Positions 1-64,000 of a stretch of DNA of 64,000 nt are shown one piece after another. Within the stretch, counting starts at the first letter, position 1; the number at the start of each line of letters is the position of its first letter. Below the pieces are notes generated by a model, which did no database searches, was not told where the DNA came from, and was given only the letters and a program-made list of their open reading frames with translations. Both the position numbers and the translations under genes were made by a program. The DNA is from Poseidonibacter antarcticus (GTDB taxonomy: Bacteria; Campylobacterota; Campylobacteria; Campylobacterales; Arcobacteraceae), in contig NZ_RCWF01000007.1 of the NCBI RefSeq assembly GCF_003667345.1, positions 62,001 through 126,000 of the forward strand, written 5' to 3'.

Positions 1-249
1 GGTGGGGCATTTGAAAAAATTGGTGGACATAATCCAATTGAACCTGCATATTTTAATTGTAAAATAGTAAGTGGAATGAATATATTTAATCAAAAACCAC
101 TTTTTGAGTGTATTGAAAATTATTACTTAATAAAAAATGATGAATTAGGTGATTATTTAAATAATATTAAAAATCTAAAAAAACCAGTTTTAAAAAAGAT
201 TGGTTCACTAGATCCCATAATAAAGGAAATAAATGGCTGGACGAGATAA
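1..249 (+). CDS. waaA: 3-deoxy-D-manno-octulosonic acid transferase, C-terminal fragment
   Basis: The window opens inside this gene; 82 codons and the stop are visible. The encoded start GGAFEKIGGHNPIEPAYF matches the conserved C-terminal part of Kdo transferases (a Gly-Gly-x-Phe-x-x-x-Gly-Gly-His-Asn-Pro-x-Glu-Pro block that forms part of the CMP-Kdo site). The enzyme adds Kdo from CMP-Kdo to lipid IVA at the inner membrane, an early step of lipopolysaccharide core assembly. The stop codon lies 14 bases inside the next gene, a 17-base overlap that implies co-transcription. In Campylobacter jejuni waaA also precedes an RluA-type synthase and ffh, which supports the call. The N-terminal half is outside the window. 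Confidence 0.85.
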   Translation, partial: GGAFEKIGGHNPIEPAYFNCKIVSGMNIFNQKPLFECIENYYLIKNDELGDYLNNIKNLKKPVLKKIGSLDPIIKEINGWTR

Positions 250-985
250 AGCATACAAATTATTAGCAATGCAAGAAGGAATTTCTAATTCTAAAGCAAA
301 AGAGTTAATAGATAAAGGACTTGTAAGAGTTGCTGGAAAAAAAGTAATGATTGCACGTGGTGAAATTAGTGCAGATGTTACTTTTGTAGTAAAAGATATT
401 GCTCCAATAAAAGTGATATTTCAAGATAACGATATCTTAGTAGTAGATAAACCTGCATTTTTAACAGCAGATGAAGTTGCTAGAAAATATCCTGATGCAA
501 TATTGCTTAACAGACTTGATAAAGAAACAAGTGGTGTTATGATGTTTGCAAAAAATGAAGATTTTCAGAAAAAAGCAATAAAAGAATTTAAACAAAACAG
601 AGTTTATAAAGAATATGTTGCAATTGTTGAAGGTAAGGTTATTGAAGAAATTGTCATTGATAAACCTATTTTAACAACAAAAGATAGAGGTAGTGCTAAA
701 TCAAAAATTGATGTAAAAAAAGGTAAACCAGCTAAATCAACTGTTTATCCAATGCTAGTAGAAGGTAACAAATCAAAAATCAAGATTGTTATTGAATCTG
801 GAAGAACACATCAAATTAGAGTTCATCTTAATTCTGTTGGTTTACCAATTATTGGTGATGCAATTTATGGTAGAACTGCTAGTAATGTTACTAGAGTATT
901 ATTGCATTCAAAAATCACTAAAATATTTGACTATGTATTCGAAGCTAGAGAACCTAGAGAATTTAAAGTGTATGAATTTAATTAA
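233..985 (+). CDS. RluA-family pseudouridine synthase with S4 domain
   Basis: A 250-residue RNA-modifying enzyme that isomerises uridine to pseudouridine, probably in 23S rRNA. Residues about 5-45 form an S4-like RNA-binding domain. The catalytic motif RLDKETSG is at residues 94-101 with the catalytic Asp at 96, and the C-terminal GRTHQIRVHL and GDAIYG motifs are typical of the RluA/RluC/RluD group. The length is somewhat short for RluC/RluD (about 310-325). The gene overlaps waaA by 17 bases and is followed by a strong hairpin, so it looks like the last gene of its transcript. The exact uridine target cannot be read from the sequence, so no rlu letter is assigned. Confidence 0.87.
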   Translation: MAGRDKAYKLLAMQEGISNSKAKELIDKGLVRVAGKKVMIARGEISADVTFVVKDIAPIKVIFQDNDILVVDKPAFLTADEVARKYPDAILLNRLDKETSGVMMFAKNEDFQKKAIKEFKQNRVYKEYVAIVEGKVIEEIVIDKPILTTKDRGSAKSKIDVKKGKPAKSTVYPMLVEGNKSKIKIVIESGRTHQIRVHLNSVGLPIIGDAIYGRTASNVTRVLLHSKITKIFDYVFEAREPREFKVYEFN

Positions 986-1011
986 AATTTAAGTTAAAAT
1001 ATAAATAAATA

Positions 1012-1047
1012 TTTCTACAAAGTCCTATAAAATAGACTTTGTAGAAA
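1012..1047 (+). terminator. Perfect 13-bp hairpin after the pseudouridine synthase
   Basis: Positions 1012-1024 pair perfectly with 1035-1047 around a 10-base loop. It lies 27 bases after the stop of the pseudouridine synthase gene. No T tract follows on the + strand (it is A-rich), so it is a non-canonical terminator or an mRNA 3'-end stabiliser. Confidence 0.55.
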
Positions 1048-1119
1048 AAAACTAAAAAACTAAAACTAAAACTAATCTTAATAAACACAAATTTAACCTA
1101 TCTTGAAGTATTAAAAAAG

Positions 1120-1125
1120 TATAAT
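1120..1125 (+). promoter_or_regulatory. Possible -10 box of ffh
   Basis: A perfect TATAAT hexamer lies 32 bases before the TTG start of ffh and downstream of the preceding hairpin. No convincing -35 box is visible, which is usual for Campylobacterota housekeeping promoters. The Shine-Dalgarno AGGAG is at 1146-1150. Confidence 0.45.
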
Positions 1126-1157
1126 CCACAAAATTAAAAAAATCTAGGAGTAGGGCT

Positions 1158-2510
1158 TTGTTTGATTCAATAACCGGTTCGATAAAAAATGCTGTTAATA
1201 AAATAAGACATAAAGATGATGTTGCTTCATTAAAAAAAGCAATTGTTGAATTAAAAAAATCTTTATTAAAAGCAGATGTTCATCATAAAACTACAAAAGA
1301 ATTATTATTAGCAATTGAGCTTGAAACAAAAAGACTTGGTATTGGGCAAGACTCATTTATCAGTGCTTTAAAAACAGAATTAACTAAAGTATTAACAACT
1401 GAAGGTAATCAAGGTTTTGTTTATTCAAACACACCACCTACTACGATTTTAATGACAGGGCTTCAAGGTTCTGGTAAAACAACAACAACAGGTAAATTAG
1501 CTAACTATTTAAAACAAAGAAATAAAAAAGTTTTAGTAGCAGCTGGCGATTTACAAAGACTTGCAGCAGTTGAGCAATTAAAACAAATTGCCGCACAAGT
1601 TGAAGTTGATATTTATTTTGATGATAATGAAAAAGATCCAATTGCAATTGCTAAAGCTGCTCAAGAAAAAGCTATAAAAGAACATTATGATGTTTTATTA
1701 GTGGATACTGCGGGTCGTCTTGCAATTGATGAAGAGTTAATGACTCAATTAAAAAATGTTAGAGATGCGATTAAAATAGATGAAATTTTCTATGTTGCGG
1801 ATTCTTTAACAGGACACGATGCTACAAAAACTGCAGCTTCATTTAAAGAGCAAATTGGTATTGATGGTGTTATTCTTTCTAAATATGATGGAGATACAAA
1901 AGGCGGGGTTGCCTTATCAATTGCATCACAAGTTGGTGTTCCTTTAAGATTTATTGGTATTGGTGAAAAAATGCCAGACCTTGAAGTATTTATTCCTGAT
2001 AGAATTGTTTCAAGATTACTTGGACTTGGAGATATAGAAGGTTTAGCTGAAAGAACTTCTGCTGTTATTGATGAAAAACAAGCAAAAGCAGTAGCTAAAA
2101 AGATTAAAAAAGGTGAATTTAACTTTAATGACTTCTTAGACCAATTAGCAATGATGAGTAAATTAGGTTCTATGAAATCTATTATTGGAATGATTCCTGG
2201 TCTTTCACAAATGGCTGGACCATTAAAAGATATGGATTTTGAAAATTCTGATGAGATTAAAAGAATAAAAGCATTAATAGGTTCTATGACTCAAAAAGAA
2301 AGAATGGAACCATCTTTAATGAATCCAAGTAGAAAGAAAAGAATTGCAAAAGGTTCAGGGCTTTCAGAAGTACAAATAAATAAAATATTAAAGCAATTTA
2401 AAAATGCTTCAAAAATGGCTAAGAAATTATCATCAAAAGGTGGAATGAAAGGCTTACAAAATATGATGTCTCAAATGGGACCTGGTGGAATGCCTAAAAT
2501 ACCAAGATAG
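1158..2510 (+). CDS. ffh: Signal recognition particle protein Ffh
   Basis: The 450-residue GTPase of the signal recognition particle binds 4.5S RNA and signal sequences on nascent chains and delivers ribosomes to FtsY at the membrane. It has an N-terminal helical bundle, a G domain with P-loop GLQGSGKT at residues 101-108, DTAGRL, the SKYDGDTKGG block, and a methionine-rich M domain from about residue 300 ending in MMSQMGPGGMP. Translation starts at TTG, supported by AGGAG seven bases upstream; no in-frame ATG fits the N-terminal domain. Position before rpsP is the order I recall for Campylobacter. A structured gap separates it from rpsP. Confidence 0.96.
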   Translation: MFDSITGSIKNAVNKIRHKDDVASLKKAIVELKKSLLKADVHHKTTKELLLAIELETKRLGIGQDSFISALKTELTKVLTTEGNQGFVYSNTPPTTILMTGLQGSGKTTTTGKLANYLKQRNKKVLVAAGDLQRLAAVEQLKQIAAQVEVDIYFDDNEKDPIAIAKAAQEKAIKEHYDVLLVDTAGRLAIDEELMTQLKNVRDAIKIDEIFYVADSLTGHDATKTAASFKEQIGIDGVILSKYDGDTKGGVALSIASQVGVPLRFIGIGEKMPDLEVFIPDRIVSRLLGLGDIEGLAERTSAVIDEKQAKAVAKKIKKGEFNFNDFLDQLAMMSKLGSMKSIIGMIPGLSQMAGPLKDMDFENSDEIKRIKALIGSMTQKERMEPSLMNPSRKKRIAKGSGLSEVQINKILKQFKNASKMAKKLSSKGGMKGLQNMMSQMGPGGMPKIPR

Positions 2511-2523
2511 TAATTTGATTTAA

Positions 2524-2573
2524 TAGTGTTGAGCTGTGAACTCACTTTAATTAGAGTTTAGACCTCAATACTA
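2524..2573 (+). other. Nested hairpin between ffh and rpsP
   Basis: An outer stem 2524-2533/2564-2573 (10 pairs, one G-U) encloses an inner stem 2537-2543/2554-2560 (7 pairs, one G-U) with a small internal loop and a 10-base apical loop. It could end ffh transcription or act as an rpsP leader. A TATAAT directly abuts it. Confidence 0.45.
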
Positions 2574-2577
2574 TAAT
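2572..2577 (+). promoter_or_regulatory. Possible -10 box of the rpsP operon
   Basis: Perfect TATAAT 28 bases before the rpsP start codon, overlapping the last two bases of the hairpin. If used, transcription would start near 2584 and the hairpin would lie upstream of the transcript. Confidence 0.4.
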
Positions 2578-2605
2578 AAAAGTATATAAATAAAAGGAAA
2601 AAAAC

Positions 2606-2833
2606 ATGACAGTAATTAGATTAACAAGAATGGGAAGAAACAAAAAACCATTTTACAGAATCGTTGTAACAGACTCAAGAAAAAGAAGAGATTCAGGTTG
2701 GATTGAATCAATTGGTTACTTTAACCCAGTTGCAGAACCAAAAGTATTAAAAATTGACCAAGAAAGATATGATTATTGGTTAAGTGTTGGTGCTAAACCT
2801 TCTGAAAAAGTAGCTAAATTAGCTGCAAAATAG
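2606..2833 (+). CDS. rpsP: 30S ribosomal protein S16
   Basis: A 75-residue small-subunit ribosomal protein. The N-terminus [20 protein letters not shown] and the later motif [18 protein letters not shown] are characteristic of S16, which binds 16S rRNA and is needed for 30S assembly. The length is normal for the short bacterial form. The ATG is preceded by AAAGGAAAAAA. It is followed 17 bases later by the KH-domain gene and then rimM, the usual ribosome-biogenesis order. Confidence 0.97.
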
Positions 2834-2850
2834 TTAGTTGATTAATTGCT

Positions 2851-3090
2851 ATGATTACTAATTTTATTAAAAACTATGCAAAACTTATTGTTAGTGTACC
2901 TGAAGATGTAACTGTTACTAAAGAATTAATAGATGATACTTTTGCTGAAATTACAGTTGAAGCAAATAGTTCTGATATTGGTAAACTTATTGGTAAAAAT
3001 GGTAATATGATTAATGCTTTAAAAACTATGGCAAATGGTTGTAAAGCAAAAGACGGTGTATCATACAAGATACAAGTCGTAGCAAAGTAG
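2851..3090 (+). CDS. khpA: KH-domain RNA-binding protein (KhpA/YlqC family)
   Basis: A 79-residue single-KH-domain protein. The diagnostic GxxG loop is GKNG in IGKLIGKNGNMINALKTM (about residues 44-60), which contacts RNA backbone. The family (YlqC/KhpA) sits between rpsP and rimM in many bacteria and binds RNA, in some species together with KhpB. It lies 17 bases after rpsP and 7 bases before rimM, so it is very likely co-transcribed. The symbol is by family; its role in Campylobacterota is not known to me. Confidence 0.85.
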   Translation: MITNFIKNYAKLIVSVPEDVTVTKELIDDTFAEITVEANSSDIGKLIGKNGNMINALKTMANGCKAKDGVSYKIQVVAK

Positions 3091-3097
3091 ATATAAA

Positions 3098-3628
3098 ATG
3101 AATAGTAATATATATGTAGCAAAATTAGGGAAAGCTGTTGGTTTAAAAGGACATTTAAAGCTTCATATAGACTCAGATTTCCCTGAGCAATTTAAAAAAG
3201 ACGCAATCTTTGTAACAAATAGAAAAATAAATCTAAAAGTTATTGAATATAATACAAATAGAGATATGATTTTATTTGAAAATTATGAAGATGTAGACCT
3301 AGCAAAAAAACTTATAAATCAAGAACTTTTTGCATCTATGGAACAAACTAGAGAAAATTGTCAATTAAAAGACAATGAGTTCTTTTGGTTTGATTTAATG
3401 GGTTGTACGGTTTATGAAGATGATTTAAAATTAGGTACAATTAAAGATATACATAGATACCCTGTTAGTGATTATTTAGAAGTTACTACAGATGAATCTT
3501 TAGTATCAAAAGATTTACCCAAAACTTTTTTATTACCACATTTATTTGATAAATATATTTTAAATGTTGATATACTAAAAAAAGAAATTAAAGTAAAAGA
3601 TGCATATGCTATATTAGAAAACTCATAG
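3098..3628 (+). CDS. rimM: 16S rRNA processing protein RimM
   Basis: A 176-residue ribosome maturation factor that acts on 30S head assembly through S19. The N-terminal RimM domain starts YVAKLGKAVGLKGHLKLH; the C-terminal PRC-barrel domain includes the EFFWFDLMGCTVYE segment and the terminal region with FLLPHLFDKYI. Length is normal. In most relatives trmD and rplS follow; here the next gene is convergent with its stop codon six bases away, so the rpsP operon ends here. A short hairpin with a T run spans the stop codon. Confidence 0.93.
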   Translation: MNSNIYVAKLGKAVGLKGHLKLHIDSDFPEQFKKDAIFVTNRKINLKVIEYNTNRDMILFENYEDVDLAKKLINQELFASMEQTRENCQLKDNEFFWFDLMGCTVYEDDLKLGTIKDIHRYPVSDYLEVTTDESLVSKDLPKTFLLPHLFDKYILNVDILKKEIKVKDAYAILENS

Positions 3629-3636
3629 AGTTTTTT
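3618..3636 (+). terminator. Short terminator at the end of rimM
   Basis: Stem 3618-3624/3628-3634 (AAAACTC/GAGTTTT) with a 3-base loop, running into a six-T tract at 3631-3636. It spans the rimM stop codon and separates it from the convergent gene on the minus strand. Confidence 0.5.
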
Positions 3637-4582
3637 AGTACTTACATCTTTTAGAAAATTCTTCTTTTGTTAATTCAACTTCATATGAATTTATGATTCC
3701 ATTCTCTTGTAATTTTTTATATATTTCACTTCTTTTCTTATCATCTTTAAATGGTCCATAATAGATTTCAATTCTATTTAAGTCATCTCTACATAGTTTT
3801 ATATCACTGTAAATATTAGTAATTTTATCTAGATATGATTTATACAGTTCACCTTTAATTTTTGCAACATTAATTAAAGATACAAATTCACTTTTTTCTT
3901 TAAGTGATTCATCTTTATCTTCTTTAATTATTGCTACTTCTTTTTTAATTTTAGGTTTAACTTGAACAACATTATTCTTATTTTTTTCTATTTCTTCTTT
4001 ATTATTAATCATTTCATCTCTAAGTGCGATTGCTTGATTTTTTAATAATTCAAGTTCTTCTTTCTGTTTTTGTAATTCTATTTTTTTATTTTCTAAATTT
4101 TCTTTTTCTTTAGTTAGTTTTTCCTCTTCTAAAGCTAAAGCCTCTTTCTTCTTTTTCTCTTCTTCTCTTTTAATCTTTTTGGCTTCTTCTTCTTTTTCTC
4201 TTTTGTTAATTTCTTCTTCTTGAACTATATTTTTATTTGTTAGTAGTAAAAGTTGTTTATTTAATTTTTTAGAATTTATATCTTTTATATTAAAGCTATT
4301 AGTTTTTACACTAATTTTTTCTTCTTTAGGAGTTTCTTTGATTTTTATTTCTTCTGATTGAAAAAATCCCATAAAAAAAAGTATTGTTCCTAGAATTAAT
4401 GTTAAAAATAAAAATCCTACTACTGAAAATAATATTTTATTTAGGATTGGTATCTTCTTCTTTTTTACAAGTTGGTCTTCATTAGAGTTTTTATCATTTG
4501 AGACTTTTTGAGTTTTTATCTCATCATCTAAAGAAATATTTGTTTCTTCATCTATTTCTTGTATATTTTCTTCTTCTGCCAT
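3635..4582 (-). CDS. Membrane-anchored coiled-coil protein with SPOR-like C-terminus
   Basis: A 315-residue protein I do not recognise as a named gene. Residues 1-45 are acidic and probably cytoplasmic, residues about 48-74 form one transmembrane helix, and residues about 115-215 are a long Glu/Lys-rich coiled coil. The last 55 residues contain NRIEIYYGPFKDDKKRSEIY and KKLQENG, a pattern like a SPOR domain (a peptidoglycan-binding fold whose signature is x-x-GPF followed by residues packing a helix). The inferred topology is a periplasmic coiled coil presenting a wall-binding module. It lies 14 bases after the lysine-rich gene and behind flgG, so it is probably transcribed with flgG. A link to flagellar or division sites is only inference. 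Confidence 0.6.
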   Translation of the reverse strand: MAEEENIQEIDEETNISLDDEIKTQKVSNDKNSNEDQLVKKKKIPILNKILFSVVGFLFLTLILGTILFFMGFFQSEEIKIKETPKEEKISVKTNSFNIKDINSKKLNKQLLLLTNKNIVQEEEINKREKEEEAKKIKREEEKKKKEALALEEEKLTKEKENLENKKIELQKQKEELELLKNQAIALRDEMINNKEEIEKNKNNVVQVKPKIKKEVAIIKEDKDESLKEKSEFVSLINVAKIKGELYKSYLDKITNIYSDIKLCRDDLNRIEIYYGPFKDDKKRSEIYKKLQENGIINSYEVELTKEEFSKRCKY

Positions 4583-4596
4583 GATTCACTCTTTTT

Positions 4597-5001
4597 TTAA
4601 GATTTTCTTTTTTCTTTTTGTTTTGCTAATATTTTTTCTTTATTTCTTTGATAATATTCTCTTCTATACTTTTTTAACTCTTCTTTTTTCTTTTCTCTAT
4701 ACTCTCTATCATATTCTAATCGTTTCTTTTTATTTTCTGTATAATATTCTTTTTTTTTATTCTTATACTCATTTATTTTTGCAACAATTAATTCTTTTCT
4801 ATTATCTATATGTATTTTTTGAGCTTTTGCTATTTCTTTTATTTTACTTACAAAGTTATCATCATTTAATTCTTTTGAGTAATCAATCTCTTTCCTCACT
4901 GATTTTTTAGATGCTTTTTTCTTTAAGTAATACTCTTTCTTTTTTTTCTTATGTGCGGAAAAATTTTTTTCTCGAAGTCTCTTTAATTCTTCTAAATTCA
5001 T
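4597..5001 (-). CDS. Small lysine-rich coiled-coil protein, unknown function
   Basis: A 134-residue very basic protein, dominated by Lys, Glu, Tyr and Arg. No signal peptide or membrane segment is visible. The C-terminal half has repeated Tyr-containing basic blocks (YDREYREKKKEELKKYRREY, then YYQRNKEKIL) that resemble the low-complexity basic linker seen in some phage and HNH proteins, but no catalytic motif is present. It follows flgG by 15 bases and precedes the SPOR-like gene by 14, so it appears to be in the same transcript. It may bind nucleic acid or simply be a helical scaffold; the low complexity makes similarity unreliable. Confidence 0.5.
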   Translation of the reverse strand: MNLEELKRLREKNFSAHKKKKKEYYLKKKASKKSVRKEIDYSKELNDDNFVSKIKEIAKAQKIHIDNRKELIVAKINEYKNKKKEYYTENKKKRLEYDREYREKKKEELKKYRREYYQRNKEKILAKQKEKRKS

Positions 5002-5016
5002 ATATTATTTATTTAC

Positions 5017-5805
5017 TTAGCTTTTTAATCGATTTACTGTATCTAACATACTATCTGTTGTTGTAATTGATTTAGAATTAGCTTCATATGCTCTTTGTGC
5101 TGTAATTAAATCAACCATTTCATTTACTAATTTTACATTCGATAACTCAATCATTCCCTGTCTAACTCCACCGAACTGGTCTGTTAATGGATTACCTGTT
5201 TGAACATCTCCTGATGCTTCAGATTGCATATATAATGATTCACCTAAAGGAGTAAGTCCTGAAGGATTTATAAAATCAGCTATTTCTATTTGTCCTAAAT
5301 CAACTGTATCTCCAGTTGTTGGATCTGTTGCGGATACAATACCATCTGTACCAAAACTAACATCTGTTACATTATCAGGTACAACAATTTCAGGAGACAA
5401 TTCATACCCATTTCCATTAACAATAGTCCCTTCTTCATTAAGCTTAAAAGCTCCATTTCTTGTATAGGCTGTTTCTCCACTTGGAAGTGTAATTTGGAAA
5501 AAACCACTTCCTTCAATTGCTAAATCTAAGGTATTTGAAGTAAGTTTTAAATCACCTTCGCTAAAATTTTTTTGAATACCTGAAATTCTAACTCCCAGAC
5601 CTGTATCAATACCTGTAGGATTTCTAGTTGTTTGCGAAGTTTGTCCTGCTGTATAATTTAATGTTTCATACATTAAATCTTGGAACTCAGCTCTATCTTG
5701 TTTAAAACCTGTTGTATTTACGTTTGCAATATTATTTGATGTTACATCAATTTGGTGTTGCATAGAGTTCATACCAGTTGCTGCAGTGTAAAGTCCTCGA
5801 ATCAT
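5017..5805 (-). CDS. flgG: Flagellar distal rod protein FlgG
   Basis: The 262-residue distal rod subunit, exported through the flagellar type III apparatus and assembled between proximal rod and hook. The N-terminus MIRGLYTAATGMNSMQHQ and SNNIANVNTTGFKQDRAEF is the rod/hook family signature, and the C-terminus VDLITAQRAYEANSKSI is the conserved FlgG end. I chose the ATG at 5803-5805 because it matches the family start and has AAAGGAAAA upstream; an in-frame upstream ATG would add 17 unlikely residues. It is divergent from cheY, with a 163-base shared control region, and is followed by two unknown genes on the same strand. Confidence 0.95.
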   Translation of the reverse strand: MIRGLYTAATGMNSMQHQIDVTSNNIANVNTTGFKQDRAEFQDLMYETLNYTAGQTSQTTRNPTGIDTGLGVRISGIQKNFSEGDLKLTSNTLDLAIEGSGFFQITLPSGETAYTRNGAFKLNEEGTIVNGNGYELSPEIVVPDNVTDVSFGTDGIVSATDPTTGDTVDLGQIEIADFINPSGLTPLGESLYMQSEASGDVQTGNPLTDQFGGVRQGMIELSNVKLVNEMVDLITAQRAYEANSKSITTTDSMLDTVNRLKS

Positions 5806-5838
5806 AACTTTTCCTTTAGAGTATTTATATAATATATT

Positions 5839-5844
5839 ATTATA
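5839..5844 (-). promoter_or_regulatory. Possible -10 box of flgG
   Basis: TATAAT read on the minus strand, 33 bases upstream of the flgG ATG, in the shared flgG-cheY intergenic region. The region is extremely AT-rich, so other hexamers are possible. Confidence 0.35.
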
Positions 5845-5921
5845 TTTTAACAACAATTAAAAATAGATAAATTATAAATACTGTTTTCTTCTTATTAAGT
5901 GAAAATTTAAAACAAATCATA

Positions 5922-5927
5922 TATAAT
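5922..5927 (+). promoter_or_regulatory. Possible -10 box of cheY
   Basis: TATAAT 41 bases before the cheY ATG, in an AT-rich tract. It would start the long flagellar transcript beginning with cheY. No -24/-12 sigma-54 motif was seen in this gap. Confidence 0.4.
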
Positions 5928-5968
5928 ATATTATATTTTAAAGTAATATTAAATAAAAAGGTTAAGTA

Positions 5969-6340
5969 ATGAAAATTCTTATAGTTGATGACAGTTCTAC
6001 CATGCGAAGAATTATTGGAAACGTAGTCATGCAATTAGGTTTTAAAAAAGAGGAATTCGATGAAGCTGAAGATGGTGTTAAAGCTTGGAAATTACTTGGC
6101 GAATCACATTATGATGTAATCTTAACAGACTGGAATATGCCTAATATGAATGGTTTACAATTAGTGCAAAAGACAAGATCTGAGGGTACACATATGAAGA
6201 CACCAATTATTATGATTACTACCGAAGGTGGTAAAGGAGAGGTTATAACAGCTCTTAAAGCAGGTGTTAATAACTATATTGTTAAGCCTTTTAATGCAGA
6301 GATTTTAAAAGAAAAGCTTGATGGAGTATTAAAAAAATAA
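5969..6340 (+). CDS. cheY: Chemotaxis response regulator CheY
   Basis: A 123-residue stand-alone receiver domain, the length of CheY. Acidic pocket Asp7-Asp8, phospho-acceptor Asp54 in LTDWNMPNMNG, Thr84 or Thr85 in MITTEGG and Lys106 in VKPF are all present. In its phosphorylated form CheY binds the flagellar switch and changes rotation. The next gene, 14 bases downstream, encodes a CheZ-like phosphatase, so the regulator and its probable off-switch are made together at the head of the flagellar cluster. Confidence 0.95.
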   Translation: MKILIVDDSSTMRRIIGNVVMQLGFKKEEFDEAEDGVKAWKLLGESHYDVILTDWNMPNMNGLQLVQKTRSEGTHMKTPIIMITTEGGKGEVITALKAGVNNYIVKPFNAEILKEKLDGVLKK

Positions 6341-6354
6341 TATAAGGTTTTAGT

Positions 6355-7332
6355 ATGAGTATGAGTCAAGAAGAAATTGAAGCTTTAATGAATGGTTTAG
6401 ATATCGAGGATGATGCTTCAGATAGTAAGGAAGAACTACCAGTTGTAGAAGAAAAGAATTCTGTTATTAATACTGATGAGATTGAAGAATTAATTTCTCA
6501 AAATGAAGATGTCAAAATACAAGAGCCTAAAAAAACTGAAAATGAAACTTTAGAGAATAATGATATTGATGCATTACTAAAAGAATTAGAAATTACTGAT
6601 AAAAATGAAAAAGAAGTTAGTAATGAAGATAGTAAATTAGAATCAAGTGAAGTTACTGATACTAATGATATTACTCCTAAAAGTTTTGATGATGTATCTG
6701 CAGATGAAGAAGGTATTGTAGAGTCTACAAATAAAGTTAATATTGAATCAAATAATGAAGAAGAAATTGGTAAAAATTGGGCAGGATCAAAGATTAATGA
6801 AGGTGTTTTCCCTTTACCTGCTGATAATGATACAAAAGTAGTAAACCAATTAAGTCAAGTTGCAAATGATTCAGAAGAAAAAGTATCTCAAATATTTGAT
6901 GTACTTAGTTTAGCTTTAGATAATAATAGTGATATTAGAAATAAAATAGAAAGTTTTGAGAATTATATTAATTCAGAATTAGAATTATTAAATTCATTAA
7001 GTACTAAATTCCCAAATATTGAGGTGTTTAATACACAGAAAACATTATCTATTGAAATGTCTAATAATCTAAAAGATATGAGTTCTATTGTTAATTCAGA
7101 AGATAAGAAAATTTATGAAGCTATGGAATTAATGCAATTTAATGATATTAATAGACAAAAAATAGAAAGAGTGATGTCTGTTATTAGAAGATTATCTTTA
7201 TATCTCAATAATTTATTTGAAGATGATGGCTCAACTCAAGAAATTGCAGTAGCAAAACATATCCCAGGGGATGCAAATCATGATTTAATTGGTGATGATT
7301 TAGATAAACTAATAGATGAATTTGGAAAATAA
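6355..7332 (+). CDS. cheZ: CheZ-type CheY-P phosphatase with repeated FliM-like motifs
   Basis: A 325-residue protein with an acidic, probably disordered N-terminal half and a helical C-terminal half. The segment AMELMQFNDINRQKIERVMS (about residues 259-278) matches the catalytic helix region of the distant CheZ group of Campylobacterota, and the C-terminal tail DLDKLIDEFGK resembles the CheY-binding C-terminal helix of CheZ. CheZ removes phosphate from CheY-P. Unusually, the N-terminal half carries three short EIDALL-like motifs: EIEALM at 7-12 (within SQEEIEALMNG), EIEELI at 42-47 and DIDALL at 70-75. These resemble the N-terminal CheY-P-binding peptide of FliM. Position next to cheY supports the assignment. 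Confidence 0.75.
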   Translation: MSMSQEEIEALMNGLDIEDDASDSKEELPVVEEKNSVINTDEIEELISQNEDVKIQEPKKTENETLENNDIDALLKELEITDKNEKEVSNEDSKLESSEVTDTNDITPKSFDDVSADEEGIVESTNKVNIESNNEEEIGKNWAGSKINEGVFPLPADNDTKVVNQLSQVANDSEEKVSQIFDVLSLALDNNSDIRNKIESFENYINSELELLNSLSTKFPNIEVFNTQKTLSIEMSNNLKDMSSIVNSEDKKIYEAMELMQFNDINRQKIERVMSVIRRLSLYLNNLFEDDGSTQEIAVAKHIPGDANHDLIGDDLDKLIDEFGK

Positions 7333-7342
7333 AAGGTAAATT

Positions 7343-8062
7343 ATGAATCAAGGTACATATCCATTAGCTGCATCAATGATTAATCAAATAAATCGTTTAG
7401 ATCAGATAAGTAATAATTTAGCAAATGTTAATACTAGTGGTTTTAAGCAAGATGGTTTAACTGAAACAACATTTAATTACTATTTACAAAGAGCACAAAC
7501 TGAAGATTTCACTCCTACAAAAATAAGTACTATTACCAATAATATTCCTAAAATTGATGCAAAATATATTGATAGTGAAGTGGGTCCAATTACAAGTACT
7601 GGTAATAAATTAGATTTCGCATTAGAACAACCCGATACTTTTTTTAAATTACAAGATAAAAATGGAGACATTGTTTATACTAGAGATGGAGCATTTAAAG
7701 TATTAGATGGTTTTTTAGTGGATTCAAATGGTAATAATATACTAAATGCTGATAATGAAGCTATTGAAATTAATGATAATGTAAGAGAACAAATTGGAGT
7801 TACTCAAATACCTTTCTCAAATTTAGAAAAAGTAGGTAGCAATAATTTTAAACTAAAAGATGATACTGAACTTGCTATTTATGATAATAATGATGGTTTA
7901 ATAATTGAAGGTGCAATTGAAAAATCTAATGTAAATTCTGTTACAGCCATGGTTGAATTAATTGATGCACATAGAAGATTTGATCAATCTCAAAAAGCAA
8001 TTAAAACTATTGATGAAATGAATGGAACAGTTATTGATAAAATAGGGAGTAATACTAACTAA
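7343..8062 (+). CDS. flgF: Flagellar rod protein, FlgF-like
   Basis: A 239-residue rod/hook-family protein. The N-terminus contains RLDQISNNLANVNTSGFKQD and the C-terminus MVELIDAHRRFDQSQKAIKT, the two helical segments that form the D0 coiled coil of axial proteins. The length and the more divergent sequence compared with the FlgG at 5017-5805 suggest the proximal-rod protein FlgF rather than a second FlgG. It starts 10 bases after cheZ and its stop overlaps the flgB start by one base. The distinction FlgF versus a FlgG paralogue is moderately certain. Confidence 0.75.
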   Translation: MNQGTYPLAASMINQINRLDQISNNLANVNTSGFKQDGLTETTFNYYLQRAQTEDFTPTKISTITNNIPKIDAKYIDSEVGPITSTGNKLDFALEQPDTFFKLQDKNGDIVYTRDGAFKVLDGFLVDSNGNNILNADNEAIEINDNVREQIGVTQIPFSNLEKVGSNNFKLKDDTELAIYDNNDGLIIEGAIEKSNVNSVTAMVELIDAHRRFDQSQKAIKTIDEMNGTVIDKIGSNTN

Positions 8063-8466
8063 TGGAAGCAAGTAATATAACAAGTACACTTTTTAATAAT
8101 TTAAATTTTAGAGCTGAAAGGCAAAAAGTTATATCAAGTAATATTGCAAATATTAATACTCCTAATTATAAAACAAAAGATTTAACATTTGAAAATGAAT
8201 TAAAAAATGTACAATCACCAATTTTAGAACTATCTCAAACAAAAGGTAACCATTTTTCTAATATTAATAACAACATGAATATATCTACTCCATCTTTAAT
8301 TAAAGTGCAAGGCTTAGAAGAACAAAATGATGGTAATAATGTAAATTTAGATGCACAAATGAGTGAAATGTCAAAAAATAAGATTTTATTTGATGCTGTT
8401 CAAACAGCAATAAAAAAAGATTCTACATTATTTAGATCAGTAATTGAATCATCTGCTAAAAATTAA
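8062..8466 (+). CDS. flgB: Flagellar basal-body rod protein FlgB
   Basis: A 134-residue proximal rod subunit. The segment RQKVISSNIANINTPNYKTKDLTFENEL is the FlgB form of the rod signature (positions about 19-46), and the C-terminus KNKILFDAVQTAIKKDSTLFRSVIESS is the matching helix. FlgB is made with FlgC, FlgF and FliE to build the rod on the FliF ring. It overlaps the previous stop by one base (TAATG) and precedes fliF by 16 bases. Its usual partner flgC lies elsewhere in the window, at 24510, next to fliE. Confidence 0.92.
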   Translation: MEASNITSTLFNNLNFRAERQKVISSNIANINTPNYKTKDLTFENELKNVQSPILELSQTKGNHFSNINNNMNISTPSLIKVQGLEEQNDGNNVNLDAQMSEMSKNKILFDAVQTAIKKDSTLFRSVIESSAKN

Positions 8467-8482
8467 TTAGGATAAATGATAT

Positions 8483-10210
8483 ATGGATCAACTTGTAAAA
8501 TTTATAAATAATTTAAATCCTGCACAAAGAGCAGTTGTAATTGGAGGATTTTCTCTATTATTTGTTCTTTTAATTGGATTGTTAGTTTATTCAAATATCA
8601 AAGCTGAAGATAAAAAATTAAATTATACAATTGCCTCAAATCTAACAAAATCTCAAGTAATGCTTGCAAGTGATGAATTAGAAGCTTCAGGGATTGAATT
8701 TTCTGTAATTGGGAATGGTAATAATCTTACTTTAAAAACATCAAAAGAGTTTATAAATATTGCTAAGATAAAGCTTGTTACAAGCGAAGCTTCAACTAGT
8801 CAACACGTAGGTTGGGAAATATTTGAGAAATCTTCTTTAGGTACTACAAATTTTGAAAATAAAGTCAAATACTTAAGAGCTTTAGAGGGTGAATTATCTA
8901 GATCTTTAGAGTCTTTAACTGGTGTTTTAAGAGCTAGTGTAAAAATTGCAATTCCAAAAGACACTATATTTACTGAAAGGAAAGCAGATACAACTGCATC
9001 TGCTGTTTTATCATTAAAACCTGGAATTTTTTTAACACAAAAACAAATTAATGGAATTAAAAATTTTATTTCATCTGCTGTTCCTAATTTAAGACAAGAA
9101 AATATTAAATTAATTGATCAAGATGGTAGTTTACTTCAAAAGTCATCAGATGATATGGATAATATTAAATCTTTAAATCAAAACAAATATAAAGATAAAA
9201 TAGAAAATGATTATGAACAAAAAATTATAGCATTATTAGAACCTTTTGTTGGTTTAGGAAGAGTTGTTGCTAGAGTAAATGTTGATTTAGATTTTGTAAA
9301 AAAGAATATAGAAGAAGAGATATATGATCCTGAAGGGACAATAAGAGCACAGCAAGTAATAGAAAATACTTCAAATTCTCAAGGTGTAGCTGCTAATACA
9401 GGGGGTACAGCCGGTGTTGATAATAATATTCAAGAACCAGGAAATGCAAATGCTTCAGGAGTTACAAATTCCAATAGTGAGGGAACAAATACTGTTACAA
9501 ATTATGAGATATCAAAAAAAATAATTAAACAAAAAGATAATAATTATTCAAAAATCAATAAAATAAATGCGGCAGTTACTTTTGATTCTAGTGTTTTAAA
9601 TGATGTAGAAAATAAAGAAGAATTTTTGTCTTCTATTACATCTATTGTTGAAGATACAATAGGATATGAGCAGAAAAGAGGAGATAAAATTACAGTAAGA
9701 GATTTTAAGTTTTTAGGAGTTAAATCTTTAGATGAAATTAAACAGCAAGTAGATGAAAATGGTAATGTTATTGCAATCGATGATGGGAATGCTGTTGATA
9801 CTCTTACTATGATAAAATCTATACTTAAAGAGTTTAGTGAATATTTCCAATATTTAATTGCTGCAATTTTACTTTTTATTTTTTATAAAAAATTTATTGT
9901 AAATCATGAAGTTGTAATATTAGGGGATAATGTTAGCGCTGAAAAAAGTAGTGAAGCTAATAGTGAAAACAATTTTGAAGATTATTCAAATGAATTTGAT
10001 TTAGATTCTGCACAAGGTAGATTAAAGTCAAAAATCAAAAGTCAAATTATAAATAATATAGAAGGATTAGATGAAGAGTCTGCTACAAAATATGAAGTAT
10101 TTATAGAAGAATTAGATAAAGAGATCAACAATAAACCAGAAGAAATTGCAAGTATGATTGAACTACTTCTTTCTGAAGGTAATATCAATTTTAAAGTAGG
10201 AAATAGATAA
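8483..10210 (+). CDS. fliF: Flagellar MS-ring protein FliF
   Basis: The 575-residue MS-ring subunit, the membrane base on which rod, export gate and switch assemble. Transmembrane helix 1 is at about residues 17-37; a long periplasmic region with ring-building motifs (SSLGTTNFENKVKYLRALEG, then an asparagine-rich variable stretch near 300-340) follows; helix 2 is near residues 453-473 (YLIAAILLFIFYKKF); the C-terminal cytoplasmic tail is the FliG-binding part. Length is typical. It is followed by fliG with a one-base overlap. Confidence 0.96.
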   Translation: MDQLVKFINNLNPAQRAVVIGGFSLLFVLLIGLLVYSNIKAEDKKLNYTIASNLTKSQVMLASDELEASGIEFSVIGNGNNLTLKTSKEFINIAKIKLVTSEASTSQHVGWEIFEKSSLGTTNFENKVKYLRALEGELSRSLESLTGVLRASVKIAIPKDTIFTERKADTTASAVLSLKPGIFLTQKQINGIKNFISSAVPNLRQENIKLIDQDGSLLQKSSDDMDNIKSLNQNKYKDKIENDYEQKIIALLEPFVGLGRVVARVNVDLDFVKKNIEEEIYDPEGTIRAQQVIENTSNSQGVAANTGGTAGVDNNIQEPGNANASGVTNSNSEGTNTVTNYEISKKIIKQKDNNYSKINKINAAVTFDSSVLNDVENKEEFLSSITSIVEDTIGYEQKRGDKITVRDFKFLGVKSLDEIKQQVDENGNVIAIDDGNAVDTLTMIKSILKEFSEYFQYLIAAILLFIFYKKFIVNHEVVILGDNVSAEKSSEANSENNFEDYSNEFDLDSAQGRLKSKIKSQIINNIEGLDEESATKYEVFIEELDKEINNKPEEIASMIELLLSEGNINFKVGNR

Positions 10211-11211
10211 TGTCTGAAAATAATGATTTACTAAAAGGTATGTCAATGATGGACAAAGTAGCTAGATTCTTTGTTTTAATTGGCGAAGAATCGACGGTAA
10301 AAATTTTTCAATTTTTACCAAAAGAATTAGTTGAAGATATTTCTACAGCTATTACACAAATTTCATCAATTAATAAAGATATTTCATTAGCTATTTTAGA
10401 AGAATTTCATTTATATACAAGATCAAAAAGTTTTATTACTTCAGGTGGATATAATTTTGCAAAAGATATTCTATATAAATCCTTAGGTAAAGGTGAGGCA
10501 GATGAAGTTTTAGCAAAACTTTCAAGAATGAAATTAGCTTCTCAATCATTTACATACTTAGATGCAATAAATCCAAAACAATTATCAGATTTTATTAAAG
10601 ATGAATCTCCTCATACTATAGCTGTTATTTTATCTCATATGAATTCAACAAAATCTGCTGATGTATTAATGCAACTTGAAGAAGAAACAAGAGTAAAAGT
10701 AACTATGCAAATGGCAACAATAAAAGATGTTTCCCCAGATGTTGTACGAACAATTTCAGTTGTTTTAGAGAAAAAGTTAGAATCACTCTTCTCTTCTATA
10801 GTAGATGTTGGAGGAGTAAAAGTTGTTGCTGATATGCTTAATAAATTAGGACCTAAATCGCAAGATATATTAAAAAATATTAATGGTATTGATACTTCTC
10901 TTGCTACTAAAATAAAAGAAAATATGTTTGTATTTGAAGATTTATTAAATCTTGACACTGAATATATAATGAAAATTCTTCAAAATGTTGATACAGGTGA
11001 TGTTGCTGTTGCTATGAAAAATGCTCCAGAAGAAGATATGGAAAAAATTACTAACGCAATGTCTCAAAGAGCTAGAGATAGATTTATTGAAGAGTTTGAA
11101 ATGCTTAATAAAGTTAAAATAAAAGATATAGAAAATTCACAAAGAAAAATGCTTGATGTTGCCCAAAAAATGATCGAAGATGGCATAATTGACAGAGATA
11201 TGGATGAATAA
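10210..11211 (+). CDS. fliG: Flagellar motor switch protein FliG
   Basis: The 333-residue switch protein that joins the MS-ring to the C-ring and receives torque from MotA. The middle and C-terminal armadillo-like domains are recognisable, for instance SPHTIAVILSHMNSTKSADV, and the charged torque helix region near QRARDRFIEEFEML at the C-terminus. Length is normal. It overlaps fliF and fliH by one base each, a tight translational coupling. FliG is present here without FliM anywhere in the window. Confidence 0.95.
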   Translation: MSENNDLLKGMSMMDKVARFFVLIGEESTVKIFQFLPKELVEDISTAITQISSINKDISLAILEEFHLYTRSKSFITSGGYNFAKDILYKSLGKGEADEVLAKLSRMKLASQSFTYLDAINPKQLSDFIKDESPHTIAVILSHMNSTKSADVLMQLEEETRVKVTMQMATIKDVSPDVVRTISVVLEKKLESLFSSIVDVGGVKVVADMLNKLGPKSQDILKNINGIDTSLATKIKENMFVFEDLLNLDTEYIMKILQNVDTGDVAVAMKNAPEEDMEKITNAMSQRARDRFIEEFEMLNKVKIKDIENSQRKMLDVAQKMIEDGIIDRDMDE

Positions 11212-11876
11212 TGACAGGTAATAACGTATATTCAAATGCAAAAGTTGTAAATAATAATACAAATGCAAAAGTTGAAAAGTATGAATTAGGAACATTTATT
11301 AATAATACTTCAACTAATACACCTACAACTTCTAATACAATTTTAGATGATAGAGAAATAAACGGGAAAGTAGACCCACTACTTATTGAAGTTAGAAATT
11401 TGGGTAATCAATTATCTGAACTTACAAGAAAAGTTACAAATATTGAAAATGATGGTATATCAGGAAAAGATGTTGATGCTCAAGTTGTTCAAGCTATAAA
11501 AGATTTAAAACATTATGCTGCTTTTTTTGAACAAGCAACATTTCAAATGGAAGCTAAACTTTTAAAAACATCTATTTCTATTGCTCAAAAAATAATTAGT
11601 ATAGAAGTTGGCGAAAATTCTGCAAAAATGGCAAAACAAACTATTACACATTTATTAGAAAAGATTAAAACTGCATCAAAAGTTCAAATTCATTTAAATC
11701 CAAAGGATTATGAAATATTAAAAGATCAATTAAATTTAGAAAGTTTTATTGAACTCCGTCAAGATGCTAATGTATCAGCAGGTGGTGTTGTTATAGCTAG
11801 TGATTTAGGAAATTTTGATGGTAATATAGAAGCAAAAGTTGCCTCAATGCTTGAAACATTAGATATGGTTACTTAA
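11211..11876 (+). CDS. fliH: Flagellar export ATPase regulator FliH
   Basis: A 221-residue stator-like regulator of the export ATPase FliI. The C-terminal half contains AKLLKTSISIAQKIISIEVGE and IELRQDANVSAGGVVIASDLG with the DG(N) and VASMLETL end, which is the FliH/YscL pattern. The N-terminal 70 residues are Asn/Thr-rich and low in complexity, as is usual for the flexible part that contacts FliN. It directly follows fliG; its partner fliI is located 20 kb downstream. An 85-base gap with its own possible promoter separates it from fliN. Confidence 0.85.
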   Translation: MTGNNVYSNAKVVNNNTNAKVEKYELGTFINNTSTNTPTTSNTILDDREINGKVDPLLIEVRNLGNQLSELTRKVTNIENDGISGKDVDAQVVQAIKDLKHYAAFFEQATFQMEAKLLKTSISIAQKIISIEVGENSAKMAKQTITHLLEKIKTASKVQIHLNPKDYEILKDQLNLESFIELRQDANVSAGGVVIASDLGNFDGNIEAKVASMLETLDMVT

Positions 11877-11924
11877 TGAACAAATAATTTAAATTACTTA
11901 ATTACAAATACTCTACTATTATGA

Positions 11925-11930
11925 TACAAT
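11925..11930 (+). promoter_or_regulatory. Possible -10 box of the fliN-flgD transcript
   Basis: TACAAT (with overlapping TATGAT at 11920-11925) 31 bases before the fliN ATG, in the 85-base gap after fliH. Confidence 0.35.
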
Positions 11931-11961
11931 ATATTAAAATAATTTATTTAAAAGTGTAAAA

Positions 11962-12249
11962 ATGGAAATTAGTGAAAGAGATTATGACATATTAGTTGAT
12001 ACAGAGATTCTTGTTGATGTAATGTTAGGTAATTCTGATATTAGTATTGCAGAGTTTTTAAAACTAAGTAGTGGTGATATAATTTCTTTAAATAAACCTG
12101 CTGGTTCTGGTGGTGATATATATGTGAATTCACGTATAATTGGTACTGGTGATATAATTGTAATAGATGATAAACTTGCAGTAAGAGTTCAAGATGCAAT
12201 GGATTCAGATAATGTTGTAAGATATTTCTTTGAAGAGAATATGATATAG
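11962..12249 (+). CDS. fliN: Flagellar switch protein FliN
   Basis: A 95-residue protein consisting only of the SpoA/FliN domain: TEILVDVMLGNSDISIAEFL, then SGDIISLNKPAGSGGDIYVN and IIGTGDIIVIDDKLAVRV. FliN forms the base of the C-ring and binds FliH and CheY. It sits 10 bases before flgD. A second SpoA-domain protein, FliY, is encoded at 18350, so this genome has both, as other Campylobacterota do. Confidence 0.9.
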   Translation: MEISERDYDILVDTEILVDVMLGNSDISIAEFLKLSSGDIISLNKPAGSGGDIYVNSRIIGTGDIIVIDDKLAVRVQDAMDSDNVVRYFFEENMI

Positions 12250-12258
12250 GAGTTTATA

Positions 12259-12942
12259 ATGGCTACAGATATACAAGTTAATTCAAGTACTGGAGTAGAT
12301 GGTAATTCATATACTAATTCAGTAAGTAATGATGAATTAACAAATGATGATTTTTTAACACTTATGATTACAGAGTTAAAATTACAAGATCCAACTTCTC
12401 CAACTGATTCAGCACAAATGCTTTCAACACAAATGCAAATGTCAACAATTAATACAAATCAAGAAATGGTTACTGCAATGCAATCTTTGCAACAATCTTT
12501 TTCTCAAACAGCATTAACTAATGCATCTAATATTATTGGTAAAAATATAGAAGATGGTAATATTGGAGAAAGTGGTATTAATAAAGCCTATACTGTAACA
12601 TCTGTTGAAAGTATTGATGGGGTAGTTCAGGTTAGAGCTCAAGAAATGCTTTATCTTGAAAATAAAATTAAACTAACGGATCCAGATGATAGTTCAAATG
12701 ATATTTTATTAGATTATAATACTGCTGGTGAAATTATTGATGCAAATGGAAATAAAAATGGAAGTAAAATTGCTTTAAATAGTCCAGGTGATCCTATAAT
12801 TAAGGATGGTTCGTTAGTTGTTTTAGACTCTACTAATACTGAAGTAACTGATCATAATTATAAATTAGCGGGACTTAGTTCTCCTGTGTATTCTGATGAA
12901 TTAATTGATATTCCATTTTCTCAGATTACAAAAATATTCTAA
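12259..12942 (+). CDS. flgD: Flagellar hook assembly scaffold FlgD
   Basis: A 227-residue hook-capping protein. The conserved N-terminal block LTNDDFLTLMITELKLQDPT and the following QMLSTQMQMSTI stretch (residues about 26-62) define FlgD, which caps the growing hook and lets FlgE polymerise. The C-terminal half is the variable Ig/tudor-like part. It is followed nine bases later by a broken hook gene and then by the intact flgE, consistent with an ancestral flgD-hook-hook arrangement. Confidence 0.92.
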   Translation: MATDIQVNSSTGVDGNSYTNSVSNDELTNDDFLTLMITELKLQDPTSPTDSAQMLSTQMQMSTINTNQEMVTAMQSLQQSFSQTALTNASNIIGKNIEDGNIGESGINKAYTVTSVESIDGVVQVRAQEMLYLENKIKLTDPDDSSNDILLDYNTAGEIIDANGNKNGSKIALNSPGDPIIKDGSLVVLDSTNTEVTDHNYKLAGLSSPVYSDELIDIPFSQITKIF

Positions 12943-12951
12943 AGATTTATA

Positions 12952-13362
12952 ATGATTTCTTCACTTTGGAATGGCTTGTCTGGTTTAAATACATATGAAA
13001 AAGCTTTAGGTGGAGTATCAAATAACGTTGCAAATGTTAGTACAGTTGGACATAAATCTAATAATGTAAGATTTGAAGATAGAATCGGTTGTGATATTTC
13101 TTATACAAGAGCTGATAATTGATAGTGTACTTCAAAGAGTAGATAATCTAAAAGTATTAGGATTGACTCCTCTTATAAAATGAATAAATTAGTTAGTAAT
13201 ATTTTAGAGTTAAGTAGGTTAAGTATGCATACATCTTTTGCCAGCTTATTTGTTTATTTAAAAGTATTTGAAATAAATTCAGAATCTGACACAATTTCGG
13301 ATGAAATGTTAATAACTGTAATGAAATTAATTAAACAAGTATGTTTTCATATTAGTATTTAA
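12952..13362 (+). pseudogene. Decayed second flagellar hook (FlgE-like) gene
   Basis: Both ends of a hook-family gene survive, with the middle lost. The first 56 codons (12952-13122) read MISSLWNGLSGLNTYEKALG and SNNVANVSTVGHKSNNVRFE before a TGA; they align without gaps to the start of the intact FlgE at 13428, with about 23 identities in 48. A later 60-codon reading frame in the same phase (13180-13362) contains LELSRLSMHTSFASLFVYLK and VFEINSESDTISDEML, which aligns gaplessly to the FlgE C-terminus (LELS...FEAN...ADEIL). Between them the frame has several stops (TGA, TAG, TAA) and only about 57 bases remain of a region of several hundred codons. It was probably a tandem paralogue of flgE that suffered an internal deletion. 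Confidence 0.8.
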
Positions 13363-13385
13363 ATTTAAATTTAAATATTAATATA

Positions 13386-13402
13386 TGAACATCTAATGTT
13401 CA
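13386..13402. promoter_or_regulatory. Palindrome upstream of flgE
   Basis: TGAACAT-CTA-ATGTTCA, a perfect 7-bp inverted repeat with a 3-base spacer, 26 bases before the flgE ATG. It could be a protein-binding operator or a small hairpin in the 5' leader. No regulator is known to me for it. Confidence 0.4.
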
Positions 13403-13427
13403 CTACATTATTCAAAAAGGATAAATC

Positions 13428-15539
13428 ATGATTGGAGCACTTTGGACAGGAATCTCAGGATTATCGTCACAACAAACAGCTTTAGACAATGAGTCAAATA
13501 ATATTGCAAATGTTAATACAGTAGGTTATAAAGCCTCAAGAATATCTTTTGCAGATCAAATGTACCAAGATGGTATTGGTAAAGGATCTACAGTATTAGA
13601 TGCAGAAAAATTATATACTCAAGGAAGTTTAAAACTAACAGGTGTATCTTATGATGTAGCACTAGATGGAGATGGCTTTTTCACTGTTACAGATGCAAGT
13701 GCTAGTGGAACAACAGAAAATTACTATACTAGAGCTGGTAACTTTAGGATGGGAGAAAACGGAACACTTCAAGACGCAAATGGGAATGAAGTTCAAGGTT
13801 GGGCAATGTCTGCAATTGATGCAGATAATGATGTAACTTCAACAAATTCAAATATCAGTATGTTTACAAATGATTATACTAAACTTTTATCTTCAAAAAT
13901 AATATCCCATTCAAATTATGTAGAAACAATTACTGCAAAAGCGACTGATTATGCAGCTAGTGCAATATCTGATGATGAATCTGTATTTTCAGGAGCAGGA
14001 TTAAAAACAAAATCTGCAAAGATATCTGATGTAGAAGCAGCGATTAGTAATTATACAAGTTGGTTACAAAAATTGCAAGATACACCAGATGGAGTATCAA
14101 TCTCATCAATTGCTCAAAAATCTGAAATAAATTTTGAGACAGGATCTGATTCAATTATTAGTAAAGAAGGTGATGAAGTTTATGTATATATAGATGGAAA
14201 TAAAATATCACAATCTTATGTATCAACTACTGCTGATGCTGACTTAAAACAAGAAATATTTGATAACCTTTCTGCTGCAGATCAAGCTACTTATGGTGCC
14301 CCAACAGGAACATTAACAGAAGCACAAGTTGCATTATATGATAAGGAAGCAAGTAAAATTGCAACATATAAAGGATTAGCAGATACAATTTCTGAAATAT
14401 CAGGATTAGTTGCATATATGTCAAGTGAAGTTGGTGGAACAACAAATGATACATTAGAAGAAGATGATACATTTGGTTTATCTACAAGTACAGCAGATAT
14501 GATGAAAGGTATTATTCAAATAAAATCACTAATACCAGGAAATGAATTTATAATATCTGAAGTAGGAGAAGTATCAGGAAGTTCAACTATCAAAGGTGAT
14601 TATCAAACTAGTGTTAATTCTGTTACAGGAAGTGGAACAGGAGCCGTTGAATCAGCAAAAGATGCTTTAGCGAAATTAATTAGTGGTAAACAACAAGATG
14701 TTTATAAAACTACAGATTTAAATTTTGATAATGGTGCAAGTGATTTTACTTTTGGAATATCAATCTATGATAAAGATGCAGGAGAATCAATTCCTGTACC
14801 TAATGATAGTGGTACTCCTCTTCAGTCGACACCAGTTTCTTTTACAGGAATAACTAATATTGATGATTTTGTTACAGCATTTAATTATGGAACATCTGAT
14901 GGATTACCTTCGACAGGAACAAATGATTTAGATCCTGCCTTGACTGATTATCTTGAAGCTGTTAATATTAATGGTAACTTAGTAATAAGAACACTAGATA
15001 CAAACTATGATGCTGAATTTAGTACAACTTTAAAAGATGTAACAAATGCAGAAACACTTACTAAAAACAATGATTTAAGTGGTAGGGCTGGTGCTGGCGC
15101 TGAATTCATTGAAATGGTTACTAAAGTAGATCAAACATCATCTCAAAATTCATTACAATTAAGACTAGATACTTTAGGTATTTCTGATTCTGCATTTGGT
15201 GAATTTTCTATTGATAGTAATGGTTTAATTACAATGACTCAAGATGGAGCAGAAATTGCTGTTGGACAAGCATCAATTGCATTATTTACAAATAATATTG
15301 GATTAGAAGCAATTGGGGATAATTTACTTGCGAAGACTACTCAATCAGGTGACCCTATATATAACTTAAATAATGATAAAGCTGCAAAAATAGAAGGTAA
15401 AACTTTAGAACTTAGTACTGCTGATTTAAGTGAAAGTTTAGTTAATCTTATGGTATTCCAAAGAGCTTTTGAAGCAAATGCTAAATCAATAACAACAGCT
15501 GATGAAATTTTAACTACTCTAATAGGTTTAAAAAGATAA
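13428..15539 (+). CDS. flgE: Flagellar hook protein FlgE
   Basis: The 703-residue hook subunit. The N-terminus MIGALWTGISGLSSQQTALD with SNNIANVNTVGYKASRISF, and the C-terminus LVNLMVFQRAFEANAKSITT plus ADEILTTLIGLKR, are the conserved D0 helices. The central 500 residues are an expanded, surface-exposed region, as in other Campylobacterota whose hook proteins are much longer than the 400-residue enteric form. The ATG has AAAAAGGATAAATC upstream. It is preceded by the degraded paralogue and a palindrome, and followed by a strong hairpin, so it may be its own transcript. Confidence 0.95.
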   Translation: MIGALWTGISGLSSQQTALDNESNNIANVNTVGYKASRISFADQMYQDGIGKGSTVLDAEKLYTQGSLKLTGVSYDVALDGDGFFTVTDASASGTTENYYTRAGNFRMGENGTLQDANGNEVQGWAMSAIDADNDVTSTNSNISMFTNDYTKLLSSKIISHSNYVETITAKATDYAASAISDDESVFSGAGLKTKSAKISDVEAAISNYTSWLQKLQDTPDGVSISSIAQKSEINFETGSDSIISKEGDEVYVYIDGNKISQSYVSTTADADLKQEIFDNLSAADQATYGAPTGTLTEAQVALYDKEASKIATYKGLADTISEISGLVAYMSSEVGGTTNDTLEEDDTFGLSTSTADMMKGIIQIKSLIPGNEFIISEVGEVSGSSTIKGDYQTSVNSVTGSGTGAVESAKDALAKLISGKQQDVYKTTDLNFDNGASDFTFGISIYDKDAGESIPVPNDSGTPLQSTPVSFTGITNIDDFVTAFNYGTSDGLPSTGTNDLDPALTDYLEAVNINGNLVIRTLDTNYDAEFSTTLKDVTNAETLTKNNDLSGRAGAGAEFIEMVTKVDQTSSQNSLQLRLDTLGISDSAFGEFSIDSNGLITMTQDGAEIAVGQASIALFTNNIGLEAIGDNLLAKTTQSGDPIYNLNNDKAAKIEGKTLELSTADLSESLVNLMVFQRAFEANAKSITTADEILTTLIGLKR

Positions 15540-15543
15540 TATT

Positions 15544-15575
15544 TAAATAAAGTAGGATTTAGTCTACTTTATTTA
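15544..15575 (+). terminator. Hairpin terminator after flgE
   Basis: A perfect 12-bp stem (15544-15555 with 15564-15575) with an 8-base loop starts four bases after the flgE stop. The 3' arm ends in a T-rich stretch (CTTTATTTATT). It probably ends the flgE transcript or lowers downstream expression. Confidence 0.65.
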
Positions 15576-15593
15576 TTAAGAAATAGGATAAAT

Positions 15594-15923
15594 TTGGAAA
15601 ATTTTTTATTATTAACAATTGCCGTAGTTTTATTGATTTATTTCTTTTCTAGTGCAAATGTTTATAAATCTCTTTATAAAAAAGTTAATGAAGAGAAAAA
15701 CTTAGTTGAGATAGAATTGAAAAAACTTGAAGGAATTATTGAAAAATATGAGAAGCAAATGAAATCTAGTGCTTCTATACTTAAATCAAGTCATGATAAT
15801 TTACAAGTTGCAAGAACTGATTTACAAGAATTACGTTTAGAAACTATGAATCAAAAACATAAAATTGATGAATTAGAAAAAAGAAATGAAGAACTTTATG
15901 CACAAGTAAATACAATGGTATAG
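15594..15923 (+). CDS. Small membrane protein with coiled coil, unknown function
   Basis: A 109-residue protein not recognised as a named family. Residues 3-21 form one transmembrane helix, and residues about 28-105 a continuous Glu/Lys/Gln-rich coiled coil, so the bulk is probably cytoplasmic or periplasmic as a rod. Translation appears to start at TTG, preceded by AGGATAAA. It sits between the flgE terminator and a TPR protein, 10 bases before the latter. Being embedded in the flagellar cluster suggests a motility-related structural job, but this is inference from position only. Confidence 0.6.
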   Translation: MENFLLLTIAVVLLIYFFSSANVYKSLYKKVNEEKNLVEIELKKLEGIIEKYEKQMKSSASILKSSHDNLQVARTDLQELRLETMNQKHKIDELEKRNEELYAQVNTMV

Positions 15924-15933
15924 GGAAAATAAA

Positions 15934-17937
15934 TTGAAGATAAATTTGATATATAAAATAGTATTAGCTTTTACTTTGTTATATAGTAATTTATATGCAA
16001 AAATTGATTTAATTGAATCTCAACCCGAGATTATATTTCAATTTAATAAATTAAAAAAATCAAATGAAAACTTAAGTTTACAAGTAGATTTTAATAAGGC
16101 AGTTTTACTTTTAAGTAAAAATGAGTATAAAAAATCAATTGAGATTTTTGAACAAACTGCAAAAATTTTAGAAGTTCCTTCTTATCTAAATATTGGCATT
16201 GCATATTATAAATTGAATTCAGTAGATAATGCTATTGTATATTTAAATAAAATATATGAAAATAGATTAAATGCAAATGATAATACCTTCTCATATATAT
16301 CTTCATGTTACTATTTATATCAAATATCAAAAGATAATAAATATCTAAATACAATTATTAATATCACAAAAAAGTTTAAAAATTTATCTGAACATTCTAA
16401 AAGAATGCTTGCTGATACATATATAATTTTAAAAGAGTATAAAAAGTCTTTAGAAGTTTTAGAATCAATGGATTATGGTTTAGATTTAAAAAAAGCATTA
16501 TTATATTTAAAACTGAAGAATTATAAGAAGGCTGATATTTTCTTAAAGAAAGCAAAAGAAGTTACAGTAAATCCAAATAGATTAAATAAGGTTCTATGGT
16601 TTAGTGTTTTTACTGATTTAAAATCAAATAATATAGACCAATTAAAAGATAATTTAGACTTAATAAATAAAAAAAGACATAATTTTAAAGCTAATTTAGA
16701 ACTTCCTTTAGAAATGTATTTTAATAAAAAAAAGTATACTCCAAAAGAGTATTTAGATTCTGTTGTTAACTTTAGAAGAGAGCGAAAGATTGATTATATA
16801 TTCTATTTTGCACCTTTTATTTTTTCTGATACACAAGAAATAATTTATGATTCTGCAAGAGGATTTATTTTTGGTTCTGAAGATAATATCAAATCTTTAA
16901 CTGAGATGGTAGAATATAATGCGAAATTTTTGGATATCGTAAGAGAAGATCCTATTTTACGAGTTGTAAAATTAAAGAAATTATTAAAAAAAGATACTAA
17001 ATCTTATGTTTATTATAATTTAGCTTTATCATATGCTCAAATAAATGACTTTCATAATGCATATAAATATTTTGAAAAAGCTTATAAGTTAAATCCTGGG
17101 AATAAGTTATATGCAAGTATGACTTTAATTACAGCAAAGAGTTTAAAAATAAAAGTTAAAGAAAAAGAATATATTGAAAAAACAATAAAAACAAATGATG
17201 GTTTATATAATTATTTTGGTAAAGAACTTTATAAATTGTTTATAAACCAAGAATACAAACCGTCATATAAATTTTTATCTTATTCTAATACAATATTTTT
17301 TAAATCTATAGATTTTTTACAAAAATTAGATAATGAAGAAGATATTATGCTTCATCCTTTGTTAGAAGAGTATCATAAAGACCCCTTGATTTATTTAATT
17401 AGATTAGTGCAAAGAAATAAAAATGAGAATGATTTTTCATACTATTCACGTCTTCAAGATAATATTCCTTTAACATTAAATAATAATTTTTTACAAGGTC
17501 CTTTAATTGTAACAAAATATTATGTGGATATTCTAAAAGGCTTGGGATTATTTACAAAAGCAGATTTTGATATGCCAGGGAAAAATAGTCCATCTTATCT
17601 TAGGACTAAAGCTTTAATTGATTTACATTTTAATGCTTCAGATGAGACAATAAAAATATTAGATTACCTTCGTTTAGAATATAATTTAGAAGATAAGTAC
17701 TCTATGTATTTAATGGTTGCAGCATTATTAGAATCAGGTAGATATAATGATGCTTCAGTTCAAATATCTTTGATTAAAGCTATTCTAAATGATGAAGATG
17801 CAAATTTTCTAACAGCAGTACAATTAATACAAGAGTTGAAATTATCAAGTGCTAAACAATATATAAATGAACCTTATTTGGATTCTTTAATAGACTTTAG
17901 AATAATTGGCTTTGATGAATATTTAGAATCACTTTAA
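15934..17937 (+). CDS. Exported TPR protein, candidate PflB-like motor scaffold
   Basis: A 667-residue protein with a likely signal peptide or anchor at residues 1-22 (hydrophobic LIYKIVLAFTLLYSNLYA, then charged mature start) and many TPR-type helical pairs from residue 45 onward, e.g. YNLALSYAQINDFHNAYKYF near residue 355. The C-terminal third (for example YYSRLQDNIPLTLNNN) is not TPR-like in composition and reminds me of the Campylobacterota motility protein PflB, which with PflA forms the periplasmic scaffold around the stators. The start is TTG at 15934 with AGGGAAAA upstream. It is a tentative identification, based on architecture and its place in the cluster. Confidence 0.6.
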   Translation: MKINLIYKIVLAFTLLYSNLYAKIDLIESQPEIIFQFNKLKKSNENLSLQVDFNKAVLLLSKNEYKKSIEIFEQTAKILEVPSYLNIGIAYYKLNSVDNAIVYLNKIYENRLNANDNTFSYISSCYYLYQISKDNKYLNTIINITKKFKNLSEHSKRMLADTYIILKEYKKSLEVLESMDYGLDLKKALLYLKLKNYKKADIFLKKAKEVTVNPNRLNKVLWFSVFTDLKSNNIDQLKDNLDLINKKRHNFKANLELPLEMYFNKKKYTPKEYLDSVVNFRRERKIDYIFYFAPFIFSDTQEIIYDSARGFIFGSEDNIKSLTEMVEYNAKFLDIVREDPILRVVKLKKLLKKDTKSYVYYNLALSYAQINDFHNAYKYFEKAYKLNPGNKLYASMTLITAKSLKIKVKEKEYIEKTIKTNDGLYNYFGKELYKLFINQEYKPSYKFLSYSNTIFFKSIDFLQKLDNEEDIMLHPLLEEYHKDPLIYLIRLVQRNKNENDFSYYSRLQDNIPLTLNNNFLQGPLIVTKYYVDILKGLGLFTKADFDMPGKNSPSYLRTKALIDLHFNASDETIKILDYLRLEYNLEDKYSMYLMVAALLESGRYNDASVQISLIKAILNDEDANFLTAVQLIQELKLSSAKQYINEPYLDSLIDFRIIGFDEYLESL

Positions 17938-17986
17938 ACTTTTATTTTATATAAAAAAATATTTCTTAAATAATTTATTTATTTTG

Positions 17987-17995
17987 TGCTATAAT
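17987..17995 (+). promoter_or_regulatory. Extended -10 promoter before the FlaG-like gene
   Basis: TGCTATAAT, an extended -10 element with a perfect TATAAT at 17990-17995, 35 bases upstream of the next start codon. It probably drives the FlaG-like protein, fliY, motAB and following genes. Confidence 0.55.
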
Positions 17996-18030
17996 ATTTA
18001 CTAATAGTAACTTTTTAAAAAGGGGATATT

Positions 18031-18345
18031 ATGGAAATTGGTAAAGTAGCAAATATAGATAATGCACGAATAAATAATATTGAAAAAGTTCAAAAGATTA
18101 GTAATGTTAATGATAAGAATAAAGTTATACCTGATGATGAATACAAAAAAACATTAGGGAAAGAACAAATTCTTGATAAAAATGAAGTTATTTTAGATAA
18201 TGTACGTTTTGGTTACAACAAAAGTTCAAAAGACTTTTTTGTAAAAGTTACAAGAGGTGAAGCTGAGTATAAATATCCTACAGAGGATATGATGAAAGCA
18301 AAAGCATATATTTTACAAGAATTAGAAAATAAAAATAAGGTTTAA
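18031..18345 (+). CDS. FlaG-like small flagellar protein
   Basis: A 104-residue cytoplasmic-looking protein. The C-terminal 45 residues (VRFGYNKSSKDFFVKVTRGE, then YPTEDMMKAKAYILQ) follow the FlaG pattern, in which a phenylalanine-rich beta segment with KV is followed by a proline-serine/threonine-glutamate-x-hydrophobic turn and a final helix. FlaG in other bacteria affects filament length. The N-terminal half is Asn/Lys-rich and low in complexity. The ATG has AAAAGGGGATATT upstream. It is 4 bases ahead of fliY. Assignment is by pattern only. Confidence 0.5.
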   Translation: MEIGKVANIDNARINNIEKVQKISNVNDKNKVIPDDEYKKTLGKEQILDKNEVILDNVRFGYNKSSKDFFVKVTRGEAEYKYPTEDMMKAKAYILQELENKNKV

Positions 18346-18349
18346 TTAA

Positions 18350-19225
18350 TTGGCATCAGATTTATCCAATATATTTAAAGATGAATTATCAAATACATTA
18401 GAGCAACTTTTATCGAAAAGTTCTCAAGTAGAAACAGTACATGAACTTAACTTTGAAGAATATAGTTCTTCTCAAGTAATCGAGGCTACTGTAATATTTG
18501 ACTTTAAAGATATTTCATCAACATGGAAATTTTATATTCCAACTATAAGTGCTACAAAATTTGAATACTTAATGCTTGGAGGAATGGGCGATTTAAAAGA
18601 ACATATTGATGATGAGATTACTGATGCAGTGAATGAAATAATTTCAAATATTTGTGGGAGTTTTTGTACTTCCGTAAATGCACAAGGTTTCTCTGATGTC
18701 TCTTCATTAAAATCAGTAGTAAAAAGTTCTGTAATATTAGAAGGAGAAGTGTTATCTTCTAAAAAGAATATATATGAATTTACAATTTCATTAGATGAAG
18801 ATAAATTACCAATTATTATCTGCTTTGATGAAAGAATTTTACCTTATATATCTTCTATTACAGGAGGGAAAGTAGAAATTTTATCTAATGATTTAGTAGA
18901 AGAAACAATAATTGATAAAGTTGATGATAAGTCTCCTTTAAATACAACAAATATGAATATGCCTAAGAACTTAGAACTCTTATATAATGTTAAATTAAAA
19001 CTTAGTGTTAGGTTAGGAACAAAAATAGTTTTATTAAAAGATGTCTTAAGTTGGGATATTGGAGAAATAATAGAACTTGAGCAGATGGTTAATGAACCTT
19101 TAGAAATATTGGTTAATGGAATTAAAATAGGTGAAGGTGAAGCGGTTATTGTTGAGGGTAAGTTTGGTCTTAAAATTAAAAATATTGGTAATGATAACTT
19201 TAAACTAAATCAAATAGGAATGTAA
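18350..19225 (+). CDS. fliY: Flagellar switch protein FliY
   Basis: A 291-residue C-ring protein. The C-terminal 75 residues are a SpoA/FliN domain: LYNVKLKLSVRLGTKIVLLK, then GEIIELEQMVNEPLEILVNG and IGEGEAVIVEGKFGLKI. The N-terminal 180 residues resemble the CheC-like part of FliY (for instance DDEITDAVNEIISNICGSF), although catalytic residues cannot be verified. FliY in Campylobacterota works together with FliN and FliM. The start is TTG with TAAGGTTTAATTAA upstream, and it is four bases after the FlaG-like gene and four before motA. Its usual neighbours fliA and fliM are absent here. Confidence 0.85.
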   Translation: MASDLSNIFKDELSNTLEQLLSKSSQVETVHELNFEEYSSSQVIEATVIFDFKDISSTWKFYIPTISATKFEYLMLGGMGDLKEHIDDEITDAVNEIISNICGSFCTSVNAQGFSDVSSLKSVVKSSVILEGEVLSSKKNIYEFTISLDEDKLPIIICFDERILPYISSITGGKVEILSNDLVEETIIDKVDDKSPLNTTNMNMPKNLELLYNVKLKLSVRLGTKIVLLKDVLSWDIGEIIELEQMVNEPLEILVNGIKIGEGEAVIVEGKFGLKIKNIGNDNFKLNQIGM

Positions 19226-19228
19226 TTT

Positions 19229-19984
19229 ATGGATAAAAGTACTGCAGGTGGATTAGGTGGAGGTTGGGGTCTTGTCGCTCTAGCTATTATTCTTGGTGGT
19301 GTTGGATTTGGACCATATCTTGATATTCCATCTGTGATAATTGTTATAGGTGGTACTATTGCTGTAACTGCAGGTCAATTTGAAGCTTCTGATTTAAAAA
19401 GATTTACGCCTGCTTTAAAAGTAGCTATGAATGAAGTAAAAATAGAACCTCTCCCTGAATTAGTTGAAAAAATAATCTTTTATGCTACAGAAATTAAAAA
19501 GCATGGTGTTATGCAGATTGAACAAAAAGTAATGGAAGAAACTAACCCTTTTTTTAAAGAAGCATTTCAACTTTTAGTAGATGGTACAAAAGCTGAAGTA
19601 TTAACTCCATTACTAGAAACAAAATTAGAACATATGTCAAAAAGACATGGTAGAATGATTTCAATGTTTGGAAATATAGGTGGTACAGCAGGAGCTATGG
19701 GGATGATTGGTACACTTGTTGGTTTAGTTGCAATGCTTGCAAATTTATCAGATCCAGCTGCTGTTGGACCAGCAATGGCTGTTGCCTTATTAACTACCAT
19801 GTATGGTGCTTTAATTGGAACTTTATTTGCAGGTGTTGTTGAGAGTAAATTATCTCAAAAGCATGATAAAGAAGCTGTTGCTTGTGAAGTAATAATTTTA
19901 GGATCATCAATGATTGCTGCTGAAGAATCTATTGGTAATATAAAAATGCAGTTGAACTCTATTTTAACTGATGTAGAAGAATAG
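19229..19984 (+). CDS. motA: Flagellar stator protein MotA (PomA-like)
   Basis: A 251-residue stator subunit with four transmembrane helices. The two N-terminal helices fall in residues 10-55, and the conserved C-terminal pair contains GAMGMIGTLVGLVAMLANLS and GPAMAVALLTTMYGALIGTL. The cytoplasmic loop (residues 70-140) carries the charged residues that meet FliG. The sequence style, including the GTLVGLVAMLANLSDP turn, is closer to sodium-type PomA than to enteric MotA. It is followed by motB 12 bases downstream and is the force-generating unit together with it. Confidence 0.92.
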   Translation: MDKSTAGGLGGGWGLVALAIILGGVGFGPYLDIPSVIIVIGGTIAVTAGQFEASDLKRFTPALKVAMNEVKIEPLPELVEKIIFYATEIKKHGVMQIEQKVMEETNPFFKEAFQLLVDGTKAEVLTPLLETKLEHMSKRHGRMISMFGNIGGTAGAMGMIGTLVGLVAMLANLSDPAAVGPAMAVALLTTMYGALIGTLFAGVVESKLSQKHDKEAVACEVIILGSSMIAAEESIGNIKMQLNSILTDVEE

Positions 19985-19996
19985 AAGATTTAAATA

Positions 19997-20764
19997 ATGG
20001 CAAAAGACAAATGTCCAGAATGTGAAAAATGTTTACCAGGTTGGTTAGTTCAATTTGGTGACTTAATGTCATTATTATTAACATTTTTTATTCTTTTATT
20101 ATCAATGGCTGTTATGGATAAAAAGAAAGTAGAAGAATATTTTGAAGTTATGAGAAAAGCAATGGGGTTTCTCGATAAAAATACATCAGTTGAAGAACAA
20201 AGTGAAAAGAATTCTACAGATAATAGTAGTTCAGATTCGTTTGAAGATGATGAAAGTACTACAGAAGATGCAGCTGAAGAGGTCTCACAATTAATTTCAG
20301 ATGTTAATGCTTCTAGTGATAATGAAAGTGAAGAAATAAGTATAGAAAAAGGAAAAAATGAGTTTACTCTTGATATTCCTTCAACAATAATGTTTGAAGA
20401 TGGAGAATATAACTTAACTAATCCGGCGGCAAAAGTATTTATTTCTAAAATAGCAAGAGTAATTAGAACAATGCCTCAAACATTTAATATTGAAATAATT
20501 GGACATACAGATACAAATAGAATAAGAAACACAACAATACCAAGAGATGCTTGGGATATTTCGGCTTTAAGATCAATATCTGTTGTAAAAGAATTAATAA
20601 AAAATCGAATTGATCCTGCAGTGTTAAAGGTTTCTGCATATGGTTCTTATCATCCTAAAAGTGATAATGCAGCAGATAACAGAAGGGTTGAAATGAGATT
20701 TTTTGCTCAAAATAATCAAGATGATATTTTAGATGAAGAAAGTTTCTTCGATAGGTTGGAATAA
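19997..20764 (+). CDS. motB: Flagellar stator protein MotB (PomB-like)
   Basis: A 255-residue stator subunit. A short N-terminus with CPECEKC (Cys6, 9, 12) precedes one transmembrane helix, residues 17-39, that carries the ion-binding Asp22 in WLVQFGDLMSLLLTFFILL. This motif resembles PomB (ATFADLMSLLMCFF in Vibrio) more than the H+-type MotB of enterics. An acidic Ser-rich linker (65-115) is followed by an OmpA-like peptidoglycan-binding domain, IEIIGHTDTNRIRNT and SALRSISVVKELI. It anchors the stator to the wall. It overlaps the next start by one base. Confidence 0.92.
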   Translation: MAKDKCPECEKCLPGWLVQFGDLMSLLLTFFILLLSMAVMDKKKVEEYFEVMRKAMGFLDKNTSVEEQSEKNSTDNSSSDSFEDDESTTEDAAEEVSQLISDVNASSDNESEEISIEKGKNEFTLDIPSTIMFEDGEYNLTNPAAKVFISKIARVIRTMPQTFNIEIIGHTDTNRIRNTTIPRDAWDISALRSISVVKELIKNRIDPAVLKVSAYGSYHPKSDNAADNRRVEMRFFAQNNQDDILDEESFFDRLE

Positions 20765-21060
20765 TGGAAATAAATAGTAATAATTTAGTGGATATTTCTA
20801 CTTTACAAAATAAAGATTTTAATAATTTAAAAACAGATAATTTAGAAGATAAGGAATTAAGAGAAGTTGCAGATTCATTTGAATCATTTTTCTTAAATCA
20901 AATAATGGATGTTTCTTTAAAGTCTACAAAAATAGCAGGAGATGGCCCTGGTTCGGATATTATAAAAAGTATGTATTTACAAAATATTGCAGATAGTTCA
21001 TCAGGTACTTTTGGAATTAGTGATATGTTATATGATTTTTTAAGTAAGAATAATAAGTAA
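20764..21060 (+). CDS. flgJ: FlgJ-like rod-binding protein without muramidase domain
   Basis: A 98-residue protein that corresponds only to the N-terminal rod-binding part of FlgJ: ELREVADSFESFFLNQIMDV, then GSDIIKSMYLQNIADSSSGT and FGISDMLYDFL. In enteric FlgJ this is followed by a muramidase that opens the wall; here the protein ends, so another enzyme must do that. Single-domain FlgJ is known in other Campylobacterota. It overlaps motB by one base and is 10 bases before the FlgN-like gene. Confidence 0.85.
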   Translation: MEINSNNLVDISTLQNKDFNNLKTDNLEDKELREVADSFESFFLNQIMDVSLKSTKIAGDGPGSDIIKSMYLQNIADSSSGTFGISDMLYDFLSKNNK

Positions 21061-21070
21061 AGGGAATTTT

Positions 21071-21448
21071 ATGATAAATGAAATAATACAAAGAATGTCT
21101 GAACTTGTTAAGAATTTACAAAATTCTATTGAGCTTGATATAGAAGATATTAAAAAAGCTAAGCATGAATCTTTATTAAATAGAAATGATGAAAAACATT
21201 ATATGATTAATGAGATTACAGAATTAAAAGCCAAATTAAATCAAGAACTTGTTTTAAAAATACAAGAAGGTGTAGATGTTAATATATATAGACAAAAAGT
21301 TGATTCTTTAGAAGATGAATTAAAAAAATTATATGAATTAAACAAGAGATTAGCATCAATTGTATTGCCTGTCCAACAAATGTATAAAGAACTTGTTGAA
21401 GATATTACAGCTGTTAATGGGGGAAATATCTTTGATATTAAAGCTTAG
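21071..21448 (+). CDS. FlgN-like export chaperone (tentative)
   Basis: A 125-residue all-helical protein with heptad-like spacing of hydrophobic residues, no signal peptide and no membrane segment. Size and architecture match FlgN, the chaperone for the hook-filament junction proteins FlgK and FlgL, and its place right after flgJ is where I recall flgN in Campylobacter. No strongly diagnostic motif can be seen, so this is an inference. Its 3' end overlaps the start of the next secreted protein by about 32 bases. Confidence 0.55.
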   Translation: MINEIIQRMSELVKNLQNSIELDIEDIKKAKHESLLNRNDEKHYMINEITELKAKLNQELVLKIQEGVDVNIYRQKVDSLEDELKKLYELNKRLASIVLPVQQMYKELVEDITAVNGGNIFDIKA

Positions 21449-21827
21449 TTTTATTATTCTATTTTTAACAACTAATGTATTTGCAGTTAATGTATTAATC
21501 TCTAAAAGTTCAATAGGCTTTGAACAAAAAATTAAAGCTTCAAAGTTAAGATTAGTAAATGTACCTGTTTTAAAAAAAGCATGTATTCCTTTAACTTTAA
21601 ATCAAGTTCAAAATAATGAATATATTTCAACTCATTATATAAATAAAAATTCAATAATATGTCAAAAAGATGTAAAAGAATATAAAAAAGAGTCAGTTAT
21701 TTTTAAATTTGGTGGTTTGGAAATTGAGAAAAAAGGAAAAATTATTTATGAAAATGAAGAATTTATTCGTATTAAAAAAGAAGATGGACAAATAGAAAAA
21801 ATTTATAAAGATGGAAGACTACAATGA
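21417..21827 (+). CDS. Small secreted protein, possibly FlgA-like
   Basis: A 136-residue protein with a signal peptide (LILKLSFIILFLTTNVFA, cut after Ala). I chose the ATG at 21417 because it places the signal peptide at the N-terminus; an upstream in-frame ATG at 21360 lies deep in the flgN-like gene. The mature part has a small beta-rich pattern: a VNVPVLKKACIPLTLNQV segment, an NEYISTHYINKNSIICQKDV stretch resembling the SAF-type fold of FlgA, and a final GKIIYENEEFIRIKKEDG strand set. FlgA is the chaperone for P-ring assembly; this protein is shorter than usual. Overlaps flhF by four bases. Confidence 0.4.
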   Translation: MGEISLILKLSFIILFLTTNVFAVNVLISKSSIGFEQKIKASKLRLVNVPVLKKACIPLTLNQVQNNEYISTHYINKNSIICQKDVKEYKKESVIFKFGGLEIEKKGKIIYENEEFIRIKKEDGQIEKIYKDGRLQ

Positions 21828-22975
21828 ATATGCTTTCTTTTTTAGGAGAAACACCTACTCTAGCATTACGTTTAGCACAAGAAAAATGTGGTGAAGATGC
21901 AATTGTAATCTCTACAAAAAAAATATCTAATGCCAATGATTTTGAGAAAAATATGTATGAAGTTGTTGTTGCAATAGAAGATGATAATAAGAATAGTAAT
22001 CTTACATATACAAAACAGACTATTACTAAAGCTACCCCTCCAAATAAACCTATGCAAGCTAATGTATATGATTTTAGAGAAGAAATTTTAAAAATGCAAA
22101 AAGCATTAGAGCAAGTTAAACAATCAATTTGGCAACCTAAAAGTCAATTATATGATTTAACTATACCTCATGAATTTATTGATATGTATACATTATTTGA
22201 AAAAAATGAATTTGATCAAGAAATGACATATACTATTATGAAAAAGACTATAAGGCAACTACCTATATCTTTAAAGTCTAATCCTCAAAAGATTAACGAT
22301 TTTTTCAAATTAGTATTAAGAAGAATAATTCCAATTAAGTTTGAAGTGCCTTTAAGAAAACATCAAAGAAAAATCATAATGATGGTTGGGCCAACAGGTG
22401 TTGGTAAGACTACTACTATTTCAAAACTTGCTGCTAGATATGCTTATAAATTAGGTCAAAATTATAAAGTAGGTATTGTAACTTTAGATTCATTTAGAGT
22501 TGGAGCTATTGAGCAATTACAAGCATATACGAATATAATGAGATTACCACTTGAAATTGTAAAAAAACCAGAAGACTTACCTGAAGCACTTTTGAGATTG
22601 AAAGATTGTAATTATATTTTTATTGATACTGCAGGTTCTAGTCAATACGATGTAGATAAAATTGAATTGATAAATGAGTATCAGAAGAAAGTAGATGAAT
22701 TGCCTATTGAAAAAATATTAGTTCTTCCTGCAAATGTTAAGCATAGTGATTTAATTGAAATTTACGCAAATTATTCTAGATTAAATGTTGATTATCTAAC
22801 TTTTACAAAACTTGATGAAACAAAAAGTTTTGGGAATTTAATCTCATTTGCTCATAAAACAAAAAAATCTATTACATATTTTTCAATTGGGCAAAATGTT
22901 CCTGATGATTTAATCGTATCAGATTCTTCTTTTTTAATTGATTGTTTTATGAATAATAAATGTATTAGGAAATAA
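21824..22975 (+). CDS. flhF: Flagellar GTPase FlhF
   Basis: A 383-residue SRP-type GTPase that sets the number and polar placement of flagella. The N-terminal FlhF-specific B domain (FLGETPTLALRLAQEKCGED) is followed by an NG domain with P-loop GPTGVGKTT at residues 189-197, TLDSFRVGAIEQLQAY, DTAGSSQYD, and the final TKLDETKSFGN motif. It overlaps the preceding stop by four bases and is directly followed by flhG, its usual partner. It is paralogous to Ffh at 1158. Confidence 0.94.
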   Translation: MNMLSFLGETPTLALRLAQEKCGEDAIVISTKKISNANDFEKNMYEVVVAIEDDNKNSNLTYTKQTITKATPPNKPMQANVYDFREEILKMQKALEQVKQSIWQPKSQLYDLTIPHEFIDMYTLFEKNEFDQEMTYTIMKKTIRQLPISLKSNPQKINDFFKLVLRRIIPIKFEVPLRKHQRKIIMMVGPTGVGKTTTISKLAARYAYKLGQNYKVGIVTLDSFRVGAIEQLQAYTNIMRLPLEIVKKPEDLPEALLRLKDCNYIFIDTAGSSQYDVDKIELINEYQKKVDELPIEKILVLPANVKHSDLIEIYANYSRLNVDYLTFTKLDETKSFGNLISFAHKTKKSITYFSIGQNVPDDLIVSDSSFLIDCFMNNKCIRK

Positions 22976-23797
22976 TTGTTGTTTAATAGTATCTCTTCTC
23001 AAGCTAGTAAACTAATTAATCTTACACGTAAGAAAAAACATATTACTTCTAAAACAAAATTAATAACGATTACTTCAGGAAAAGGTGGAGTTGGAAAATC
23101 AACTTTTACTGCAAATATTGCTTATTTATTAGCTCAGCGTGGATTAAAAGTTGCTGTTTTAGATGCTGATATAGGCTTGGCTAATATGCAAGTATTATTT
23201 AATATAAAACCTAAATATACATTTTTTGATTATATAGATGGTAGTAAATCTTTAACGGAAACGATTAGTAAAACCCAATATGAAAATATTTTTTTATTGG
23301 CAGGTAAAAGTGGATATCAATATTCTAAGCATTCGAATTCCTTTGTCTTTACAAGAGTTGTTGAAGATGTTATTTCTTTAAATATATTTGATATTTTACT
23401 TGTAGATACAGGAGCTGGATTAAATGATTTTGTAAAAGAATTTTTATCTATTTCTGATAATATTATTGCTTTAACAACTACGGATCCTAGCGCTTTAACA
23501 GATGTTTACTCATTGATAAAAATGCTTTCCTTTGATAAAGATAAATTGATGCTTTGTTTTAATCATACAAGAAATTATAAAATTGGTGAAACTATTACTA
23601 ACTCTTTAGTTTCACTAGCTAAGAAAAATAGATTAAATCAAGATTTTATGGTAGAATATATAGGTAACGTTTCTACGTCTGCTAATATTTCTACAACTGG
23701 AAGGTTGAGAAAACTATTTACTAAAGAGTTTTTTGATGATGATTCAACAAAACAACTGCAAGACGTAATAAATTATTTACTAAAAAATATTTATTAA
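22976..23797 (+). CDS. flhG: Flagellar number regulator FlhG (MinD/ParA-like ATPase)
   Basis: A 273-residue ParA/MinD-type ATPase. A deviant Walker A, SGKGGVGKST, is at residues 34-43, and DADIGLANMQ and VDTGAGL complete the active site. FlhG (YlxH) stimulates FlhF GTPase and restrains flagellum number. Translation starts at TTG immediately after the flhF stop, with TAGGAAA as the ribosome binding site. In Campylobacter and Helicobacter it is followed by a small membrane protein, then fliA; here the small protein follows but fliA does not. Confidence 0.92.
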   Translation: MLFNSISSQASKLINLTRKKKHITSKTKLITITSGKGGVGKSTFTANIAYLLAQRGLKVAVLDADIGLANMQVLFNIKPKYTFFDYIDGSKSLTETISKTQYENIFLLAGKSGYQYSKHSNSFVFTRVVEDVISLNIFDILLVDTGAGLNDFVKEFLSISDNIIALTTTDPSALTDVYSLIKMLSFDKDKLMLCFNHTRNYKIGETITNSLVSLAKKNRLNQDFMVEYIGNVSTSANISTTGRLRKLFTKEFFDDDSTKQLQDVINYLLKNIY

Positions 23798-23854
23798 GGT
23801 ATGCCTAAGTGGAAGCACTTTATATGATTAATACTTTATTACTGTTATTGGGAC

Positions 23855-24196
23855 TTGAGATTTATGGTAGTTGAACGATTTTCTCAAAGTGTAATAAATA
23901 GTGGAATATTCCGTTTATTTATAGCTTCTGGCTTTTTTGCAACGGTAATATTTTTTGTCATAAATGCTGAACTCTTCACACCTCTTGAAATGATTTTTGG
24001 TATAATGGGTGTAACTATTATATTAAAGGGGATTGCAAATTTAATGCTATCTTTGATTATTTCATTTTTTAGTTTAGAAAATAAAAAGAATGAATTAGAT
24101 TTTAAATATAATGAAGAGAAAATAGAATCAATGTTAAGTGAACTAAATGTTCAAGAAGTTCTCTCTTCTAATAAAAAAATGAATAGTACTAGTTAA
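23855..24196 (+). CDS. Small two-helix membrane protein downstream of flhG
   Basis: A 113-residue protein with two transmembrane segments (about residues 17-38, SGIFRLFIASGFFATVIFFVI, and 46-72) and a charged C-terminal tail. The start is TTG at 23855 or ATG at 23864; both give the same membrane part. In Campylobacter jejuni and Helicobacter pylori I recall a membrane protein of similar size (the HP1033/Cj0062c position) between flhG and fliA, so this looks like its counterpart. Its function is unknown to me. It precedes fliE by 10 bases. Confidence 0.65.
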   Translation: MRFMVVERFSQSVINSGIFRLFIASGFFATVIFFVINAELFTPLEMIFGIMGVTIILKGIANLMLSLIISFFSLENKKNELDFKYNEEKIESMLSELNVQEVLSSNKKMNSTS

Positions 24197-24206
24197 GGAA
24201 TAAAAA

Positions 24207-24500
24207 ATGAATATATCTTCGATAAGTAATTCAATAAGTCCACTTACTTTAAATAACAGTGAACAAAAAGTTAGTGATAATCAATCATTCCAAAATATGC
24301 TAAGTGATGCAATTGGTGACGTAAATAAAGAACAAATAGAAGGTTACAAAGCAATGGAAGGTATTGCTACAGGTAAGGTTACTAACTTACAAGAGGCAGT
24401 ACAACAAATAGAAGAAGCAGAACTTTCTATGAAATTAGCATTAGAAACAAAAAATAAAGCTGTTAGTGCATATAAAGAAATTATGAATATGCAAATATAA
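24207..24500 (+). CDS. fliE: Flagellar hook-basal body protein FliE
   Basis: A 97-residue protein that forms the adaptor between the MS-ring and the rod. The conserved helical stretch SFQNMLSDAIGDVNKEQIEG with later GKVTNLQEAVQQIEEAELSM and final TKNKAVSAYKEIMNMQI is the FliE signature. It is followed by flgC nine bases downstream, its standard partner in many operons. Confidence 0.93.
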   Translation: MNISSISNSISPLTLNNSEQKVSDNQSFQNMLSDAIGDVNKEQIEGYKAMEGIATGKVTNLQEAVQQIEEAELSMKLALETKNKAVSAYKEIMNMQI

Positions 24501-24509
24501 GGATAAATC

Positions 24510-24971
24510 ATGGGTTTTTTTGATGGTTATAACGTATCTACTTCAGGAATGAGTGCACAAAGAACAAGAATTAATGTTGTTAGTGCAAATATTGCAAATG
24601 CCAAAACTACACATACTCAAGAAGGTGGCCCTTATCAAAAACAACAAGTTGTTTTTGAAGATGTTTTACTTAATAAAAGTAAGACAAATAATAGTAATAG
24701 TATTGAATCTAATAATGATAAAAATTCAGCAATGGAATTAAGAGGTGTTGGAGTTAAGTCAGTAGTATCATCAGATGTAAAACCAATTTTACGATTTGAG
24801 CCAACTCATCCTGATGCTAATGAAGAAGGATACGTTGAATATCCTGATATTAATCCAGTCGTAGAAATGGTAGATTTAATTGAAGCGATGAGATCATATG
24901 AAGCTAATGTTGCCTCATTCAATACTCATAAAAATATTGATTCTAAAACATTGGACATCTTGAAGGTTTAG
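24510..24971 (+). CDS. flgC: Flagellar basal-body rod protein FlgC
   Basis: A 153-residue proximal rod subunit. The N-terminus has STSGMSAQRTRINVVSANIA with NAKTTHTQEGGPYQKQQVVF, the FlgC-specific rod motif, and the C-terminus has NPVVEMVDLIEAMRSYEANV. It works with FlgB and FlgF. Gene order fliE-flgC is usual; flgB is 16 kb upstream. It is three bases before fliK. Confidence 0.95.
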   Translation: MGFFDGYNVSTSGMSAQRTRINVVSANIANAKTTHTQEGGPYQKQQVVFEDVLLNKSKTNNSNSIESNNDKNSAMELRGVGVKSVVSSDVKPILRFEPTHPDANEEGYVEYPDINPVVEMVDLIEAMRSYEANVASFNTHKNIDSKTLDILKV

Positions 24972-24974
24972 ATT

Positions 24975-27125
24975 ATGACAAAGCAAATAGATATATTATC
25001 GACACTAAATACAGGTAATAAAGATTCAAAAACTACGTCTACTACCTCAAATAAAGAAGTAAAACAAGAAATCTCATTATTTGATAAATTATTATCAGGA
25101 AGTGTATCTACTTTAGAAAAGATAGATAGTGGAATAAGAAAAGAAAATATAAATATAAAAGAAGTAACAGTAGATATAGATGAAAAGATTAATAATAAAG
25201 ATAGTATAAAAATAGATAATAAAGATACAGAAAATTCAAATAGAAATACATCATTATTAAATAGATTAGTATTAGAATCAAAAAAAATCAGTATAGATAA
25301 TAATTCATTAGAAGATACTAAAATAGATAATAAATTAAATACAATAGAAAAAGATACAATAGAAGAAAAGATAGATAGTGGAATAAGAAAAGAAAATATA
25401 AATATAAAAGAAGTAACAGTAGATATAGATGAAAAGATTAATAATAAAGATAGTATAAAAATAGATAATAAAGATACAGAAAATTCAAATAGAAATACAT
25501 CATTATTAAATAGATTAGTATTAGAATCAAAAAAAATCAGTATAGATAATAATTCATTAGAAGATACTAAAATAGATAATAAATTAAATACAATAGAAAA
25601 AGATACAATAGAAGAAAAGATAGATAGTGGAATAAGAAAAGAAAATATAAATATAAAAGAAGTAACAGTAAATACAGATGAAATATTAACAATAGATGAT
25701 TCTAAAAGTATAGGTGTTGATACAATAAAAAATGAAGATAATACAAAAATTATAGATGCATCTAAGATAATAAAATTAGATAATAAATTAAATGAAGTAT
25801 TAGTAGAAAAAAATACAAAGACAATAGAAGTAAAAGATATTATTGTTGAAGATATAAAAGCTAAACAAACAGTTCAATCTTCTGATGATACAATACTGAA
25901 GAATAATGAATTAAAAAATACAGAACTAAAGATAGATACAAAAGTAATTTTAGAGAATAATATAAATGAATTGTCAAAAAAAGAAGAGATAATTACGACG
26001 GTAAAGACTGATACAAAAACAACGCAAATATCTGAGATAATAAACTCAAATAATAAGATAGAAAATATAAATATTGATGATCAAAATTTGGCAGGAACTA
26101 AAAATAATAAACTTGCAAAAGATTTAGCTATCTTAAATGATAATAATAAGAATGAAAGAATAAATATTTCAAGAGAAGAGCCTAAATCTTTAATGGATAG
26201 TTTAATTGACAAAACTAAAATTGTTAAAGATCAAATGATTATAAATGAAGATGATTCTAAAATATTGCAAAATAGTGATGTCATTAATAAGCAGAATAAT
26301 TCAAAAAATATGTTGAATAATATTTATTTAGGTTCTTTGAAAAATAGTATGAATACTAGTGCCTTATCTAATAAGACAGAAGCGATAAATTCTGTAAAAG
26401 ATGCAACAACTATTCAAGAAATTGAAGTTAATGCAAATAAATTAGATTTAAATGTTAAAGATATTAGTGTAGGATTAAAAGAAAATGAAATAAAAAAAGA
26501 TACACTTGATTTAACTGATAGGAAAAGTACACTTGATAAACTTATATTAAATAAAAATGCAATACATAATGAAGTAAATAATGTACTAACAAAATCAATA
26601 GAAGCTAGTAAGGTAGTCTTAGATGATTTTGTTAATGAGCAAAATGATGATGTTTCTTTAAATGTTAACACTTCTTTAGCTAATAATATACAAACTAGAA
26701 TTATTGGGGCTAGACAGCAAATGTCAAGTATGATGTCAGATGTTGCGCGAAAAATGTATGAAAACTATAAGCCACCTATCACTGCATTTAGAATAAATCT
26801 AAATCCTGCTACCTTAGGACATATTGGAATTACTATGAAAAGTGACAAAGATAATAGTATAAATATTAGTTTAAATATTTCAAATCATGCAACTCTTGAT
26901 TCTTTTATTGATAATCAAAGTAGCTTAAGAAATGCTCTAAATAAAACATTTAATGACACTGCTGAATTTAATTTAGATTTTAGTTCAAGTGATCAAAGCA
27001 ATGGAAATTCAAATAATCAAGAAGATTCAGATAAATCATTTACTAATGAATCTAATACTCAAACTATTTTAGAATCAAGAGAGAAAAACTTAGAATCAGA
27101 AGATAGAAACATAGATTATATGTAA
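24975..27125 (+). CDS. fliK: Flagellar hook-length control protein FliK
   Basis: A 716-residue hook-length ruler. The C-terminal domain (about residues 575-680) has the Flg_hook pattern: MYENYKPPITAFRINLNPAT followed by LGHIGITMKSD and VSLNI-like strands. The N-terminal 550 residues are a highly charged, Lys/Asn/Ile/Asp-rich extended region of low complexity, as expected for a ruler that threads through the growing hook. It contains two exact copies of an 83-residue unit plus part of a third. It lies between flgC and fliR, with a one-base overlap into fliR. Confidence 0.85.
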   Translation: MTKQIDILSTLNTGNKDSKTTSTTSNKEVKQEISLFDKLLSGSVSTLEKIDSGIRKENINIKEVTVDIDEKINNKDSIKIDNKDTENSNRNTSLLNRLVLESKKISIDNNSLEDTKIDNKLNTIEKDTIEEKIDSGIRKENINIKEVTVDIDEKINNKDSIKIDNKDTENSNRNTSLLNRLVLESKKISIDNNSLEDTKIDNKLNTIEKDTIEEKIDSGIRKENINIKEVTVNTDEILTIDDSKSIGVDTIKNEDNTKIIDASKIIKLDNKLNEVLVEKNTKTIEVKDIIVEDIKAKQTVQSSDDTILKNNELKNTELKIDTKVILENNINELSKKEEIITTVKTDTKTTQISEIINSNNKIENINIDDQNLAGTKNNKLAKDLAILNDNNKNERINISREEPKSLMDSLIDKTKIVKDQMIINEDDSKILQNSDVINKQNNSKNMLNNIYLGSLKNSMNTSALSNKTEAINSVKDATTIQEIEVNANKLDLNVKDISVGLKENEIKKDTLDLTDRKSTLDKLILNKNAIHNEVNNVLTKSIEASKVVLDDFVNEQNDDVSLNVNTSLANNIQTRIIGARQQMSSMMSDVARKMYENYKPPITAFRINLNPATLGHIGITMKSDKDNSINISLNISNHATLDSFIDNQSSLRNALNKTFNDTAEFNLDFSSSDQSNGNSNNQEDSDKSFTNESNTQTILESREKNLESEDRNIDYM
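25121..25670 (+). repeat. Exact 249-bp tandem duplication inside fliK
   Basis: Copies 25121-25369 and 25370-25618 look identical at nucleotide level; a third partial copy of 52 bases follows at 25619-25670 before the sequence diverges. The period of 249 bases keeps the frame (83 residues), so the ruler is lengthened without a frameshift. Exact boundaries are uncertain by a few bases. Confidence 0.9.
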
Positions 27126-27874
27126 TGGAAGCATTTTTATCTTTATTAAATGAAGATATTGTATATCAATTTCTACTACTATTAGCGCGAATTGTTGCCT
27201 TTGTCGCTTTTATGCCTATTTTTTCACATTCAGCAATAGGTCCTAGAATTAGAATTGCATTTGCTTTTTATATAACAGTATTTGTATTTCCATTAGTTGA
27301 TATTACTACTACAATAACCAAAGATACATTTATTCTTGGATTGATTTCAGAAATAACATTAGGCTTGGTTGCTGCAATGTTTGTTAATATAATATTTTCA
27401 TCTGTTAAAATTATTGGAGAATTTATTGGTTTTGCAACAGCCTTGTCTATGGCTACAATGTTTGATCCTTCTACTGGATCGCAAGAAGGTTTAATTTCAA
27501 GATTACTTTATTGGATAGCTATAGTATTATTTTTTCAAACAGGAATGTATGAAGTTACACTAGTTATATTAGTAAAAAGTTTTTCAATGATCAATTTAGG
27601 AAACTTTGATATTTTTTCTTATGATGGAATACAAATAGCAATTGATGAAATAAAAAGAATGTTTGCTTTTGCCTTCTCTTTTGCCTTACCATTGTTCTTC
27701 ATTGGTTTTATTATGGATATTTATTATGGATATGGAACAAAATCAATGCCTGCTTTCTCTCCTTTTGTTATAACTTTTCAATTGAAGTTTGCAATAATTT
27801 TTATTTTTTTAATTCTTGGTATGGAAGTTTTTACAGAAGCTTTTACAAATTACTTTATTTCAAAATTTGAGTAG
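27125..27874 (+). CDS. fliR: Flagellar export gate protein FliR
   Basis: A 249-residue integral membrane protein of the export gate with FlhA, FlhB, FliP and FliQ. It has about six hydrophobic helices; GEFIGFATALSMATMFDPST with the G-S-Q-E-G turn and GLVAAMFVNIIF are characteristic of FliR. Length is typical. It overlaps fliK by one base and precedes flhB by 11 bases. FliP and FliQ are not in this window. Confidence 0.92.
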   Translation: MEAFLSLLNEDIVYQFLLLLARIVAFVAFMPIFSHSAIGPRIRIAFAFYITVFVFPLVDITTTITKDTFILGLISEITLGLVAAMFVNIIFSSVKIIGEFIGFATALSMATMFDPSTGSQEGLISRLLYWIAIVLFFQTGMYEVTLVILVKSFSMINLGNFDIFSYDGIQIAIDEIKRMFAFAFSFALPLFFIGFIMDIYYGYGTKSMPAFSPFVITFQLKFAIIFIFLILGMEVFTEAFTNYFISKFE

Positions 27875-27885
27875 AAAGGTTTATA

Positions 27886-28935
27886 ATGGCTGATGAAGAT
27901 GAAAAAACCGAAGAACCCACGGATAAAAAGATTGAAGATGCCAAAAAAGAAGGTAATGTAAATAAATCTGCTGAGGTAACTGGAGCAACTATTTTAACCC
28001 TAGGTTCTATGTATCTATTATTCTTTTCTTCATATTCAATGAATGAAATTAAAAAAATGATGATGTATTCATTTAATTTTATTGGTCAAGATATGGATTC
28101 TAGTGTATATTATTCTATAACCTATACTGTAGTAATGACATTTTTATCTGCTTTATTACCATTATTTGTATTAATTATAGTATTAGTATTTGCTACAAAT
28201 TGGATGCAGTTTGGTTTTGTTATTAATCCTTTAAAATTAGATCTTCAGAAATTAGATCCTATTAAAGGATTTAAAAATATATTTGGTTTTAAAAAAGTTA
28301 TTGAAGCATTAAAACTTACCGCAAAACTTACAATAATTGTTTCTGTAATGTTCTTATTGTTTCTTTTGACTAATAAAAAATTTTTAGCAATGATGGATCA
28401 AGAAACAAATAGTTCTATTGCTTCTATGATAGAGTTAATATTTTATTTTCTTTCAGCAATATTACTTATTATAATTATTTTTGCTATAATGGATTTTTAT
28501 TTTACAAGACACTATTATATGAAATCTCTACGTATGAGTAAGCAAGATATAAAAGATGAATTTAAAAATATGGATGGAGATCCCCAAGTAAAAGGTCGTA
28601 TTAGAAGAATCCAAATGGAAATGTCTCGTAAAAGAATGATGTCAAATGTTCCTGATGCAGATGTTGTAATCACAAATCCAACACATTATGCTGTTGCATT
28701 AAAGTATGATAATGATGTTGATTCTGCACCTAAAATGATTGCTAAAGGTATCGATTTTATCGCAGTTAAAATAAAAAATATTGCTAAAGATAATAATATA
28801 CCTATAATAGAGAACCCAGCATTAGCAAGAGCTTTACATGATCAAATTGAGATTGAACAAGAAATTCCTAGTGAATTTTATAAGGCATTAGCAGAAATAT
28901 TTTCTTACGTATATGAATTAAAAAAGAAAAGGTAA
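27886..28935 (+). CDS. flhB: Flagellar export protein FlhB
   Basis: A 349-residue export-gate protein and substrate-specificity switch. The N-terminus MADEDEKTEEPTDKKIEDAK is the conserved FlhB start; four membrane helices follow (about 30-55, 80-105, 140-165, 180-205). The cytoplasmic domain contains the autocleavage motif NPTH at residues 264-267, which together with FliK switches export from hook to filament subunits. Length normal. It is three bases before the second TPR gene. Confidence 0.95.
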   Translation: MADEDEKTEEPTDKKIEDAKKEGNVNKSAEVTGATILTLGSMYLLFFSSYSMNEIKKMMMYSFNFIGQDMDSSVYYSITYTVVMTFLSALLPLFVLIIVLVFATNWMQFGFVINPLKLDLQKLDPIKGFKNIFGFKKVIEALKLTAKLTIIVSVMFLLFLLTNKKFLAMMDQETNSSIASMIELIFYFLSAILLIIIIFAIMDFYFTRHYYMKSLRMSKQDIKDEFKNMDGDPQVKGRIRRIQMEMSRKRMMSNVPDADVVITNPTHYAVALKYDNDVDSAPKMIAKGIDFIAVKIKNIAKDNNIPIIENPALARALHDQIEIEQEIPSEFYKALAEIFSYVYELKKKR

Positions 28936-28938
28936 ATT

Positions 28939-30933
28939 TTGAAGATTTTAATACTTTTATTCATCTTATTAAATGTATCTTATTCTAAAAAAGATTTTTA
29001 TTATAGTTTTATAAATTCTTCGGGTGTACAAATCTCAGAAAAAAGAAAACAGACAATAAGTGATGGCTTTGATATAATAGAAAATGCTAAAAATTTAGCA
29101 CGTGATGGAAAAATCGATGAAGCATATTCACTTATTGATGCTTATAAAAATAAAAATAAAATTAATGTTTTAAATTCTGATTTAATACTTCTATACTCTG
29201 AGTTATCATTAAAAAAGCAATCAAAAAGATTTTCATTAGATGCTTCAAAATTACTTGAAAATGCTATAAATTCTTCTTTAATAAACCAATTTGATTTAGC
29301 TAAAGCATATATGTTATTAGTTGAATTAAAATTAAAAATTAATAAAACAAAAGATGCAAAATATTTTGCACAAATTATTATTAATAATTTTGAAAATGAG
29401 CTTACAAAAACATATGGAAAAATTGAGCTTGCAAAAGTTTATAAGTATCAGAAGTCTTATGATAAAGCAATAAAGATATTGTATTCAATTTTGGCAAAAA
29501 CAAATGATAAATTGGTAGCAACAGTTGTTGCAGATGAATTATTTGATGTTTATATTGATAATAAAGAGTATGAAAAAGCAAATGTATTAATTTCAAATGT
29601 TTTAAAAAACAATATTAATTATTATGCAAATGATTCATATTTAGCAAATCAAAAAATTACTAAGTTGATTAAAGCTAATATGCCAGAGCATGCTGCAGAA
29701 ATTTTAAAAGAGTTATTAAATAAAACAACAAAAGAAGAGTCAATTGAAGATTTTAAATATAAATTAGCAAATACCTATATGCTCATGTATGATAGAACAA
29801 ATTTTTATTTAGAAAAAGCAAAAGAGTTATATAAAGATATTATAAATGATTATGCACAAGGTACGTATGCAAAAAAATCAAAAATGTTTATAGATGAAAT
29901 TTTAATGAGACAAGGAAGACTTAAACCTACAGTTATTGCTGCAAAATATGAAATATCAGAAGCAATGCAACAAAAAGCTTTACTTCAAGAATTAATAAAT
30001 GATAAAGAAGATAAAAAATATAAATTAATTTTGCGTTCAAAAAAAGTTTATAAAAAAATATCAAATAATATTGTAAAAAGATTTGGCTATGAGTCTATAG
30101 AGTCAATATTTGATGAAGTTAATATTTCAATGATTAAAGAACTTTTAAATGAAGGGAAGTGTTTTGAACTAAATAAAGCATTAAAAACTTCTAGAAGTGA
30201 AACCTTAGAAAAATTAATAGAAGATGAAACAATAAAATTTAAATTCTTTGAATGTTTAATTGAAGTACCATATGAAAGAGGATATATGCAAGTTAAGAAT
30301 ACTTTTAATACAAGCAGAGATCCTAATATATATTTATATTTAGAGCGAATGGCATATTCCTTAGGATTAATTGAAGAAGCTTTAGATTATTCTGCAAAAG
30401 TTGAAATGGTAGATAATCAAGATGTCTTAGCTAAAGAGTTTTTATATAGATATCAAATACTTAAATCAAAAGGAGATAGTCTATCTTTGGATAAATTCTT
30501 CTCTTATACAAATATGAACTTAGCTTTCATTACGTTAAATAAGAATAATCCAGTTATTGTAGATTTTTATTATGATTATTATCTATATTTACTTAAAAAA
30601 AAGGATAATACGAAAGCAAATGAGATTATAAATGAATTATATTTAAAACAAAAAGAATTAAGAGCACATATATATTCTCCTTTTGTAGAAATAGAACTAT
30701 CTAAAAAAGCAAAAGAAAATAATGATTTGCAGAAATCTCTTGATTATCTATTTGAAGCAAAAGAAAATACACGAAGATTAAAAGCTAATGATGAAGTGAA
30801 AATTTATTATGATATCTTGAAACTTTATGATGCTTTGGGAAATAAAATAAAAGAAGATGAATATATTACTAAGTGTAAAGAAGTGAAAAATACAAAAGAT
30901 AGCTTATATAAAAAGATGTGCGATGAGATGTAA
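28939..30933 (+). CDS. Exported TPR protein, candidate PflA-like motor scaffold
   Basis: A 664-residue protein with a signal peptide (ILILLFILLNVSYS) and TPR-like helix pairs throughout, for example KYQKSYDKAIKILYSILAKT near residue 175 and SLGLIEEALDYSAKVEM near 473. A more specific block is at 370-455 (VKRFGYESIESIFDEV, NEGKCFELNKALKTSRSETL and then FECLIEVPYERGY), which reminds me of the Campylobacterota protein PflA, a periplasmic scaffold needed for stator recruitment. The start is TTG with AAAAGGTAAA upstream. It is between flhB and fliI, so it is part of the export/motor operon. The name is tentative. Confidence 0.6.
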   Translation: MKILILLFILLNVSYSKKDFYYSFINSSGVQISEKRKQTISDGFDIIENAKNLARDGKIDEAYSLIDAYKNKNKINVLNSDLILLYSELSLKKQSKRFSLDASKLLENAINSSLINQFDLAKAYMLLVELKLKINKTKDAKYFAQIIINNFENELTKTYGKIELAKVYKYQKSYDKAIKILYSILAKTNDKLVATVVADELFDVYIDNKEYEKANVLISNVLKNNINYYANDSYLANQKITKLIKANMPEHAAEILKELLNKTTKEESIEDFKYKLANTYMLMYDRTNFYLEKAKELYKDIINDYAQGTYAKKSKMFIDEILMRQGRLKPTVIAAKYEISEAMQQKALLQELINDKEDKKYKLILRSKKVYKKISNNIVKRFGYESIESIFDEVNISMIKELLNEGKCFELNKALKTSRSETLEKLIEDETIKFKFFECLIEVPYERGYMQVKNTFNTSRDPNIYLYLERMAYSLGLIEEALDYSAKVEMVDNQDVLAKEFLYRYQILKSKGDSLSLDKFFSYTNMNLAFITLNKNNPVIVDFYYDYYLYLLKKKDNTKANEIINELYLKQKELRAHIYSPFVEIELSKKAKENNDLQKSLDYLFEAKENTRRLKANDEVKIYYDILKLYDALGNKIKEDEYITKCKEVKNTKDSLYKKMCDEM

Positions 30934-32237
30934 TGGATATTGAAAAATTAATTAATAATATTGATTCAACAAATTTATCAATTGCTTTTGGAAGGATAAA
31001 AAATATTTCTACAACAACAATTACTGCTACAGGATTAGAAGTCGCAGTAGGAGATATTGTAAAAATAGAATCGGTTCAACATTCATCTATCGTATTAGGA
31101 ATGGTAGCATCTATTTCTAATGATGAATTTACAATAGTGCCTTTTTCATTTATTGAAGGGTTTAGAATATATGATAAAGTATATTTACAAAAAGAAGGTC
31201 TTTCTGTTAGATGTGGATATGGACTTTTAGGACGTGTTGTTAATGCACTAGGTGAACCAATTGATGAAGGAGGAAAGATAAAAGATTTAGAAGAAACTTC
31301 TGCTATTAATAAACTTTCTATGCCTGCTCTTGAGCGAGGAATCATTGAAGAAAGATTCTCAACAGGTGTTAAATCAATAGATGCAATGTTAACAGCAGGT
31401 AAAGGTCAAAAAGTTGGTATCTTTGCAGGTTCAGGGGTTGGAAAATCAACTTTGATGGGTATGATAGTAAAAGGCTGTGATGCACAAATAAAAATTGTTG
31501 CCCTAATAGGAGAAAGAGGAAGAGAAATTCCTGAATTTATTCATTATAATTTAGAAAATAATTTAGAAAATACTGTAATAATAGCTGCAACTTCTGATGA
31601 ATCTGCACTTATGAGAAAATATGGAGCTTTTACTGCTATGGCAATTGCAGAATTTTTTAGAGATAAAGGTCATGATGTTTTACTTATGATGGATTCAGTT
31701 ACTAGATTTGCAATGGCTCAAAGAGAAATAGGTTTAAGCACTGGTGAGCCTCCTGTAAGTCGTGGTTATCCACCTTCTGTATTTTCTTTATTACCACAAT
31801 TAATGGAACGAGCTGGGAATAATAAAAAAGGATCAATTACAGCTTTCTTTACTGTATTAGTTGATGGTGATGATATGAATGATCCTATTGCTGATCAAAG
31901 TAGATCAATTTTAGATGGACATATTGTATTAACTAGAGAATTAACCGAGCAAGGTTTTTATCCTCCTATAAATCTACTTAAATCAGCTTCTAGAGTAATG
32001 GATAAAGTGGTTGATAAACAGCATTATAATGACTTTTTAAAGTTAAAAAGAGTATTATCATTAATAAAAGAAAATGAAGTTTTAGTTCGTGTTGGGGCAT
32101 ATAAAGCAGGCATGGATCCTGAACTTGATAATGCAATGGCTAAAAAAGAATTAATCAGAGAGTTTTTAATTCAAGGTACTGATGAAAAATATGATTTTAA
32201 TAAAATTGTATCAATGTTTAGAAAGGTTTTACAATGA
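30933..32237 (+). CDS. fliI: Flagellum-specific ATP synthase FliI
   Basis: A 434-residue hexameric ATPase that unfolds and feeds export substrates. The Walker A motif GSGVGKST is at residues 166-173, VLLMMDSVTRFAMAQREIGL contains Walker B, and SRGYPPSVFSLLPQLMERAG is the FliI/F1-beta family block. It is related to the F1 beta subunit. It overlaps the TPR gene by one base (TAATGG) and flgL by four bases. Its regulator FliH is encoded at 11211. Confidence 0.96.
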   Translation: MDIEKLINNIDSTNLSIAFGRIKNISTTTITATGLEVAVGDIVKIESVQHSSIVLGMVASISNDEFTIVPFSFIEGFRIYDKVYLQKEGLSVRCGYGLLGRVVNALGEPIDEGGKIKDLEETSAINKLSMPALERGIIEERFSTGVKSIDAMLTAGKGQKVGIFAGSGVGKSTLMGMIVKGCDAQIKIVALIGERGREIPEFIHYNLENNLENTVIIAATSDESALMRKYGAFTAMAIAEFFRDKGHDVLLMMDSVTRFAMAQREIGLSTGEPPVSRGYPPSVFSLLPQLMERAGNNKKGSITAFFTVLVDGDDMNDPIADQSRSILDGHIVLTRELTEQGFYPPINLLKSASRVMDKVVDKQHYNDFLKLKRVLSLIKENEVLVRVGAYKAGMDPELDNAMAKKELIREFLIQGTDEKYDFNKIVSMFRKVLQ

Positions 32238-33382
32238 TTAATCAAACAGAACAAACATTATATAGATTGGCTAATTTAAACGCAGAACAAACAAGGGTGA
32301 CATATCAAACTTCTACAGGAAAAATTTTAGATAAGGGTAGTGATGATTCTACTTTGTATTCTAGAGAAATTCTTATTGATGATAAAATTAGAACATATGA
32401 AGGTATTAAATACCAAATAGAAAGAACTACAGTACAAAATGATGCATCAGATTCAGCTATATCTGAAATAAAAAAACTTTATGAAGTAATTAAAACAGAA
32501 TTAATAAAAGCAAATACTGATACGACTAGTGATGAAGGGAAAAAAGCTATTGCTTTAAATATTGAGGGTATGAAAGATAATATTTTAACTTTAGCAAATA
32601 CTCAAATAGAAGATGAATATCTTTTTGCAGGTTCAGACTCATCTGTTAAACCTTTTTCTGAAGATACAAATGGCGATATAAGTTATAATGGCGATAATTC
32701 AGCTAGAAAAATTGCAGTAGATGATGGTACATATAGAGATCGTGGTGTAAACGGATATGAAATAATGACTTATCCAGCAAGTACTGCTACAATGGGAGAA
32801 GCATTAAATTTTAAGGCATCTGATATTATTATTGATGAAGATGGTTCACTTTGGAAATTAAATGCAACAAATACAGCAATTGAAAAGTATGATAAAGAAG
32901 ATAACCTAATTACTCCACTAGAAACAAAAAGTATAGATAGTAATGATGGATTAACACCTGCTACTTATCAAATAGATAATATAAGTTCAGATTCAGGTAC
33001 AAAATTTGAAGCACGTACAAGTATTTTTGATTTAATTGATGATATGGTAAATACTTTAAATAAAGTTGATTCTGATGGAAGTGCTATTACAGATGAGCAA
33101 AGAGATGCACTTTTAGGTGAGCAACAATCAAGTTTTTCTGATGCGTATGATTCATTAAATGTTGCACATACAAATTTAGGATCTATAAATGCAATGTTTG
33201 AATCTTCTTTGGAAAGTGTATCTTCTAAATTAACACAATATAATATATTATCTCAAGAAGTAGGTGCTGCTGATTTAACAAAACTAGCTTTAGAATCAAA
33301 ATCTTTAGAGTTAACATATACAGCATTATATTCAACAATACAAAAAACAAATGAACTATCTTTAGCAAATTTTCTTAGTTAG
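32234..33382 (+). CDS. flgL: Hook-filament junction protein FlgL
   Basis: A 382-residue flagellin-like junction protein. The N-terminal D0/D1 helices (MINQTEQTLYRLANLNAEQT, with QTSTGKILDKGSDDSTLYSR) and the LANTQIEDEYLFAGSDSS turn are FlgL hallmarks, and the C-terminal helix SKSLELTYTALYSTIQKTNE completes the coiled coil. It overlaps fliI by four bases and is 17 bases before flhA. Its partner FlgK is not in this window. Confidence 0.9.
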   Translation: MINQTEQTLYRLANLNAEQTRVTYQTSTGKILDKGSDDSTLYSREILIDDKIRTYEGIKYQIERTTVQNDASDSAISEIKKLYEVIKTELIKANTDTTSDEGKKAIALNIEGMKDNILTLANTQIEDEYLFAGSDSSVKPFSEDTNGDISYNGDNSARKIAVDDGTYRDRGVNGYEIMTYPASTATMGEALNFKASDIIIDEDGSLWKLNATNTAIEKYDKEDNLITPLETKSIDSNDGLTPATYQIDNISSDSGTKFEARTSIFDLIDDMVNTLNKVDSDGSAITDEQRDALLGEQQSSFSDAYDSLNVAHTNLGSINAMFESSLESVSSKLTQYNILSQEVGAADLTKLALESKSLELTYTALYSTIQKTNELSLANFLS

Positions 33383-33399
33383 TTAGATAAATATAATAT

Positions 33400-35511
33400 A
33401 TGAATATAAGAAAGTTATTTACTAAAGATTTATTTGTTGTTGCATTATTTGTATCAATTTTAACGATTATTATCGTTCCTTTATCAAAGGGTATCTTAGA
33501 TTTCTTTCTAATTATTTCTTTATCTTTATCTTTACTTATTTTACTTATATCTTTATATATTCAAAAACCAGCAGATTTGACAACTTTTCCTACAATTATT
33601 TTAATATTAGCACTTTTTAGACTTTCCTTAAATATTGCAACTACAAGATCAATTTTAAGTGAAGGACATAATGGTCCAGATGCTGTTAGTTCTATAATTT
33701 CAGCTTTTGGGGACTTTGTTGTTGGTGGAAACATGGTTATTGGTATAATTATTTTTATAATATTAGTACTTATAAATTTCATGGTTGTAACAAAGGGTGC
33801 TACAAGAGTTGCTGAGGTAACTGCAAGATTTACACTTGACTCAATGCCAGGGAAACAAATGGCAATTGATGCAGATTTAAATGCTGGTTTTATTGATGAT
33901 AAACAAGCACAACAAAGAAGAAAAGAATTAATCTCAGAAGCAAATTTTTATGGAGCTATGGATGGTTCATCTAAGTTTGTAAAAGGTGATGCTGTAGCAG
34001 GTATTATTATTACTTTAGTAAATTTAGTTGGTGGATTATTAATTGGATTGTTCCAGCATGATATGACAGTTGCCCAAAGTGGTAAAATATATACAATTTT
34101 AACTATTGGTGATGGATTAGTTGCTCAACTTCCAGCACTTATTCTTTCAACTGCAACAGCTATTATTATTACTCGTTCTAATATGGATGATGATAAATTT
34201 GCAAATCAATCAATCAATCAATTAATAAAAGATAGTAAGTCTCTTATTTTAGTTGGTATAGGAATGCTTCTATTCTCATTAATTCCAGGTTTCCCTTCAG
34301 GAATTTTAATAGTAATGGGATTATTATTAGTATTTATTGGTTATACAATTGATATGATAAATAATGAAAAAGATAATGCAGTTACAAGATTTTTCAAACC
34401 TGAATCTTCTAAACCTAAAGTAAATGAAAATATTGATGTTTTAAAAGATAGAAAAAAACATGCAGCAGTTCCAAATGAAGAACAATCAATTGAAACAATT
34501 ATGAAATTAGAAGTTTTAGAACTAAAACTAGGTATTAGACTTTTACAATTAGTTCAAGGGAATTCAGAATTATTAGATAAGATTAAAGCAATTAGAAAAA
34601 CAATTGCTACAGAGTTAGGTTTTGTAATTCCCCAAATTAGAATTTCAGATGATACAAGTTTAGCTCCAAATGAATATAGATTATTTTTAAAAAGAATACC
34701 ACTAGTGAGTGGAAAAGTTGAAATAGAAAAACTTCTTGCTATGGGTGGATTAGGTAATGAAAAACTACAAGGTTTAAAAGTTAAAGAACCTGTATTTAAT
34801 CTTGATGCGACATGGATTAAACCTAATTTAAAAGAAGAAGCTTTAATGAAAGGTTTTACAGTTGTTGATGCACCTACTATTATTTCAACTCATATTTCTG
34901 AAATAATTAAAAAATATGCTGAAGATATTATAACAAGACAAGATATTGTTAATATAATTGAAAGACTAAAAAAAGATTTTCCTATTGTTGTAGAAGAGGC
35001 TATGAAAGTAACATCTTATGGTGCATTATTAAAAGTATGTAAAGATTTACTACATGAAAAAATACCAATAGTAGATATGCTTACAATAATAGAAGCAATT
35101 GCAGATATTGCAGAATTTACAAAAGCACCTGATATTTTATTAGAACATGTGCGATCTAAATTATTTAGATTAATTACTGAAAAATTTAAAGATACTGATG
35201 GTGTTTTGCATATTATTACAATAAAACCTGAATTAGAACAACAGTTTATTGGAAAATTACAAGAACAACATGGAGTATCTCAACTTATGCTCTCAATTGC
35301 TGAGATTAATAATTTAGTTACAAAAACTAAACAATTATTGGATGAAATTGAAACAAAAGGTTTTTCTAAAGTGACAATAGTTGTTGACCCTGTATTAAGA
35401 AAAAGAATATCTGAAATATATGAAAAATTTGGATTGCAAATTGCGGTATTATCCCATGCAGAGCTTGATTCAAAGGCTAATTTTGCAATAGAAGGAACTT
35501 TGGATTTTTAA
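33400..35511 (+). CDS. flhA: Flagellar export gate protein FlhA
   Basis: A 703-residue export-gate component. The N-terminal half has about eight membrane helices and the signature VTARFTLDSMPGKQMAIDAD followed by LNAGFIDDKQAQQRR (the FHIPEP region). The C-terminal half is the large cytoplasmic ring domain that docks chaperone-substrate complexes. Length is typical. It is the last clear flagellar gene of the long + strand cluster; a BatD-like gene begins two bases later. Confidence 0.95.
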   Translation: MNIRKLFTKDLFVVALFVSILTIIIVPLSKGILDFFLIISLSLSLLILLISLYIQKPADLTTFPTIILILALFRLSLNIATTRSILSEGHNGPDAVSSIISAFGDFVVGGNMVIGIIIFIILVLINFMVVTKGATRVAEVTARFTLDSMPGKQMAIDADLNAGFIDDKQAQQRRKELISEANFYGAMDGSSKFVKGDAVAGIIITLVNLVGGLLIGLFQHDMTVAQSGKIYTILTIGDGLVAQLPALILSTATAIIITRSNMDDDKFANQSINQLIKDSKSLILVGIGMLLFSLIPGFPSGILIVMGLLLVFIGYTIDMINNEKDNAVTRFFKPESSKPKVNENIDVLKDRKKHAAVPNEEQSIETIMKLEVLELKLGIRLLQLVQGNSELLDKIKAIRKTIATELGFVIPQIRISDDTSLAPNEYRLFLKRIPLVSGKVEIEKLLAMGGLGNEKLQGLKVKEPVFNLDATWIKPNLKEEALMKGFTVVDAPTIISTHISEIIKKYAEDIITRQDIVNIIERLKKDFPIVVEEAMKVTSYGALLKVCKDLLHEKIPIVDMLTIIEAIADIAEFTKAPDILLEHVRSKLFRLITEKFKDTDGVLHIITIKPELEQQFIGKLQEQHGVSQLMLSIAEINNLVTKTKQLLDEIETKGFSKVTIVVDPVLRKRISEIYEKFGLQIAVLSHAELDSKANFAIEGTLDF

Positions 35512-35513
35512 CT

Positions 35514-36971
35514 ATGATAATGATTAGATTTTTATTTTTATCAATTATTTTTATCACATCATTATTTTCAGATGTTCGACTTGATTTACCTAAAAATAGT
35601 ATAAAAGGTGAGGCTTTAAATTTTTCTATAACAATTAGTGGAAATGATATAGTTTTACCAAAATTAGATTTAATCGCTTCAAATAGTGTACATGAAATAT
35701 CAAGTTCTATTTCAACTAATATAGTTAATTCTAAAATTATAAGAAGTATAAAAAAAGTATATTCTTTTTATCCACAAAAAGATTTTATATTTCCAAGTTT
35801 AAAATTTATTATTGATGGAAAAGAATATTTTACTAAAGAGCGAAAAATTGTTTTAAAAACTTTAGGAAAAACAAAATCTTCATTATTTGATTTATCAATA
35901 AAAGTTAATAAAAAAGAGTTATATGTAAGTGAGAACTTTTTATTGACTTTAGTTTTTAAATATAAAAAGAATCCTAATATTGTTGATTTGTCTTTTGAAA
36001 AACCAAACTTTGATAATTTTTGGTATAAGCAATTAAAAGAATCAAAACAGTACGAAGAAAAAGGTTTTATTGTTCAGGAATTGAAGTTTTTATTATTTCC
36101 TTTAAAAGAAGGAGTATTAAAAATAAACCCTTTAAAAATAAACGCACGTTTATTTGTAAATGATTCATCTTCTGTTTTTTCAAATAAAATGTCAAATATA
36201 AGAATTTATTCAAATGAACTAGAACTTGATATAAAAAAACTACCTTCAAATATAAACTTAATTGGTGATTTTGATATAAAAACAAAAGTTGATAAAACAA
36301 AGATAAAACAAGGCGAAGCTGTATCTTTTAAATTAGAAATAAATGCTAATGGAAATATTGATGATATTTCAGATATAAAACTAAATTTGGATAATGCAAC
36401 AGTTTATGAAAATAAACCTAAAATAGAAACAAAATATGAAAATGGTAAATATATAGGGAAATATACAAAAGTATTTTCTATTGTTCCAAATAAATCTATT
36501 ATTATTCCTAAAATCAATTTAGAGTATTTCGATAAAAAAACTCGTACAGTTATATTAAAACAAAGTGATGAAATAAAAATTAATGTAGTACAAGATTCTG
36601 TTTTAACAACAAATCAATTAATACAAAAGCCAATAGCCAAAATAAAAGAGAAAGAAGTAATAAAAGTTATAGAAAAAATATCTATAAAAGATAGAATAAT
36701 TTTCTTTACTTTAGGTATTATTGCAGGAATATTAATATTAGGTTTATATTTATATGTTATAAAATATAAAGTGAAAAGAAAATCTAATGATACACCTTTG
36801 TTAAAAAGAGTAAAAAAAGCAAAAAATAAAAATGAATTGTTAAAAATATTAGCTGTTTATATTAAAATTGATTCTTCATTAGATAAACTTATTTTTCAAT
36901 TAGAAAATGAAAATGATATTAAATTAATTAAAAAAGATGTTGTAAAAAGAATAAAAGAGATAAATTTATAA
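35514..36971 (+). CDS. Second BatD-like protein (oxygen-tolerance domain)
   Basis: A 485-residue membrane protein with a signal peptide (residues 4-20, FLFLSIIFITSLFS), a long beta-rich periplasmic region, one transmembrane helix at about 404-424 and a basic cytoplasmic tail. It is clearly paralogous to BatD at 53638-55161: matching blocks include YFDKKTRTV against YFDKNTKQV, GNIDDI in both, FWYKQL against FWIKKV and LFPLKEG against LFPQKAG. BatD-type proteins belong with BatA/BatB vWA proteins in cell-envelope homeostasis; why a copy is attached to the flagellar operon, two bases after flhA, is unknown. Confidence 0.75.
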   Translation: MIMIRFLFLSIIFITSLFSDVRLDLPKNSIKGEALNFSITISGNDIVLPKLDLIASNSVHEISSSISTNIVNSKIIRSIKKVYSFYPQKDFIFPSLKFIIDGKEYFTKERKIVLKTLGKTKSSLFDLSIKVNKKELYVSENFLLTLVFKYKKNPNIVDLSFEKPNFDNFWYKQLKESKQYEEKGFIVQELKFLLFPLKEGVLKINPLKINARLFVNDSSSVFSNKMSNIRIYSNELELDIKKLPSNINLIGDFDIKTKVDKTKIKQGEAVSFKLEINANGNIDDISDIKLNLDNATVYENKPKIETKYENGKYIGKYTKVFSIVPNKSIIIPKINLEYFDKKTRTVILKQSDEIKINVVQDSVLTTNQLIQKPIAKIKEKEVIKVIEKISIKDRIIFFTLGIIAGILILGLYLYVIKYKVKRKSNDTPLLKRVKKAKNKNELLKILAVYIKIDSSLDKLIFQLENENDIKLIKKDVVKRIKEINL

Positions 36972-36982
36972 GGATAAATTAT

Positions 36983-37690
36983 ATGAAAATATTTATATTA
37001 TGTTTTATACTAGTAAATAGTTTAATAGCTAGTGAATACTATTCAAAATTAGAACCAATTGAAAGCTATAAAGTAAAAGCTGCAGTTTCGGGAAAAGTTG
37101 TATTTTCAAATACAAAAATTGAAGGATTTAGAGCCAAAAATTCTGTAATAATTGAATTAGATTCAAAAGTTAATCAAATGGATTTAGCACAATCACGAAG
37201 TAAATTAAGCTTTATTAATGAAATGATTAAAATTGAAGATAACAATTATAAAAGATTAAATAAAGTTTCATCAAAATCAGCTTTTGAAAAAGATACACAA
37301 AAGTTAAAAGTTATAAATTTAAAATCTAGTAAAGCTGATATGCTTATTAATATAGAGAATTTAAAAGATACTATCAAAAATAAAAAACTTATAGAAAAAT
37401 CAAATTATATTTCAAATATATCTGTAAAAGAGGGTGACTATGTAACTCCTGGAACATTATTATATGAATCAAAAGATTTATCTATGGGAAAATTAGAAAT
37501 ATTTGTACCTATTAATGATGTAGAGAATTTAAAAAATATGAGTGTTTATTTAGATGGTAAAAAATCAGATGTAAAAATAAACAAAATTTATACAGTTGCT
37601 GATACTCAACATATTTCTTCTTATAAAGTTGAACTATTAGTTCCAAATGTAAAAACATTTTCAAGGTTAGTAAAAATTGAATTCAAATAA
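36983..37690 (+). CDS. Periplasmic adaptor-like (HlyD/MFP type) protein
   Basis: A 235-residue secreted protein with a signal peptide (IFILCFILVNSLIAS). The segments SYKVKAAVSGKVVFSNT and later ISNISVKEGDYVTPGTLLYE form the two halves of a lipoyl-like barrel, separated by a helical hairpin (about residues 68-130); this is the periplasmic adaptor (membrane fusion protein) layout in reduced form. No transporter or outer-membrane channel gene is next to it, so its partner is unknown. It follows the BatD-like gene by 11 bases and overlaps the oxidoreductase start by 14 bases. Confidence 0.6.
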   Translation: MKIFILCFILVNSLIASEYYSKLEPIESYKVKAAVSGKVVFSNTKIEGFRAKNSVIIELDSKVNQMDLAQSRSKLSFINEMIKIEDNNYKRLNKVSSKSAFEKDTQKLKVINLKSSKADMLINIENLKDTIKNKKLIEKSNYISNISVKEGDYVTPGTLLYESKDLSMGKLEIFVPINDVENLKNMSVYLDGKKSDVKINKIYTVADTQHISSYKVELLVPNVKTFSRLVKIEFK

Positions 37691-39392
37691 AAAAGTAGCA
37701 TGTCCTATGGATTGTTATGATGCATGTCAGGCAGAAGTTATAGATGGTAATATCAAAGGCTCAAAAGAAGTTGGTATAACAAATGGAAAATTATGCGTTA
37801 ATTTTGCACAGTTATTAAAAAAAGAAAATCATAAAAGTCCAAAATTTGGAAATGAAAATATTTCATTAGAAGAATCTTTAGAAATTTTAACTAATAAACT
37901 TCAAGATACAAAAGCTGAAAATACACTGTTTTATACAGGTAGTGGTAATTTAGGTGTAATACAAAATGCTAGTAAAAACTTTTTTACACAATATGGTTCT
38001 ACTTTAACAAAAGGAAGTTTATGTGATGGTGGAGGTGGTGTTGGAATTGAGCAAGGAAGAGGAAGTGTAGTTAATCCTCCCATTGAAAACCTTATTAACT
38101 CTGATATTATCATTGTTTGGGGTAGAAATTTTTCTGTTACTTCTTCACATATATATAATCTTGTAAAAGATAAAACATTTGTAACTATTGATCCTATTAA
38201 AACAGATATTGCAAAGAAATCTGAAATTCATATGCAAATTAATCCTAAAACAGATTATGAATTAGCATTACTTTTAAGTAGATTTGCTCATATGCAAGAT
38301 ATGGAAGATGAAGAGTTCTTAGAAGAGTATTCAGAAGGATCAGACTGGTTTTTTGATATTACTAGAAATAGACCTGTTGTTTCATATGAATCAGCTACAG
38401 GAGTATCTCTGTCTTTAATAAATGACTTCTTTGAACTAATAGAAAATAAAAAGATTTCAATAGTTGTAGGTCTTGGAGTACAAAAGTATCTAGAAGGTGC
38501 TCAAATTATGAGATGTATTGATTCTTTTGCAGCTTATTTAGGTATTCATAAAAAAGAAAGTGGAGGAGTTTGGTATTTAAGTGATTCTTCTTATGGTTAT
38601 GAAAATCAATTTAAAATCAAAGGGAAAAATAAAAAAGTTCCAATTCCAGAAGTTGACTTTGGTTCTTATGATTTAGTTTTTATTCAAGGAGGAAATCCCG
38701 TTGTTTCAGCTCCTAATACAAAAGCAGTTATTGAAGGTTTAAAAAATACTTTTGTAGTATGTTTTACAACAACTTATAATGATACTTGCGAATATGCAGA
38801 TTTAATTATTCCTTCTTCTTCTTTTTTATCTAAAGCTGATGTAAGATTATCTTATGGGCATGAATATAAAGCTATTTCCCAAGTTGTTGAAGAGCCAAAA
38901 GAAAATACAATTAGTGAATATAAATTAGCAACATATTTAATAGAAAAATTTGGATTTGAAGCTTTAAAAAGTGAAGAAGAAATAATAGAATATTATACAA
39001 ATGCTAAGGTAGAAAATGAAGTGTTTGAAACTTTTGAGTTTATTGAAGAAGTAGAAATTGAACATTTATATAAAAATAAAACGTCATCAAATTTTTATTT
39101 AATTACAGGGAAAAGTAAAAACTCTCTAAACTCTCAATTTACTATAGATAATAATGTGTATTTAAATTCATTAAGTGGTTTTAAAAATGATGATATTGTT
39201 AAAATTTCTTCACCTTTTGGAGAAGCTAATTTTGTAGTTAAATTAAATGATGATGTAAAAAATGAATGTGCTTTTTTCTATACAGGAAATAAAAAAACAA
39301 ACTATTTAACACCTAATAAGGCTGATGAAGAATCATTTTCAGCTATGTTTCAAGAGGTATTAATAGAAATTGAATTATCTAACACTCTTTAG
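37677..39392 (+). CDS. Molybdopterin-dependent oxidoreductase
   Basis: A 571-residue enzyme of the DMSO-reductase/formate-dehydrogenase family. The N-terminus has Cys9, Cys13 and Cys17 in CPMDCYDAC and a fourth Cys near 45, which would hold a 4Fe-4S cluster; KGSLCDGGGGVGIEQGRGSV near 122 is the likely metal-coordinating cysteine region; EYADLIIPSSSFLSKAD is typical of the family. At 571 residues it is shorter than most catalytic subunits (700-1000). No twin-arginine signal is seen, so it is probably cytoplasmic. The start is TTG, overlapping the previous gene. No accessory subunit genes are nearby and the substrate cannot be inferred. Confidence 0.8.
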   Translation: MNSNKKVACPMDCYDACQAEVIDGNIKGSKEVGITNGKLCVNFAQLLKKENHKSPKFGNENISLEESLEILTNKLQDTKAENTLFYTGSGNLGVIQNASKNFFTQYGSTLTKGSLCDGGGGVGIEQGRGSVVNPPIENLINSDIIIVWGRNFSVTSSHIYNLVKDKTFVTIDPIKTDIAKKSEIHMQINPKTDYELALLLSRFAHMQDMEDEEFLEEYSEGSDWFFDITRNRPVVSYESATGVSLSLINDFFELIENKKISIVVGLGVQKYLEGAQIMRCIDSFAAYLGIHKKESGGVWYLSDSSYGYENQFKIKGKNKKVPIPEVDFGSYDLVFIQGGNPVVSAPNTKAVIEGLKNTFVVCFTTTYNDTCEYADLIIPSSSFLSKADVRLSYGHEYKAISQVVEEPKENTISEYKLATYLIEKFGFEALKSEEEIIEYYTNAKVENEVFETFEFIEEVEIEHLYKNKTSSNFYLITGKSKNSLNSQFTIDNNVYLNSLSGFKNDDIVKISSPFGEANFVVKLNDDVKNECAFFYTGNKKTNYLTPNKADEESFSAMFQEVLIEIELSNTL

Positions 39393-40551
39393 ACAACATA
39401 AGGTAATAAGGGATTTATCTTTAGTTCAATTTATTGCATATTTTGGGGCTTGGTTTTCAAATGTAGCAATATATACAATGCTTGTTAACTTTGGCTCTTC
39501 AGGACTAACTATTGCTCTAGTAACAGCTATGCATTTTTTACCTGCTGTATTAATAGCACCTTTTTCAGGTGCCATTATAGATAGGTTCAAAATTAAACCT
39601 TTGATGCTTACTTTATTACTTGTAGAATTTGTAATGACTTTACTTTTTCTAACAATTGAAAATCAAAGTCAAGTATGGCTTTTGATGGTATTTATATTTA
39701 TTAGAATGTCTGCTGCTTCTATTTTCTTTTCAACTGAAATGTCATTATTAGCAAAATTATTAAAAGGTGAAGCTTTACAAAAAGCAAATGAAATACATTC
39801 AATTATTTGGTCATTCTGTTACGCAGCAGGTATGGCAGTATCTGCATTAATAGTAAATTATATAGGTATTAAAGCTGCATTTATTGTTGATTCATTATTT
39901 TTTATTACTGCATTTTTAGTATTTGTACGAATAGATTTTGTTGTAAAAGCAAGTGAAGTTCAAGATAAAATATTCAAGTTGATTAAAGATGGTTTTATAT
40001 ATATAAAAGAGAATAAAGTCATTATGCATTTAATAGTTTTACACGCAAGTGTTGGAATAACTTCTTTTGATACACTAATCACATTACTTGCTAAAAATGA
40101 GTATAAATATGTGATTTCAGTTCCTTTAGCAATTGGAATATCAAATGCAACAAGAGCAGTTGCATTAATGATTGGACCTTTTTTGATTTCTAAATATATT
40201 AATAGAAATAATTTACACTATTTATTAGTTTTTCAAGGAATTACAATAATTCTTTGGGGATTAACTCAATTTAACTTTTATATTTCTCTTATATCAATGT
40301 TTTTAGTAGGTCTTTTTACAACAGTACTTTGGTCATATACATATGCATTATTACAAGATAAATGTGATGAAAAATATTTAGGTAGAGTGATTTCATATAA
40401 TGATATGTTTTTTATGATTTCTTGTATTGTAACAACACTATTTATTGGATTAATGGCAAGTTTAACTTCGCTTGATATAATAACCGTATTATTAGGTTTA
40501 GCATTCATTGTTTTTGCTTATTACTATACTAGGATTTTAAAATGGATATAA
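39370..40551 (+). CDS. Major facilitator superfamily transporter
   Basis: A 393-residue polytopic membrane protein with about 10-12 hydrophobic helices. The loop between helices 2 and 3, SGAIIDRFKIKPLM, is the MFS motif A (G-x-x-x-D-R). It resembles the enterobactin-exporter/macrolide-efflux branch (EntS/MefA-like), which often keep such a plain architecture, but substrate is not deducible. It starts at TTG, overlapping the oxidoreductase stop by 23 bases, and overlaps the next small gene by ten bases. Confidence 0.8.
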   Translation: MNYLTLFRQHKVIRDLSLVQFIAYFGAWFSNVAIYTMLVNFGSSGLTIALVTAMHFLPAVLIAPFSGAIIDRFKIKPLMLTLLLVEFVMTLLFLTIENQSQVWLLMVFIFIRMSAASIFFSTEMSLLAKLLKGEALQKANEIHSIIWSFCYAAGMAVSALIVNYIGIKAAFIVDSLFFITAFLVFVRIDFVVKASEVQDKIFKLIKDGFIYIKENKVIMHLIVLHASVGITSFDTLITLLAKNEYKYVISVPLAIGISNATRAVALMIGPFLISKYINRNNLHYLLVFQGITIILWGLTQFNFYISLISMFLVGLFTTVLWSYTYALLQDKCDEKYLGRVISYNDMFFMISCIVTTLFIGLMASLTSLDIITVLLGLAFIVFAYYYTRILKWI

Positions 40552-40766
40552 ATGAAAAAATATTGCTTCTAGCAATATTAAAGAAAAAAGAAAATGAAAC
40601 ATTGATGGATATTGTAACTACATTGGAAAATACACAACTTTTTTCTTTAAAAGAGGGTAAAAAACTTTTAAAGAAATTAAAAAGTGAAGAGTTTATTATA
40701 GATGGTATTTTATCATTAAAGGGTAATTTAATTGCCAAAGAAGTAGAACAAGAATTCAAGATTTAA
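40542..40766 (+). CDS. Small helical protein, unknown function
   Basis: A 74-residue cytoplasmic-looking protein. The pattern of three helices followed by FIIDGILSLKGNLIAKEVEQ suggests a small winged-helix-like fold, but no family is recognised. It overlaps the transporter gene by ten bases, so the two are translationally coupled. A role as a local regulator is only conjecture. Confidence 0.5.
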   Translation: MDINEKILLLAILKKKENETLMDIVTTLENTQLFSLKEGKKLLKKLKSEEFIIDGILSLKGNLIAKEVEQEFKI

Positions 40767-40815
40767 TTTAACTAAATTATCAAAACTAATTCTTCTTATA
40801 CTAGATATATTTAGC

Positions 40816-40821
40816 TATACT
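40816..40821 (+). promoter_or_regulatory. Possible -10 box of the flavin-reductase-like gene
   Basis: TATACT 34 bases before the ATG at 40856, in the 89-base gap after the 74-residue gene. Confidence 0.4.
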
Positions 40822-40855
40822 TTTATATATTTAAAAGAAAAAATAAGGGACTAGA

Positions 40856-41422
40856 ATGATTTTAGACTATAAAGATATTAACGACTTAAACAGATACAAA
40901 ATAATGTCTGATACAGTAATACCAAGACCAATTGCATGGATTGTTACAGAAGATGAGGGTGTTTTAAATGCAGCTCCTTTTTCTTACTTTGTACCAATTT
41001 CTACTAATCCTGCTTTAGTAATTGTAGCAATTGGACAAAAAGAAGATGGAAGCCCAAAAGATTCATTAGCAAACATTTTAAAAAATAAAAAAGCTACTAT
41101 TTGTTTTGCAAATAAAGATAATGCTTCAGAAGTTCAAAAATGTGCAATTCCTTTAGGAAAAGACGAAAGTGAAGTTGAAAAATTTGATATTGATGTAACA
41201 GAAGTTTTAGAAGATTATCCTGCAAGAATTACATCATCTCAAAGTGCGCTTTTATGTGATTATTATAGCACTGTAGATATTCCAGGTGTTACGACTCCTG
41301 TAATTTTAGAAGTAAAACATCAATACTTAGAAGATGGTAGATTAACTGAAAGATTTCATGTGAATGTTGATAATGTTGGAAGATGTGGTGCTACATTTAA
41401 AGCTTTAGTAGACTTAGATTAA
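40856..41422 (+). CDS. Flavin reductase-like / FMN-binding split-barrel protein
   Basis: A 188-residue protein of the flavin-reductase (DIM6/NTAB) group. The block TVIPRPIAWIVTEDEGVLNA followed by APFSYFVPISTNPALVIVAI is the FMN-binding signature, and the C-terminal EVKHQYLEDGRLTERFHVN is also typical. Such proteins bind FMN and supply reduced flavin or act as oxidoreductases; the substrate is unknown. It appears monocistronic: a -10 box upstream and a strong terminator begin right at its 3' end. Confidence 0.83.
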   Translation: MILDYKDINDLNRYKIMSDTVIPRPIAWIVTEDEGVLNAAPFSYFVPISTNPALVIVAIGQKEDGSPKDSLANILKNKKATICFANKDNASEVQKCAIPLGKDESEVEKFDIDVTEVLEDYPARITSSQSALLCDYYSTVDIPGVTTPVILEVKHQYLEDGRLTERFHVNVDNVGRCGATFKALVDLD

Positions 41423-41444
41423 AAAGGTTATAGCCTTTTTAATC
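41417..41444 (+). terminator. Terminator of the flavin-reductase-like gene
   Basis: An 11-bp perfect stem (41417-41427 with 41434-41444) with a 6-base loop; the arms are A-rich and T-rich (GATTAAAAAGG and its complement). It overlaps the stop codon. Confidence 0.75.
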
Positions 41445-41603
41445 TATATACTTTTAGTATAATTCTTCTTCATCCTTTCTCTCTTAATAATAAAAAATAA
41501 TAAAAATAATCTTTGTATTACAATATGGTTACAATAAAATAACTATTAATAAAGTGTTAAAATAAATCATAATATATTGTTGTAAATATATATAAAGGTT
41601 TAC

Positions 41604-44186
41604 ATGAATAAGTTAGAACTTAAGAATAAAATAATTCTAATATTAATACTTCCTATTGTCAGTATTTTAGTATTAGCATCATTTTTTTCTTATACAAAAT
41701 ATTTAGAAAAAAGTAAAACTCATATGACTTATGATTATTTGAATTTTACTATTAGTTTACGTAAGATACTTACAGATTTACAAAAAGAAAGAGAATACTC
41801 TTTATTATATTTATCTTCATATGGTAAATCATTTGAAAATAGTATTCAAAATAGTTCAAATGATACTAATATTTCTTTTAAAAAACTCGAAGATTTTTTA
41901 GAAAAATTTAATATAAATAATTATGATAAAACATTGAGTAAAAATATTAATGATCTTAAAACCAATCTTTCTAAATTAAAAGCTATGAGAATAAGTATTA
42001 AGAAATTAACAATAAATAAAATTGTTGTTGATAAATTTTATAGTTCTAGGATAAAAGAAATTTTGGTTCTTTTATCTAAACTTGTAGAATATTCAAATAG
42101 TGGAAAAATATCTAAATATTCTGAATCTTACATCGCTATAATTAATACGATTGAAAATTCATTTATTGAAAGAAAAGTAATTAATAATATATTTGAAGCA
42201 CGTAGAGTTTCAAATGAAAATTACTATTTATTTACAAAATTAATATCAATTGAAAATACTTATTTAAATATATTTGAGAATTATGTTATGGATAGTCAAA
42301 AAGCTATTTTTTCAAATAATAAGAATTCTAAAGAATTTATAATAATTGAAAATTTGCGTAATTCAATATTTCAGAAAAGTAAAAAAACTGCCATACTATC
42401 TGATTTGATGAACCTTATTGGTTATGGAGGATTAATACACAATTTTAAAAATTATATTCTTACAGGGGATATTAAATATTTTAAAAAGTTTGAGCAACAA
42501 CATTTAGGGGTAATTAGTAGACTTAGAAAATATAATAGATTAAAGCCAATATCACAAGAAGAAAAAAAATTAATTAAAAAAATAAAAAGAGTTTTTGATG
42601 ATTATTTATATGAAATTAATGAAATTAAAGATGGAATTAATGTTGGTAAAACAATAAAAGAACTTGATGAATTAGTAAAAATTGATGATTCAAAAGCACT
42701 TGAATCAATTAGTATTTTGTCAAGAAAAATATATGGTTTTGATAAAGTACAATGGGATAAAAATAGTCAATTAAGAATAGATTTATTAATGAATATTACA
42801 ACAAATATTGAAAAAGAGTTAATATTAGATTTGAATTCTAATATTTCTAAAAACAATACGCAATTTGTATTTACTTTAGTATTTATTGTTTTACTTTTAA
42901 TTATTCTACTTTTTAGTACTTTTATGATGATAAAAAGTATTAATAAATCAATTAATGATTTTAAATATAACTTATCAGAATTTTTTGCATATTCTCTAAG
43001 AGAAAAAGATACTATTTCCCTTAGGGAAGTAAAAGGTACAGATGAATTTGCTCAAATGATGGATAATATGAATAAGCGTATTTCAGAAATCAAAGTTATA
43101 ATTGAAAAAGATAAAAAGGTAGTCTTAGAAATTTCAGATGTAATGGAAAAAGTATCAAATGGATTTTTTACTTATAGTATTCATAATGATTGTGGAACAA
43201 AAGAAATTGATTCTTTAAAACATATAATTAATAAAATGCTAGAAAGAACAAGTACTAAAATATCAAATTTAAATAAACTCTTGAATAACTATACTAGCAA
43301 TAACTATATCTTTAAATTGAAAGAAGAAGAATTAAAAGGAATACATGGCGATATTGGTATTTTATATACATCTACAATGTTATTAGGAGAATCTTCTTCA
43401 AAATTAATTGCAATGATTATAAATGCAGGTAAAAAACTTGATGAAAATACAATTATTTTAAGTAAATCTTCTGAAGAATTATCTATTTCTTCTCAAAAAC
43501 AAGCTAGTTCTTTAGAAGAAACATCTTCATCTTTAAAAGAGATTACTTCTAGTATTAAAAGTAATAATGTAAGTATTAATAAAATGTTTACTATTTCAGA
43601 TGAATTAAAAATAGATGCAAAAACTGGAGAACAAATGGCTTTACGAACTTCTTCATCAATTATTGAAATAAATGAAAAAATTACAGCAATTAAAAAAGCA
43701 ATTGGAATAATTGATAAAATTGCCTTTCAAACAAATATTTTGTCTTTAAATGCTGCTGTTGAAGCAGCAACTGCAGGAGAGGCAGGGAAAGGGTTTGCTG
43801 TTGTTGCTCAAGAAGTAAGAGCCTTAGCAAATAGATCAGCACAAGCAGCAAAAGAAATATCAAATTTAGTTAAAAGTGCAAGTGATACTTCTGAAGAAGG
43901 TAAGGTTATAGTAAATGATATGATTAGTGGATATAAGAAATTAAATGGAAAAATTATTGAAACAAAAAATATTATAGGTGAAGTAACTAGTTTTAGTAAA
44001 GAACAAGAAATTGGAATTTGTCAAATTAATCAAACTGTTGGGCTTCTTGATGCAGCAACACAAAGGAATTCTGATACTTCAATTAAGATAGATACATTAT
44101 CAAAAGAAGTATCATTATTATCCTCAAACTTATTAACTATCACCTCTAAAGCAAATATTGATGATTTGTACTATAAAGATGAATAG
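41604..44186 (+). CDS. Methyl-accepting chemotaxis protein with NIT-like sensor
   Basis: An 860-residue chemoreceptor. Transmembrane helix 1 is at about residues 9-29, a large all-helical periplasmic region follows (about 30-410), and helix 2 is near 420-442. The periplasmic part begins LRKILTDLQKEREYSLLYLS, like the NIT (nitrate/nitrite-sensing) domain. The cytoplasmic signalling hairpin is unmistakable: IDKIAFQTNILSLNAAVEAA, then GEAGKGFAVVAQEVRALANR. There is no C-terminal CheR-tethering pentapeptide. It is single-gene, between the flavoprotein and a convergent DUF5718-like gene. Ligand is inferred only by resemblance. Confidence 0.88.
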   Translation: MNKLELKNKIILILILPIVSILVLASFFSYTKYLEKSKTHMTYDYLNFTISLRKILTDLQKEREYSLLYLSSYGKSFENSIQNSSNDTNISFKKLEDFLEKFNINNYDKTLSKNINDLKTNLSKLKAMRISIKKLTINKIVVDKFYSSRIKEILVLLSKLVEYSNSGKISKYSESYIAIINTIENSFIERKVINNIFEARRVSNENYYLFTKLISIENTYLNIFENYVMDSQKAIFSNNKNSKEFIIIENLRNSIFQKSKKTAILSDLMNLIGYGGLIHNFKNYILTGDIKYFKKFEQQHLGVISRLRKYNRLKPISQEEKKLIKKIKRVFDDYLYEINEIKDGINVGKTIKELDELVKIDDSKALESISILSRKIYGFDKVQWDKNSQLRIDLLMNITTNIEKELILDLNSNISKNNTQFVFTLVFIVLLLIILLFSTFMMIKSINKSINDFKYNLSEFFAYSLREKDTISLREVKGTDEFAQMMDNMNKRISEIKVIIEKDKKVVLEISDVMEKVSNGFFTYSIHNDCGTKEIDSLKHIINKMLERTSTKISNLNKLLNNYTSNNYIFKLKEEELKGIHGDIGILYTSTMLLGESSSKLIAMIINAGKKLDENTIILSKSSEELSISSQKQASSLEETSSSLKEITSSIKSNNVSINKMFTISDELKIDAKTGEQMALRTSSSIIEINEKITAIKKAIGIIDKIAFQTNILSLNAAVEAATAGEAGKGFAVVAQEVRALANRSAQAAKEISNLVKSASDTSEEGKVIVNDMISGYKKLNGKIIETKNIIGEVTSFSKEQEIGICQINQTVGLLDAATQRNSDTSIKIDTLSKEVSLLSSNLLTITSKANIDDLYYKDE

Positions 44187-44201
44187 GAGATGATTTTAAG
44201 C

Positions 44202-45035
44202 TTATTGTACAACTTGATGAAGTTTTGAACACTGTCCTAAAAATATATCCATTCCACACATATCATTCATAATATCTATAAATGAATGAGCTCGGGCATT
44301 ATATACATAAACGAATATTTCATCGCCTTTTTCTAGGAAATTGTTTTTTCCAAATTCAGCATAAGCTGTTGCACCTGCTGCTATTAGTATACCTTTAGCA
44401 TTACTTGCATCTTTAGTAAACTGTGTTAACTCTTCTAATGGTCCACAGTCTTCTTGTGTATTTAATTTATCAATCATCCAATCTTTTAATTGATTAAAGA
44501 AATAACTATACGATTTTACAGAAGATGTCATTCCATAATCATGAACAATTCCATCTCTTTTAATAAATGATGCAATATGATATTTACTTAAAATTCCATC
44601 TTCTGTAAAATTATCAATAGCAATAACTTCTTGAGAAATACCTTTTGTATTTTTACCCCAATTCTTTTTAGTACTTAATTTATTTCCATCTTGTATTCTG
44701 ATTGAACAATCATTAAAAGCTGAAAAATACTTAGGAATTATATCTATAAACTTACCATCTTTATATACAAAATCACAAATAAGAGCAACTTCTGCTTCTA
44801 CTTGTAGTTTGTCATTTTCTCTACCATGTGTTAATATAATTTCGTCAGAAATAGGATATGTTCCTAAAAAACCATCATTGTCTTTTATATAAAAAGGGAA
44901 CATTCCTTTTGGAGCATCTTTTTCATTTGTTTTTATTTGCGCAAATTCATCTGCTTCTCCTGCTTCACCTAAGTGATTAGCAAAGTTTCCAGCAACGGCA
45001 AATCCTAAATAATCTTTTAAATCGTTTAATAACAT
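44202..45035 (-). CDS. DUF5718-like protein
   Basis: A 277-residue soluble protein. The N-terminal LGFAVAGNFANHLGEAGEAD and EAEVALICDFVYKDGKF segments match, as far as I recall, the DUF5718 family of Campylobacterota and gamma-proteobacteria. The E-x-E-x-A-L pattern resembles the metal-binding part of fumarylacetoacetate-hydrolase-type folds, a possible relation only. Function unknown. It is convergent with the chemoreceptor and has its own likely promoter upstream, and is separated from the fumarase gene by a terminator. Confidence 0.65.
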   Translation of the reverse strand: MLLNDLKDYLGFAVAGNFANHLGEAGEADEFAQIKTNEKDAPKGMFPFYIKDNDGFLGTYPISDEIILTHGRENDKLQVEAEVALICDFVYKDGKFIDIIPKYFSAFNDCSIRIQDGNKLSTKKNWGKNTKGISQEVIAIDNFTEDGILSKYHIASFIKRDGIVHDYGMTSSVKSYSYFFNQLKDWMIDKLNTQEDCGPLEELTQFTKDASNAKGILIAAGATAYAEFGKNNFLEKGDEIFVYVYNARAHSFIDIMNDMCGMDIFLGQCSKLHQVVQ

Positions 45036-45077
45036 TATTATTTCCTGTATTATTGTTTCAGTGAAAATATATCATTA

Positions 45078-45083
45078 ATTATA
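45078..45083 (-). promoter_or_regulatory. Possible -10 box of the DUF5718-like gene
   Basis: TATAAT on the minus strand (context GTATAAT), 42 bases upstream of the ATG at 45035. Confidence 0.4.
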
Positions 45084-45166
45084 CTTTTTTAAGTCAAAAA
45101 TGAAATATAGTTTTTTGGTCTAAGGGATATTTTATAATTAGTATTTGTAAGAATAAAAATATAAGG

Positions 45167-45193
45167 ATTACAAAGGCTTAAAGCCTTTGTAAT
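45167..45193 (-). terminator. Terminator of the fumarase gene
   Basis: An 11-bp perfect stem (45167-45177 with 45183-45193), 5-base loop, immediately downstream of the fumarase stop and followed on the minus strand by a T-rich stretch. It may also work for readthrough from the other direction. Confidence 0.75.
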
Positions 45194-45201
45194 AATTTTG
45201 C

Positions 45202-46692
45202 TTAAATAGTTCTCCATTTAGCAGGTCCAGTAGTATGAATAGATGTACCTTCTGTATCAACTGCAACAGTAACAGGCATATCTACAACATCAAATTCGTA
45301 AATAGCTTCCATCCCCATTTCTTCAAATGCTAGAACTTTTGCATCTTTAATTGATTGAGAAATTAAATATGCAGCTCCACCAGTTGCAATTAAGTACATA
45401 GATTTGTACTCTTTAATTAAATCAATTGTAGGTTGTTTTCGCTCAGCTTTACCAATCATTCCCATGATTCCAATTTCCATCATGTCTTTAGTAAATTTAT
45501 CCATTCTTGTAGATGTTGTTGGTCCTGCAGGTCCAACTTTTTCATCTCGAACTGGATCAACTGGTCCAACATAATAAATAAATCTATCTTTTAAATCAAC
45601 ACCATTTGGAAGTGCTTTCCCAGCATTTTTGTACTCAACAATTTTTTTATGAGCAGCATCACGCGCAGTTAAAATTTTTCCAGTTAATAATAAAGTATCA
45701 CCTGATTTAAATTGAGATAAATTTTCTTTTGTTAAATCAGAGATATTTACTTTTTTAACTGAATCCATTGGAATTTCTAAATCTGGCCATATATCTAAAG
45801 AAGGTCTTTCAAATTTAACAGGACCATTTCCATCTAAATCAAAATGAATATGTCTTGTAGCTGCACAGTTAGGAATCATAGCAACAGGTAATGATGCTGC
45901 ATGACATGGATAATCTAAAATTTTAACATCTAAAACTGTAGTTAATCCACCTAAACCTTGAGCTCCAATACCAATTTTATTAACATCTTCATAAAGTCTA
46001 AGTCTCAATTTCTCAAGTTCATTTTTAGGACCTCTTTTTTGTAATTCATGAATATCAACGTGTGCCATTAGAGATTCTTTTGCTAAAAGCATAGATTTCT
46101 CAGGGTTTCCACCAATACCAATACCTAAAATTCCAGGAGGACACCAACCAGCACCCATTTGTCTTACATTTTCCATAACCCAATCATAAACACTATCAGA
46201 TGGATTTAATACTGCAAATTTAGCTTTATTTTCACTTCCACCACCTTTAGCAGCAACAGTGATTTCTAATTTATCAGAATTATTAACACTCATATGAATA
46301 ACAGCTGGAGTATTATTTTTTGTATTTGTTCTTTTTCCTGCAGGATCAGAAACTACTGAATATCTTAAAGTATTATCTGGATTAGTATAACCTTTTGCTA
46401 CACCTTCATTTAACACATCTTCTAATTCTTTTGTTAATTCAAGTTTAGCATTTAAACCAACTTTAACAAAAATATTAACTGAACCTGTATCTTGACATAG
46501 TGGTCTATGTCCCATAGCACACATTTTAGAGTTAATTAAAATTTGAGCGATTGCATTTTTTGCAGCCTCTCCTTTTTCAGTTTCGTATGCTTCTACCATA
46601 CCTTCTACGAAGTCTTTTGGATGATAATATGAAATAAACTGACAGGCATCAGCAATACTATCTATAATATCTTGTTCTTTAATTACGTTCAT
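45202..46692 (-). CDS. fumA: Class I fumarate hydratase
   Basis: A 496-residue iron-sulfur fumarase that interconverts fumarate and malate in the citric-acid cycle. The three cysteines that fit the 4Fe-4S cluster are Cys66 (GHRPLCQDTGS), Cys184 (GAGWCPPGILG) and Cys276 (IPNCAATRH); the spacing of about 118 and 92 residues matches that of E. coli FumA. N- and C-terminal domains are fused. Such fumarases can also hydrate mesaconate to citramalate. Location next to a mesaconyl-CoA hydratase gene makes that second role worth considering. It appears to have its own promoter and terminator. Confidence 0.9.
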   Translation of the reverse strand: MNVIKEQDIIDSIADACQFISYYHPKDFVEGMVEAYETEKGEAAKNAIAQILINSKMCAMGHRPLCQDTGSVNIFVKVGLNAKLELTKELEDVLNEGVAKGYTNPDNTLRYSVVSDPAGKRTNTKNNTPAVIHMSVNNSDKLEITVAAKGGGSENKAKFAVLNPSDSVYDWVMENVRQMGAGWCPPGILGIGIGGNPEKSMLLAKESLMAHVDIHELQKRGPKNELEKLRLRLYEDVNKIGIGAQGLGGLTTVLDVKILDYPCHAASLPVAMIPNCAATRHIHFDLDGNGPVKFERPSLDIWPDLEIPMDSVKKVNISDLTKENLSQFKSGDTLLLTGKILTARDAAHKKIVEYKNAGKALPNGVDLKDRFIYYVGPVDPVRDEKVGPAGPTTSTRMDKFTKDMMEIGIMGMIGKAERKQPTIDLIKEYKSMYLIATGGAAYLISQSIKDAKVLAFEEMGMEAIYEFDVVDMPVTVAVDTEGTSIHTTGPAKWRTI

Positions 46693-46719
46693 TTGTTCCC
46701 TTTGCTTAGAAATTTATAT

Positions 46720-46725
46720 ATTATA
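46720..46725 (-). promoter_or_regulatory. Possible -10 box of fumA
   Basis: TATAAT (context GGTATAAT) on the minus strand, 27 bases before the fumA start. An 8-bp hairpin lies further upstream at 46792-46815. Confidence 0.45.
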
Positions 46726-46791
46726 CCTTTGCTATTATGAAAAAAATCTTTTTTTTTGTAATATTGGGTATAAATCATTTATAAAAGTGTT

Positions 46792-46815
46792 ATCTTTTCA
46801 CACGTTCGAAAAGAT
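46792..46815. repeat. Inverted repeat upstream of fumA
   Basis: ATCTTTTC and GAAAAGAT, 8 bp each with an 8-base spacer, between the lyase terminator and the fumA promoter. It could be an operator; no regulator is visible. Confidence 0.35.
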
Positions 46816-46838
46816 GAAAATAGTTTTGAATGAAAGAG

Positions 46839-46866
46839 TTAACTTAAGGCAAGAGCCTTAAGTTAA
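46839..46866 (-). terminator. Terminator after the four-gene CoA-ester set
   Basis: A perfect 12-bp stem (46839-46850 with 46855-46866) with a 4-base AAGA loop, five bases after the stop of the lyase gene at 46872. It marks the end of the 52632-46872 transcript and separates it from fumA. Confidence 0.75.
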
Positions 46867-46871
46867 AAATA

Positions 46872-47855
46872 TTAAGAGAAGAATCTTGTTTGAACAGCTT
46901 CTTGTAATTTAGTACCAGAGAAGTTTGCTCTTTGAACTAATTCCCAGAAATATCTGTAAGTTGCTCTATCATGTAATTCACCATCATATTGGATTGGTCC
47001 CCATTCAGCATCTTGTGCAGCTAAAAGAATATTTTGAGCAGCTTCAAGTTCTGTAAAGTCAGGTTTCATTGCATCTACAATAGCTTGAACTTGTGTTGGG
47101 TAAATTGACCACATTCTCATAAATCCAAATTCATTTCTTGCTTTTTCAGCATCTTTATAAGTTTGGTATGGATTTTTTAAGTCTAATGTAACATTATGAC
47201 AAGGAATAATATGGTTTTCTAAAGCAGCTTGAACTACTTTTGCTTTAGCAGCAGCAATTAATCTATGTTCAAATTGACCTGGACTTCTCATATTTGAAGC
47301 AGGAATTGCTCCTTGGTAACCTGAAACAAAGTCCATTAAACCAAAGTCAAGAACTTGTACCCAAGGTAATGTAGCAGTTTTTTCTACATCTCTTAATGCA
47401 CCGTGTGTTTCAATTAAAACGTGAATTGGAATTTCTCTTGAAATACCAGCTTTTTTTGCAGTTGCTTGAATATATTCAACTTGAGTTTTAGCATCTTCAT
47501 AAGAAGTTGATTTTGGAATAGTAATATATGCTAATTTTTCACCAGCACCTGGTACTAAAATATCAATATCTTGTCTCCAATCTGGATGATCAAAATCGTG
47601 AATTCTTGTCCCTGCCATACCATATGGGTTAGCTTCAGAATTTACAACTCTTACAATCATATTTGCATGTTCAACTTCTTTACCAGTTTCAGCTCCATCT
47701 TCACAATCACAAGTAATATCAAAAACAGGTCCAAGTTTTTCTTGCATAGAGAAACCTTTTAAGATTAGCTTTTCGCTACCTGCAAAGTGTTCACAAGAAG
47801 GAATAATTGGTAAATTATCTCCAGATCCAAATAGTGCTTCATTAGGGTGTGTCAT
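46872..47855 (-). CDS. CoA-ester lyase (malyl/methylmalyl/citramalyl-CoA lyase type)
   Basis: A 327-residue HpcH/HpaI/CitE-superfamily lyase. CEDG (51-54) and the arginine near 84 (GTRIHD) fit the carboxylate/phosphate site, and the two magnesium ligands are present as Glu149 in VLIET and Asp175 in FGLMDF. Such enzymes reversibly cleave 3-hydroxy-3-carboxyacyl-CoA esters into a 2-oxoacid (glyoxylate or pyruvate) and acetyl- or propionyl-CoA. It lies 42 bases after the mesaconyl-CoA hydratase gene, so beta-methylmalyl-CoA or citramalyl-CoA are the natural candidate substrates. It is the last gene of the set. Confidence 0.82.
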   Translation of the reverse strand: MTHPNEALFGSGDNLPIIPSCEHFAGSEKLILKGFSMQEKLGPVFDITCDCEDGAETGKEVEHANMIVRVVNSEANPYGMAGTRIHDFDHPDWRQDIDILVPGAGEKLAYITIPKSTSYEDAKTQVEYIQATAKKAGISREIPIHVLIETHGALRDVEKTATLPWVQVLDFGLMDFVSGYQGAIPASNMRSPGQFEHRLIAAAKAKVVQAALENHIIPCHNVTLDLKNPYQTYKDAEKARNEFGFMRMWSIYPTQVQAIVDAMKPDFTELEAAQNILLAAQDAEWGPIQYDGELHDRATYRYFWELVQRANFSGTKLQEAVQTRFFS

Positions 47856-47897
47856 AATATTTTTCCTTTTATTTAATTTATATTTTTTGTCTTATAA

Positions 47898-48956
47898 TTA
47901 TTTAGCTGTTTTTCTTTTTGGAATAACAACAGTATAATCTAAATCAAGTACTACATTTTTTAAGTACTTACCATTTTCATCTTTTGGATTAGTTATCTCA
48001 TCAGATTTTTGATTTTTAATCGCAATTGTTCTTAATCGCAATAATCCAATATCTTCTCTTTTATGATCAATAGTTTCAATAACTTCAGTATAAGCATAAA
48101 TTGTATCCCCTGCATAAGTAGGGTTAGCATGCGCTCCACTATTTATTGCATATATCCATTGTGCATTTTGTAAACCATTAAATGATAATGCTCTTGCCAT
48201 TGAAATAACAATTCCACCATACATAAGTCTTTGACCCATTGGTGAACTTTTCATCATATGGTCATTGAAATGTACTTTTGCATTATTTTGGTATAACTTA
48301 GTTGCTAATGTATGATCACTATTGTCAACTGTAATACCTTCTGGATGATTTAATCTTTCACCAGCTTCATAATCTTCAAAGAAATATTTTCCACCAGTAT
48401 AATCAGTATTTACACACTTGATTTGAGGAAGATTAATAGTATCTAAAATAGGTGTAGTTTTAGCAAAAGAAGGAACTTCATTAATAGCTGATTTAGTTTC
48501 CTTATCTTTTTTGTGAACCATAACCCATCTTTTGAAGTTTAATACTTCTTCATTATTTTGATTATAACCAACAGAGTGTACATAAACAACTCCACTTTTT
48601 CCACTTGAATTCTCTTTTAATCCAATAACTGTAGATGTCATAGAAACAGTATCTCCTACATAAACAGGAGTAGGAAATGACATTTCTGCATAACCTAAGT
48701 TAGCAATTGCATTTAAAGATATATCTTGTACTGATTTTCCAAATGTAAGATGAAACATTAATGTATCATCAATTGGTTTTTTACTATAACCCATTTCTTT
48801 TGCAACAACATCCGATGAATGTAATGCAAATCTAGAACCAGTAAAGGCAATGTATAAAGATACATCACCCTCACTAATTGTTCGAGGAAGTGGATGAATA
48901 ATTTTTTGACTAATTGAAAAATCTTCGAAAAAATTTCCAACGTTAATTTTAGACAC
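47898..48956 (-). CDS. Mesaconyl-CoA hydratase-like double-hotdog protein
   Basis: A 352-residue MaoC-type dehydratase with two hotdog units. The N-terminus GNFFEDFSISQKIIHPLPRT, with GDVSLYIAFTGSRFALHSSD, closely follows the pattern of mesaconyl-C1-CoA hydratase (Mch, beta-methylmalyl-CoA dehydratase) as I know it; the second unit includes YFFEDYEAGERLNHPEGITV with HFNDHMMKS. It would interconvert mesaconyl-CoA and beta-methylmalyl-CoA. Its start is 10 bases after the stop of the ligase-fusion gene and the next lyase is 42 bases on, so the three are co-transcribed. Substrate is by family, not proven. Confidence 0.8.
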   Translation of the reverse strand: MSKINVGNFFEDFSISQKIIHPLPRTISEGDVSLYIAFTGSRFALHSSDVVAKEMGYSKKPIDDTLMFHLTFGKSVQDISLNAIANLGYAEMSFPTPVYVGDTVSMTSTVIGLKENSSGKSGVVYVHSVGYNQNNEEVLNFKRWVMVHKKDKETKSAINEVPSFAKTTPILDTINLPQIKCVNTDYTGGKYFFEDYEAGERLNHPEGITVDNSDHTLATKLYQNNAKVHFNDHMMKSSPMGQRLMYGGIVISMARALSFNGLQNAQWIYAINSGAHANPTYAGDTIYAYTEVIETIDHKREDIGLLRLRTIAIKNQKSDEITNPKDENGKYLKNVVLDLDYTVVIPKRKTAK

Positions 48957-48966
48957 TTAACTCTCC

Positions 48967-51486
48967 TTATTTATTAAATAGGTTTTGACCTAATGATTTA
49001 TATGTTTCATATAATGTAATCATTTTTTTAGCCCATTTAATTTTTGAAGAATCTACTAATTTATCATTATGTAAGATTACTTCTTTTCCTTCTTTATTTG
49101 CTTTTTCATAAGAAGCAATCATCTCTTCAAAGTCTTCAACTTCAGATTGTTTTGGTGTGAAAATATCATTGATATATTCAATTTGAACTGGGTGAATTAA
49201 TGATTTACCATCAAATCCTAAGTTAAAGGCATCTTTAGTTGAATCTTCACAAGCGAATTCATCATTAACATCGAAGTGTGGTCCATCAATAACAGTTTTA
49301 CCATACGCTTTTGCAGCAAGTGCAATTTGTGAAAGGTAATTAAACATTGCTTTAGAACCTTTTTTAATATCAATTTGAAGTCTATTTGCTAGTTTATTTG
49401 AACCAACAACTACAACTTCTACTCTTGAACTTGCTTCACAAATTTGATGAGCGTTTAATACAGCTAATGGTGTTTCAATCATAATCATTAAAGATAATTT
49501 TGGATCAACTTCATCTATTAATTTTACAGCTTCTAAAACATCTTCTTTTGTTTCAATTTTAGAGAATAATAATCCATCAAGTTCTAACTCTTTAGCTAAT
49601 TCTAAATCTTTTACTATATCTTCACTTCCTAAGTTATTAATTCTTAGAATTCGTTCAGAATCTCCAAATTTAGAACCACTCTCTTTATAAACTGCTCTAA
49701 TTGTATCTCTAGCTGGTTGTCTTTGTTCTTGTAAAATAGCTTCTAATTCAAAAATAACAGAATCAGCTAAAACAGATTTTGCTTTTTCTACATTATGTTT
49801 ATTATAAGAAGGTACAAATAACATAGATCTTCTAGCTTTATATTCTTTAATTTTTTCACCAGTTACTCTTGCATGATATACTTCATGTAAATTTTTAACT
49901 AATTGTTTTCTTAGAACTTTACCATTTTTTGTTCTTGGATAATCTTTCATTCCAAAAATAGTTTTTGGTGCTTTATATCTAGCAAGATTTGCTTGTGAAA
50001 ATGCTAATACTTCAGCTTCTTGGTCTTTTGTTAATTCTTCATGTCCAATTACAGCAATTGCTACAAGTACTTTATCTTTTCCAATTTCTAAACCAAAAGC
50101 AACACAATCAGCTACTAAAGGATGAGTTTTTACAACTCTTTCAATTTCATGTGGAGATACTCTAAATCCAAATGTATTAATAATATCATCTTTTCTACCA
50201 ATGAACCAAATATAACCATCTTTATCTTTTTTAGCGTAATCACCTGTAAAGAAATAACCATTATGTTTAGCTTCTCTTGTTTCTTCTTCTAATTGCCAAT
50301 ATTCTAAGAATAAACCTGGATCATCTTCACCTATACAAATCATACCTTCTTCTTCAACACCAACTTCTTTAAGTGTATCAGGGTTTAATAATTTTACAGT
50401 ATGTCCTGGTTGTACAAATCCAGCAGATCCAGGTCTAATTGGGTTATTAATTGAATGTGAAATATAGTAAGAACACTCACTCATTCCAATTGCTTCATAA
50501 ATATCTTGTTTAAATCTATCTCTCCATAAACCAATCATTTCATCAGATAAATGCTCACCAGCAGACATACAATATCTTAATGATGGACAATCAGCAGCAC
50601 CGAATTCAGTTTTTTGAATAATTTGTCTATAAATTGTAGGTACTCCAATAAAGATAGTACATTTATGTTTTTTAATTAATTCAATCCATGTTCCAGCATG
50701 ATTAGCACCTTCATAAGCGATAACTGTATGACCATTATATAATGGATCCATTAATGCAGAACCTAATACATAAGTCCAGTTAAATTTACCAGAATGCATA
50801 ATTCTGTCATTTTCTTGGAAGTTAAACCAATATTCAGTTGCAGGAGTTCTTCCAACAAGTGATCTATGTGAATGTAATACACCTTTTGGATAACCAGTTG
50901 TTCCTGAAGTATATACTAAATATGCAGGTTCACCTGATTTTGATTTATAATGATTAGCTGTTGTATCTGTATCTTTTAATATTTCAGAAAAAGAATAAAC
51001 ATTCATATCTTTTGGAATATTTAATCCTTCTGTAGAATCAATTCCAGCAACAATAATTGTTTTTAAGTTATCGTGATTTTCTAAGTAAGGTAATAAATTA
51101 TCATACATACTTGCAGATAATACAATAGCACTTGCTTGAGAATCTTCAGCTAAATATTTAACTTCTGAACCTGATAATAGTGTTGAAGTTGGTACTGCAA
51201 TAATACCAGCTTTAATTGCTCCAAAAAATGAAATAGGGTAAGCAAGTGAGTTTTTTAAACATACTAAAACTCTATCTCTTGGCTCAAATCCTAATCCTGT
51301 TAAGAAGTTACAAATTTGATCAGATTTTTGTGCTAATTCTTTATATGTTATTTCATCTGTACCTAATTTATCATCTTCGATGATCATGGCAGTACTATTT
51401 TCCTTAGCTGTTCCTACATGTTTAGATGTACAAGCAACACCAATATTTAAGTATTCAGGTACTTCAATTGTTACATTTGAACTCAT
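48967..51486 (-). CDS. Acyl-CoA synthetase fused to CitE-like lyase domain
   Basis: An 839-residue two-domain protein. Residues 1-535 are an AMP-forming acyl-CoA synthetase: P-loop YTSGTTGYPKGV (192-203), GMSEC near 334, TGDYAKKD (414-421), hinge GRKDDIINTFGFRVSP (430-445) and catalytic Lys523 in NGKVLRK. Residues 551-839 form a CitE/malyl-CoA-lyase-like domain starting RRSMLFVPSYN. In this domain the usual DLED is ELEA (580-583), IET is kept (Glu671), but the second magnesium ligand, the Asp of a GxxDL motif, is Lys698 in GSNKLA. The first domain probably activates a short dicarboxylic acid; the second may be inactive or regulatory. It is 15 bases downstream of another lyase gene. Confidence 0.85.
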   Translation of the reverse strand: MSSNVTIEVPEYLNIGVACTSKHVGTAKENSTAMIIEDDKLGTDEITYKELAQKSDQICNFLTGLGFEPRDRVLVCLKNSLAYPISFFGAIKAGIIAVPTSTLLSGSEVKYLAEDSQASAIVLSASMYDNLLPYLENHDNLKTIIVAGIDSTEGLNIPKDMNVYSFSEILKDTDTTANHYKSKSGEPAYLVYTSGTTGYPKGVLHSHRSLVGRTPATEYWFNFQENDRIMHSGKFNWTYVLGSALMDPLYNGHTVIAYEGANHAGTWIELIKKHKCTIFIGVPTIYRQIIQKTEFGAADCPSLRYCMSAGEHLSDEMIGLWRDRFKQDIYEAIGMSECSYYISHSINNPIRPGSAGFVQPGHTVKLLNPDTLKEVGVEEEGMICIGEDDPGLFLEYWQLEEETREAKHNGYFFTGDYAKKDKDGYIWFIGRKDDIINTFGFRVSPHEIERVVKTHPLVADCVAFGLEIGKDKVLVAIAVIGHEELTKDQEAEVLAFSQANLARYKAPKTIFGMKDYPRTKNGKVLRKQLVKNLHEVYHARVTGEKIKEYKARRSMLFVPSYNKHNVEKAKSVLADSVIFELEAILQEQRQPARDTIRAVYKESGSKFGDSERILRINNLGSEDIVKDLELAKELELDGLLFSKIETKEDVLEAVKLIDEVDPKLSLMIMIETPLAVLNAHQICEASSRVEVVVVGSNKLANRLQIDIKKGSKAMFNYLSQIALAAKAYGKTVIDGPHFDVNDEFACEDSTKDAFNLGFDGKSLIHPVQIEYINDIFTPKQSEVEDFEEMIASYEKANKEGKEVILHNDKLVDSSKIKWAKKMITLYETYKSLGQNLFNK

Positions 51487-51501
51487 TGTTATAACTCCTT
51501 A

Positions 51502-52632
51502 TTAAATTTGACCGTATGGCCAGTTTTCTTTAAATGTATGTACAGGCATTCTATTTAATACCGATAATGCAAATATCTCATCTTCTTTACTTAAACTTCT
51601 AAGTGCATATGCTCTTAAAATATTTTGTAGTGCTTTTCCAAACATTGGTGGATCTAACATCTCACCTTTATATCTAATAGCTCCACTTAATAAAGCATCA
51701 GTTTCTATTGCTAATTTTAATACTGTAATATCATGTTCAAGTTCTTTAGGACTTGGTGTAAATGCAACTTTACAAACATTAATATGATTTGGTGTAATAA
51801 CTTGTTTACCTGTTAATCCCATTGCATTTTCTCTTTTTGCATGAGAATAAACATGTCTAGATGCATCATCACCATGTAAATCTAACCATCTTCTAATGTC
51901 TTTTTTCTCAACACAATGATCAGGTAATGAGTGTGGTGTTAACATAACTTCAACTCCACCAATAACTCCAGCACCTTTAACTCTAGCTTCCATTGTAAGC
52001 ATATTAAAGAATGTTTCTAACTCATTAATCCAACCTTCAGGTGTGATTTTATAAGCCATTGCTTTAGAGAAATCATGGATTCCAAATACAACATGTTTAA
52101 CAGTTGCATGATCCATTAATCTATCAGCAATTTGAAGAGATTTTGGATGCTCAATAATTGGTTGAATTGTTAAATCACTACCAATTGATACTAACCAAGA
52201 AGATAAATCTCTGATTTCAGCAGATCCATAAACTTCTCCAGCTTTTGCTAAAACAATTACATCAATGTATTTATGAATTTGTTTTAACATTTTTAAATCT
52301 TCTTCATATTCGTCTGTTCTGAAAGGATTTATTCTTACTGCTATTTGAAAATTTCTCTCAGGAAACTTTGGAAGTTCTTGGATTAATAATTCTCTTGACA
52401 TAGCTTTTTGTCTACAACCATCTTCTAAATCAAAAAGTACAGTATGTGCTTTTGTTTTATAAGCATGTTTTTGTAATCTCAATTTAGCTTGCTCCATACT
52501 TTCATATGTACCATCAAGTGGATTGAATTTAATTGGTGGGTAATAAATCTGAATACCAGGCCAGTATCCACCAAGAACTGGTGTCAAATCATCGTTTGCT
52601 GTTAATTTAGATAAATCTATTGCAGAAGTCAT
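51502..52632 (-). CDS. Second CoA-ester lyase, HpcH/HpaI/CitE family
   Basis: A 376-residue lyase-superfamily protein. DLED is at 68-71 (VLFDLEDGC), Arg100 precedes INPFR, and the metal ligands are Glu161 in PIIEHP and Asp187 in FGIHDF, so the active site looks intact. It differs markedly from the 327-residue lyase of the same set in its N-terminal 60 residues (YWPGIQIYYPPIKFNP) and a C-terminal extension. It is the first gene of the four-gene set; the ligase fusion begins 15 bases downstream. Substrate unknown, but a CoA thioester of a branched or C4/C5 hydroxy acid is likely. Confidence 0.78.
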   Translation of the reverse strand: MTSAIDLSKLTANDDLTPVLGGYWPGIQIYYPPIKFNPLDGTYESMEQAKLRLQKHAYKTKAHTVLFDLEDGCRQKAMSRELLIQELPKFPERNFQIAVRINPFRTDEYEEDLKMLKQIHKYIDVIVLAKAGEVYGSAEIRDLSSWLVSIGSDLTIQPIIEHPKSLQIADRLMDHATVKHVVFGIHDFSKAMAYKITPEGWINELETFFNMLTMEARVKGAGVIGGVEVMLTPHSLPDHCVEKKDIRRWLDLHGDDASRHVYSHAKRENAMGLTGKQVITPNHINVCKVAFTPSPKELEHDITVLKLAIETDALLSGAIRYKGEMLDPPMFGKALQNILRAYALRSLSKEDEIFALSVLNRMPVHTFKENWPYGQI

Positions 52633-52938
52633 TTTTTATCTACCTTTCTTTTTATATTAATTTTTTTTGTTACTGTTTCTAACTATATAAGTATATAGAA
52701 TAAAACTGATGTGAAAGTTATACACCATTTAAAATGAATTGTTTTTATGTAAAAAAAAATAGTGTTTTTACTTAAGCTTAAATTTAAAAAACTCTATTGA
52801 ATCCCTTTAGTTAGGGAAAGTAAACTTAAAAAAATGGTTAAATTATGTAAAAAAGGTGTAAAAAATGTAATAAAATGAACTTATAAAAAGAAGAAAAAGT
52901 TGTAAATTTCGAAATTTTTTCGAAATTTTACTACTTTT
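52633..52938. other. 306-base AT-rich non-coding region
   Basis: No open reading frame is credible. On the minus strand a TATACT at 52695-52690 lies 57 bases ahead of the lyase start and could be its -10 box; the Shine-Dalgarno AAAGGTAG is close to the start. The middle has short TGTAAAAAA repeats (52736-52874) and a small TCCCT/AGGGA inverted repeat near 52801-52816. The right end is the bioD terminator. Confidence 0.6.
52903..52927 (-). terminator. Terminator of bioD
   Basis: An 11-bp stem (52903-52913 with 52917-52927) with a TTT loop, 11 bases past the bioD stop, followed on the minus strand by a T-rich run. The arms each contain a TTTCGAAA palindrome, so an alternative dimeric-site reading is possible. 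Confidence 0.6.
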
Positions 52939-53547
52939 TTATAAATCTTGTAAAAAATTGAGTGTTTTAAAATGCTCTTTTAAAAATGGTTCTGATACCT
53001 TTTTGAAGCTATCTTTATCTTGATATAAATTAATATAAAATTCAAAATCAATATTTCTATTTTTAAGAGCTTCTATTGAAAGTAGAGTATCATTTATTCC
53101 TCCAAGTTTTGAAGAAGTGATTAAAATAGCTTTACATTCTAATTTTTTTATTAAATCAATGATAAATAAATCTTTTTCAAGTGGAACCATTAATCCTCCT
53201 GCTCCTTCAATTATTAGAACATCACAAAATTGTTCTAAATATTTCTTTTTTTCTTTTATAAATTCTATATCTATTATTGTTTCACCTTTTGCTACATAAG
53301 GTGCAGCTGGAAGTTTAAATTGATAAGGTACGACATCATTGATTGTTACATTAAAAGAAGGATTTAGTGTTTTTACTAAATTTAGCATTTTTGTGCCATC
53401 AAGTGGAAAATTTACAACTCCTGTTTCAAAGGGTTTAAAATAACCAACTTTGAAACCTTTTTTAGCATAATGTTCTAAGAGTTTTCCACAAGCAAAGGTT
53501 TTTCCTACATCCGTATTTGTTGCACTTACAAATAGATTCTTTTTCAT
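52939..53547 (-). CDS. bioD: Dethiobiotin synthetase
   Basis: A 202-residue ATP-dependent ligase that closes the ureido ring of dethiobiotin from 7,8-diaminopelargonic acid and CO2. P-loop residues NTDVGKTF (11-18), the KPFETG block near 38-43 and EGAGGLMVPL (113-122) define the family. Length is a little short of the usual 220-230, at the C-terminus. It stands alone, without bioA, bioB or bioF, with its own promoter and terminator, so biotin genes are dispersed in this genome. Confidence 0.9.
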   Translation of the reverse strand: MKKNLFVSATNTDVGKTFACGKLLEHYAKKGFKVGYFKPFETGVVNFPLDGTKMLNLVKTLNPSFNVTINDVVPYQFKLPAAPYVAKGETIIDIEFIKEKKKYLEQFCDVLIIEGAGGLMVPLEKDLFIIDLIKKLECKAILITSSKLGGINDTLLSIEALKNRNIDFEFYINLYQDKDSFKKVSEPFLKEHFKTLNFLQDL

Positions 53548-53574
53548 ATTTCCTCTTTGTTTTTAATTTGTGGG

Positions 53575-53580
53575 ATTATA
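53575..53580 (-). promoter_or_regulatory. Probable -10 box of bioD
   Basis: TATAAT on the minus strand (context AGTTATAATCCC), 27 bases before the ATG at 53547; GAGGAAAT is the ribosome binding site. Confidence 0.5.
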
Positions 53581-53620
53581 ACTAAGAAGGAATAAAATTT
53601 AATAGTTTAATATTTATAAA

Positions 53621-53646
53621 GCAAAGTAAGCAAAAGCTTACTCTGC
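53621..53646 (-). terminator. Terminator of the Bat operon
   Basis: A hairpin of 10 pairs with one mismatch (53621-53631 with 53636-53646, AAAA loop) overlapping the last codons of batD, followed on the minus strand by a T/A-rich stretch. Confidence 0.6.
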
Positions 53647-55161
53647 TTCTTCATCTTCAAAAAAAGCAATTAGGGCTTTTTTATCAATTTTATTTTTTGC
53701 ATTTTTATAAAGATTCTCTTCAAGTTGATTTTGAATATCTTCAATAAGTTTATTTTTTTTACTATATGGTAATAATAGCTCAAATAATTCTTTATCATTT
53801 TTTGCTTTTTTAATTAATCTTATAATATTTTTTTCTACTTTTTTATCTGTTTTTTTCTTAGTAAAAAATATAAATAAGGCTAATCCTACAAGTAAAATAC
53901 AAATAGCTAGAATTATATATTTTGTAGTTTTATCTTTTTCTACATCTTGAACATTAGTATTACTTGAAACTTTTGGAATATTATTTGAAGTTTCAATTTT
54001 TACTTTTGAGCTATTTTGATTACTATTATTTACTTTTATATTTATTGCTTGTGAATGAATAGTTTTTACTTGTTTTGTATTTTTATCAAAATAAGTTAGA
54101 GTAAGTTCTGGAATTGTATAATCACTTTGTGAGACAAAGGCTATTTTTTGAGAAAAAGTACCTTTGTATTCATTTCCTTCAAAACTTGAACTGATTTTTG
54201 GCTCTTCTGCATAAGTTACTACATTATCAATATTTAGAGTATATTTTTGTATATCATCAATATTTCCAACACCTTTTATATTAATACTAAGATTAACTGG
54301 TTGATCTGCATTAACTTCATTTTTATCAACACTTGTTTCTAAGGTATAATCACCAAAAAGTTCAAGATTATTAGGTAAGGGTTTAACCACTAGATGTAAG
54401 CTATTTGAATAAACTTTTTGCCATGATATTCTATTTGTAACTGCATCAAAGAATGGGTCATTAAAAAAAGAATCATTCATAAAATCATTTGAAATTCTTC
54501 TTTTTATTTGTTTTCCAACATCTGCTTCTATTGAATTAAGGTCATACTCTCCTGCTTTTTGAGGAAATAAAATATATTTTTGTGTAAATACAATATAATC
54601 ATTTTCACTACTTTTATCTGCTTCACCTACTTTTTTTATCCAAAAATTCTCAAGTTTTGGTTCATTCATTTGAAGTTTATCAATTCTTGAATCTAGTTTA
54701 TACTTAAATACTACATCTAAGTTAATTGATTCTCCCACTTTTACTTCTTTTTTATCTGCTTTAATTTCTAATACAAAATCCTCACCATCTTTGCTGGCAT
54801 TAGCTTTTATTACTGATATTTTTGCTACTCTTGTTTCATAAACTTTTCCATCGGCTTTTATTTTAAAAGGTGGGATAATAACATCTTCTTTTGGAGCAAA
54901 ACTATATGTATAAGATACTTTCTTTGAATAATTACCATTTATATATGTTCTTGATGTAGATGAAGCTCTATTTAGAATATTATAATTACCTATTGTATTT
55001 ATTTGTGGGAAAGTTGTATCATCAATATCTGATGTAATTGTAAAACTAGCTAGTTCACCTTCATAAATTGCTGGAGTATTAAGAGTTAATTTAACATTTG
55101 CAAATAATCCTGTTATAAAAAGTATAGTAAGTATAAATATTTTACCAAGGTTGTTTTTCAT
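53638..55161 (-). CDS. batD: BatD-like oxygen-tolerance protein
   Basis: A 507-residue membrane protein with a signal peptide (GKIFILTILFITGLFA), a long beta-rich periplasmic region, one transmembrane helix near 410-432 and a charged cytoplasmic tail. It belongs to the BatD family associated with BatA, BatB and BatC in envelope stress or aerotolerance. It starts 20 bases inside batC and is the last gene of the operon. A close paralogue is encoded at 35514, behind flhA. Confidence 0.85.
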   Translation of the reverse strand: MKNNLGKIFILTILFITGLFANVKLTLNTPAIYEGELASFTITSDIDDTTFPQINTIGNYNILNRASSTSRTYINGNYSKKVSYTYSFAPKEDVIIPPFKIKADGKVYETRVAKISVIKANASKDGEDFVLEIKADKKEVKVGESINLDVVFKYKLDSRIDKLQMNEPKLENFWIKKVGEADKSSENDYIVFTQKYILFPQKAGEYDLNSIEADVGKQIKRRISNDFMNDSFFNDPFFDAVTNRISWQKVYSNSLHLVVKPLPNNLELFGDYTLETSVDKNEVNADQPVNLSINIKGVGNIDDIQKYTLNIDNVVTYAEEPKISSSFEGNEYKGTFSQKIAFVSQSDYTIPELTLTYFDKNTKQVKTIHSQAINIKVNNSNQNSSKVKIETSNNIPKVSSNTNVQDVEKDKTTKYIILAICILLVGLALFIFFTKKKTDKKVEKNIIRLIKKAKNDKELFELLLPYSKKNKLIEDIQNQLEENLYKNAKNKIDKKALIAFFEDEEAE

Positions 55162-55927
55162 TATTATCTCCTTTTGATAAGGGAATTAAAAGTGTATTTA
55201 TTTTTCTATCGTTTAGAAGTTTTTGCCACTTTCTTTCTTCCATATTACTAATTTCTTGTTTTTTATTAGATACATTTTTATCTTTATTTTCTTTTATATT
55301 TTGAGCTTTGTTTTCTTTGTTTTGTTTTTGTTGCTCATCTTGTTTCTTTTTATCTTGTTGTTTCTCTTTGTTTTTTTCATTTTGATTTTGACTATTCTGT
55401 TTATCTTGTTTATCGTTCTGTTGTTTTTTATCCTTCTTATTATCTTTTTTATCTTGATTTTTGTTGTCTTTCTTTTTATCTTGATTTTTGTTGTCTTTCT
55501 TTTTATCTTGATCTTTATTTTGTTCTTTATTTTGTTCTTTTTGTTTTTTCTTCAAAAGTTCCAAGTTATATTTAGCATCTTTATCATCTTTTATTTTTAA
55601 AGCTTTTTCATAACTCTCAATAGCCTTTTTGTTATTTTTTAAATTAGCGTAGGTATTTCCCATATTATAAAGCTTGTCAAACTCTAAAATTTTATTTGAA
55701 ATTGAAGAATAAGCTTCTAGGGCTTCTTTATATTTTTTTGCTTTATATAAAGAATCTGCTTCATTAAATTTAGATTCATCCTTTTGTATTTTAGAAAAGG
55801 AATTGGCTGCTTTTTCATAATCTTTATTTTCATAAGCTTTTTTAGCATCATCTAAATGTTTAAAATCAAATATTGAAGCTTGTAAGAAAGAAACCAAAAT
55901 ACAAAATAAAACTATAAATATTTTCAT
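55142..55927 (-). CDS. batC: BatC-like TPR protein
   Basis: A 261-residue exported protein: signal peptide (FIVLFCILVSFLQAS), TPR helices at about 25-120 (including NMGNTYANLKNNKKAIESYE near 90), then a Lys/Asp/Gln/Asn low-complexity stretch of about 100 residues and the C-terminal KQPW. BatC proteins with this shape accompany BatA/BatB. The low-complexity part contains a 9-residue repeat (KKDNKNQDK twice) with nearly identical DNA. It overlaps batB by four bases and batD by 20. Confidence 0.78.
   Translation of the reverse strand: MKIFIVLFCILVSFLQASIFDFKHLDDAKKAYENKDYEKAANSFSKIQKDESKFNEADSLYKAKKYKEALEAYSSISNKILEFDKLYNMGNTYANLKNNKKAIESYEKALKIKDDKDAKYNLELLKKKQKEQNKEQNKDQDKKKDNKNQDKKKDNKNQDKKDNKKDKKQQNDKQDKQNSQNQNEKNKEKQQDKKKQDEQQKQNKENKAQNIKENKDKNVSNKKQEISNMEERKWQKLLNDRKINTLLIPLSKGDNNEKQPW
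55451..55510 (-). repeat. Short 27-bp repeat in batC
   Basis: The segment encoding KKDNKNQDK is repeated twice with period 27 bases (starts of the unit near 55451 and 55478) and a partial third unit. It is a slippage-prone in-frame repeat. Confidence 0.6.
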
Positions 55928-56868
55928 GATTTTCTCCTAGGAAGTGAAAAAATTCCCATAAAAAATAGGATTATTGCTATTATCAATGGATAAAAAAACA
56001 ACTCTTTTTGATCTTTGATAACATCTTCACTTTGTGTACTTGCTTTGTAATTATTGTTTATTACTTCGCTTAATTGTTTAATATCATCTTGATTTAATGA
56101 CTGTTCCATATAAGCTCCATTTGTATTTAGAGCTAATTTTTTAATATCTTCATTTATTTTTACTAAAACTGCATTTCCATTATCATCTTTTATAATTCCA
56201 CCTTTTTTAGTTCCGATATTATAAATATAAACATTGATATTATGTGTTTTTGCATAAGCTATTTCTTCATCAAACTTTTTTTTATTTCCACCATCTGTAA
56301 AGATTAATAGTATTTTATTTTTTTCATCTTTTAAAAGGTCATTTGTAACTTCTAGTACAGAGTTAATATTTGTTCCTTTTAGATTTAAATAATCAAAGCT
56401 TAAATTTTTAACCAAAAATTTTAAAGAATTAAAATCCTCAGTTAAAGGTGAAATTAAAAATGTTTGAGAACTAAATCCTACAAGTCCAACTCTTATATTT
56501 TTTAATTCATCTAAAAATGAAAAAAGTTTATTTTTCTCAAATTCAAATCTACTTGGATAAACATCATTTATCATCATAGATTTTGAAATATCAACAGCAA
56601 CTAACATATTTACAAAACTTGATTTTATTTTTATTTCACCATTATTGATAATAGGTCTTGCAAATGCAAGGACAATAAAAGAAAAAGAACAAATCAATAT
56701 AATAGCTCTTGTCTTTTTTGAAAATCTATTATTTTTAAATTCAATTTTGTCAAATACTTCTTTAGAAAATTGTCCTAAAACAAAATCTTTTTTTTGTCTT
56801 ATTAAATAGATTAATGGTATCAACAAAAGAAGTAAATATAAAAACTCAATATTTTTAAAATAAAACAT
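55924..56868 (-). CDS. batB: BatB-like vWA-domain protein
   Basis: A 314-residue membrane protein. A hydrophobic N-terminal helix (8-24) and another at 55-71 precede a von Willebrand A domain with the metal site DISKS (Asp93, Ser95, Ser97), a GTN motif near 158 and IFTDGGNKK (about 182). A C-terminal transmembrane helix ends the protein at about 291-308. BatA/BatB-type proteins interact with MoxR ATPases. It starts two bases downstream of the batA stop. Confidence 0.85.
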   Translation of the reverse strand: MFYFKNIEFLYLLLLLIPLIYLIRQKKDFVLGQFSKEVFDKIEFKNNRFSKKTRAIILICSFSFIVLAFARPIINNGEIKIKSSFVNMLVAVDISKSMMINDVYPSRFEFEKNKLFSFLDELKNIRVGLVGFSSQTFLISPLTEDFNSLKFLVKNLSFDYLNLKGTNINSVLEVTNDLLKDEKNKILLIFTDGGNKKKFDEEIAYAKTHNINVYIYNIGTKKGGIIKDDNGNAVLVKINEDIKKLALNTNGAYMEQSLNQDDIKQLSEVINNNYKASTQSEDVIKDQKELFFYPLIIAIILFFMGIFSLPRRKS

Positions 56869-56870
56869 CC

Positions 56871-57764
56871 TTACTCCTTATTTACTATATAAAAATATGC
56901 TAGGAAAAACAAAAGAGCAAAAGCTAAGAAATATTGATAAAAATATGTTTTCTTTACATATTTATCAGCTTTTATTTCACTTTTTTCTAATTTATTAATT
57001 GTTGAATAAATATCTTTTAAACCTTGAATTGTATTTGCGTGAAAAAATTTCGCATTTGTTTGACTTGAAATTTCTTTTAATACTGCTGGATTAAAATCAC
57101 CAACAGAGCCAACTCCAATAGTATAAACTTTGATTCCGTATTTTTTAGCAGTTTTTATTGCTACTTTTAGGGGAATTGTATTTGTATTATCCATTCCATC
57201 TGTTAATAATATTGCAATTTTGTTTTTTGATTTACTTGTTTTAAATAAATTTGAACTTAAAAAAAGTGCTTCATTTAAAGCTGTTCTTTGACGTCCTGCA
57301 ATTCCAACATCTATTTTACTTAGTAATCTTTTTATACTATTCTTATCATATGTTAATGGAATTGCTACGTATGCAAAATCTGCAAAAATACTTAAACCTA
57401 AGCGATCATTTTCTCTTTTATTTACAAAATCTGTAACAATATCTTTTACGATATTGAATTTATTCGCTTCTTGCATTGAACCACTTGCATCTAAAATAAG
57501 TGATATTTCATAACCTTTATCATTTCTAACAACAACATTATCTTCTTTGATTGGTGAAGCTAATGCAATAATTAAAAATAAAATAGTTAAGAATTTTAAA
57601 CTATTTATTAAAAGCATAGATTTTCTTGAAGCTTGTTGTAGTAAAGCTAAGTTAGGAAAATAAAAAGAGATTCCTTTTGCTTTACAAAATTTCAAACATA
57701 AATAAAATAGTATTAAAATCAAAAATGCATAAGGATATTCAAATGTATAATTTTCAAAAATCAT
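56871..57764 (-). CDS. batA: BatA-like vWA-domain protein
   Basis: A 297-residue membrane protein with helices at 11-25 and 53-70, a von Willebrand A domain with DASGS (Asp92, Ser94, Ser96) and LLTDGMDNTN (about 185-194), and a C-terminal helix (about 275-293). It is the first of the two tandem vWA genes of the operon. Overlaps the DUF4381-like gene by four bases. BatA versus BatB is assigned by order. Confidence 0.85.
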   Translation of the reverse strand: MIFENYTFEYPYAFLILILFYLCLKFCKAKGISFYFPNLALLQQASRKSMLLINSLKFLTILFLIIALASPIKEDNVVVRNDKGYEISLILDASGSMQEANKFNIVKDIVTDFVNKRENDRLGLSIFADFAYVAIPLTYDKNSIKRLLSKIDVGIAGRQRTALNEALFLSSNLFKTSKSKNKIAILLTDGMDNTNTIPLKVAIKTAKKYGIKVYTIGVGSVGDFNPAVLKEISSQTNAKFFHANTIQGLKDIYSTINKLEKSEIKADKYVKKTYFYQYFLAFALLFFLAYFYIVNKE

Positions 57765-58138
57765 TTAATCTCCTTTATTAGTTCTTTGATATTTCCTTCA
57801 AGTTTAATAGGAAGTTCATCTATATCTTTTTTATATTTATAGGCTTCAAGTTCTTTTTGTAATTTTTTAAATACTTCTTTATTTTCTTCATTTATGAAAT
57901 ATTGGAAATTTTCACTAAAAGTATAAACCGTATTTTTTGTATTGCTAAAATCAATCTCTTTTAGATTTTTTCTTGCAATTTGTTCAAAAGTTGGTTTTTT
58001 CTTTCTTCTTCTTTTATTTTTGTAAAGATAAATTATTAAGATTATGAAAAATATTACAAAAATAACTATAGACAATAAAATCCAAAGAGAATAATCAGGA
58101 ACTTCAACAAGACCTTTTATATCTTTTAATCCTTCCAT
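57761..58138 (-). CDS. DUF4381-like small membrane protein of the Bat operon
   Basis: A 125-residue protein with one transmembrane helix at about 19-38 (ILLSIVIFVIFFIILIIYLY), a basic patch (KNKRRRKKK) and a helical cytoplasmic part. It occupies the place and has the architecture of DUF4381 proteins found in MoxR-DUF58-vWA operons. It starts two bases after the DUF58 stop and overlaps batA by four. Function is not established. Confidence 0.7.
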   Translation of the reverse strand: MEGLKDIKGLVEVPDYSLWILLSIVIFVIFFIILIIYLYKNKRRRKKKPTFEQIARKNLKEIDFSNTKNTVYTFSENFQYFINEENKEVFKKLQKELEAYKYKKDIDELPIKLEGNIKELIKEIK

Positions 58139-58140
58139 TT

Positions 58141-58971
58141 TTATCCTTTAATAATTTGTAAGAGTTTAAGAAAAATATCATCATCAGTATATATTTTTCC
58201 ATAAGTAATTTGATGTTGAAGAAAATGTTCTTCGAGTTTATTATCTTGTTCTTCTAAAAGTTTTTTATATTTATTTGCAACACTTTTTGTAATATAAAAT
58301 TCATTATTTTCAAAAGTATTAGGATTGACTAAATCATATTCACCATTTAATAAAGGATATTCTTCTAATCTATCCCTTACATTTAAAGCATAAACATCAT
58401 TGTTATAAGAAATTTGACTTAAATCAACATTTCCATAAAAATCTCCAATAACAAATATTATTGAACGTTGTTTCATAAATGTATTTACATATTCACAAAA
58501 GCCAGAATAATCAACATCTTTTTTTACACATTCTATTTCCAAAGCATCTTTTACAACTTTATAGATAATTGAATCATCAAATGTTGGTTCATATAATATT
58601 TCATTTTTATTACTGTAAAAAATAGGGAAAAGTAGATTTTTATTTCTTGCTGAAGAAAAGCCAAGTAGGGCGATAATTTCTGTTGCAATATCTTGTTTAA
58701 TCTTTACAGAACCAAACTTCATACTTCCACTAATCATAAAAGCAACAATTATATTTAATTGTCTTGTTTCATCAAAAACATTTACTTTCAAATCATTACT
58801 TTTAGCTGTTGCTTTCCAATTAATATTTTTAATATTATCGCCATAAGCATATTCTTTAATTTCTTTAAAATCTAAACCTTCACCTTTTAGAGATGTTAAT
58901 TGTGAACCAATATTTGTATTGAAAATATTTCTTTTAGCTTTTATTGTTATTTCTTTTGCTTTATCATACAT
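58141..58971 (-). CDS. DUF58 domain protein
   Basis: A 276-residue cytoplasmic protein. The diagnostic DUF58 block is EIKEYAYGDNIKNINWKATA (about residues 37-56), following GEGLDF. DUF58 proteins have a vWA-like fold and are a constant neighbour of MoxR ATPases. It starts 17 bases after the moxR stop and ends two bases before the DUF4381-like gene. Confidence 0.85.
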   Translation of the reverse strand: MYDKAKEITIKAKRNIFNTNIGSQLTSLKGEGLDFKEIKEYAYGDNIKNINWKATAKSNDLKVNVFDETRQLNIIVAFMISGSMKFGSVKIKQDIATEIIALLGFSSARNKNLLFPIFYSNKNEILYEPTFDDSIIYKVVKDALEIECVKKDVDYSGFCEYVNTFMKQRSIIFVIGDFYGNVDLSQISYNNDVYALNVRDRLEEYPLLNGEYDLVNPNTFENNEFYITKSVANKYKKLLEEQDNKLEEHFLQHQITYGKIYTDDDIFLKLLQIIKG

Positions 58972-58988
58972 TGTTATTTTCCTCTTAC

Positions 58989-59936
58989 TTAAGGAGTTTT
59001 TATTGATTCTAAAATCTTTTCAATGATATAATCAGCAGTAATATTATTTGCTCTTGCTTTGAAATTAAGTATTAATCTATGTCTTAATACACTTTTTATA
59101 ACATAAGAAATATCAAGAGGTGTTACATAATCTTTTCCTCTAATCATTGCTATTGCAATACTAGCTTTGTATAAGTCAATAGAAGCTCTTGGACTTGCTC
59201 CATGTTCTATATATTCAGATATTTCAGAAACTCCATACTCTTTTGGATTTCTTGTTGCAAAGATTAATTTTGCCATATAGTTTTTTACTGCATCATCAAC
59301 ATGAATATCTTTTAAAGATTCTTTCATCTTTTTTATATCCTCAATACTTGCAACACTTTTGATTTGTTCAAAACCTTTAATTGCTACACGATTTACAATT
59401 TCTAGTTCTTCTTCTAAAGTGTTATATCCAACAAGTACTTTTAGCATAAATCTATCAAGTTGTGCTTCTGGTAGTCTATATGTCCCTTCTTGTTCAACTG
59501 GATTTTCTGTAGCCATTACTAAAAATGGATCAAGAGATTTAAATGTAGCATCAGCAATAGTGATTTGTCGCTCTTGCATTACTTCTAAAAGTGCAGCTTG
59601 AACTTTTGCAGGAGCTCTGTTGATTTCATCAGCTAATAAAAGATTTGTAAAAGCAGGTCCTTTTTTTATAATAAATTCACCAGTTTTAGGATTATAAATT
59701 TCAGTCCCTGTAATATCACTAGGAAGTAAATCAGGTGTAAACTGAACTCTTTTAAATTCAATTCCTAAAGCTTGGGCAAGAGCATTAATAGCAGTTGTTT
59801 TAGCAAGTCCAGGAACACCTTCTACTAAAATATGCCCATTTGCAATTAAGCCAATTAGAAGAGAATCAATTAGTTCTTCTTGTCCTACAATAACTTTTTT
59901 CATTTCATTTTTAATATTAGATATTATGTTATCCAT
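58989..59936 (-). CDS. MoxR-family AAA ATPase
   Basis: A 315-residue AAA+ chaperone-like ATPase. The Walker A motif has the MoxR variant GVPGLAKT at residues 40-47; FKRVQFTPDLLPSDITGTEI, Walker B LLADEINRAPAKVQAALLE and ATENPVEQEGTYRLPEAQLD follow. MoxR proteins act on vWA-domain partners, here BatA/BatB encoded downstream. First gene of the operon with a likely promoter just upstream. Confidence 0.93.
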   Translation of the reverse strand: MDNIISNIKNEMKKVIVGQEELIDSLLIGLIANGHILVEGVPGLAKTTAINALAQALGIEFKRVQFTPDLLPSDITGTEIYNPKTGEFIIKKGPAFTNLLLADEINRAPAKVQAALLEVMQERQITIADATFKSLDPFLVMATENPVEQEGTYRLPEAQLDRFMLKVLVGYNTLEEELEIVNRVAIKGFEQIKSVASIEDIKKMKESLKDIHVDDAVKNYMAKLIFATRNPKEYGVSEISEYIEHGASPRASIDLYKASIAIAMIRGKDYVTPLDISYVIKSVLRHRLILNFKARANNITADYIIEKILESIKTP

Positions 59937-59988
59937 TCTATACCTTTTAATTTGAATTAGATTTTATTTCTTGTTTTTATTAGATGGA

Positions 59989-59994
59989 AGTATA
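59989..59994 (-). promoter_or_regulatory. Possible -10 box of the moxR-bat operon
   Basis: TATACT on the minus strand, 52 bases before the ATG at 59936, in the divergent gap with clpS. Confidence 0.35.
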
Positions 59995-60086
59995 GTTTTT
60001 ATATGTAAATAAATAATTAATGATAAAATAATTGTATATTAATAATTTGTTAATATAAATATATGATTATTTTATTATTGCTTTTT

Positions 60087-60095
60087 TGTTATAAT
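60087..60095 (+). promoter_or_regulatory. Extended -10 promoter of clpS-clpA
   Basis: TGTTATAAT, an extended -10 element with perfect TATAAT at 60090-60095, 26 bases before the GTG start of clpS. Confidence 0.55.
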
Positions 60096-60121
60096 AAGTA
60101 ATTACAATTAAAAGGTTTGAA

Positions 60122-60421
60122 GTGAGTAATGAAATAGAAATACAATTAGATGATGAATTAGATTTACAAGAACCAAAAAAATATAAAGTTTTTTTATTAA
60201 ATGATGATTATTCAACAATGGATTTTGTTATTGATGTATTAGTAAAAGTTTTTAGAAAAAGTCTAGATGAATCATCGGTTATTATGTTAAATATACATAA
60301 TAATGGAAGAGAAATATGTGGCATTTATACACATGAAATAGCAGCTACAAAAGTTGGACAAGTTAAAAGTATGGCAAGAGAAAAAGGGTTTCCTTTAAAA
60401 GCTGTCATGGAAGAAGAATAA
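60122..60421 (+). CDS. clpS: ATP-dependent Clp protease adaptor ClpS
   Basis: A 99-residue adaptor that binds proteins with N-terminal Leu, Phe, Tyr or Trp and hands them to ClpAP. The core KYKVFLLNDDYSTMDFVIDV and GREICGIYTHEIAATKVGQV match the family's hydrophobic N-end pocket. Translation starts at GTG with AAAGGTTTG upstream. It is directly followed by clpA, one base after its stop, and the aat gene further downstream completes an N-degron set. Confidence 0.94.
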   Translation: MSNEIEIQLDDELDLQEPKKYKVFLLNDDYSTMDFVIDVLVKVFRKSLDESSVIMLNIHNNGREICGIYTHEIAATKVGQVKSMAREKGFPLKAVMEEE

Positions 60422-60422
60422 A

Positions 60423-62639
60423 ATGATAAGTAAAGAATTAAGAAGTATTTTTTCCCAAGCAGTAGGTTATGCAAAAAATAGTAAACATGAATATTTAACA
60501 TTAGAGCATATTTTTTTAATGTTATTACATGATGAGTCTATTGAAAACTTATTTGTAGATTTAGGAGTTGATAATAATAAATTATTTGAAGATACTAAAA
60601 AATATATAGATGAAAATACGCCTAAGTTACCAGAGGGAATTGATGATGAACCAATTGAAACAATTTCCTTAACTTCTACTATTGAGTATATGGTTGCACA
60701 TATGCAAACTAGTGGTAGAGGAAATGCAAATGTAGAAGATATGTTTGTAGCTATTTTAAAAGATGAAAAGTCTTATGCCCTTTATCTTTTAAAATCTCTT
60801 GGTATTGAAAGAATTGATATCTTAGAGGAAATTTCACATAAAGAAGAAGATGAAACTTTATATGAAGATGAGAATGAAGAAAAGAAAAATAAGGTATTAG
60901 ATAAAAATTCAGCTGAATTAGTAGCAGTTGCTAAGAAGGGTGAAATTGATCCTGTAATTGGTAGAGAAAAAGAGATTTCAAGAGTAATTGAAATTTTAAG
61001 TAGAAGAAAAAAGAATAATCCTATTTTAGTAGGAGAACCAGGTGTTGGTAAAACTGCAATAGCTGAAGGTTTAGCCTTACAAATTGCCCAAGAAAAAGTA
61101 CCTGAGTTTTTATTTGATGCAAAAGTATTTTCACTTGATATGGGTTCTATGATTGCAGGGACTAAATATAGAGGAGATTTTGAAAAGAAATTAAAATCTT
61201 TATTACAAGAAGTTATAAAAGTTCCAAATGCAATTTTATTTATTGATGAAATACATACAATTGTAGGTGCAGGAAGTGTTGGTGGTTCTGCTATGGATGC
61301 TTCAAATATTTTAAAACCAATGCTTTCAAATGGAAAACTTAGATGTATAGGAGCAACTACATTTGCTGAATATAGAAATGATTTTTCAAAAGATAAAGCT
61401 CTTAGCAGAAGATTTGCAAAAGTTGATGTTGAAGAGCCTTCAATTGAAGATTCTATTTTAATCTTAGATGGTTTAAAATCTAAATATGAAGATTTCCATG
61501 GAATTAAATACTCAAAATCAGCTATTAGAAGTGCAGTTGAGTTAAGTAAAAAATATATTACAGATAGATTTTTACCTGATTGTGCAATTGATGTTATTGA
61601 TGAGGTTGGAGCTTCAAAGAAAATTTCTTTAGTGTCAACACTTAAAACAAAATCTAAAAAGAATATAACTATTACACAAATTGATGTAGAAGATACAATT
61701 GCAAAAATGGCACATATTCCTGCAAAATCTGCAACTAAATCTGATTTGACTTTATTAAAATCATTAGAAAAAAATATGCAAAAAAGAGTTTATGGTCAAG
61801 ATTCTGCAATTACTACAATTGTTCAATCAATTAAGAGAAATAAAGCAGGATTGGGTCTAGATAAAAAACCAATTGGATCTTTTCTGTTTACAGGACCAAC
61901 AGGTGTTGGTAAAACTGAAGTTGCAAAAGAATTATCATTACAACTTGGGGTGCATTTTGAAAGATTTGATATGAGTGAATATATGGAAGCTCATACAATT
62001 TCTAGACTTATTGGAGCACCTGCTGGTTATGTAGGATTTGAGCAAGGTGGATTATTAACAGAAGCTATTAGAAAGCATCCTCATACAGTTTTATTACTTG
62101 ATGAAATTGAAAAAGCTCATCCTGATTTAATGTCTGTGTTACTACAAGTTATGGATAATGCATCATTAACAGATAATGCTGGAAATAAAGCAGACTTCCA
62201 AAATGTAATACTAGTAATGACTTCAAACTTAGGTGCAACAGAAGCTAATGTTATGGGATTTGCAAAAGATGATAATCTTAATGAAAATAAAGCTATTACA
62301 AAATTCTTTGCACCAGAGTTTAGAAATAGACTTGATAGTGTAGTTTCTTTTGAAAGTTTATCAATTGATATTGTTACTAAAGTAGTTGCTAAATTTATTA
62401 GTGATTTAGAAGAGCAATTAAGTGATAAAAATATTAAGATTAATATTACAGCTAAAGCTAAAAAAGAACTTGCAACAATTGGTTATGATAAAGCAATGGG
62501 TGCAAGACCTCTTAATAGAGTAATTTCAGATAAAATTAAAAATGTTTTAACAGATGAAATTTTATTTGGTAAACTTAAAAAAGGTGGAATTGTTAATATA
62601 GACTATAATGATGACTTTATATTTGAATATATTGTGTAA
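60423..62639 (+). CDS. clpA: ATP-dependent Clp protease ATPase subunit ClpA
   Basis: A 738-residue double AAA+ unfoldase that feeds substrates into ClpP. It has the N domain (1-145) that docks ClpS, D1 with GEPGVGKT (about 202-209) and LFIDEIHTIVGAG, and D2 with GPTGVGKTE (about 490-498), LLLDEIEKAHPD and the C-terminal arginine-containing RPLNRVI. Lack of the long ClpB middle domain and coupling to clpS identify ClpA. Two ATPase sites look intact. Confidence 0.95.
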   Translation: MISKELRSIFSQAVGYAKNSKHEYLTLEHIFLMLLHDESIENLFVDLGVDNNKLFEDTKKYIDENTPKLPEGIDDEPIETISLTSTIEYMVAHMQTSGRGNANVEDMFVAILKDEKSYALYLLKSLGIERIDILEEISHKEEDETLYEDENEEKKNKVLDKNSAELVAVAKKGEIDPVIGREKEISRVIEILSRRKKNNPILVGEPGVGKTAIAEGLALQIAQEKVPEFLFDAKVFSLDMGSMIAGTKYRGDFEKKLKSLLQEVIKVPNAILFIDEIHTIVGAGSVGGSAMDASNILKPMLSNGKLRCIGATTFAEYRNDFSKDKALSRRFAKVDVEEPSIEDSILILDGLKSKYEDFHGIKYSKSAIRSAVELSKKYITDRFLPDCAIDVIDEVGASKKISLVSTLKTKSKKNITITQIDVEDTIAKMAHIPAKSATKSDLTLLKSLEKNMQKRVYGQDSAITTIVQSIKRNKAGLGLDKKPIGSFLFTGPTGVGKTEVAKELSLQLGVHFERFDMSEYMEAHTISRLIGAPAGYVGFEQGGLLTEAIRKHPHTVLLLDEIEKAHPDLMSVLLQVMDNASLTDNAGNKADFQNVILVMTSNLGATEANVMGFAKDDNLNENKAITKFFAPEFRNRLDSVVSFESLSIDIVTKVVAKFISDLEEQLSDKNIKINITAKAKKELATIGYDKAMGARPLNRVISDKIKNVLTDEILFGKLKKGGIVNIDYNDDFIFEYIV

Positions 62640-62659
62640 AAACACATTTATTATACAAT

Positions 62660-62665
62660 TATAAT
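62660..62665 (+). promoter_or_regulatory. Possible -10 box of the cytochrome lipoprotein gene
   Basis: TATAAT 79 bases before the ATG at 62745, in the 105-base gap after clpA; a partial inverted repeat (TACTTTC.. GGAAGTA) lies between. Confidence 0.3.
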
Positions 62666-62744
62666 CTAGTATATTTGGAAATTAATTACTTTCTTAAGTT
62701 AAAGGAAGTACACTTTAAAATTATTTATAAAAGGACTAAAACAT

Positions 62745-63512
62745 ATGAAGAAAATTTTAATAAGTTCTGCGGTTGCAGTATTGCTATTAACAGGTTGTGG
62801 TGAAGATAAAAAAGTTACAACAGAAGTAGCAAAAACTGAAGTTGTAAATACTGAATCTACAGCTAATGTTATTAGCGAAGCTACAAAAGATATTAGTAAA
62901 ACTGTAACAAAAGCTGCGAGTGAATTAAAAACTACAGTAAGTGATGCAACAAGTAAAGTTGTAGATAACACTACTGCAACGGTGGAAAAAGCAAAAGAAG
63001 CTATTGCTACTACTACAATGGAAGAGGCTAAAGATTCTGCAAGTGAAGCTATTTCATCTACAGTAGAAACAGCTAAAAAAGTTGCAAGTGATGCTTCAGA
63101 AGTTGTAAATACTAAAGTTACTGGAATCATTGATTCAGTTAAAAAAACAACTGAAGATACAACAACTCAAACAGTTGAAAAAGTAGAAGATACAAAAGCA
63201 CAGGCAGTTGAAAAAGTTGAAGATGTAAAAAAAACTGAAGCTGTTGCAACAATTGCTGATGCTAAGCCTTCGATTAATGCAAAAGCATTATTTGCAAGTT
63301 GTGCTGCGTGTCATGGACAAAATGCTGAAAAACCTGCTTTAGGTAAATCACAAATTATTAAAGGTTGGGATAAAGATAAACTTATCACTGCTTTAAAAGG
63401 TTATAAAGACGGTTCATATGGTGGAGTTATGAAAGGCGTGATGAAAGGTCAAGTAGCTACTAAATCAGATGCTGAAATTGATGCATTAGCTGGATTTATT
63501 TCTAATTTATAA
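62745..63512 (+). CDS. Lipoprotein c-type cytochrome with long helical spacer
   Basis: A 255-residue exported lipoprotein. Residues 1-18 are a lipoprotein signal with lipobox LLTGC (Cys18). Residues about 25-175 are a Thr/Ala/Lys/Val/Glu-rich region with apolipoprotein-like amphipathic repeats (for example VEKVEDTKAQAVEKVEDVKK). The C-terminal 80 residues are a class I cytochrome c domain with haem motif CAACH (SCAACHGQNAEKPALG) and candidate axial methionines in GVMKGVMKGQ. It would carry electrons in the periplasm while tethered to a membrane. It is between clpA and aat, which have an unrelated function. Confidence 0.82.
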   Translation: MKKILISSAVAVLLLTGCGEDKKVTTEVAKTEVVNTESTANVISEATKDISKTVTKAASELKTTVSDATSKVVDNTTATVEKAKEAIATTTMEEAKDSASEAISSTVETAKKVASDASEVVNTKVTGIIDSVKKTTEDTTTQTVEKVEDTKAQAVEKVEDVKKTEAVATIADAKPSINAKALFASCAACHGQNAEKPALGKSQIIKGWDKDKLITALKGYKDGSYGGVMKGVMKGQVATKSDAEIDALAGFISNL

Positions 63513-63523
63513 TATATAAAATT

Positions 63524-63550
63524 TATAAAGAGGGTTTTACCTTCTTTATA
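63524..63550 (+). terminator. Hairpin after the cytochrome gene
   Basis: An 8-bp stem TATAAAGA/TCTTTATA (63524-63531 with 63543-63550) with extra internal G-C pairing, followed at 63551-63563 by TAAACTTCTTTTT. Probable intrinsic terminator. Confidence 0.5.
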
Positions 63551-63594
63551 TAAACTTCTTTTTAGATATAATCTTTGAAAAAACAAGGCTATAT

Positions 63595-64000
63595 TTGAAT
63601 ATCTATCCTCTAGATAAAAACTCATATATTTTCCCAAATCCTAACTTTGCAAATGATAAAGGTCTTTTAGCCTACGGCGGAGATTTAAATCCAAATAGAG
63701 TTATGACTGCTTATTTAAATGGTATTTTCCCTTGGTACAATGAATCTGATCCTATTCTTTGGTGGAGTCCTAATCCTAGATTGGTATTAGAACTTGATGA
63801 ATTTAAAGTTTCAAAAAGTTTAAATAAAACAATAAAAAAGAATATTTTTGAAATTAGATTTGATACAAATTTTGTTAATGTAATGAAAGAATGTAAAAAA
63901 ATACGAGAAGGCGAAAATAAAAAAGGAACGTGGATTTTACCTGAAGTAATCGAAGCTTATACAAAACTTCATCAAATGGGGCTAGCTCACTCTTTTGAAG
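63595..64000 (+). CDS. aat: Leucyl/phenylalanyl-tRNA-protein transferase, N-terminal part
   Basis: Only the first 135 codons are in the window. The sequence NIYPLDKNSYIFPNPNFAND, GLLAYGGDLNPNRVMTAYLN, GIFPWYNESDPILWWSPNPR and the later GTWILPEVIEAYTKLHQMG match Aat. The enzyme adds Leu or Phe from aminoacyl-tRNA to proteins beginning with Lys or Arg, creating N-degrons read by ClpS. The start is TTG with AACAAGGC upstream. Its location downstream of clpS and clpA puts the tagging and degradation genes close together. The C-terminal half lies outside. Confidence 0.93.
   Translation, partial: MNIYPLDKNSYIFPNPNFANDKGLLAYGGDLNPNRVMTAYLNGIFPWYNESDPILWWSPNPRLVLELDEFKVSKSLNKTIKKNIFEIRFDTNFVNVMKECKKIREGENKKGTWILPEVIEAYTKLHQMGLAHSFE

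Follow-up and report, generated by a model that had tools for sequence, protein, structure and literature searches.

Organization of the locus

The window, a stretch of 64,000 nucleotides of Poseidonibacter antarcticus DNA, carries four open reading frames at positions 46872-52632, all on the minus strand, that encode two stand-alone CitE-like lyases (A and B), a mesaconyl-CoA hydratase-like protein (Mch) and an AMP-forming acyl-CoA ligase fused to a CitE-like domain (Table 1). In the order of transcription (lyase B, fusion, mch, lyase A) the intergenic gaps are 15, 10 and 42 bases, which bears out a first-pass annotation that had described four same-strand genes with spacers of 10-42 bases; the families that it had assigned (lyases, hydratase and ligase-lyase fusion) held when matched to Pfam profiles. 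The hairpin directly after lyase A suggests that a transcription unit comes to its end with these four genes. There is no transporter gene in the cluster.

The same annotation had treated the four genes as a set acting on a C4/C5 acid. The linked genes were found, but the set as described omitted a linked class I fumarase, encoded on the same strand 179 bases downstream of lyase A and outside the region then considered. The DUF5718 gene adjoins the cluster in most Arcobacteraceae loci, and we do not claim it as a member of the pathway.

Table 1. Genes and features of the locus, in window positions.
Feature	Position	Strand	Size	Profile or basis
Lyase B, CitE-like, first in the putative unit	51502..52632	(-)	376 aa	PF03328
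AMP-forming acyl-CoA ligase + CitE-like domain fusion	48967..51486	(-)	839 aa	PF00501, PF13193, PF03328
Mesaconyl-CoA hydratase-like (Mch), GTG start	47898..48956	(-)	352 aa	PF19315
Lyase A, CitE-like	46872..47855	(-)	327 aa	PF03328; full-length match to PDB 3qqw
Terminator-like hairpin, directly after lyase A	46839..46866	(-)	12-bp stem	Consensus match only; weak T-tract
Class I fumarase, single chain	45202..46692	(-)	496 aa	PF05681+PF05683
DUF5718 protein	44202..45035	(-)		PF18985 + neighbourhood survey

The hydratase and the stand-alone lyases

The 352-aa protein scored 81.8 bits against PF19315 (MC_hydratase; gathering cut-off 26.5), and its closest full-length relatives are PDB 8hgn, a beta-methylmalyl-CoA dehydratase (E 6e-103), and 4e3e (E 2e-111), which we take to be the Chloroflexus Mch. 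Against the haloarchaeal equivalog model it stayed below cut-off, with 81 vs 560. By PF19315 and the full-length match to a named enzyme, the protein is classed on sequence with the mesaconyl-CoA hydratases.

PF03328 (HpcH_HpaI) is found in lyase A, lyase B and the C-terminus of the ligase. The active site of the CitE-like superfamily comprises an Arg, a metal Glu and Asp, a water-ligand Glu-Asp, an Arg-adjacent Asp and a lid Asp (PMC3832036), and all seven residues are identical in lyases A and B throughout 39 of 39 homologues. The metal ligands (Glu149/Asp175 and Glu161/Asp187), which had been called intact in two CitE/Mcl-type lyases from the window alone, are thus retained in all 39 homologues of each. 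In the (3S)-malyl-CoA thioesterase subgroup the lid residue is a Glu rather than an Asp (PMC3832036); this assignment was rejected for lyases A and B, in both of which the lid residue is Asp (39/39).

Lyase A matches PDB 3qqw over its full length (E 4e-137) and also 3r4i, and more weakly the R. sphaeroides malyl-CoA lyase 4l9y. Its homologue (59-60% identity) lies directly beside that of the hydratase (46-51%) in plasmid records of Cupriavidus CH34 and Sphingobium TomTYG74, and a plasmid record of Marinobacter M3C holds an mch homologue within the same 46-51% range. No ligase fusion or lyase B was found in these three, the fused protein has no match on plasmids at E 1e-100, and in Sphingobium and Marinobacter mch comes after the gene of a family III CoA-transferase. 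Lyase A is probably a beta-methylmalyl-CoA (malyl-CoA) lyase. Fold matches of the predicted structure of lyase B include CitE-like proteins and (S)-citramalyl-CoA lyases, which at a model confidence of only pLDDT 66 is supportive at the superfamily level only; we infer that lyase B is a citramalyl-CoA (or malyl-CoA) lyase, and possibly it forms citramalate.

The ligase fusion

In the fusion protein the ligase occupies residues ~1-540 and the CitE-like domain ~541-839. The adenylation motifs of the ligase are invariant. The fused domain has lost the metal-ligand Asp, which is replaced by Lys, Asn, Ser, Ala or Thr, and a second active-site Asp, which is replaced by Ala, Met or Gly (each in 39/39 homologues), while the metal Glu and the lid Asp are retained in all 39. 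With two active-site residues lost in every homologue, one of them a metal ligand, the C-terminal domain was rejected as an active CitE-like lyase. In a Rosetta-stone test the ligase and this domain were never split, being fused at every locus checked. Substrates of AMP-forming ligases are hard to predict from sequence; mesaconate and/or citramalate are the acids that this one is predicted to activate.

Distribution and the linked fumarase

The same four-gene order was found in 38 of 38 other surveyed Campylobacterota genomes carrying the hydratase, and the arrangement is therefore not due to chance; the first-pass annotation had named a neighbourhood survey across Campylobacterota as its check, with unlinked genes in relatives as the contrary outcome, and the linkage held. 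Carried by 35 of the 43 Arcobacteraceae surveyed, the cluster is core in this family. Named loci come from Poseidonibacter, Aliarcobacter, Malaciobacter and Sulfurospirillaceae, and two Aliarcobacter/Arcobacter loci (L095 and L114) show the five families in the same order as the window, including the ligase-CitE fusion. The cluster also occurs in three Gammaproteobacteria MAGs and in one MAG labelled Thermodesulfovibrionales.

A close orthologue of the fumarase (at least 74% identity), or contig-end fragments of one, is present in all 39 cluster holders, and in only one of eight non-holder Arcobacteraceae. Class I fumarases can act as mesaconases (PMC4682846), and the linked enzyme is plausibly one (mesaconate <-> citramalate). 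FumC could not be used to tell which role the linked fumarase plays, its matches being an unclean mix of FumC and related lyases (26/47 over cut-off).

The constancy of these neighbours bears on a reading that we consider highly improbable, in which the genes form a malate-CoA ligase/malyl-CoA lyase unit that would convert malate to glyoxylate and acetyl-CoA, with Mch in a side reaction: the invariant Mch and the fumarase linkage would be left unexplained, and known malate-CoA ligases, being of the MtkAB type, have no relationship to the AMP-forming class. On the other hand, CitE-like lyases commonly accept malyl-CoA (PMC3832036), and in the available text of Miller et al. (2007) malyl-CoA is also invoked for glyoxylate supply (PMC2147049).

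Linkage to methylcitrate genes

A methylcitrate cycle marker was detected in 39/39 holders. Of these, 38 have AcnD, which occurs in just 4 of the 358 Campylobacterota genomes without the cluster, and the remaining holder has prpDCBE instead. In the MAG labelled Thermodesulfovibrionales a single contig reads lyase B - ligase fusion - mch - lyase A - prpE, continuing with a class I fumarase alpha, prpB+prpC (one ORF) and prpD; its fumarase is only 36-39% identical to that of the window, and so is not the same gene. About 6 kb separate the cluster from prpD-prpC-prpB-prpE in a MAG of the Sulfurospirillaceae, which also has a divergently oriented gene for an IclR-family regulator; among NCBIfam models BhcR fits this regulator best, though below cut-off. 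Among the 38 relatives, 17 have this BhcR/IclR-like regulator gene divergently linked upstream of lyase B. The prp linkage and the co-occurrence of markers tie the cluster to propionate metabolism; within Arcobacteraceae the association is confounded by phylogeny, and the independent linkages are those on the two MAG contigs. A methylcitrate operon may also be present yet unused, as in Desulfurella (PMC11861179).

The core status of the cluster, its lack of a transporter and the link to methylcitrate and propionate fit central carbon metabolism better than dedicated catabolism of an external C5 acid. The first-pass annotation had offered utilisation of mesaconate, itaconate or citramalate as one role, and of its proposal of activation, hydration and cleavage of a C4/C5 CoA ester the enzyme types and their linkage stand, whereas this dedicated-acid role is less fitting. 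Such a route has precedent, for degradation of mesaconate and itaconate elsewhere uses a class I fumarase, an (S)-citramalyl-CoA lyase and relatives of the R-specific hydratases, but we judge it very unlikely here: the genes are conserved across most of a family and linked to methylcitrate genes rather than to an itaconate CoA-transferase. Itaconate degradation by RipABC was rejected, with RipB (105 vs 340) and RipC (36 and 51 vs 375) far below cut-off and no CoA-transferase in the cluster.

Searches for other routes

Isocitrate lyase was found over cut-off in 0/47 genomes, and the glyoxylate cycle was rejected on this count; a weak match in the genome of the window is PrpB. Malate synthase was matched in only 7 of the 39 holders, once partially. 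The ethylmalonyl-CoA pathway, already suspected to be absent, was rejected for this genome, which has no crotonyl-CoA carboxylase/reductase over cut-off; the enzyme passed the cut-off in only one of 15 genomes (G122). Methylaspartate ammonia-lyase is present in 0/39 holders, and the methylaspartate cycle was likewise rejected. Neither the intramolecular CoA-transferase Mct nor Meh of the 3-hydroxypropionate bi-cycle is encoded in the cluster or its flanks within the window. Glycolate oxidase was set aside as uninformative on where glyoxylate might come from, one GlcD-like protein, almost always below the glcD cut-off, being found in nearly all genomes, holders or not.

Proposed pathway and its direction

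The cluster and the fumarase probably interconvert acetyl-CoA + pyruvate with glyoxylate + propionyl-CoA. What we observed are the genes present, their order and conservation, the state of the active sites, and patterns of co-occurrence and linkage; from these we infer every substrate and the direction in the following scheme. Lyase B would join acetyl-CoA and pyruvate to (S)-citramalyl-CoA/citramalate; the fumarase, as a mesaconase, would convert citramalate to mesaconate, which the ligase would activate with ATP and CoA to mesaconyl-CoA; Mch would hydrate this to beta-methylmalyl-CoA, and lyase A would cleave the product to glyoxylate and propionyl-CoA, with all steps but that of the ligase taken as reversible. 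The methylcitrate cycle draws on the same propionyl-CoA, which it would combine with oxaloacetate to yield succinate and pyruvate. Pyruvate would thus be regenerated, for a net acetyl-CoA + oxaloacetate (+ ATP) -> glyoxylate + succinate, which in the glyoxylate-forming direction equals what the glyoxylate shunt yields, but with no need of isocitrate lyase. No dedicated gene accounts for one step, the removal of CoA, in either direction.

The cluster is not a new find. According to the available text of Miller et al. (2007), an orthologous cluster in Arcobacter butzleri RM4018, ab1917-ab1921, comprises five consecutive genes (CitE-like, acyl-CoA synthetase + CitE, Mch-like, CitE-like and class I fumarase), and essentially the same pathway, glyoxylate + propionyl-CoA <-> pyruvate + acetyl-CoA, was proposed for it; the likeness to the window is drawn from that description (PMC2147049). 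That work concerned one genome and favoured the glyoxylate-consuming direction, in which lyase A would condense glyoxylate with propionyl-CoA, Mch would dehydrate the product to mesaconyl-CoA, CoA would be removed, the fumarase would make citramalate, the ligase would activate it, and lyase B would cleave citramalyl-CoA to acetyl-CoA and pyruvate (PMC2147049). The scheme would dispose of glyoxylate and propionyl-CoA and resembles the second loop of the 3-hydroxypropionate bi-cycle; the linkage of prpE, for propionate activation, fits propionate as the substrate, and the nearby glyoxylate-type IclR regulators also speak for this direction. We nevertheless regard it as rather unlikely: isocitrate lyase is lacking as a supply of glyoxylate, the GlcD-like protein does not set holders apart from non-holders and mostly falls below cut-off, and mesaconyl-CoA would have to lose its CoA only for an ATP-dependent re-activation to follow.

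We slightly favour, if tentatively, the glyoxylate-forming direction; a glyoxylate-forming or -consuming branch had been the last option of the first-pass annotation, and is now the favoured reading. That the citramalate module and the methylcitrate cycle together make up an isocitrate-lyase-free glyoxylate shunt is conceivable but somewhat doubtful. Arcobacteraceae in sediment are strongly stimulated by acetate (PMC11252027). In contrast, A. butzleri RM4018, with its orthologous cluster, is reported to show no growth on acetate, propionate or both (PMC2147049), which counts against the proposed module.

Relation to known pathways

The favoured series is that of the citramalate cycle proposed for Rhodospirillum rubrum by Ivanovsky in 1997 and since disputed: in the available text of a review, acetyl-CoA + pyruvate -> citramalate -> mesaconate -> mesaconyl-CoA -> methylmalyl-CoA -> glyoxylate + propionyl-CoA (PMC8307300). 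There, propionyl-CoA returns to pyruvate via succinyl-CoA, whereas here the methylcitrate cycle co-occurs, and that text reports no gene cluster for R. rubrum (PMC8307300). Judged by sequence family, all enzyme types of the citramalate cycle are present in our case, the methylcitrate cycle is available and isocitrate lyase is missing.

The 3-hydroxypropionate bi-cycle of Chloroflexus shares the Mch and malyl/beta-methylmalyl/citramalyl-CoA lyase chemistry, but the cluster has a ligase and a fumarase instead of Mct or a mesaconyl-C4-CoA hydratase. The haloarchaeal methylaspartate cycle shares mesaconate -> mesaconyl-CoA -> beta-methylmalyl-CoA -> glyoxylate + propionyl-CoA, with a CoA-transferase and with mesaconate made from glutamate (PMC5592240).

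Significance

We found no experimental test of the pathway in the literature. New relative to 2007 are the gene order in 38 relatives, the prp linkage, the co-occurrence of AcnD, the lack of isocitrate lyase and the BhcR/IclR-like regulator; the available text of Miller et al. makes no mention of the regulator, the metal ligand lost from the fused domain, how widely the cluster is distributed or its prp linkage outside Arcobacter (PMC2147049).

Most Arcobacteraceae surveyed have the set, none has isocitrate lyase and most are without malate synthase, and the set may replace the classic glyoxylate shunt. The cluster provides concrete, testable genes for the handling of glyoxylate, propionyl-CoA and acetyl-CoA in this family. 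If the glyoxylate-forming direction is true, it would give a genetic basis to the long-disputed citramalate cycle and show that two pathways are naturally coupled to form an alternative glyoxylate shunt, a further genetically defined route of acetyl-CoA anaplerosis beside the glyoxylate, ethylmalonyl-CoA and methylaspartate pathways, and one that would be core in Arcobacteraceae.

Organization and conservation of the cluster

The four minus-strand genes read by the first-pass annotation were confirmed as in frame at the positions it gave, with gaps of 15, 10 and 42 bases, and are transcribed in the order lyase B, ligase-CitE fusion, Mch-like hydratase (start codon GTG) and lyase A; a terminator-like hairpin, matching by consensus only, lies 3' of lyase A. 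A class I fumarase gene, absent from that annotation's gene set, follows on the same strand, and beyond it lies a gene for a DUF5718 protein. In most loci from Arcobacteraceae this gene remains beside the cluster, also when the fumarase gene has been relocated; no relative of its product was found in the PDB. Upstream of bioD are genes that, by sequence, resemble a Bat-type operon, with predicted VWA-domain and TPR proteins.

Features of the cluster and of related loci
Feature	Location	Strand or orientation	Note
Lyase B	window 51502-52632	minus	376 aa
Ligase-CitE fusion	window 48967-51486	minus	839 aa
Mch-like hydratase	window 47898-48956	minus	352 aa
Lyase A	window 46872-47855	minus	327 aa
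Class I fumarase	window 45202-46692	minus	single-chain, 496 aa; 179-base gap downstream of cluster
DUF5718 protein	window 44202-45035	minus	beyond fumarase
Bat-type-operon-like genes	window 53638-57764		upstream of bioD
BhcR/IclR-like regulator	L130 16033-16770	divergent from cluster	245 aa
prp-adjacent protein	L130 10891-11832	divergent from prp	~313-327 aa
prpB+prpC	L126 (contig JAJOKM010000074) 12084-14090		one 668-aa ORF: methylisocitrate lyase + methylcitrate synthase
Malate synthase G	L124 6559-8730		window's genome, other contig

The hydratase occurs in 39 of 397 Campylobacterota genomes (35 in Arcobacteraceae, 4 in one other family of Campylobacterales), and the linkage in relatives that the first-pass annotation called for held in the neighbourhood survey, the four-gene order being identical in 38 of 38 relatives. 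A scan of GTDB contigs for lyase B gave 38 loci, under names that include Poseidonibacter (the closest match to a named species, 98%), Aliarcobacter, Malaciobacter, Halarcobacter and Sulfurospirillum. Also represented are Gammaproteobacteria, by three MAGs, and Thermodesulfovibrionales, by the label of one MAG. The four genes stand together in every locus with sufficient contig, and the ligase and CitE-like domain are fused in all loci checked. In the Gammaproteobacteria MAGs (L110, L112 and L116, ~5 Mb each) the cluster is complete, its proteins or domains being ~58-81% identical, and a relative of the fumarase (59-60%) is encoded at another genomic site; horizontal transfer is likely. Simpler arrangements are found in the Cupriavidus metallidurans CH34 and Sphingobium TomTYG74 plasmid records, where mch adjoins lyase A, which supports lyase A as the probable partner of Mch; in Sphingobium and Marinobacter plasmid records a family III CoA-transferase gene precedes mch.

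Miller et al. 2007 (PMC2147049) described genes of the same families, ab1917-ab1921 of A. butzleri, saw in them a likeness to the 3-hydroxypropionate cycle and the citramalate cycle, and proposed interconversion of glyoxylate plus propionyl-CoA with pyruvate plus acetyl-CoA, favouring glyoxylate consumption. A literature search with subscription journals mostly outside its scope found no experimental follow-up. As a series of reactions, the citramalate cycle stems from Ivanovsky 1997, and it is still disputed in R. rubrum (PMC8307300).

Active sites and structural relatives

CitE-like enzymes share an Arg, Mg-binding Glu and Asp, a Glu-Asp pair for metal waters and a lid Asp, and further an Asp (Asn in one subgroup) that positions the Arg (PMC3832036). 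All seven residues are present in lyase A and lyase B in 39/39 homologues each, so the metal ligands reported as intact are so in both stand-alone lyases, but not in the ligase-fused domain. The latter still has the metal Glu and the lid Asp (39/39 each) as well as the Arg (38/39); because the metal Asp and the pair's second Asp are missing in all 39, it is unlikely to act as a metal-dependent lyase, and CoA-ester binding, channelling or mixed oligomers are guesses at its role. The lid Asp-to-Glu change of malyl-CoA thioesterases was found in neither stand-alone lyase.

The hydratase matches 4e3e (E 2e-111) and 8hgn (E 6e-103; named beta-methylmalyl-CoA dehydratase) over its full length. Lyase A is nearest, also full length, to the putative citrate lyases 3qqw and 3r4i, with malyl-CoA lyases matching more weakly. 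Lyase B has only weak sequence matches to solved structures; its low-confidence model suggests a CitE-like fold, and the best structural matches include Mycobacterium CitE and (S)-citramalyl-CoA lyase. The ligase half has invariant adenylation motifs and matches general AMP-forming ligases, none substrate-specific.

Fumarase, regulator and methylcitrate genes

A fumarase orthologue of at least 74% identity is present in all 39 genomes with the hydratase, counting contig-end fragments in three drafts, and in one of eight Arcobacteraceae without the cluster, the other seven having distant class I fumarases. The Thermodesulfovibrionales-labelled contig, whose assignment may be a binning error, carries in order two ORFs resembling pyruvate carboxylase B/oxaloacetate decarboxylase alpha, followed by lyase B, the ligase fusion, mch, lyase A, a prpE-like gene, a class I fumarase alpha gene of a different, two-subunit type (36-39% identity), the prpB+prpC ORF and prpD. 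That two different fumarase types adjoin the same set of four genes speaks for a functional connection and agrees with a predicted mesaconase activity, which is known among class I fumarases (PMC4682846). Five genomes (G359, G207, G122, G377 and G396) carry two copies of the close orthologue, one of which could be specialised for mesaconate.

In 17 of 38 relatives, spanning several genera and a second family, the gene upstream of lyase B is a divergently oriented one of the IclR family. Its best NCBIfam model is BhcR, a regulator of glyoxylate assimilation (PMC11323563), and the glyoxylate bypass repressor IclR also matched, all below cut-off. The window lacks this gene and, as in its lineage, has bioD there instead.

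In the Sulfurospirillaceae MAG G351, ~6 kb separates prpD-prpC-prpB-prpE from the cluster, and a gene for a sodium/solute symporter, a member of the acetate-symporter superfamily, is close by. Arcobacteraceae have methylcitrate genes of the AcnD/PrpF type, located away from the cluster; in the window's genome prpB, prpC, acnD and prpF are on another contig. Of the 39 genomes with the hydratase, 38 have AcnD, the exception being G351 with its prpD, versus 4 of 358 others (Fisher p = 2e-47 over 397 genomes, 2e-7 within Arcobacteraceae, both inflated by common ancestry). We rank the independent prp linkages as the stronger evidence. The prp-adjacent protein of L130 has homologues in L123, L128 and L129; its gene thus neighbours prp in several Campylobacterota, and is divergent from prp in L123 as well. 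It matched nothing in NCBIfam or Pfam and is possibly an unrecognised propionate regulator.

Direction of the proposed pathway

Across 47 genomes no isocitrate lyase scored over cut-off; a weak match in the window's genome proved to be PrpB. Malate synthase matched in 7 of the 47, one partially. That of the window's genome has as neighbours genes like those for xanthine dehydrogenase, a permease, a deaminase and urease, by sequence inspection an apparent operon for purine degradation, and therefore probably serves purine-derived glyoxylate. Of the ethylmalonyl-CoA route, whose other enzymes were already noted as missing from the window, crotonyl-CoA carboxylase/reductase did not score over cut-off in the window's genome, and methylaspartate ammonia-lyase was absent from all 39 genomes with the hydratase.

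The existence of a module linking acetyl-CoA and pyruvate to glyoxylate and propionyl-CoA is well supported; its direction is not. Towards glyoxylate, every gene's step (ATP-driven ligase, hydration, cleavage) would run its usual physiological way, pyruvate would be catalytic, the methylcitrate cycle would recycle propionyl-CoA, and the sum would replace isocitrate lyase. Flow towards acetyl-CoA, using up glyoxylate, would fit the prpE linkage and the A. butzleri data, PMC2147049 having reported no growth on acetate or propionate; however, a glyoxylate source is missing, and we consider this direction somewhat less likely. Either direction would involve one CoA release, for which a dedicated gene is absent. 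The glyoxylate-forming direction is weakly favoured by the strong stimulation of Arcobacteraceae by acetate in Antarctic sediment (PMC11252027), which leaves the pathway in use undefined.

The cluster is thus real, conserved and previously described, and the pathway is a prediction from sequence. What is new is the survey of conservation, the recognition of the fused domain as degenerate, the independent linkages to prp and to fumarase genes and the regulator, together with the hypothesis of an isocitrate-lyase-free shunt.
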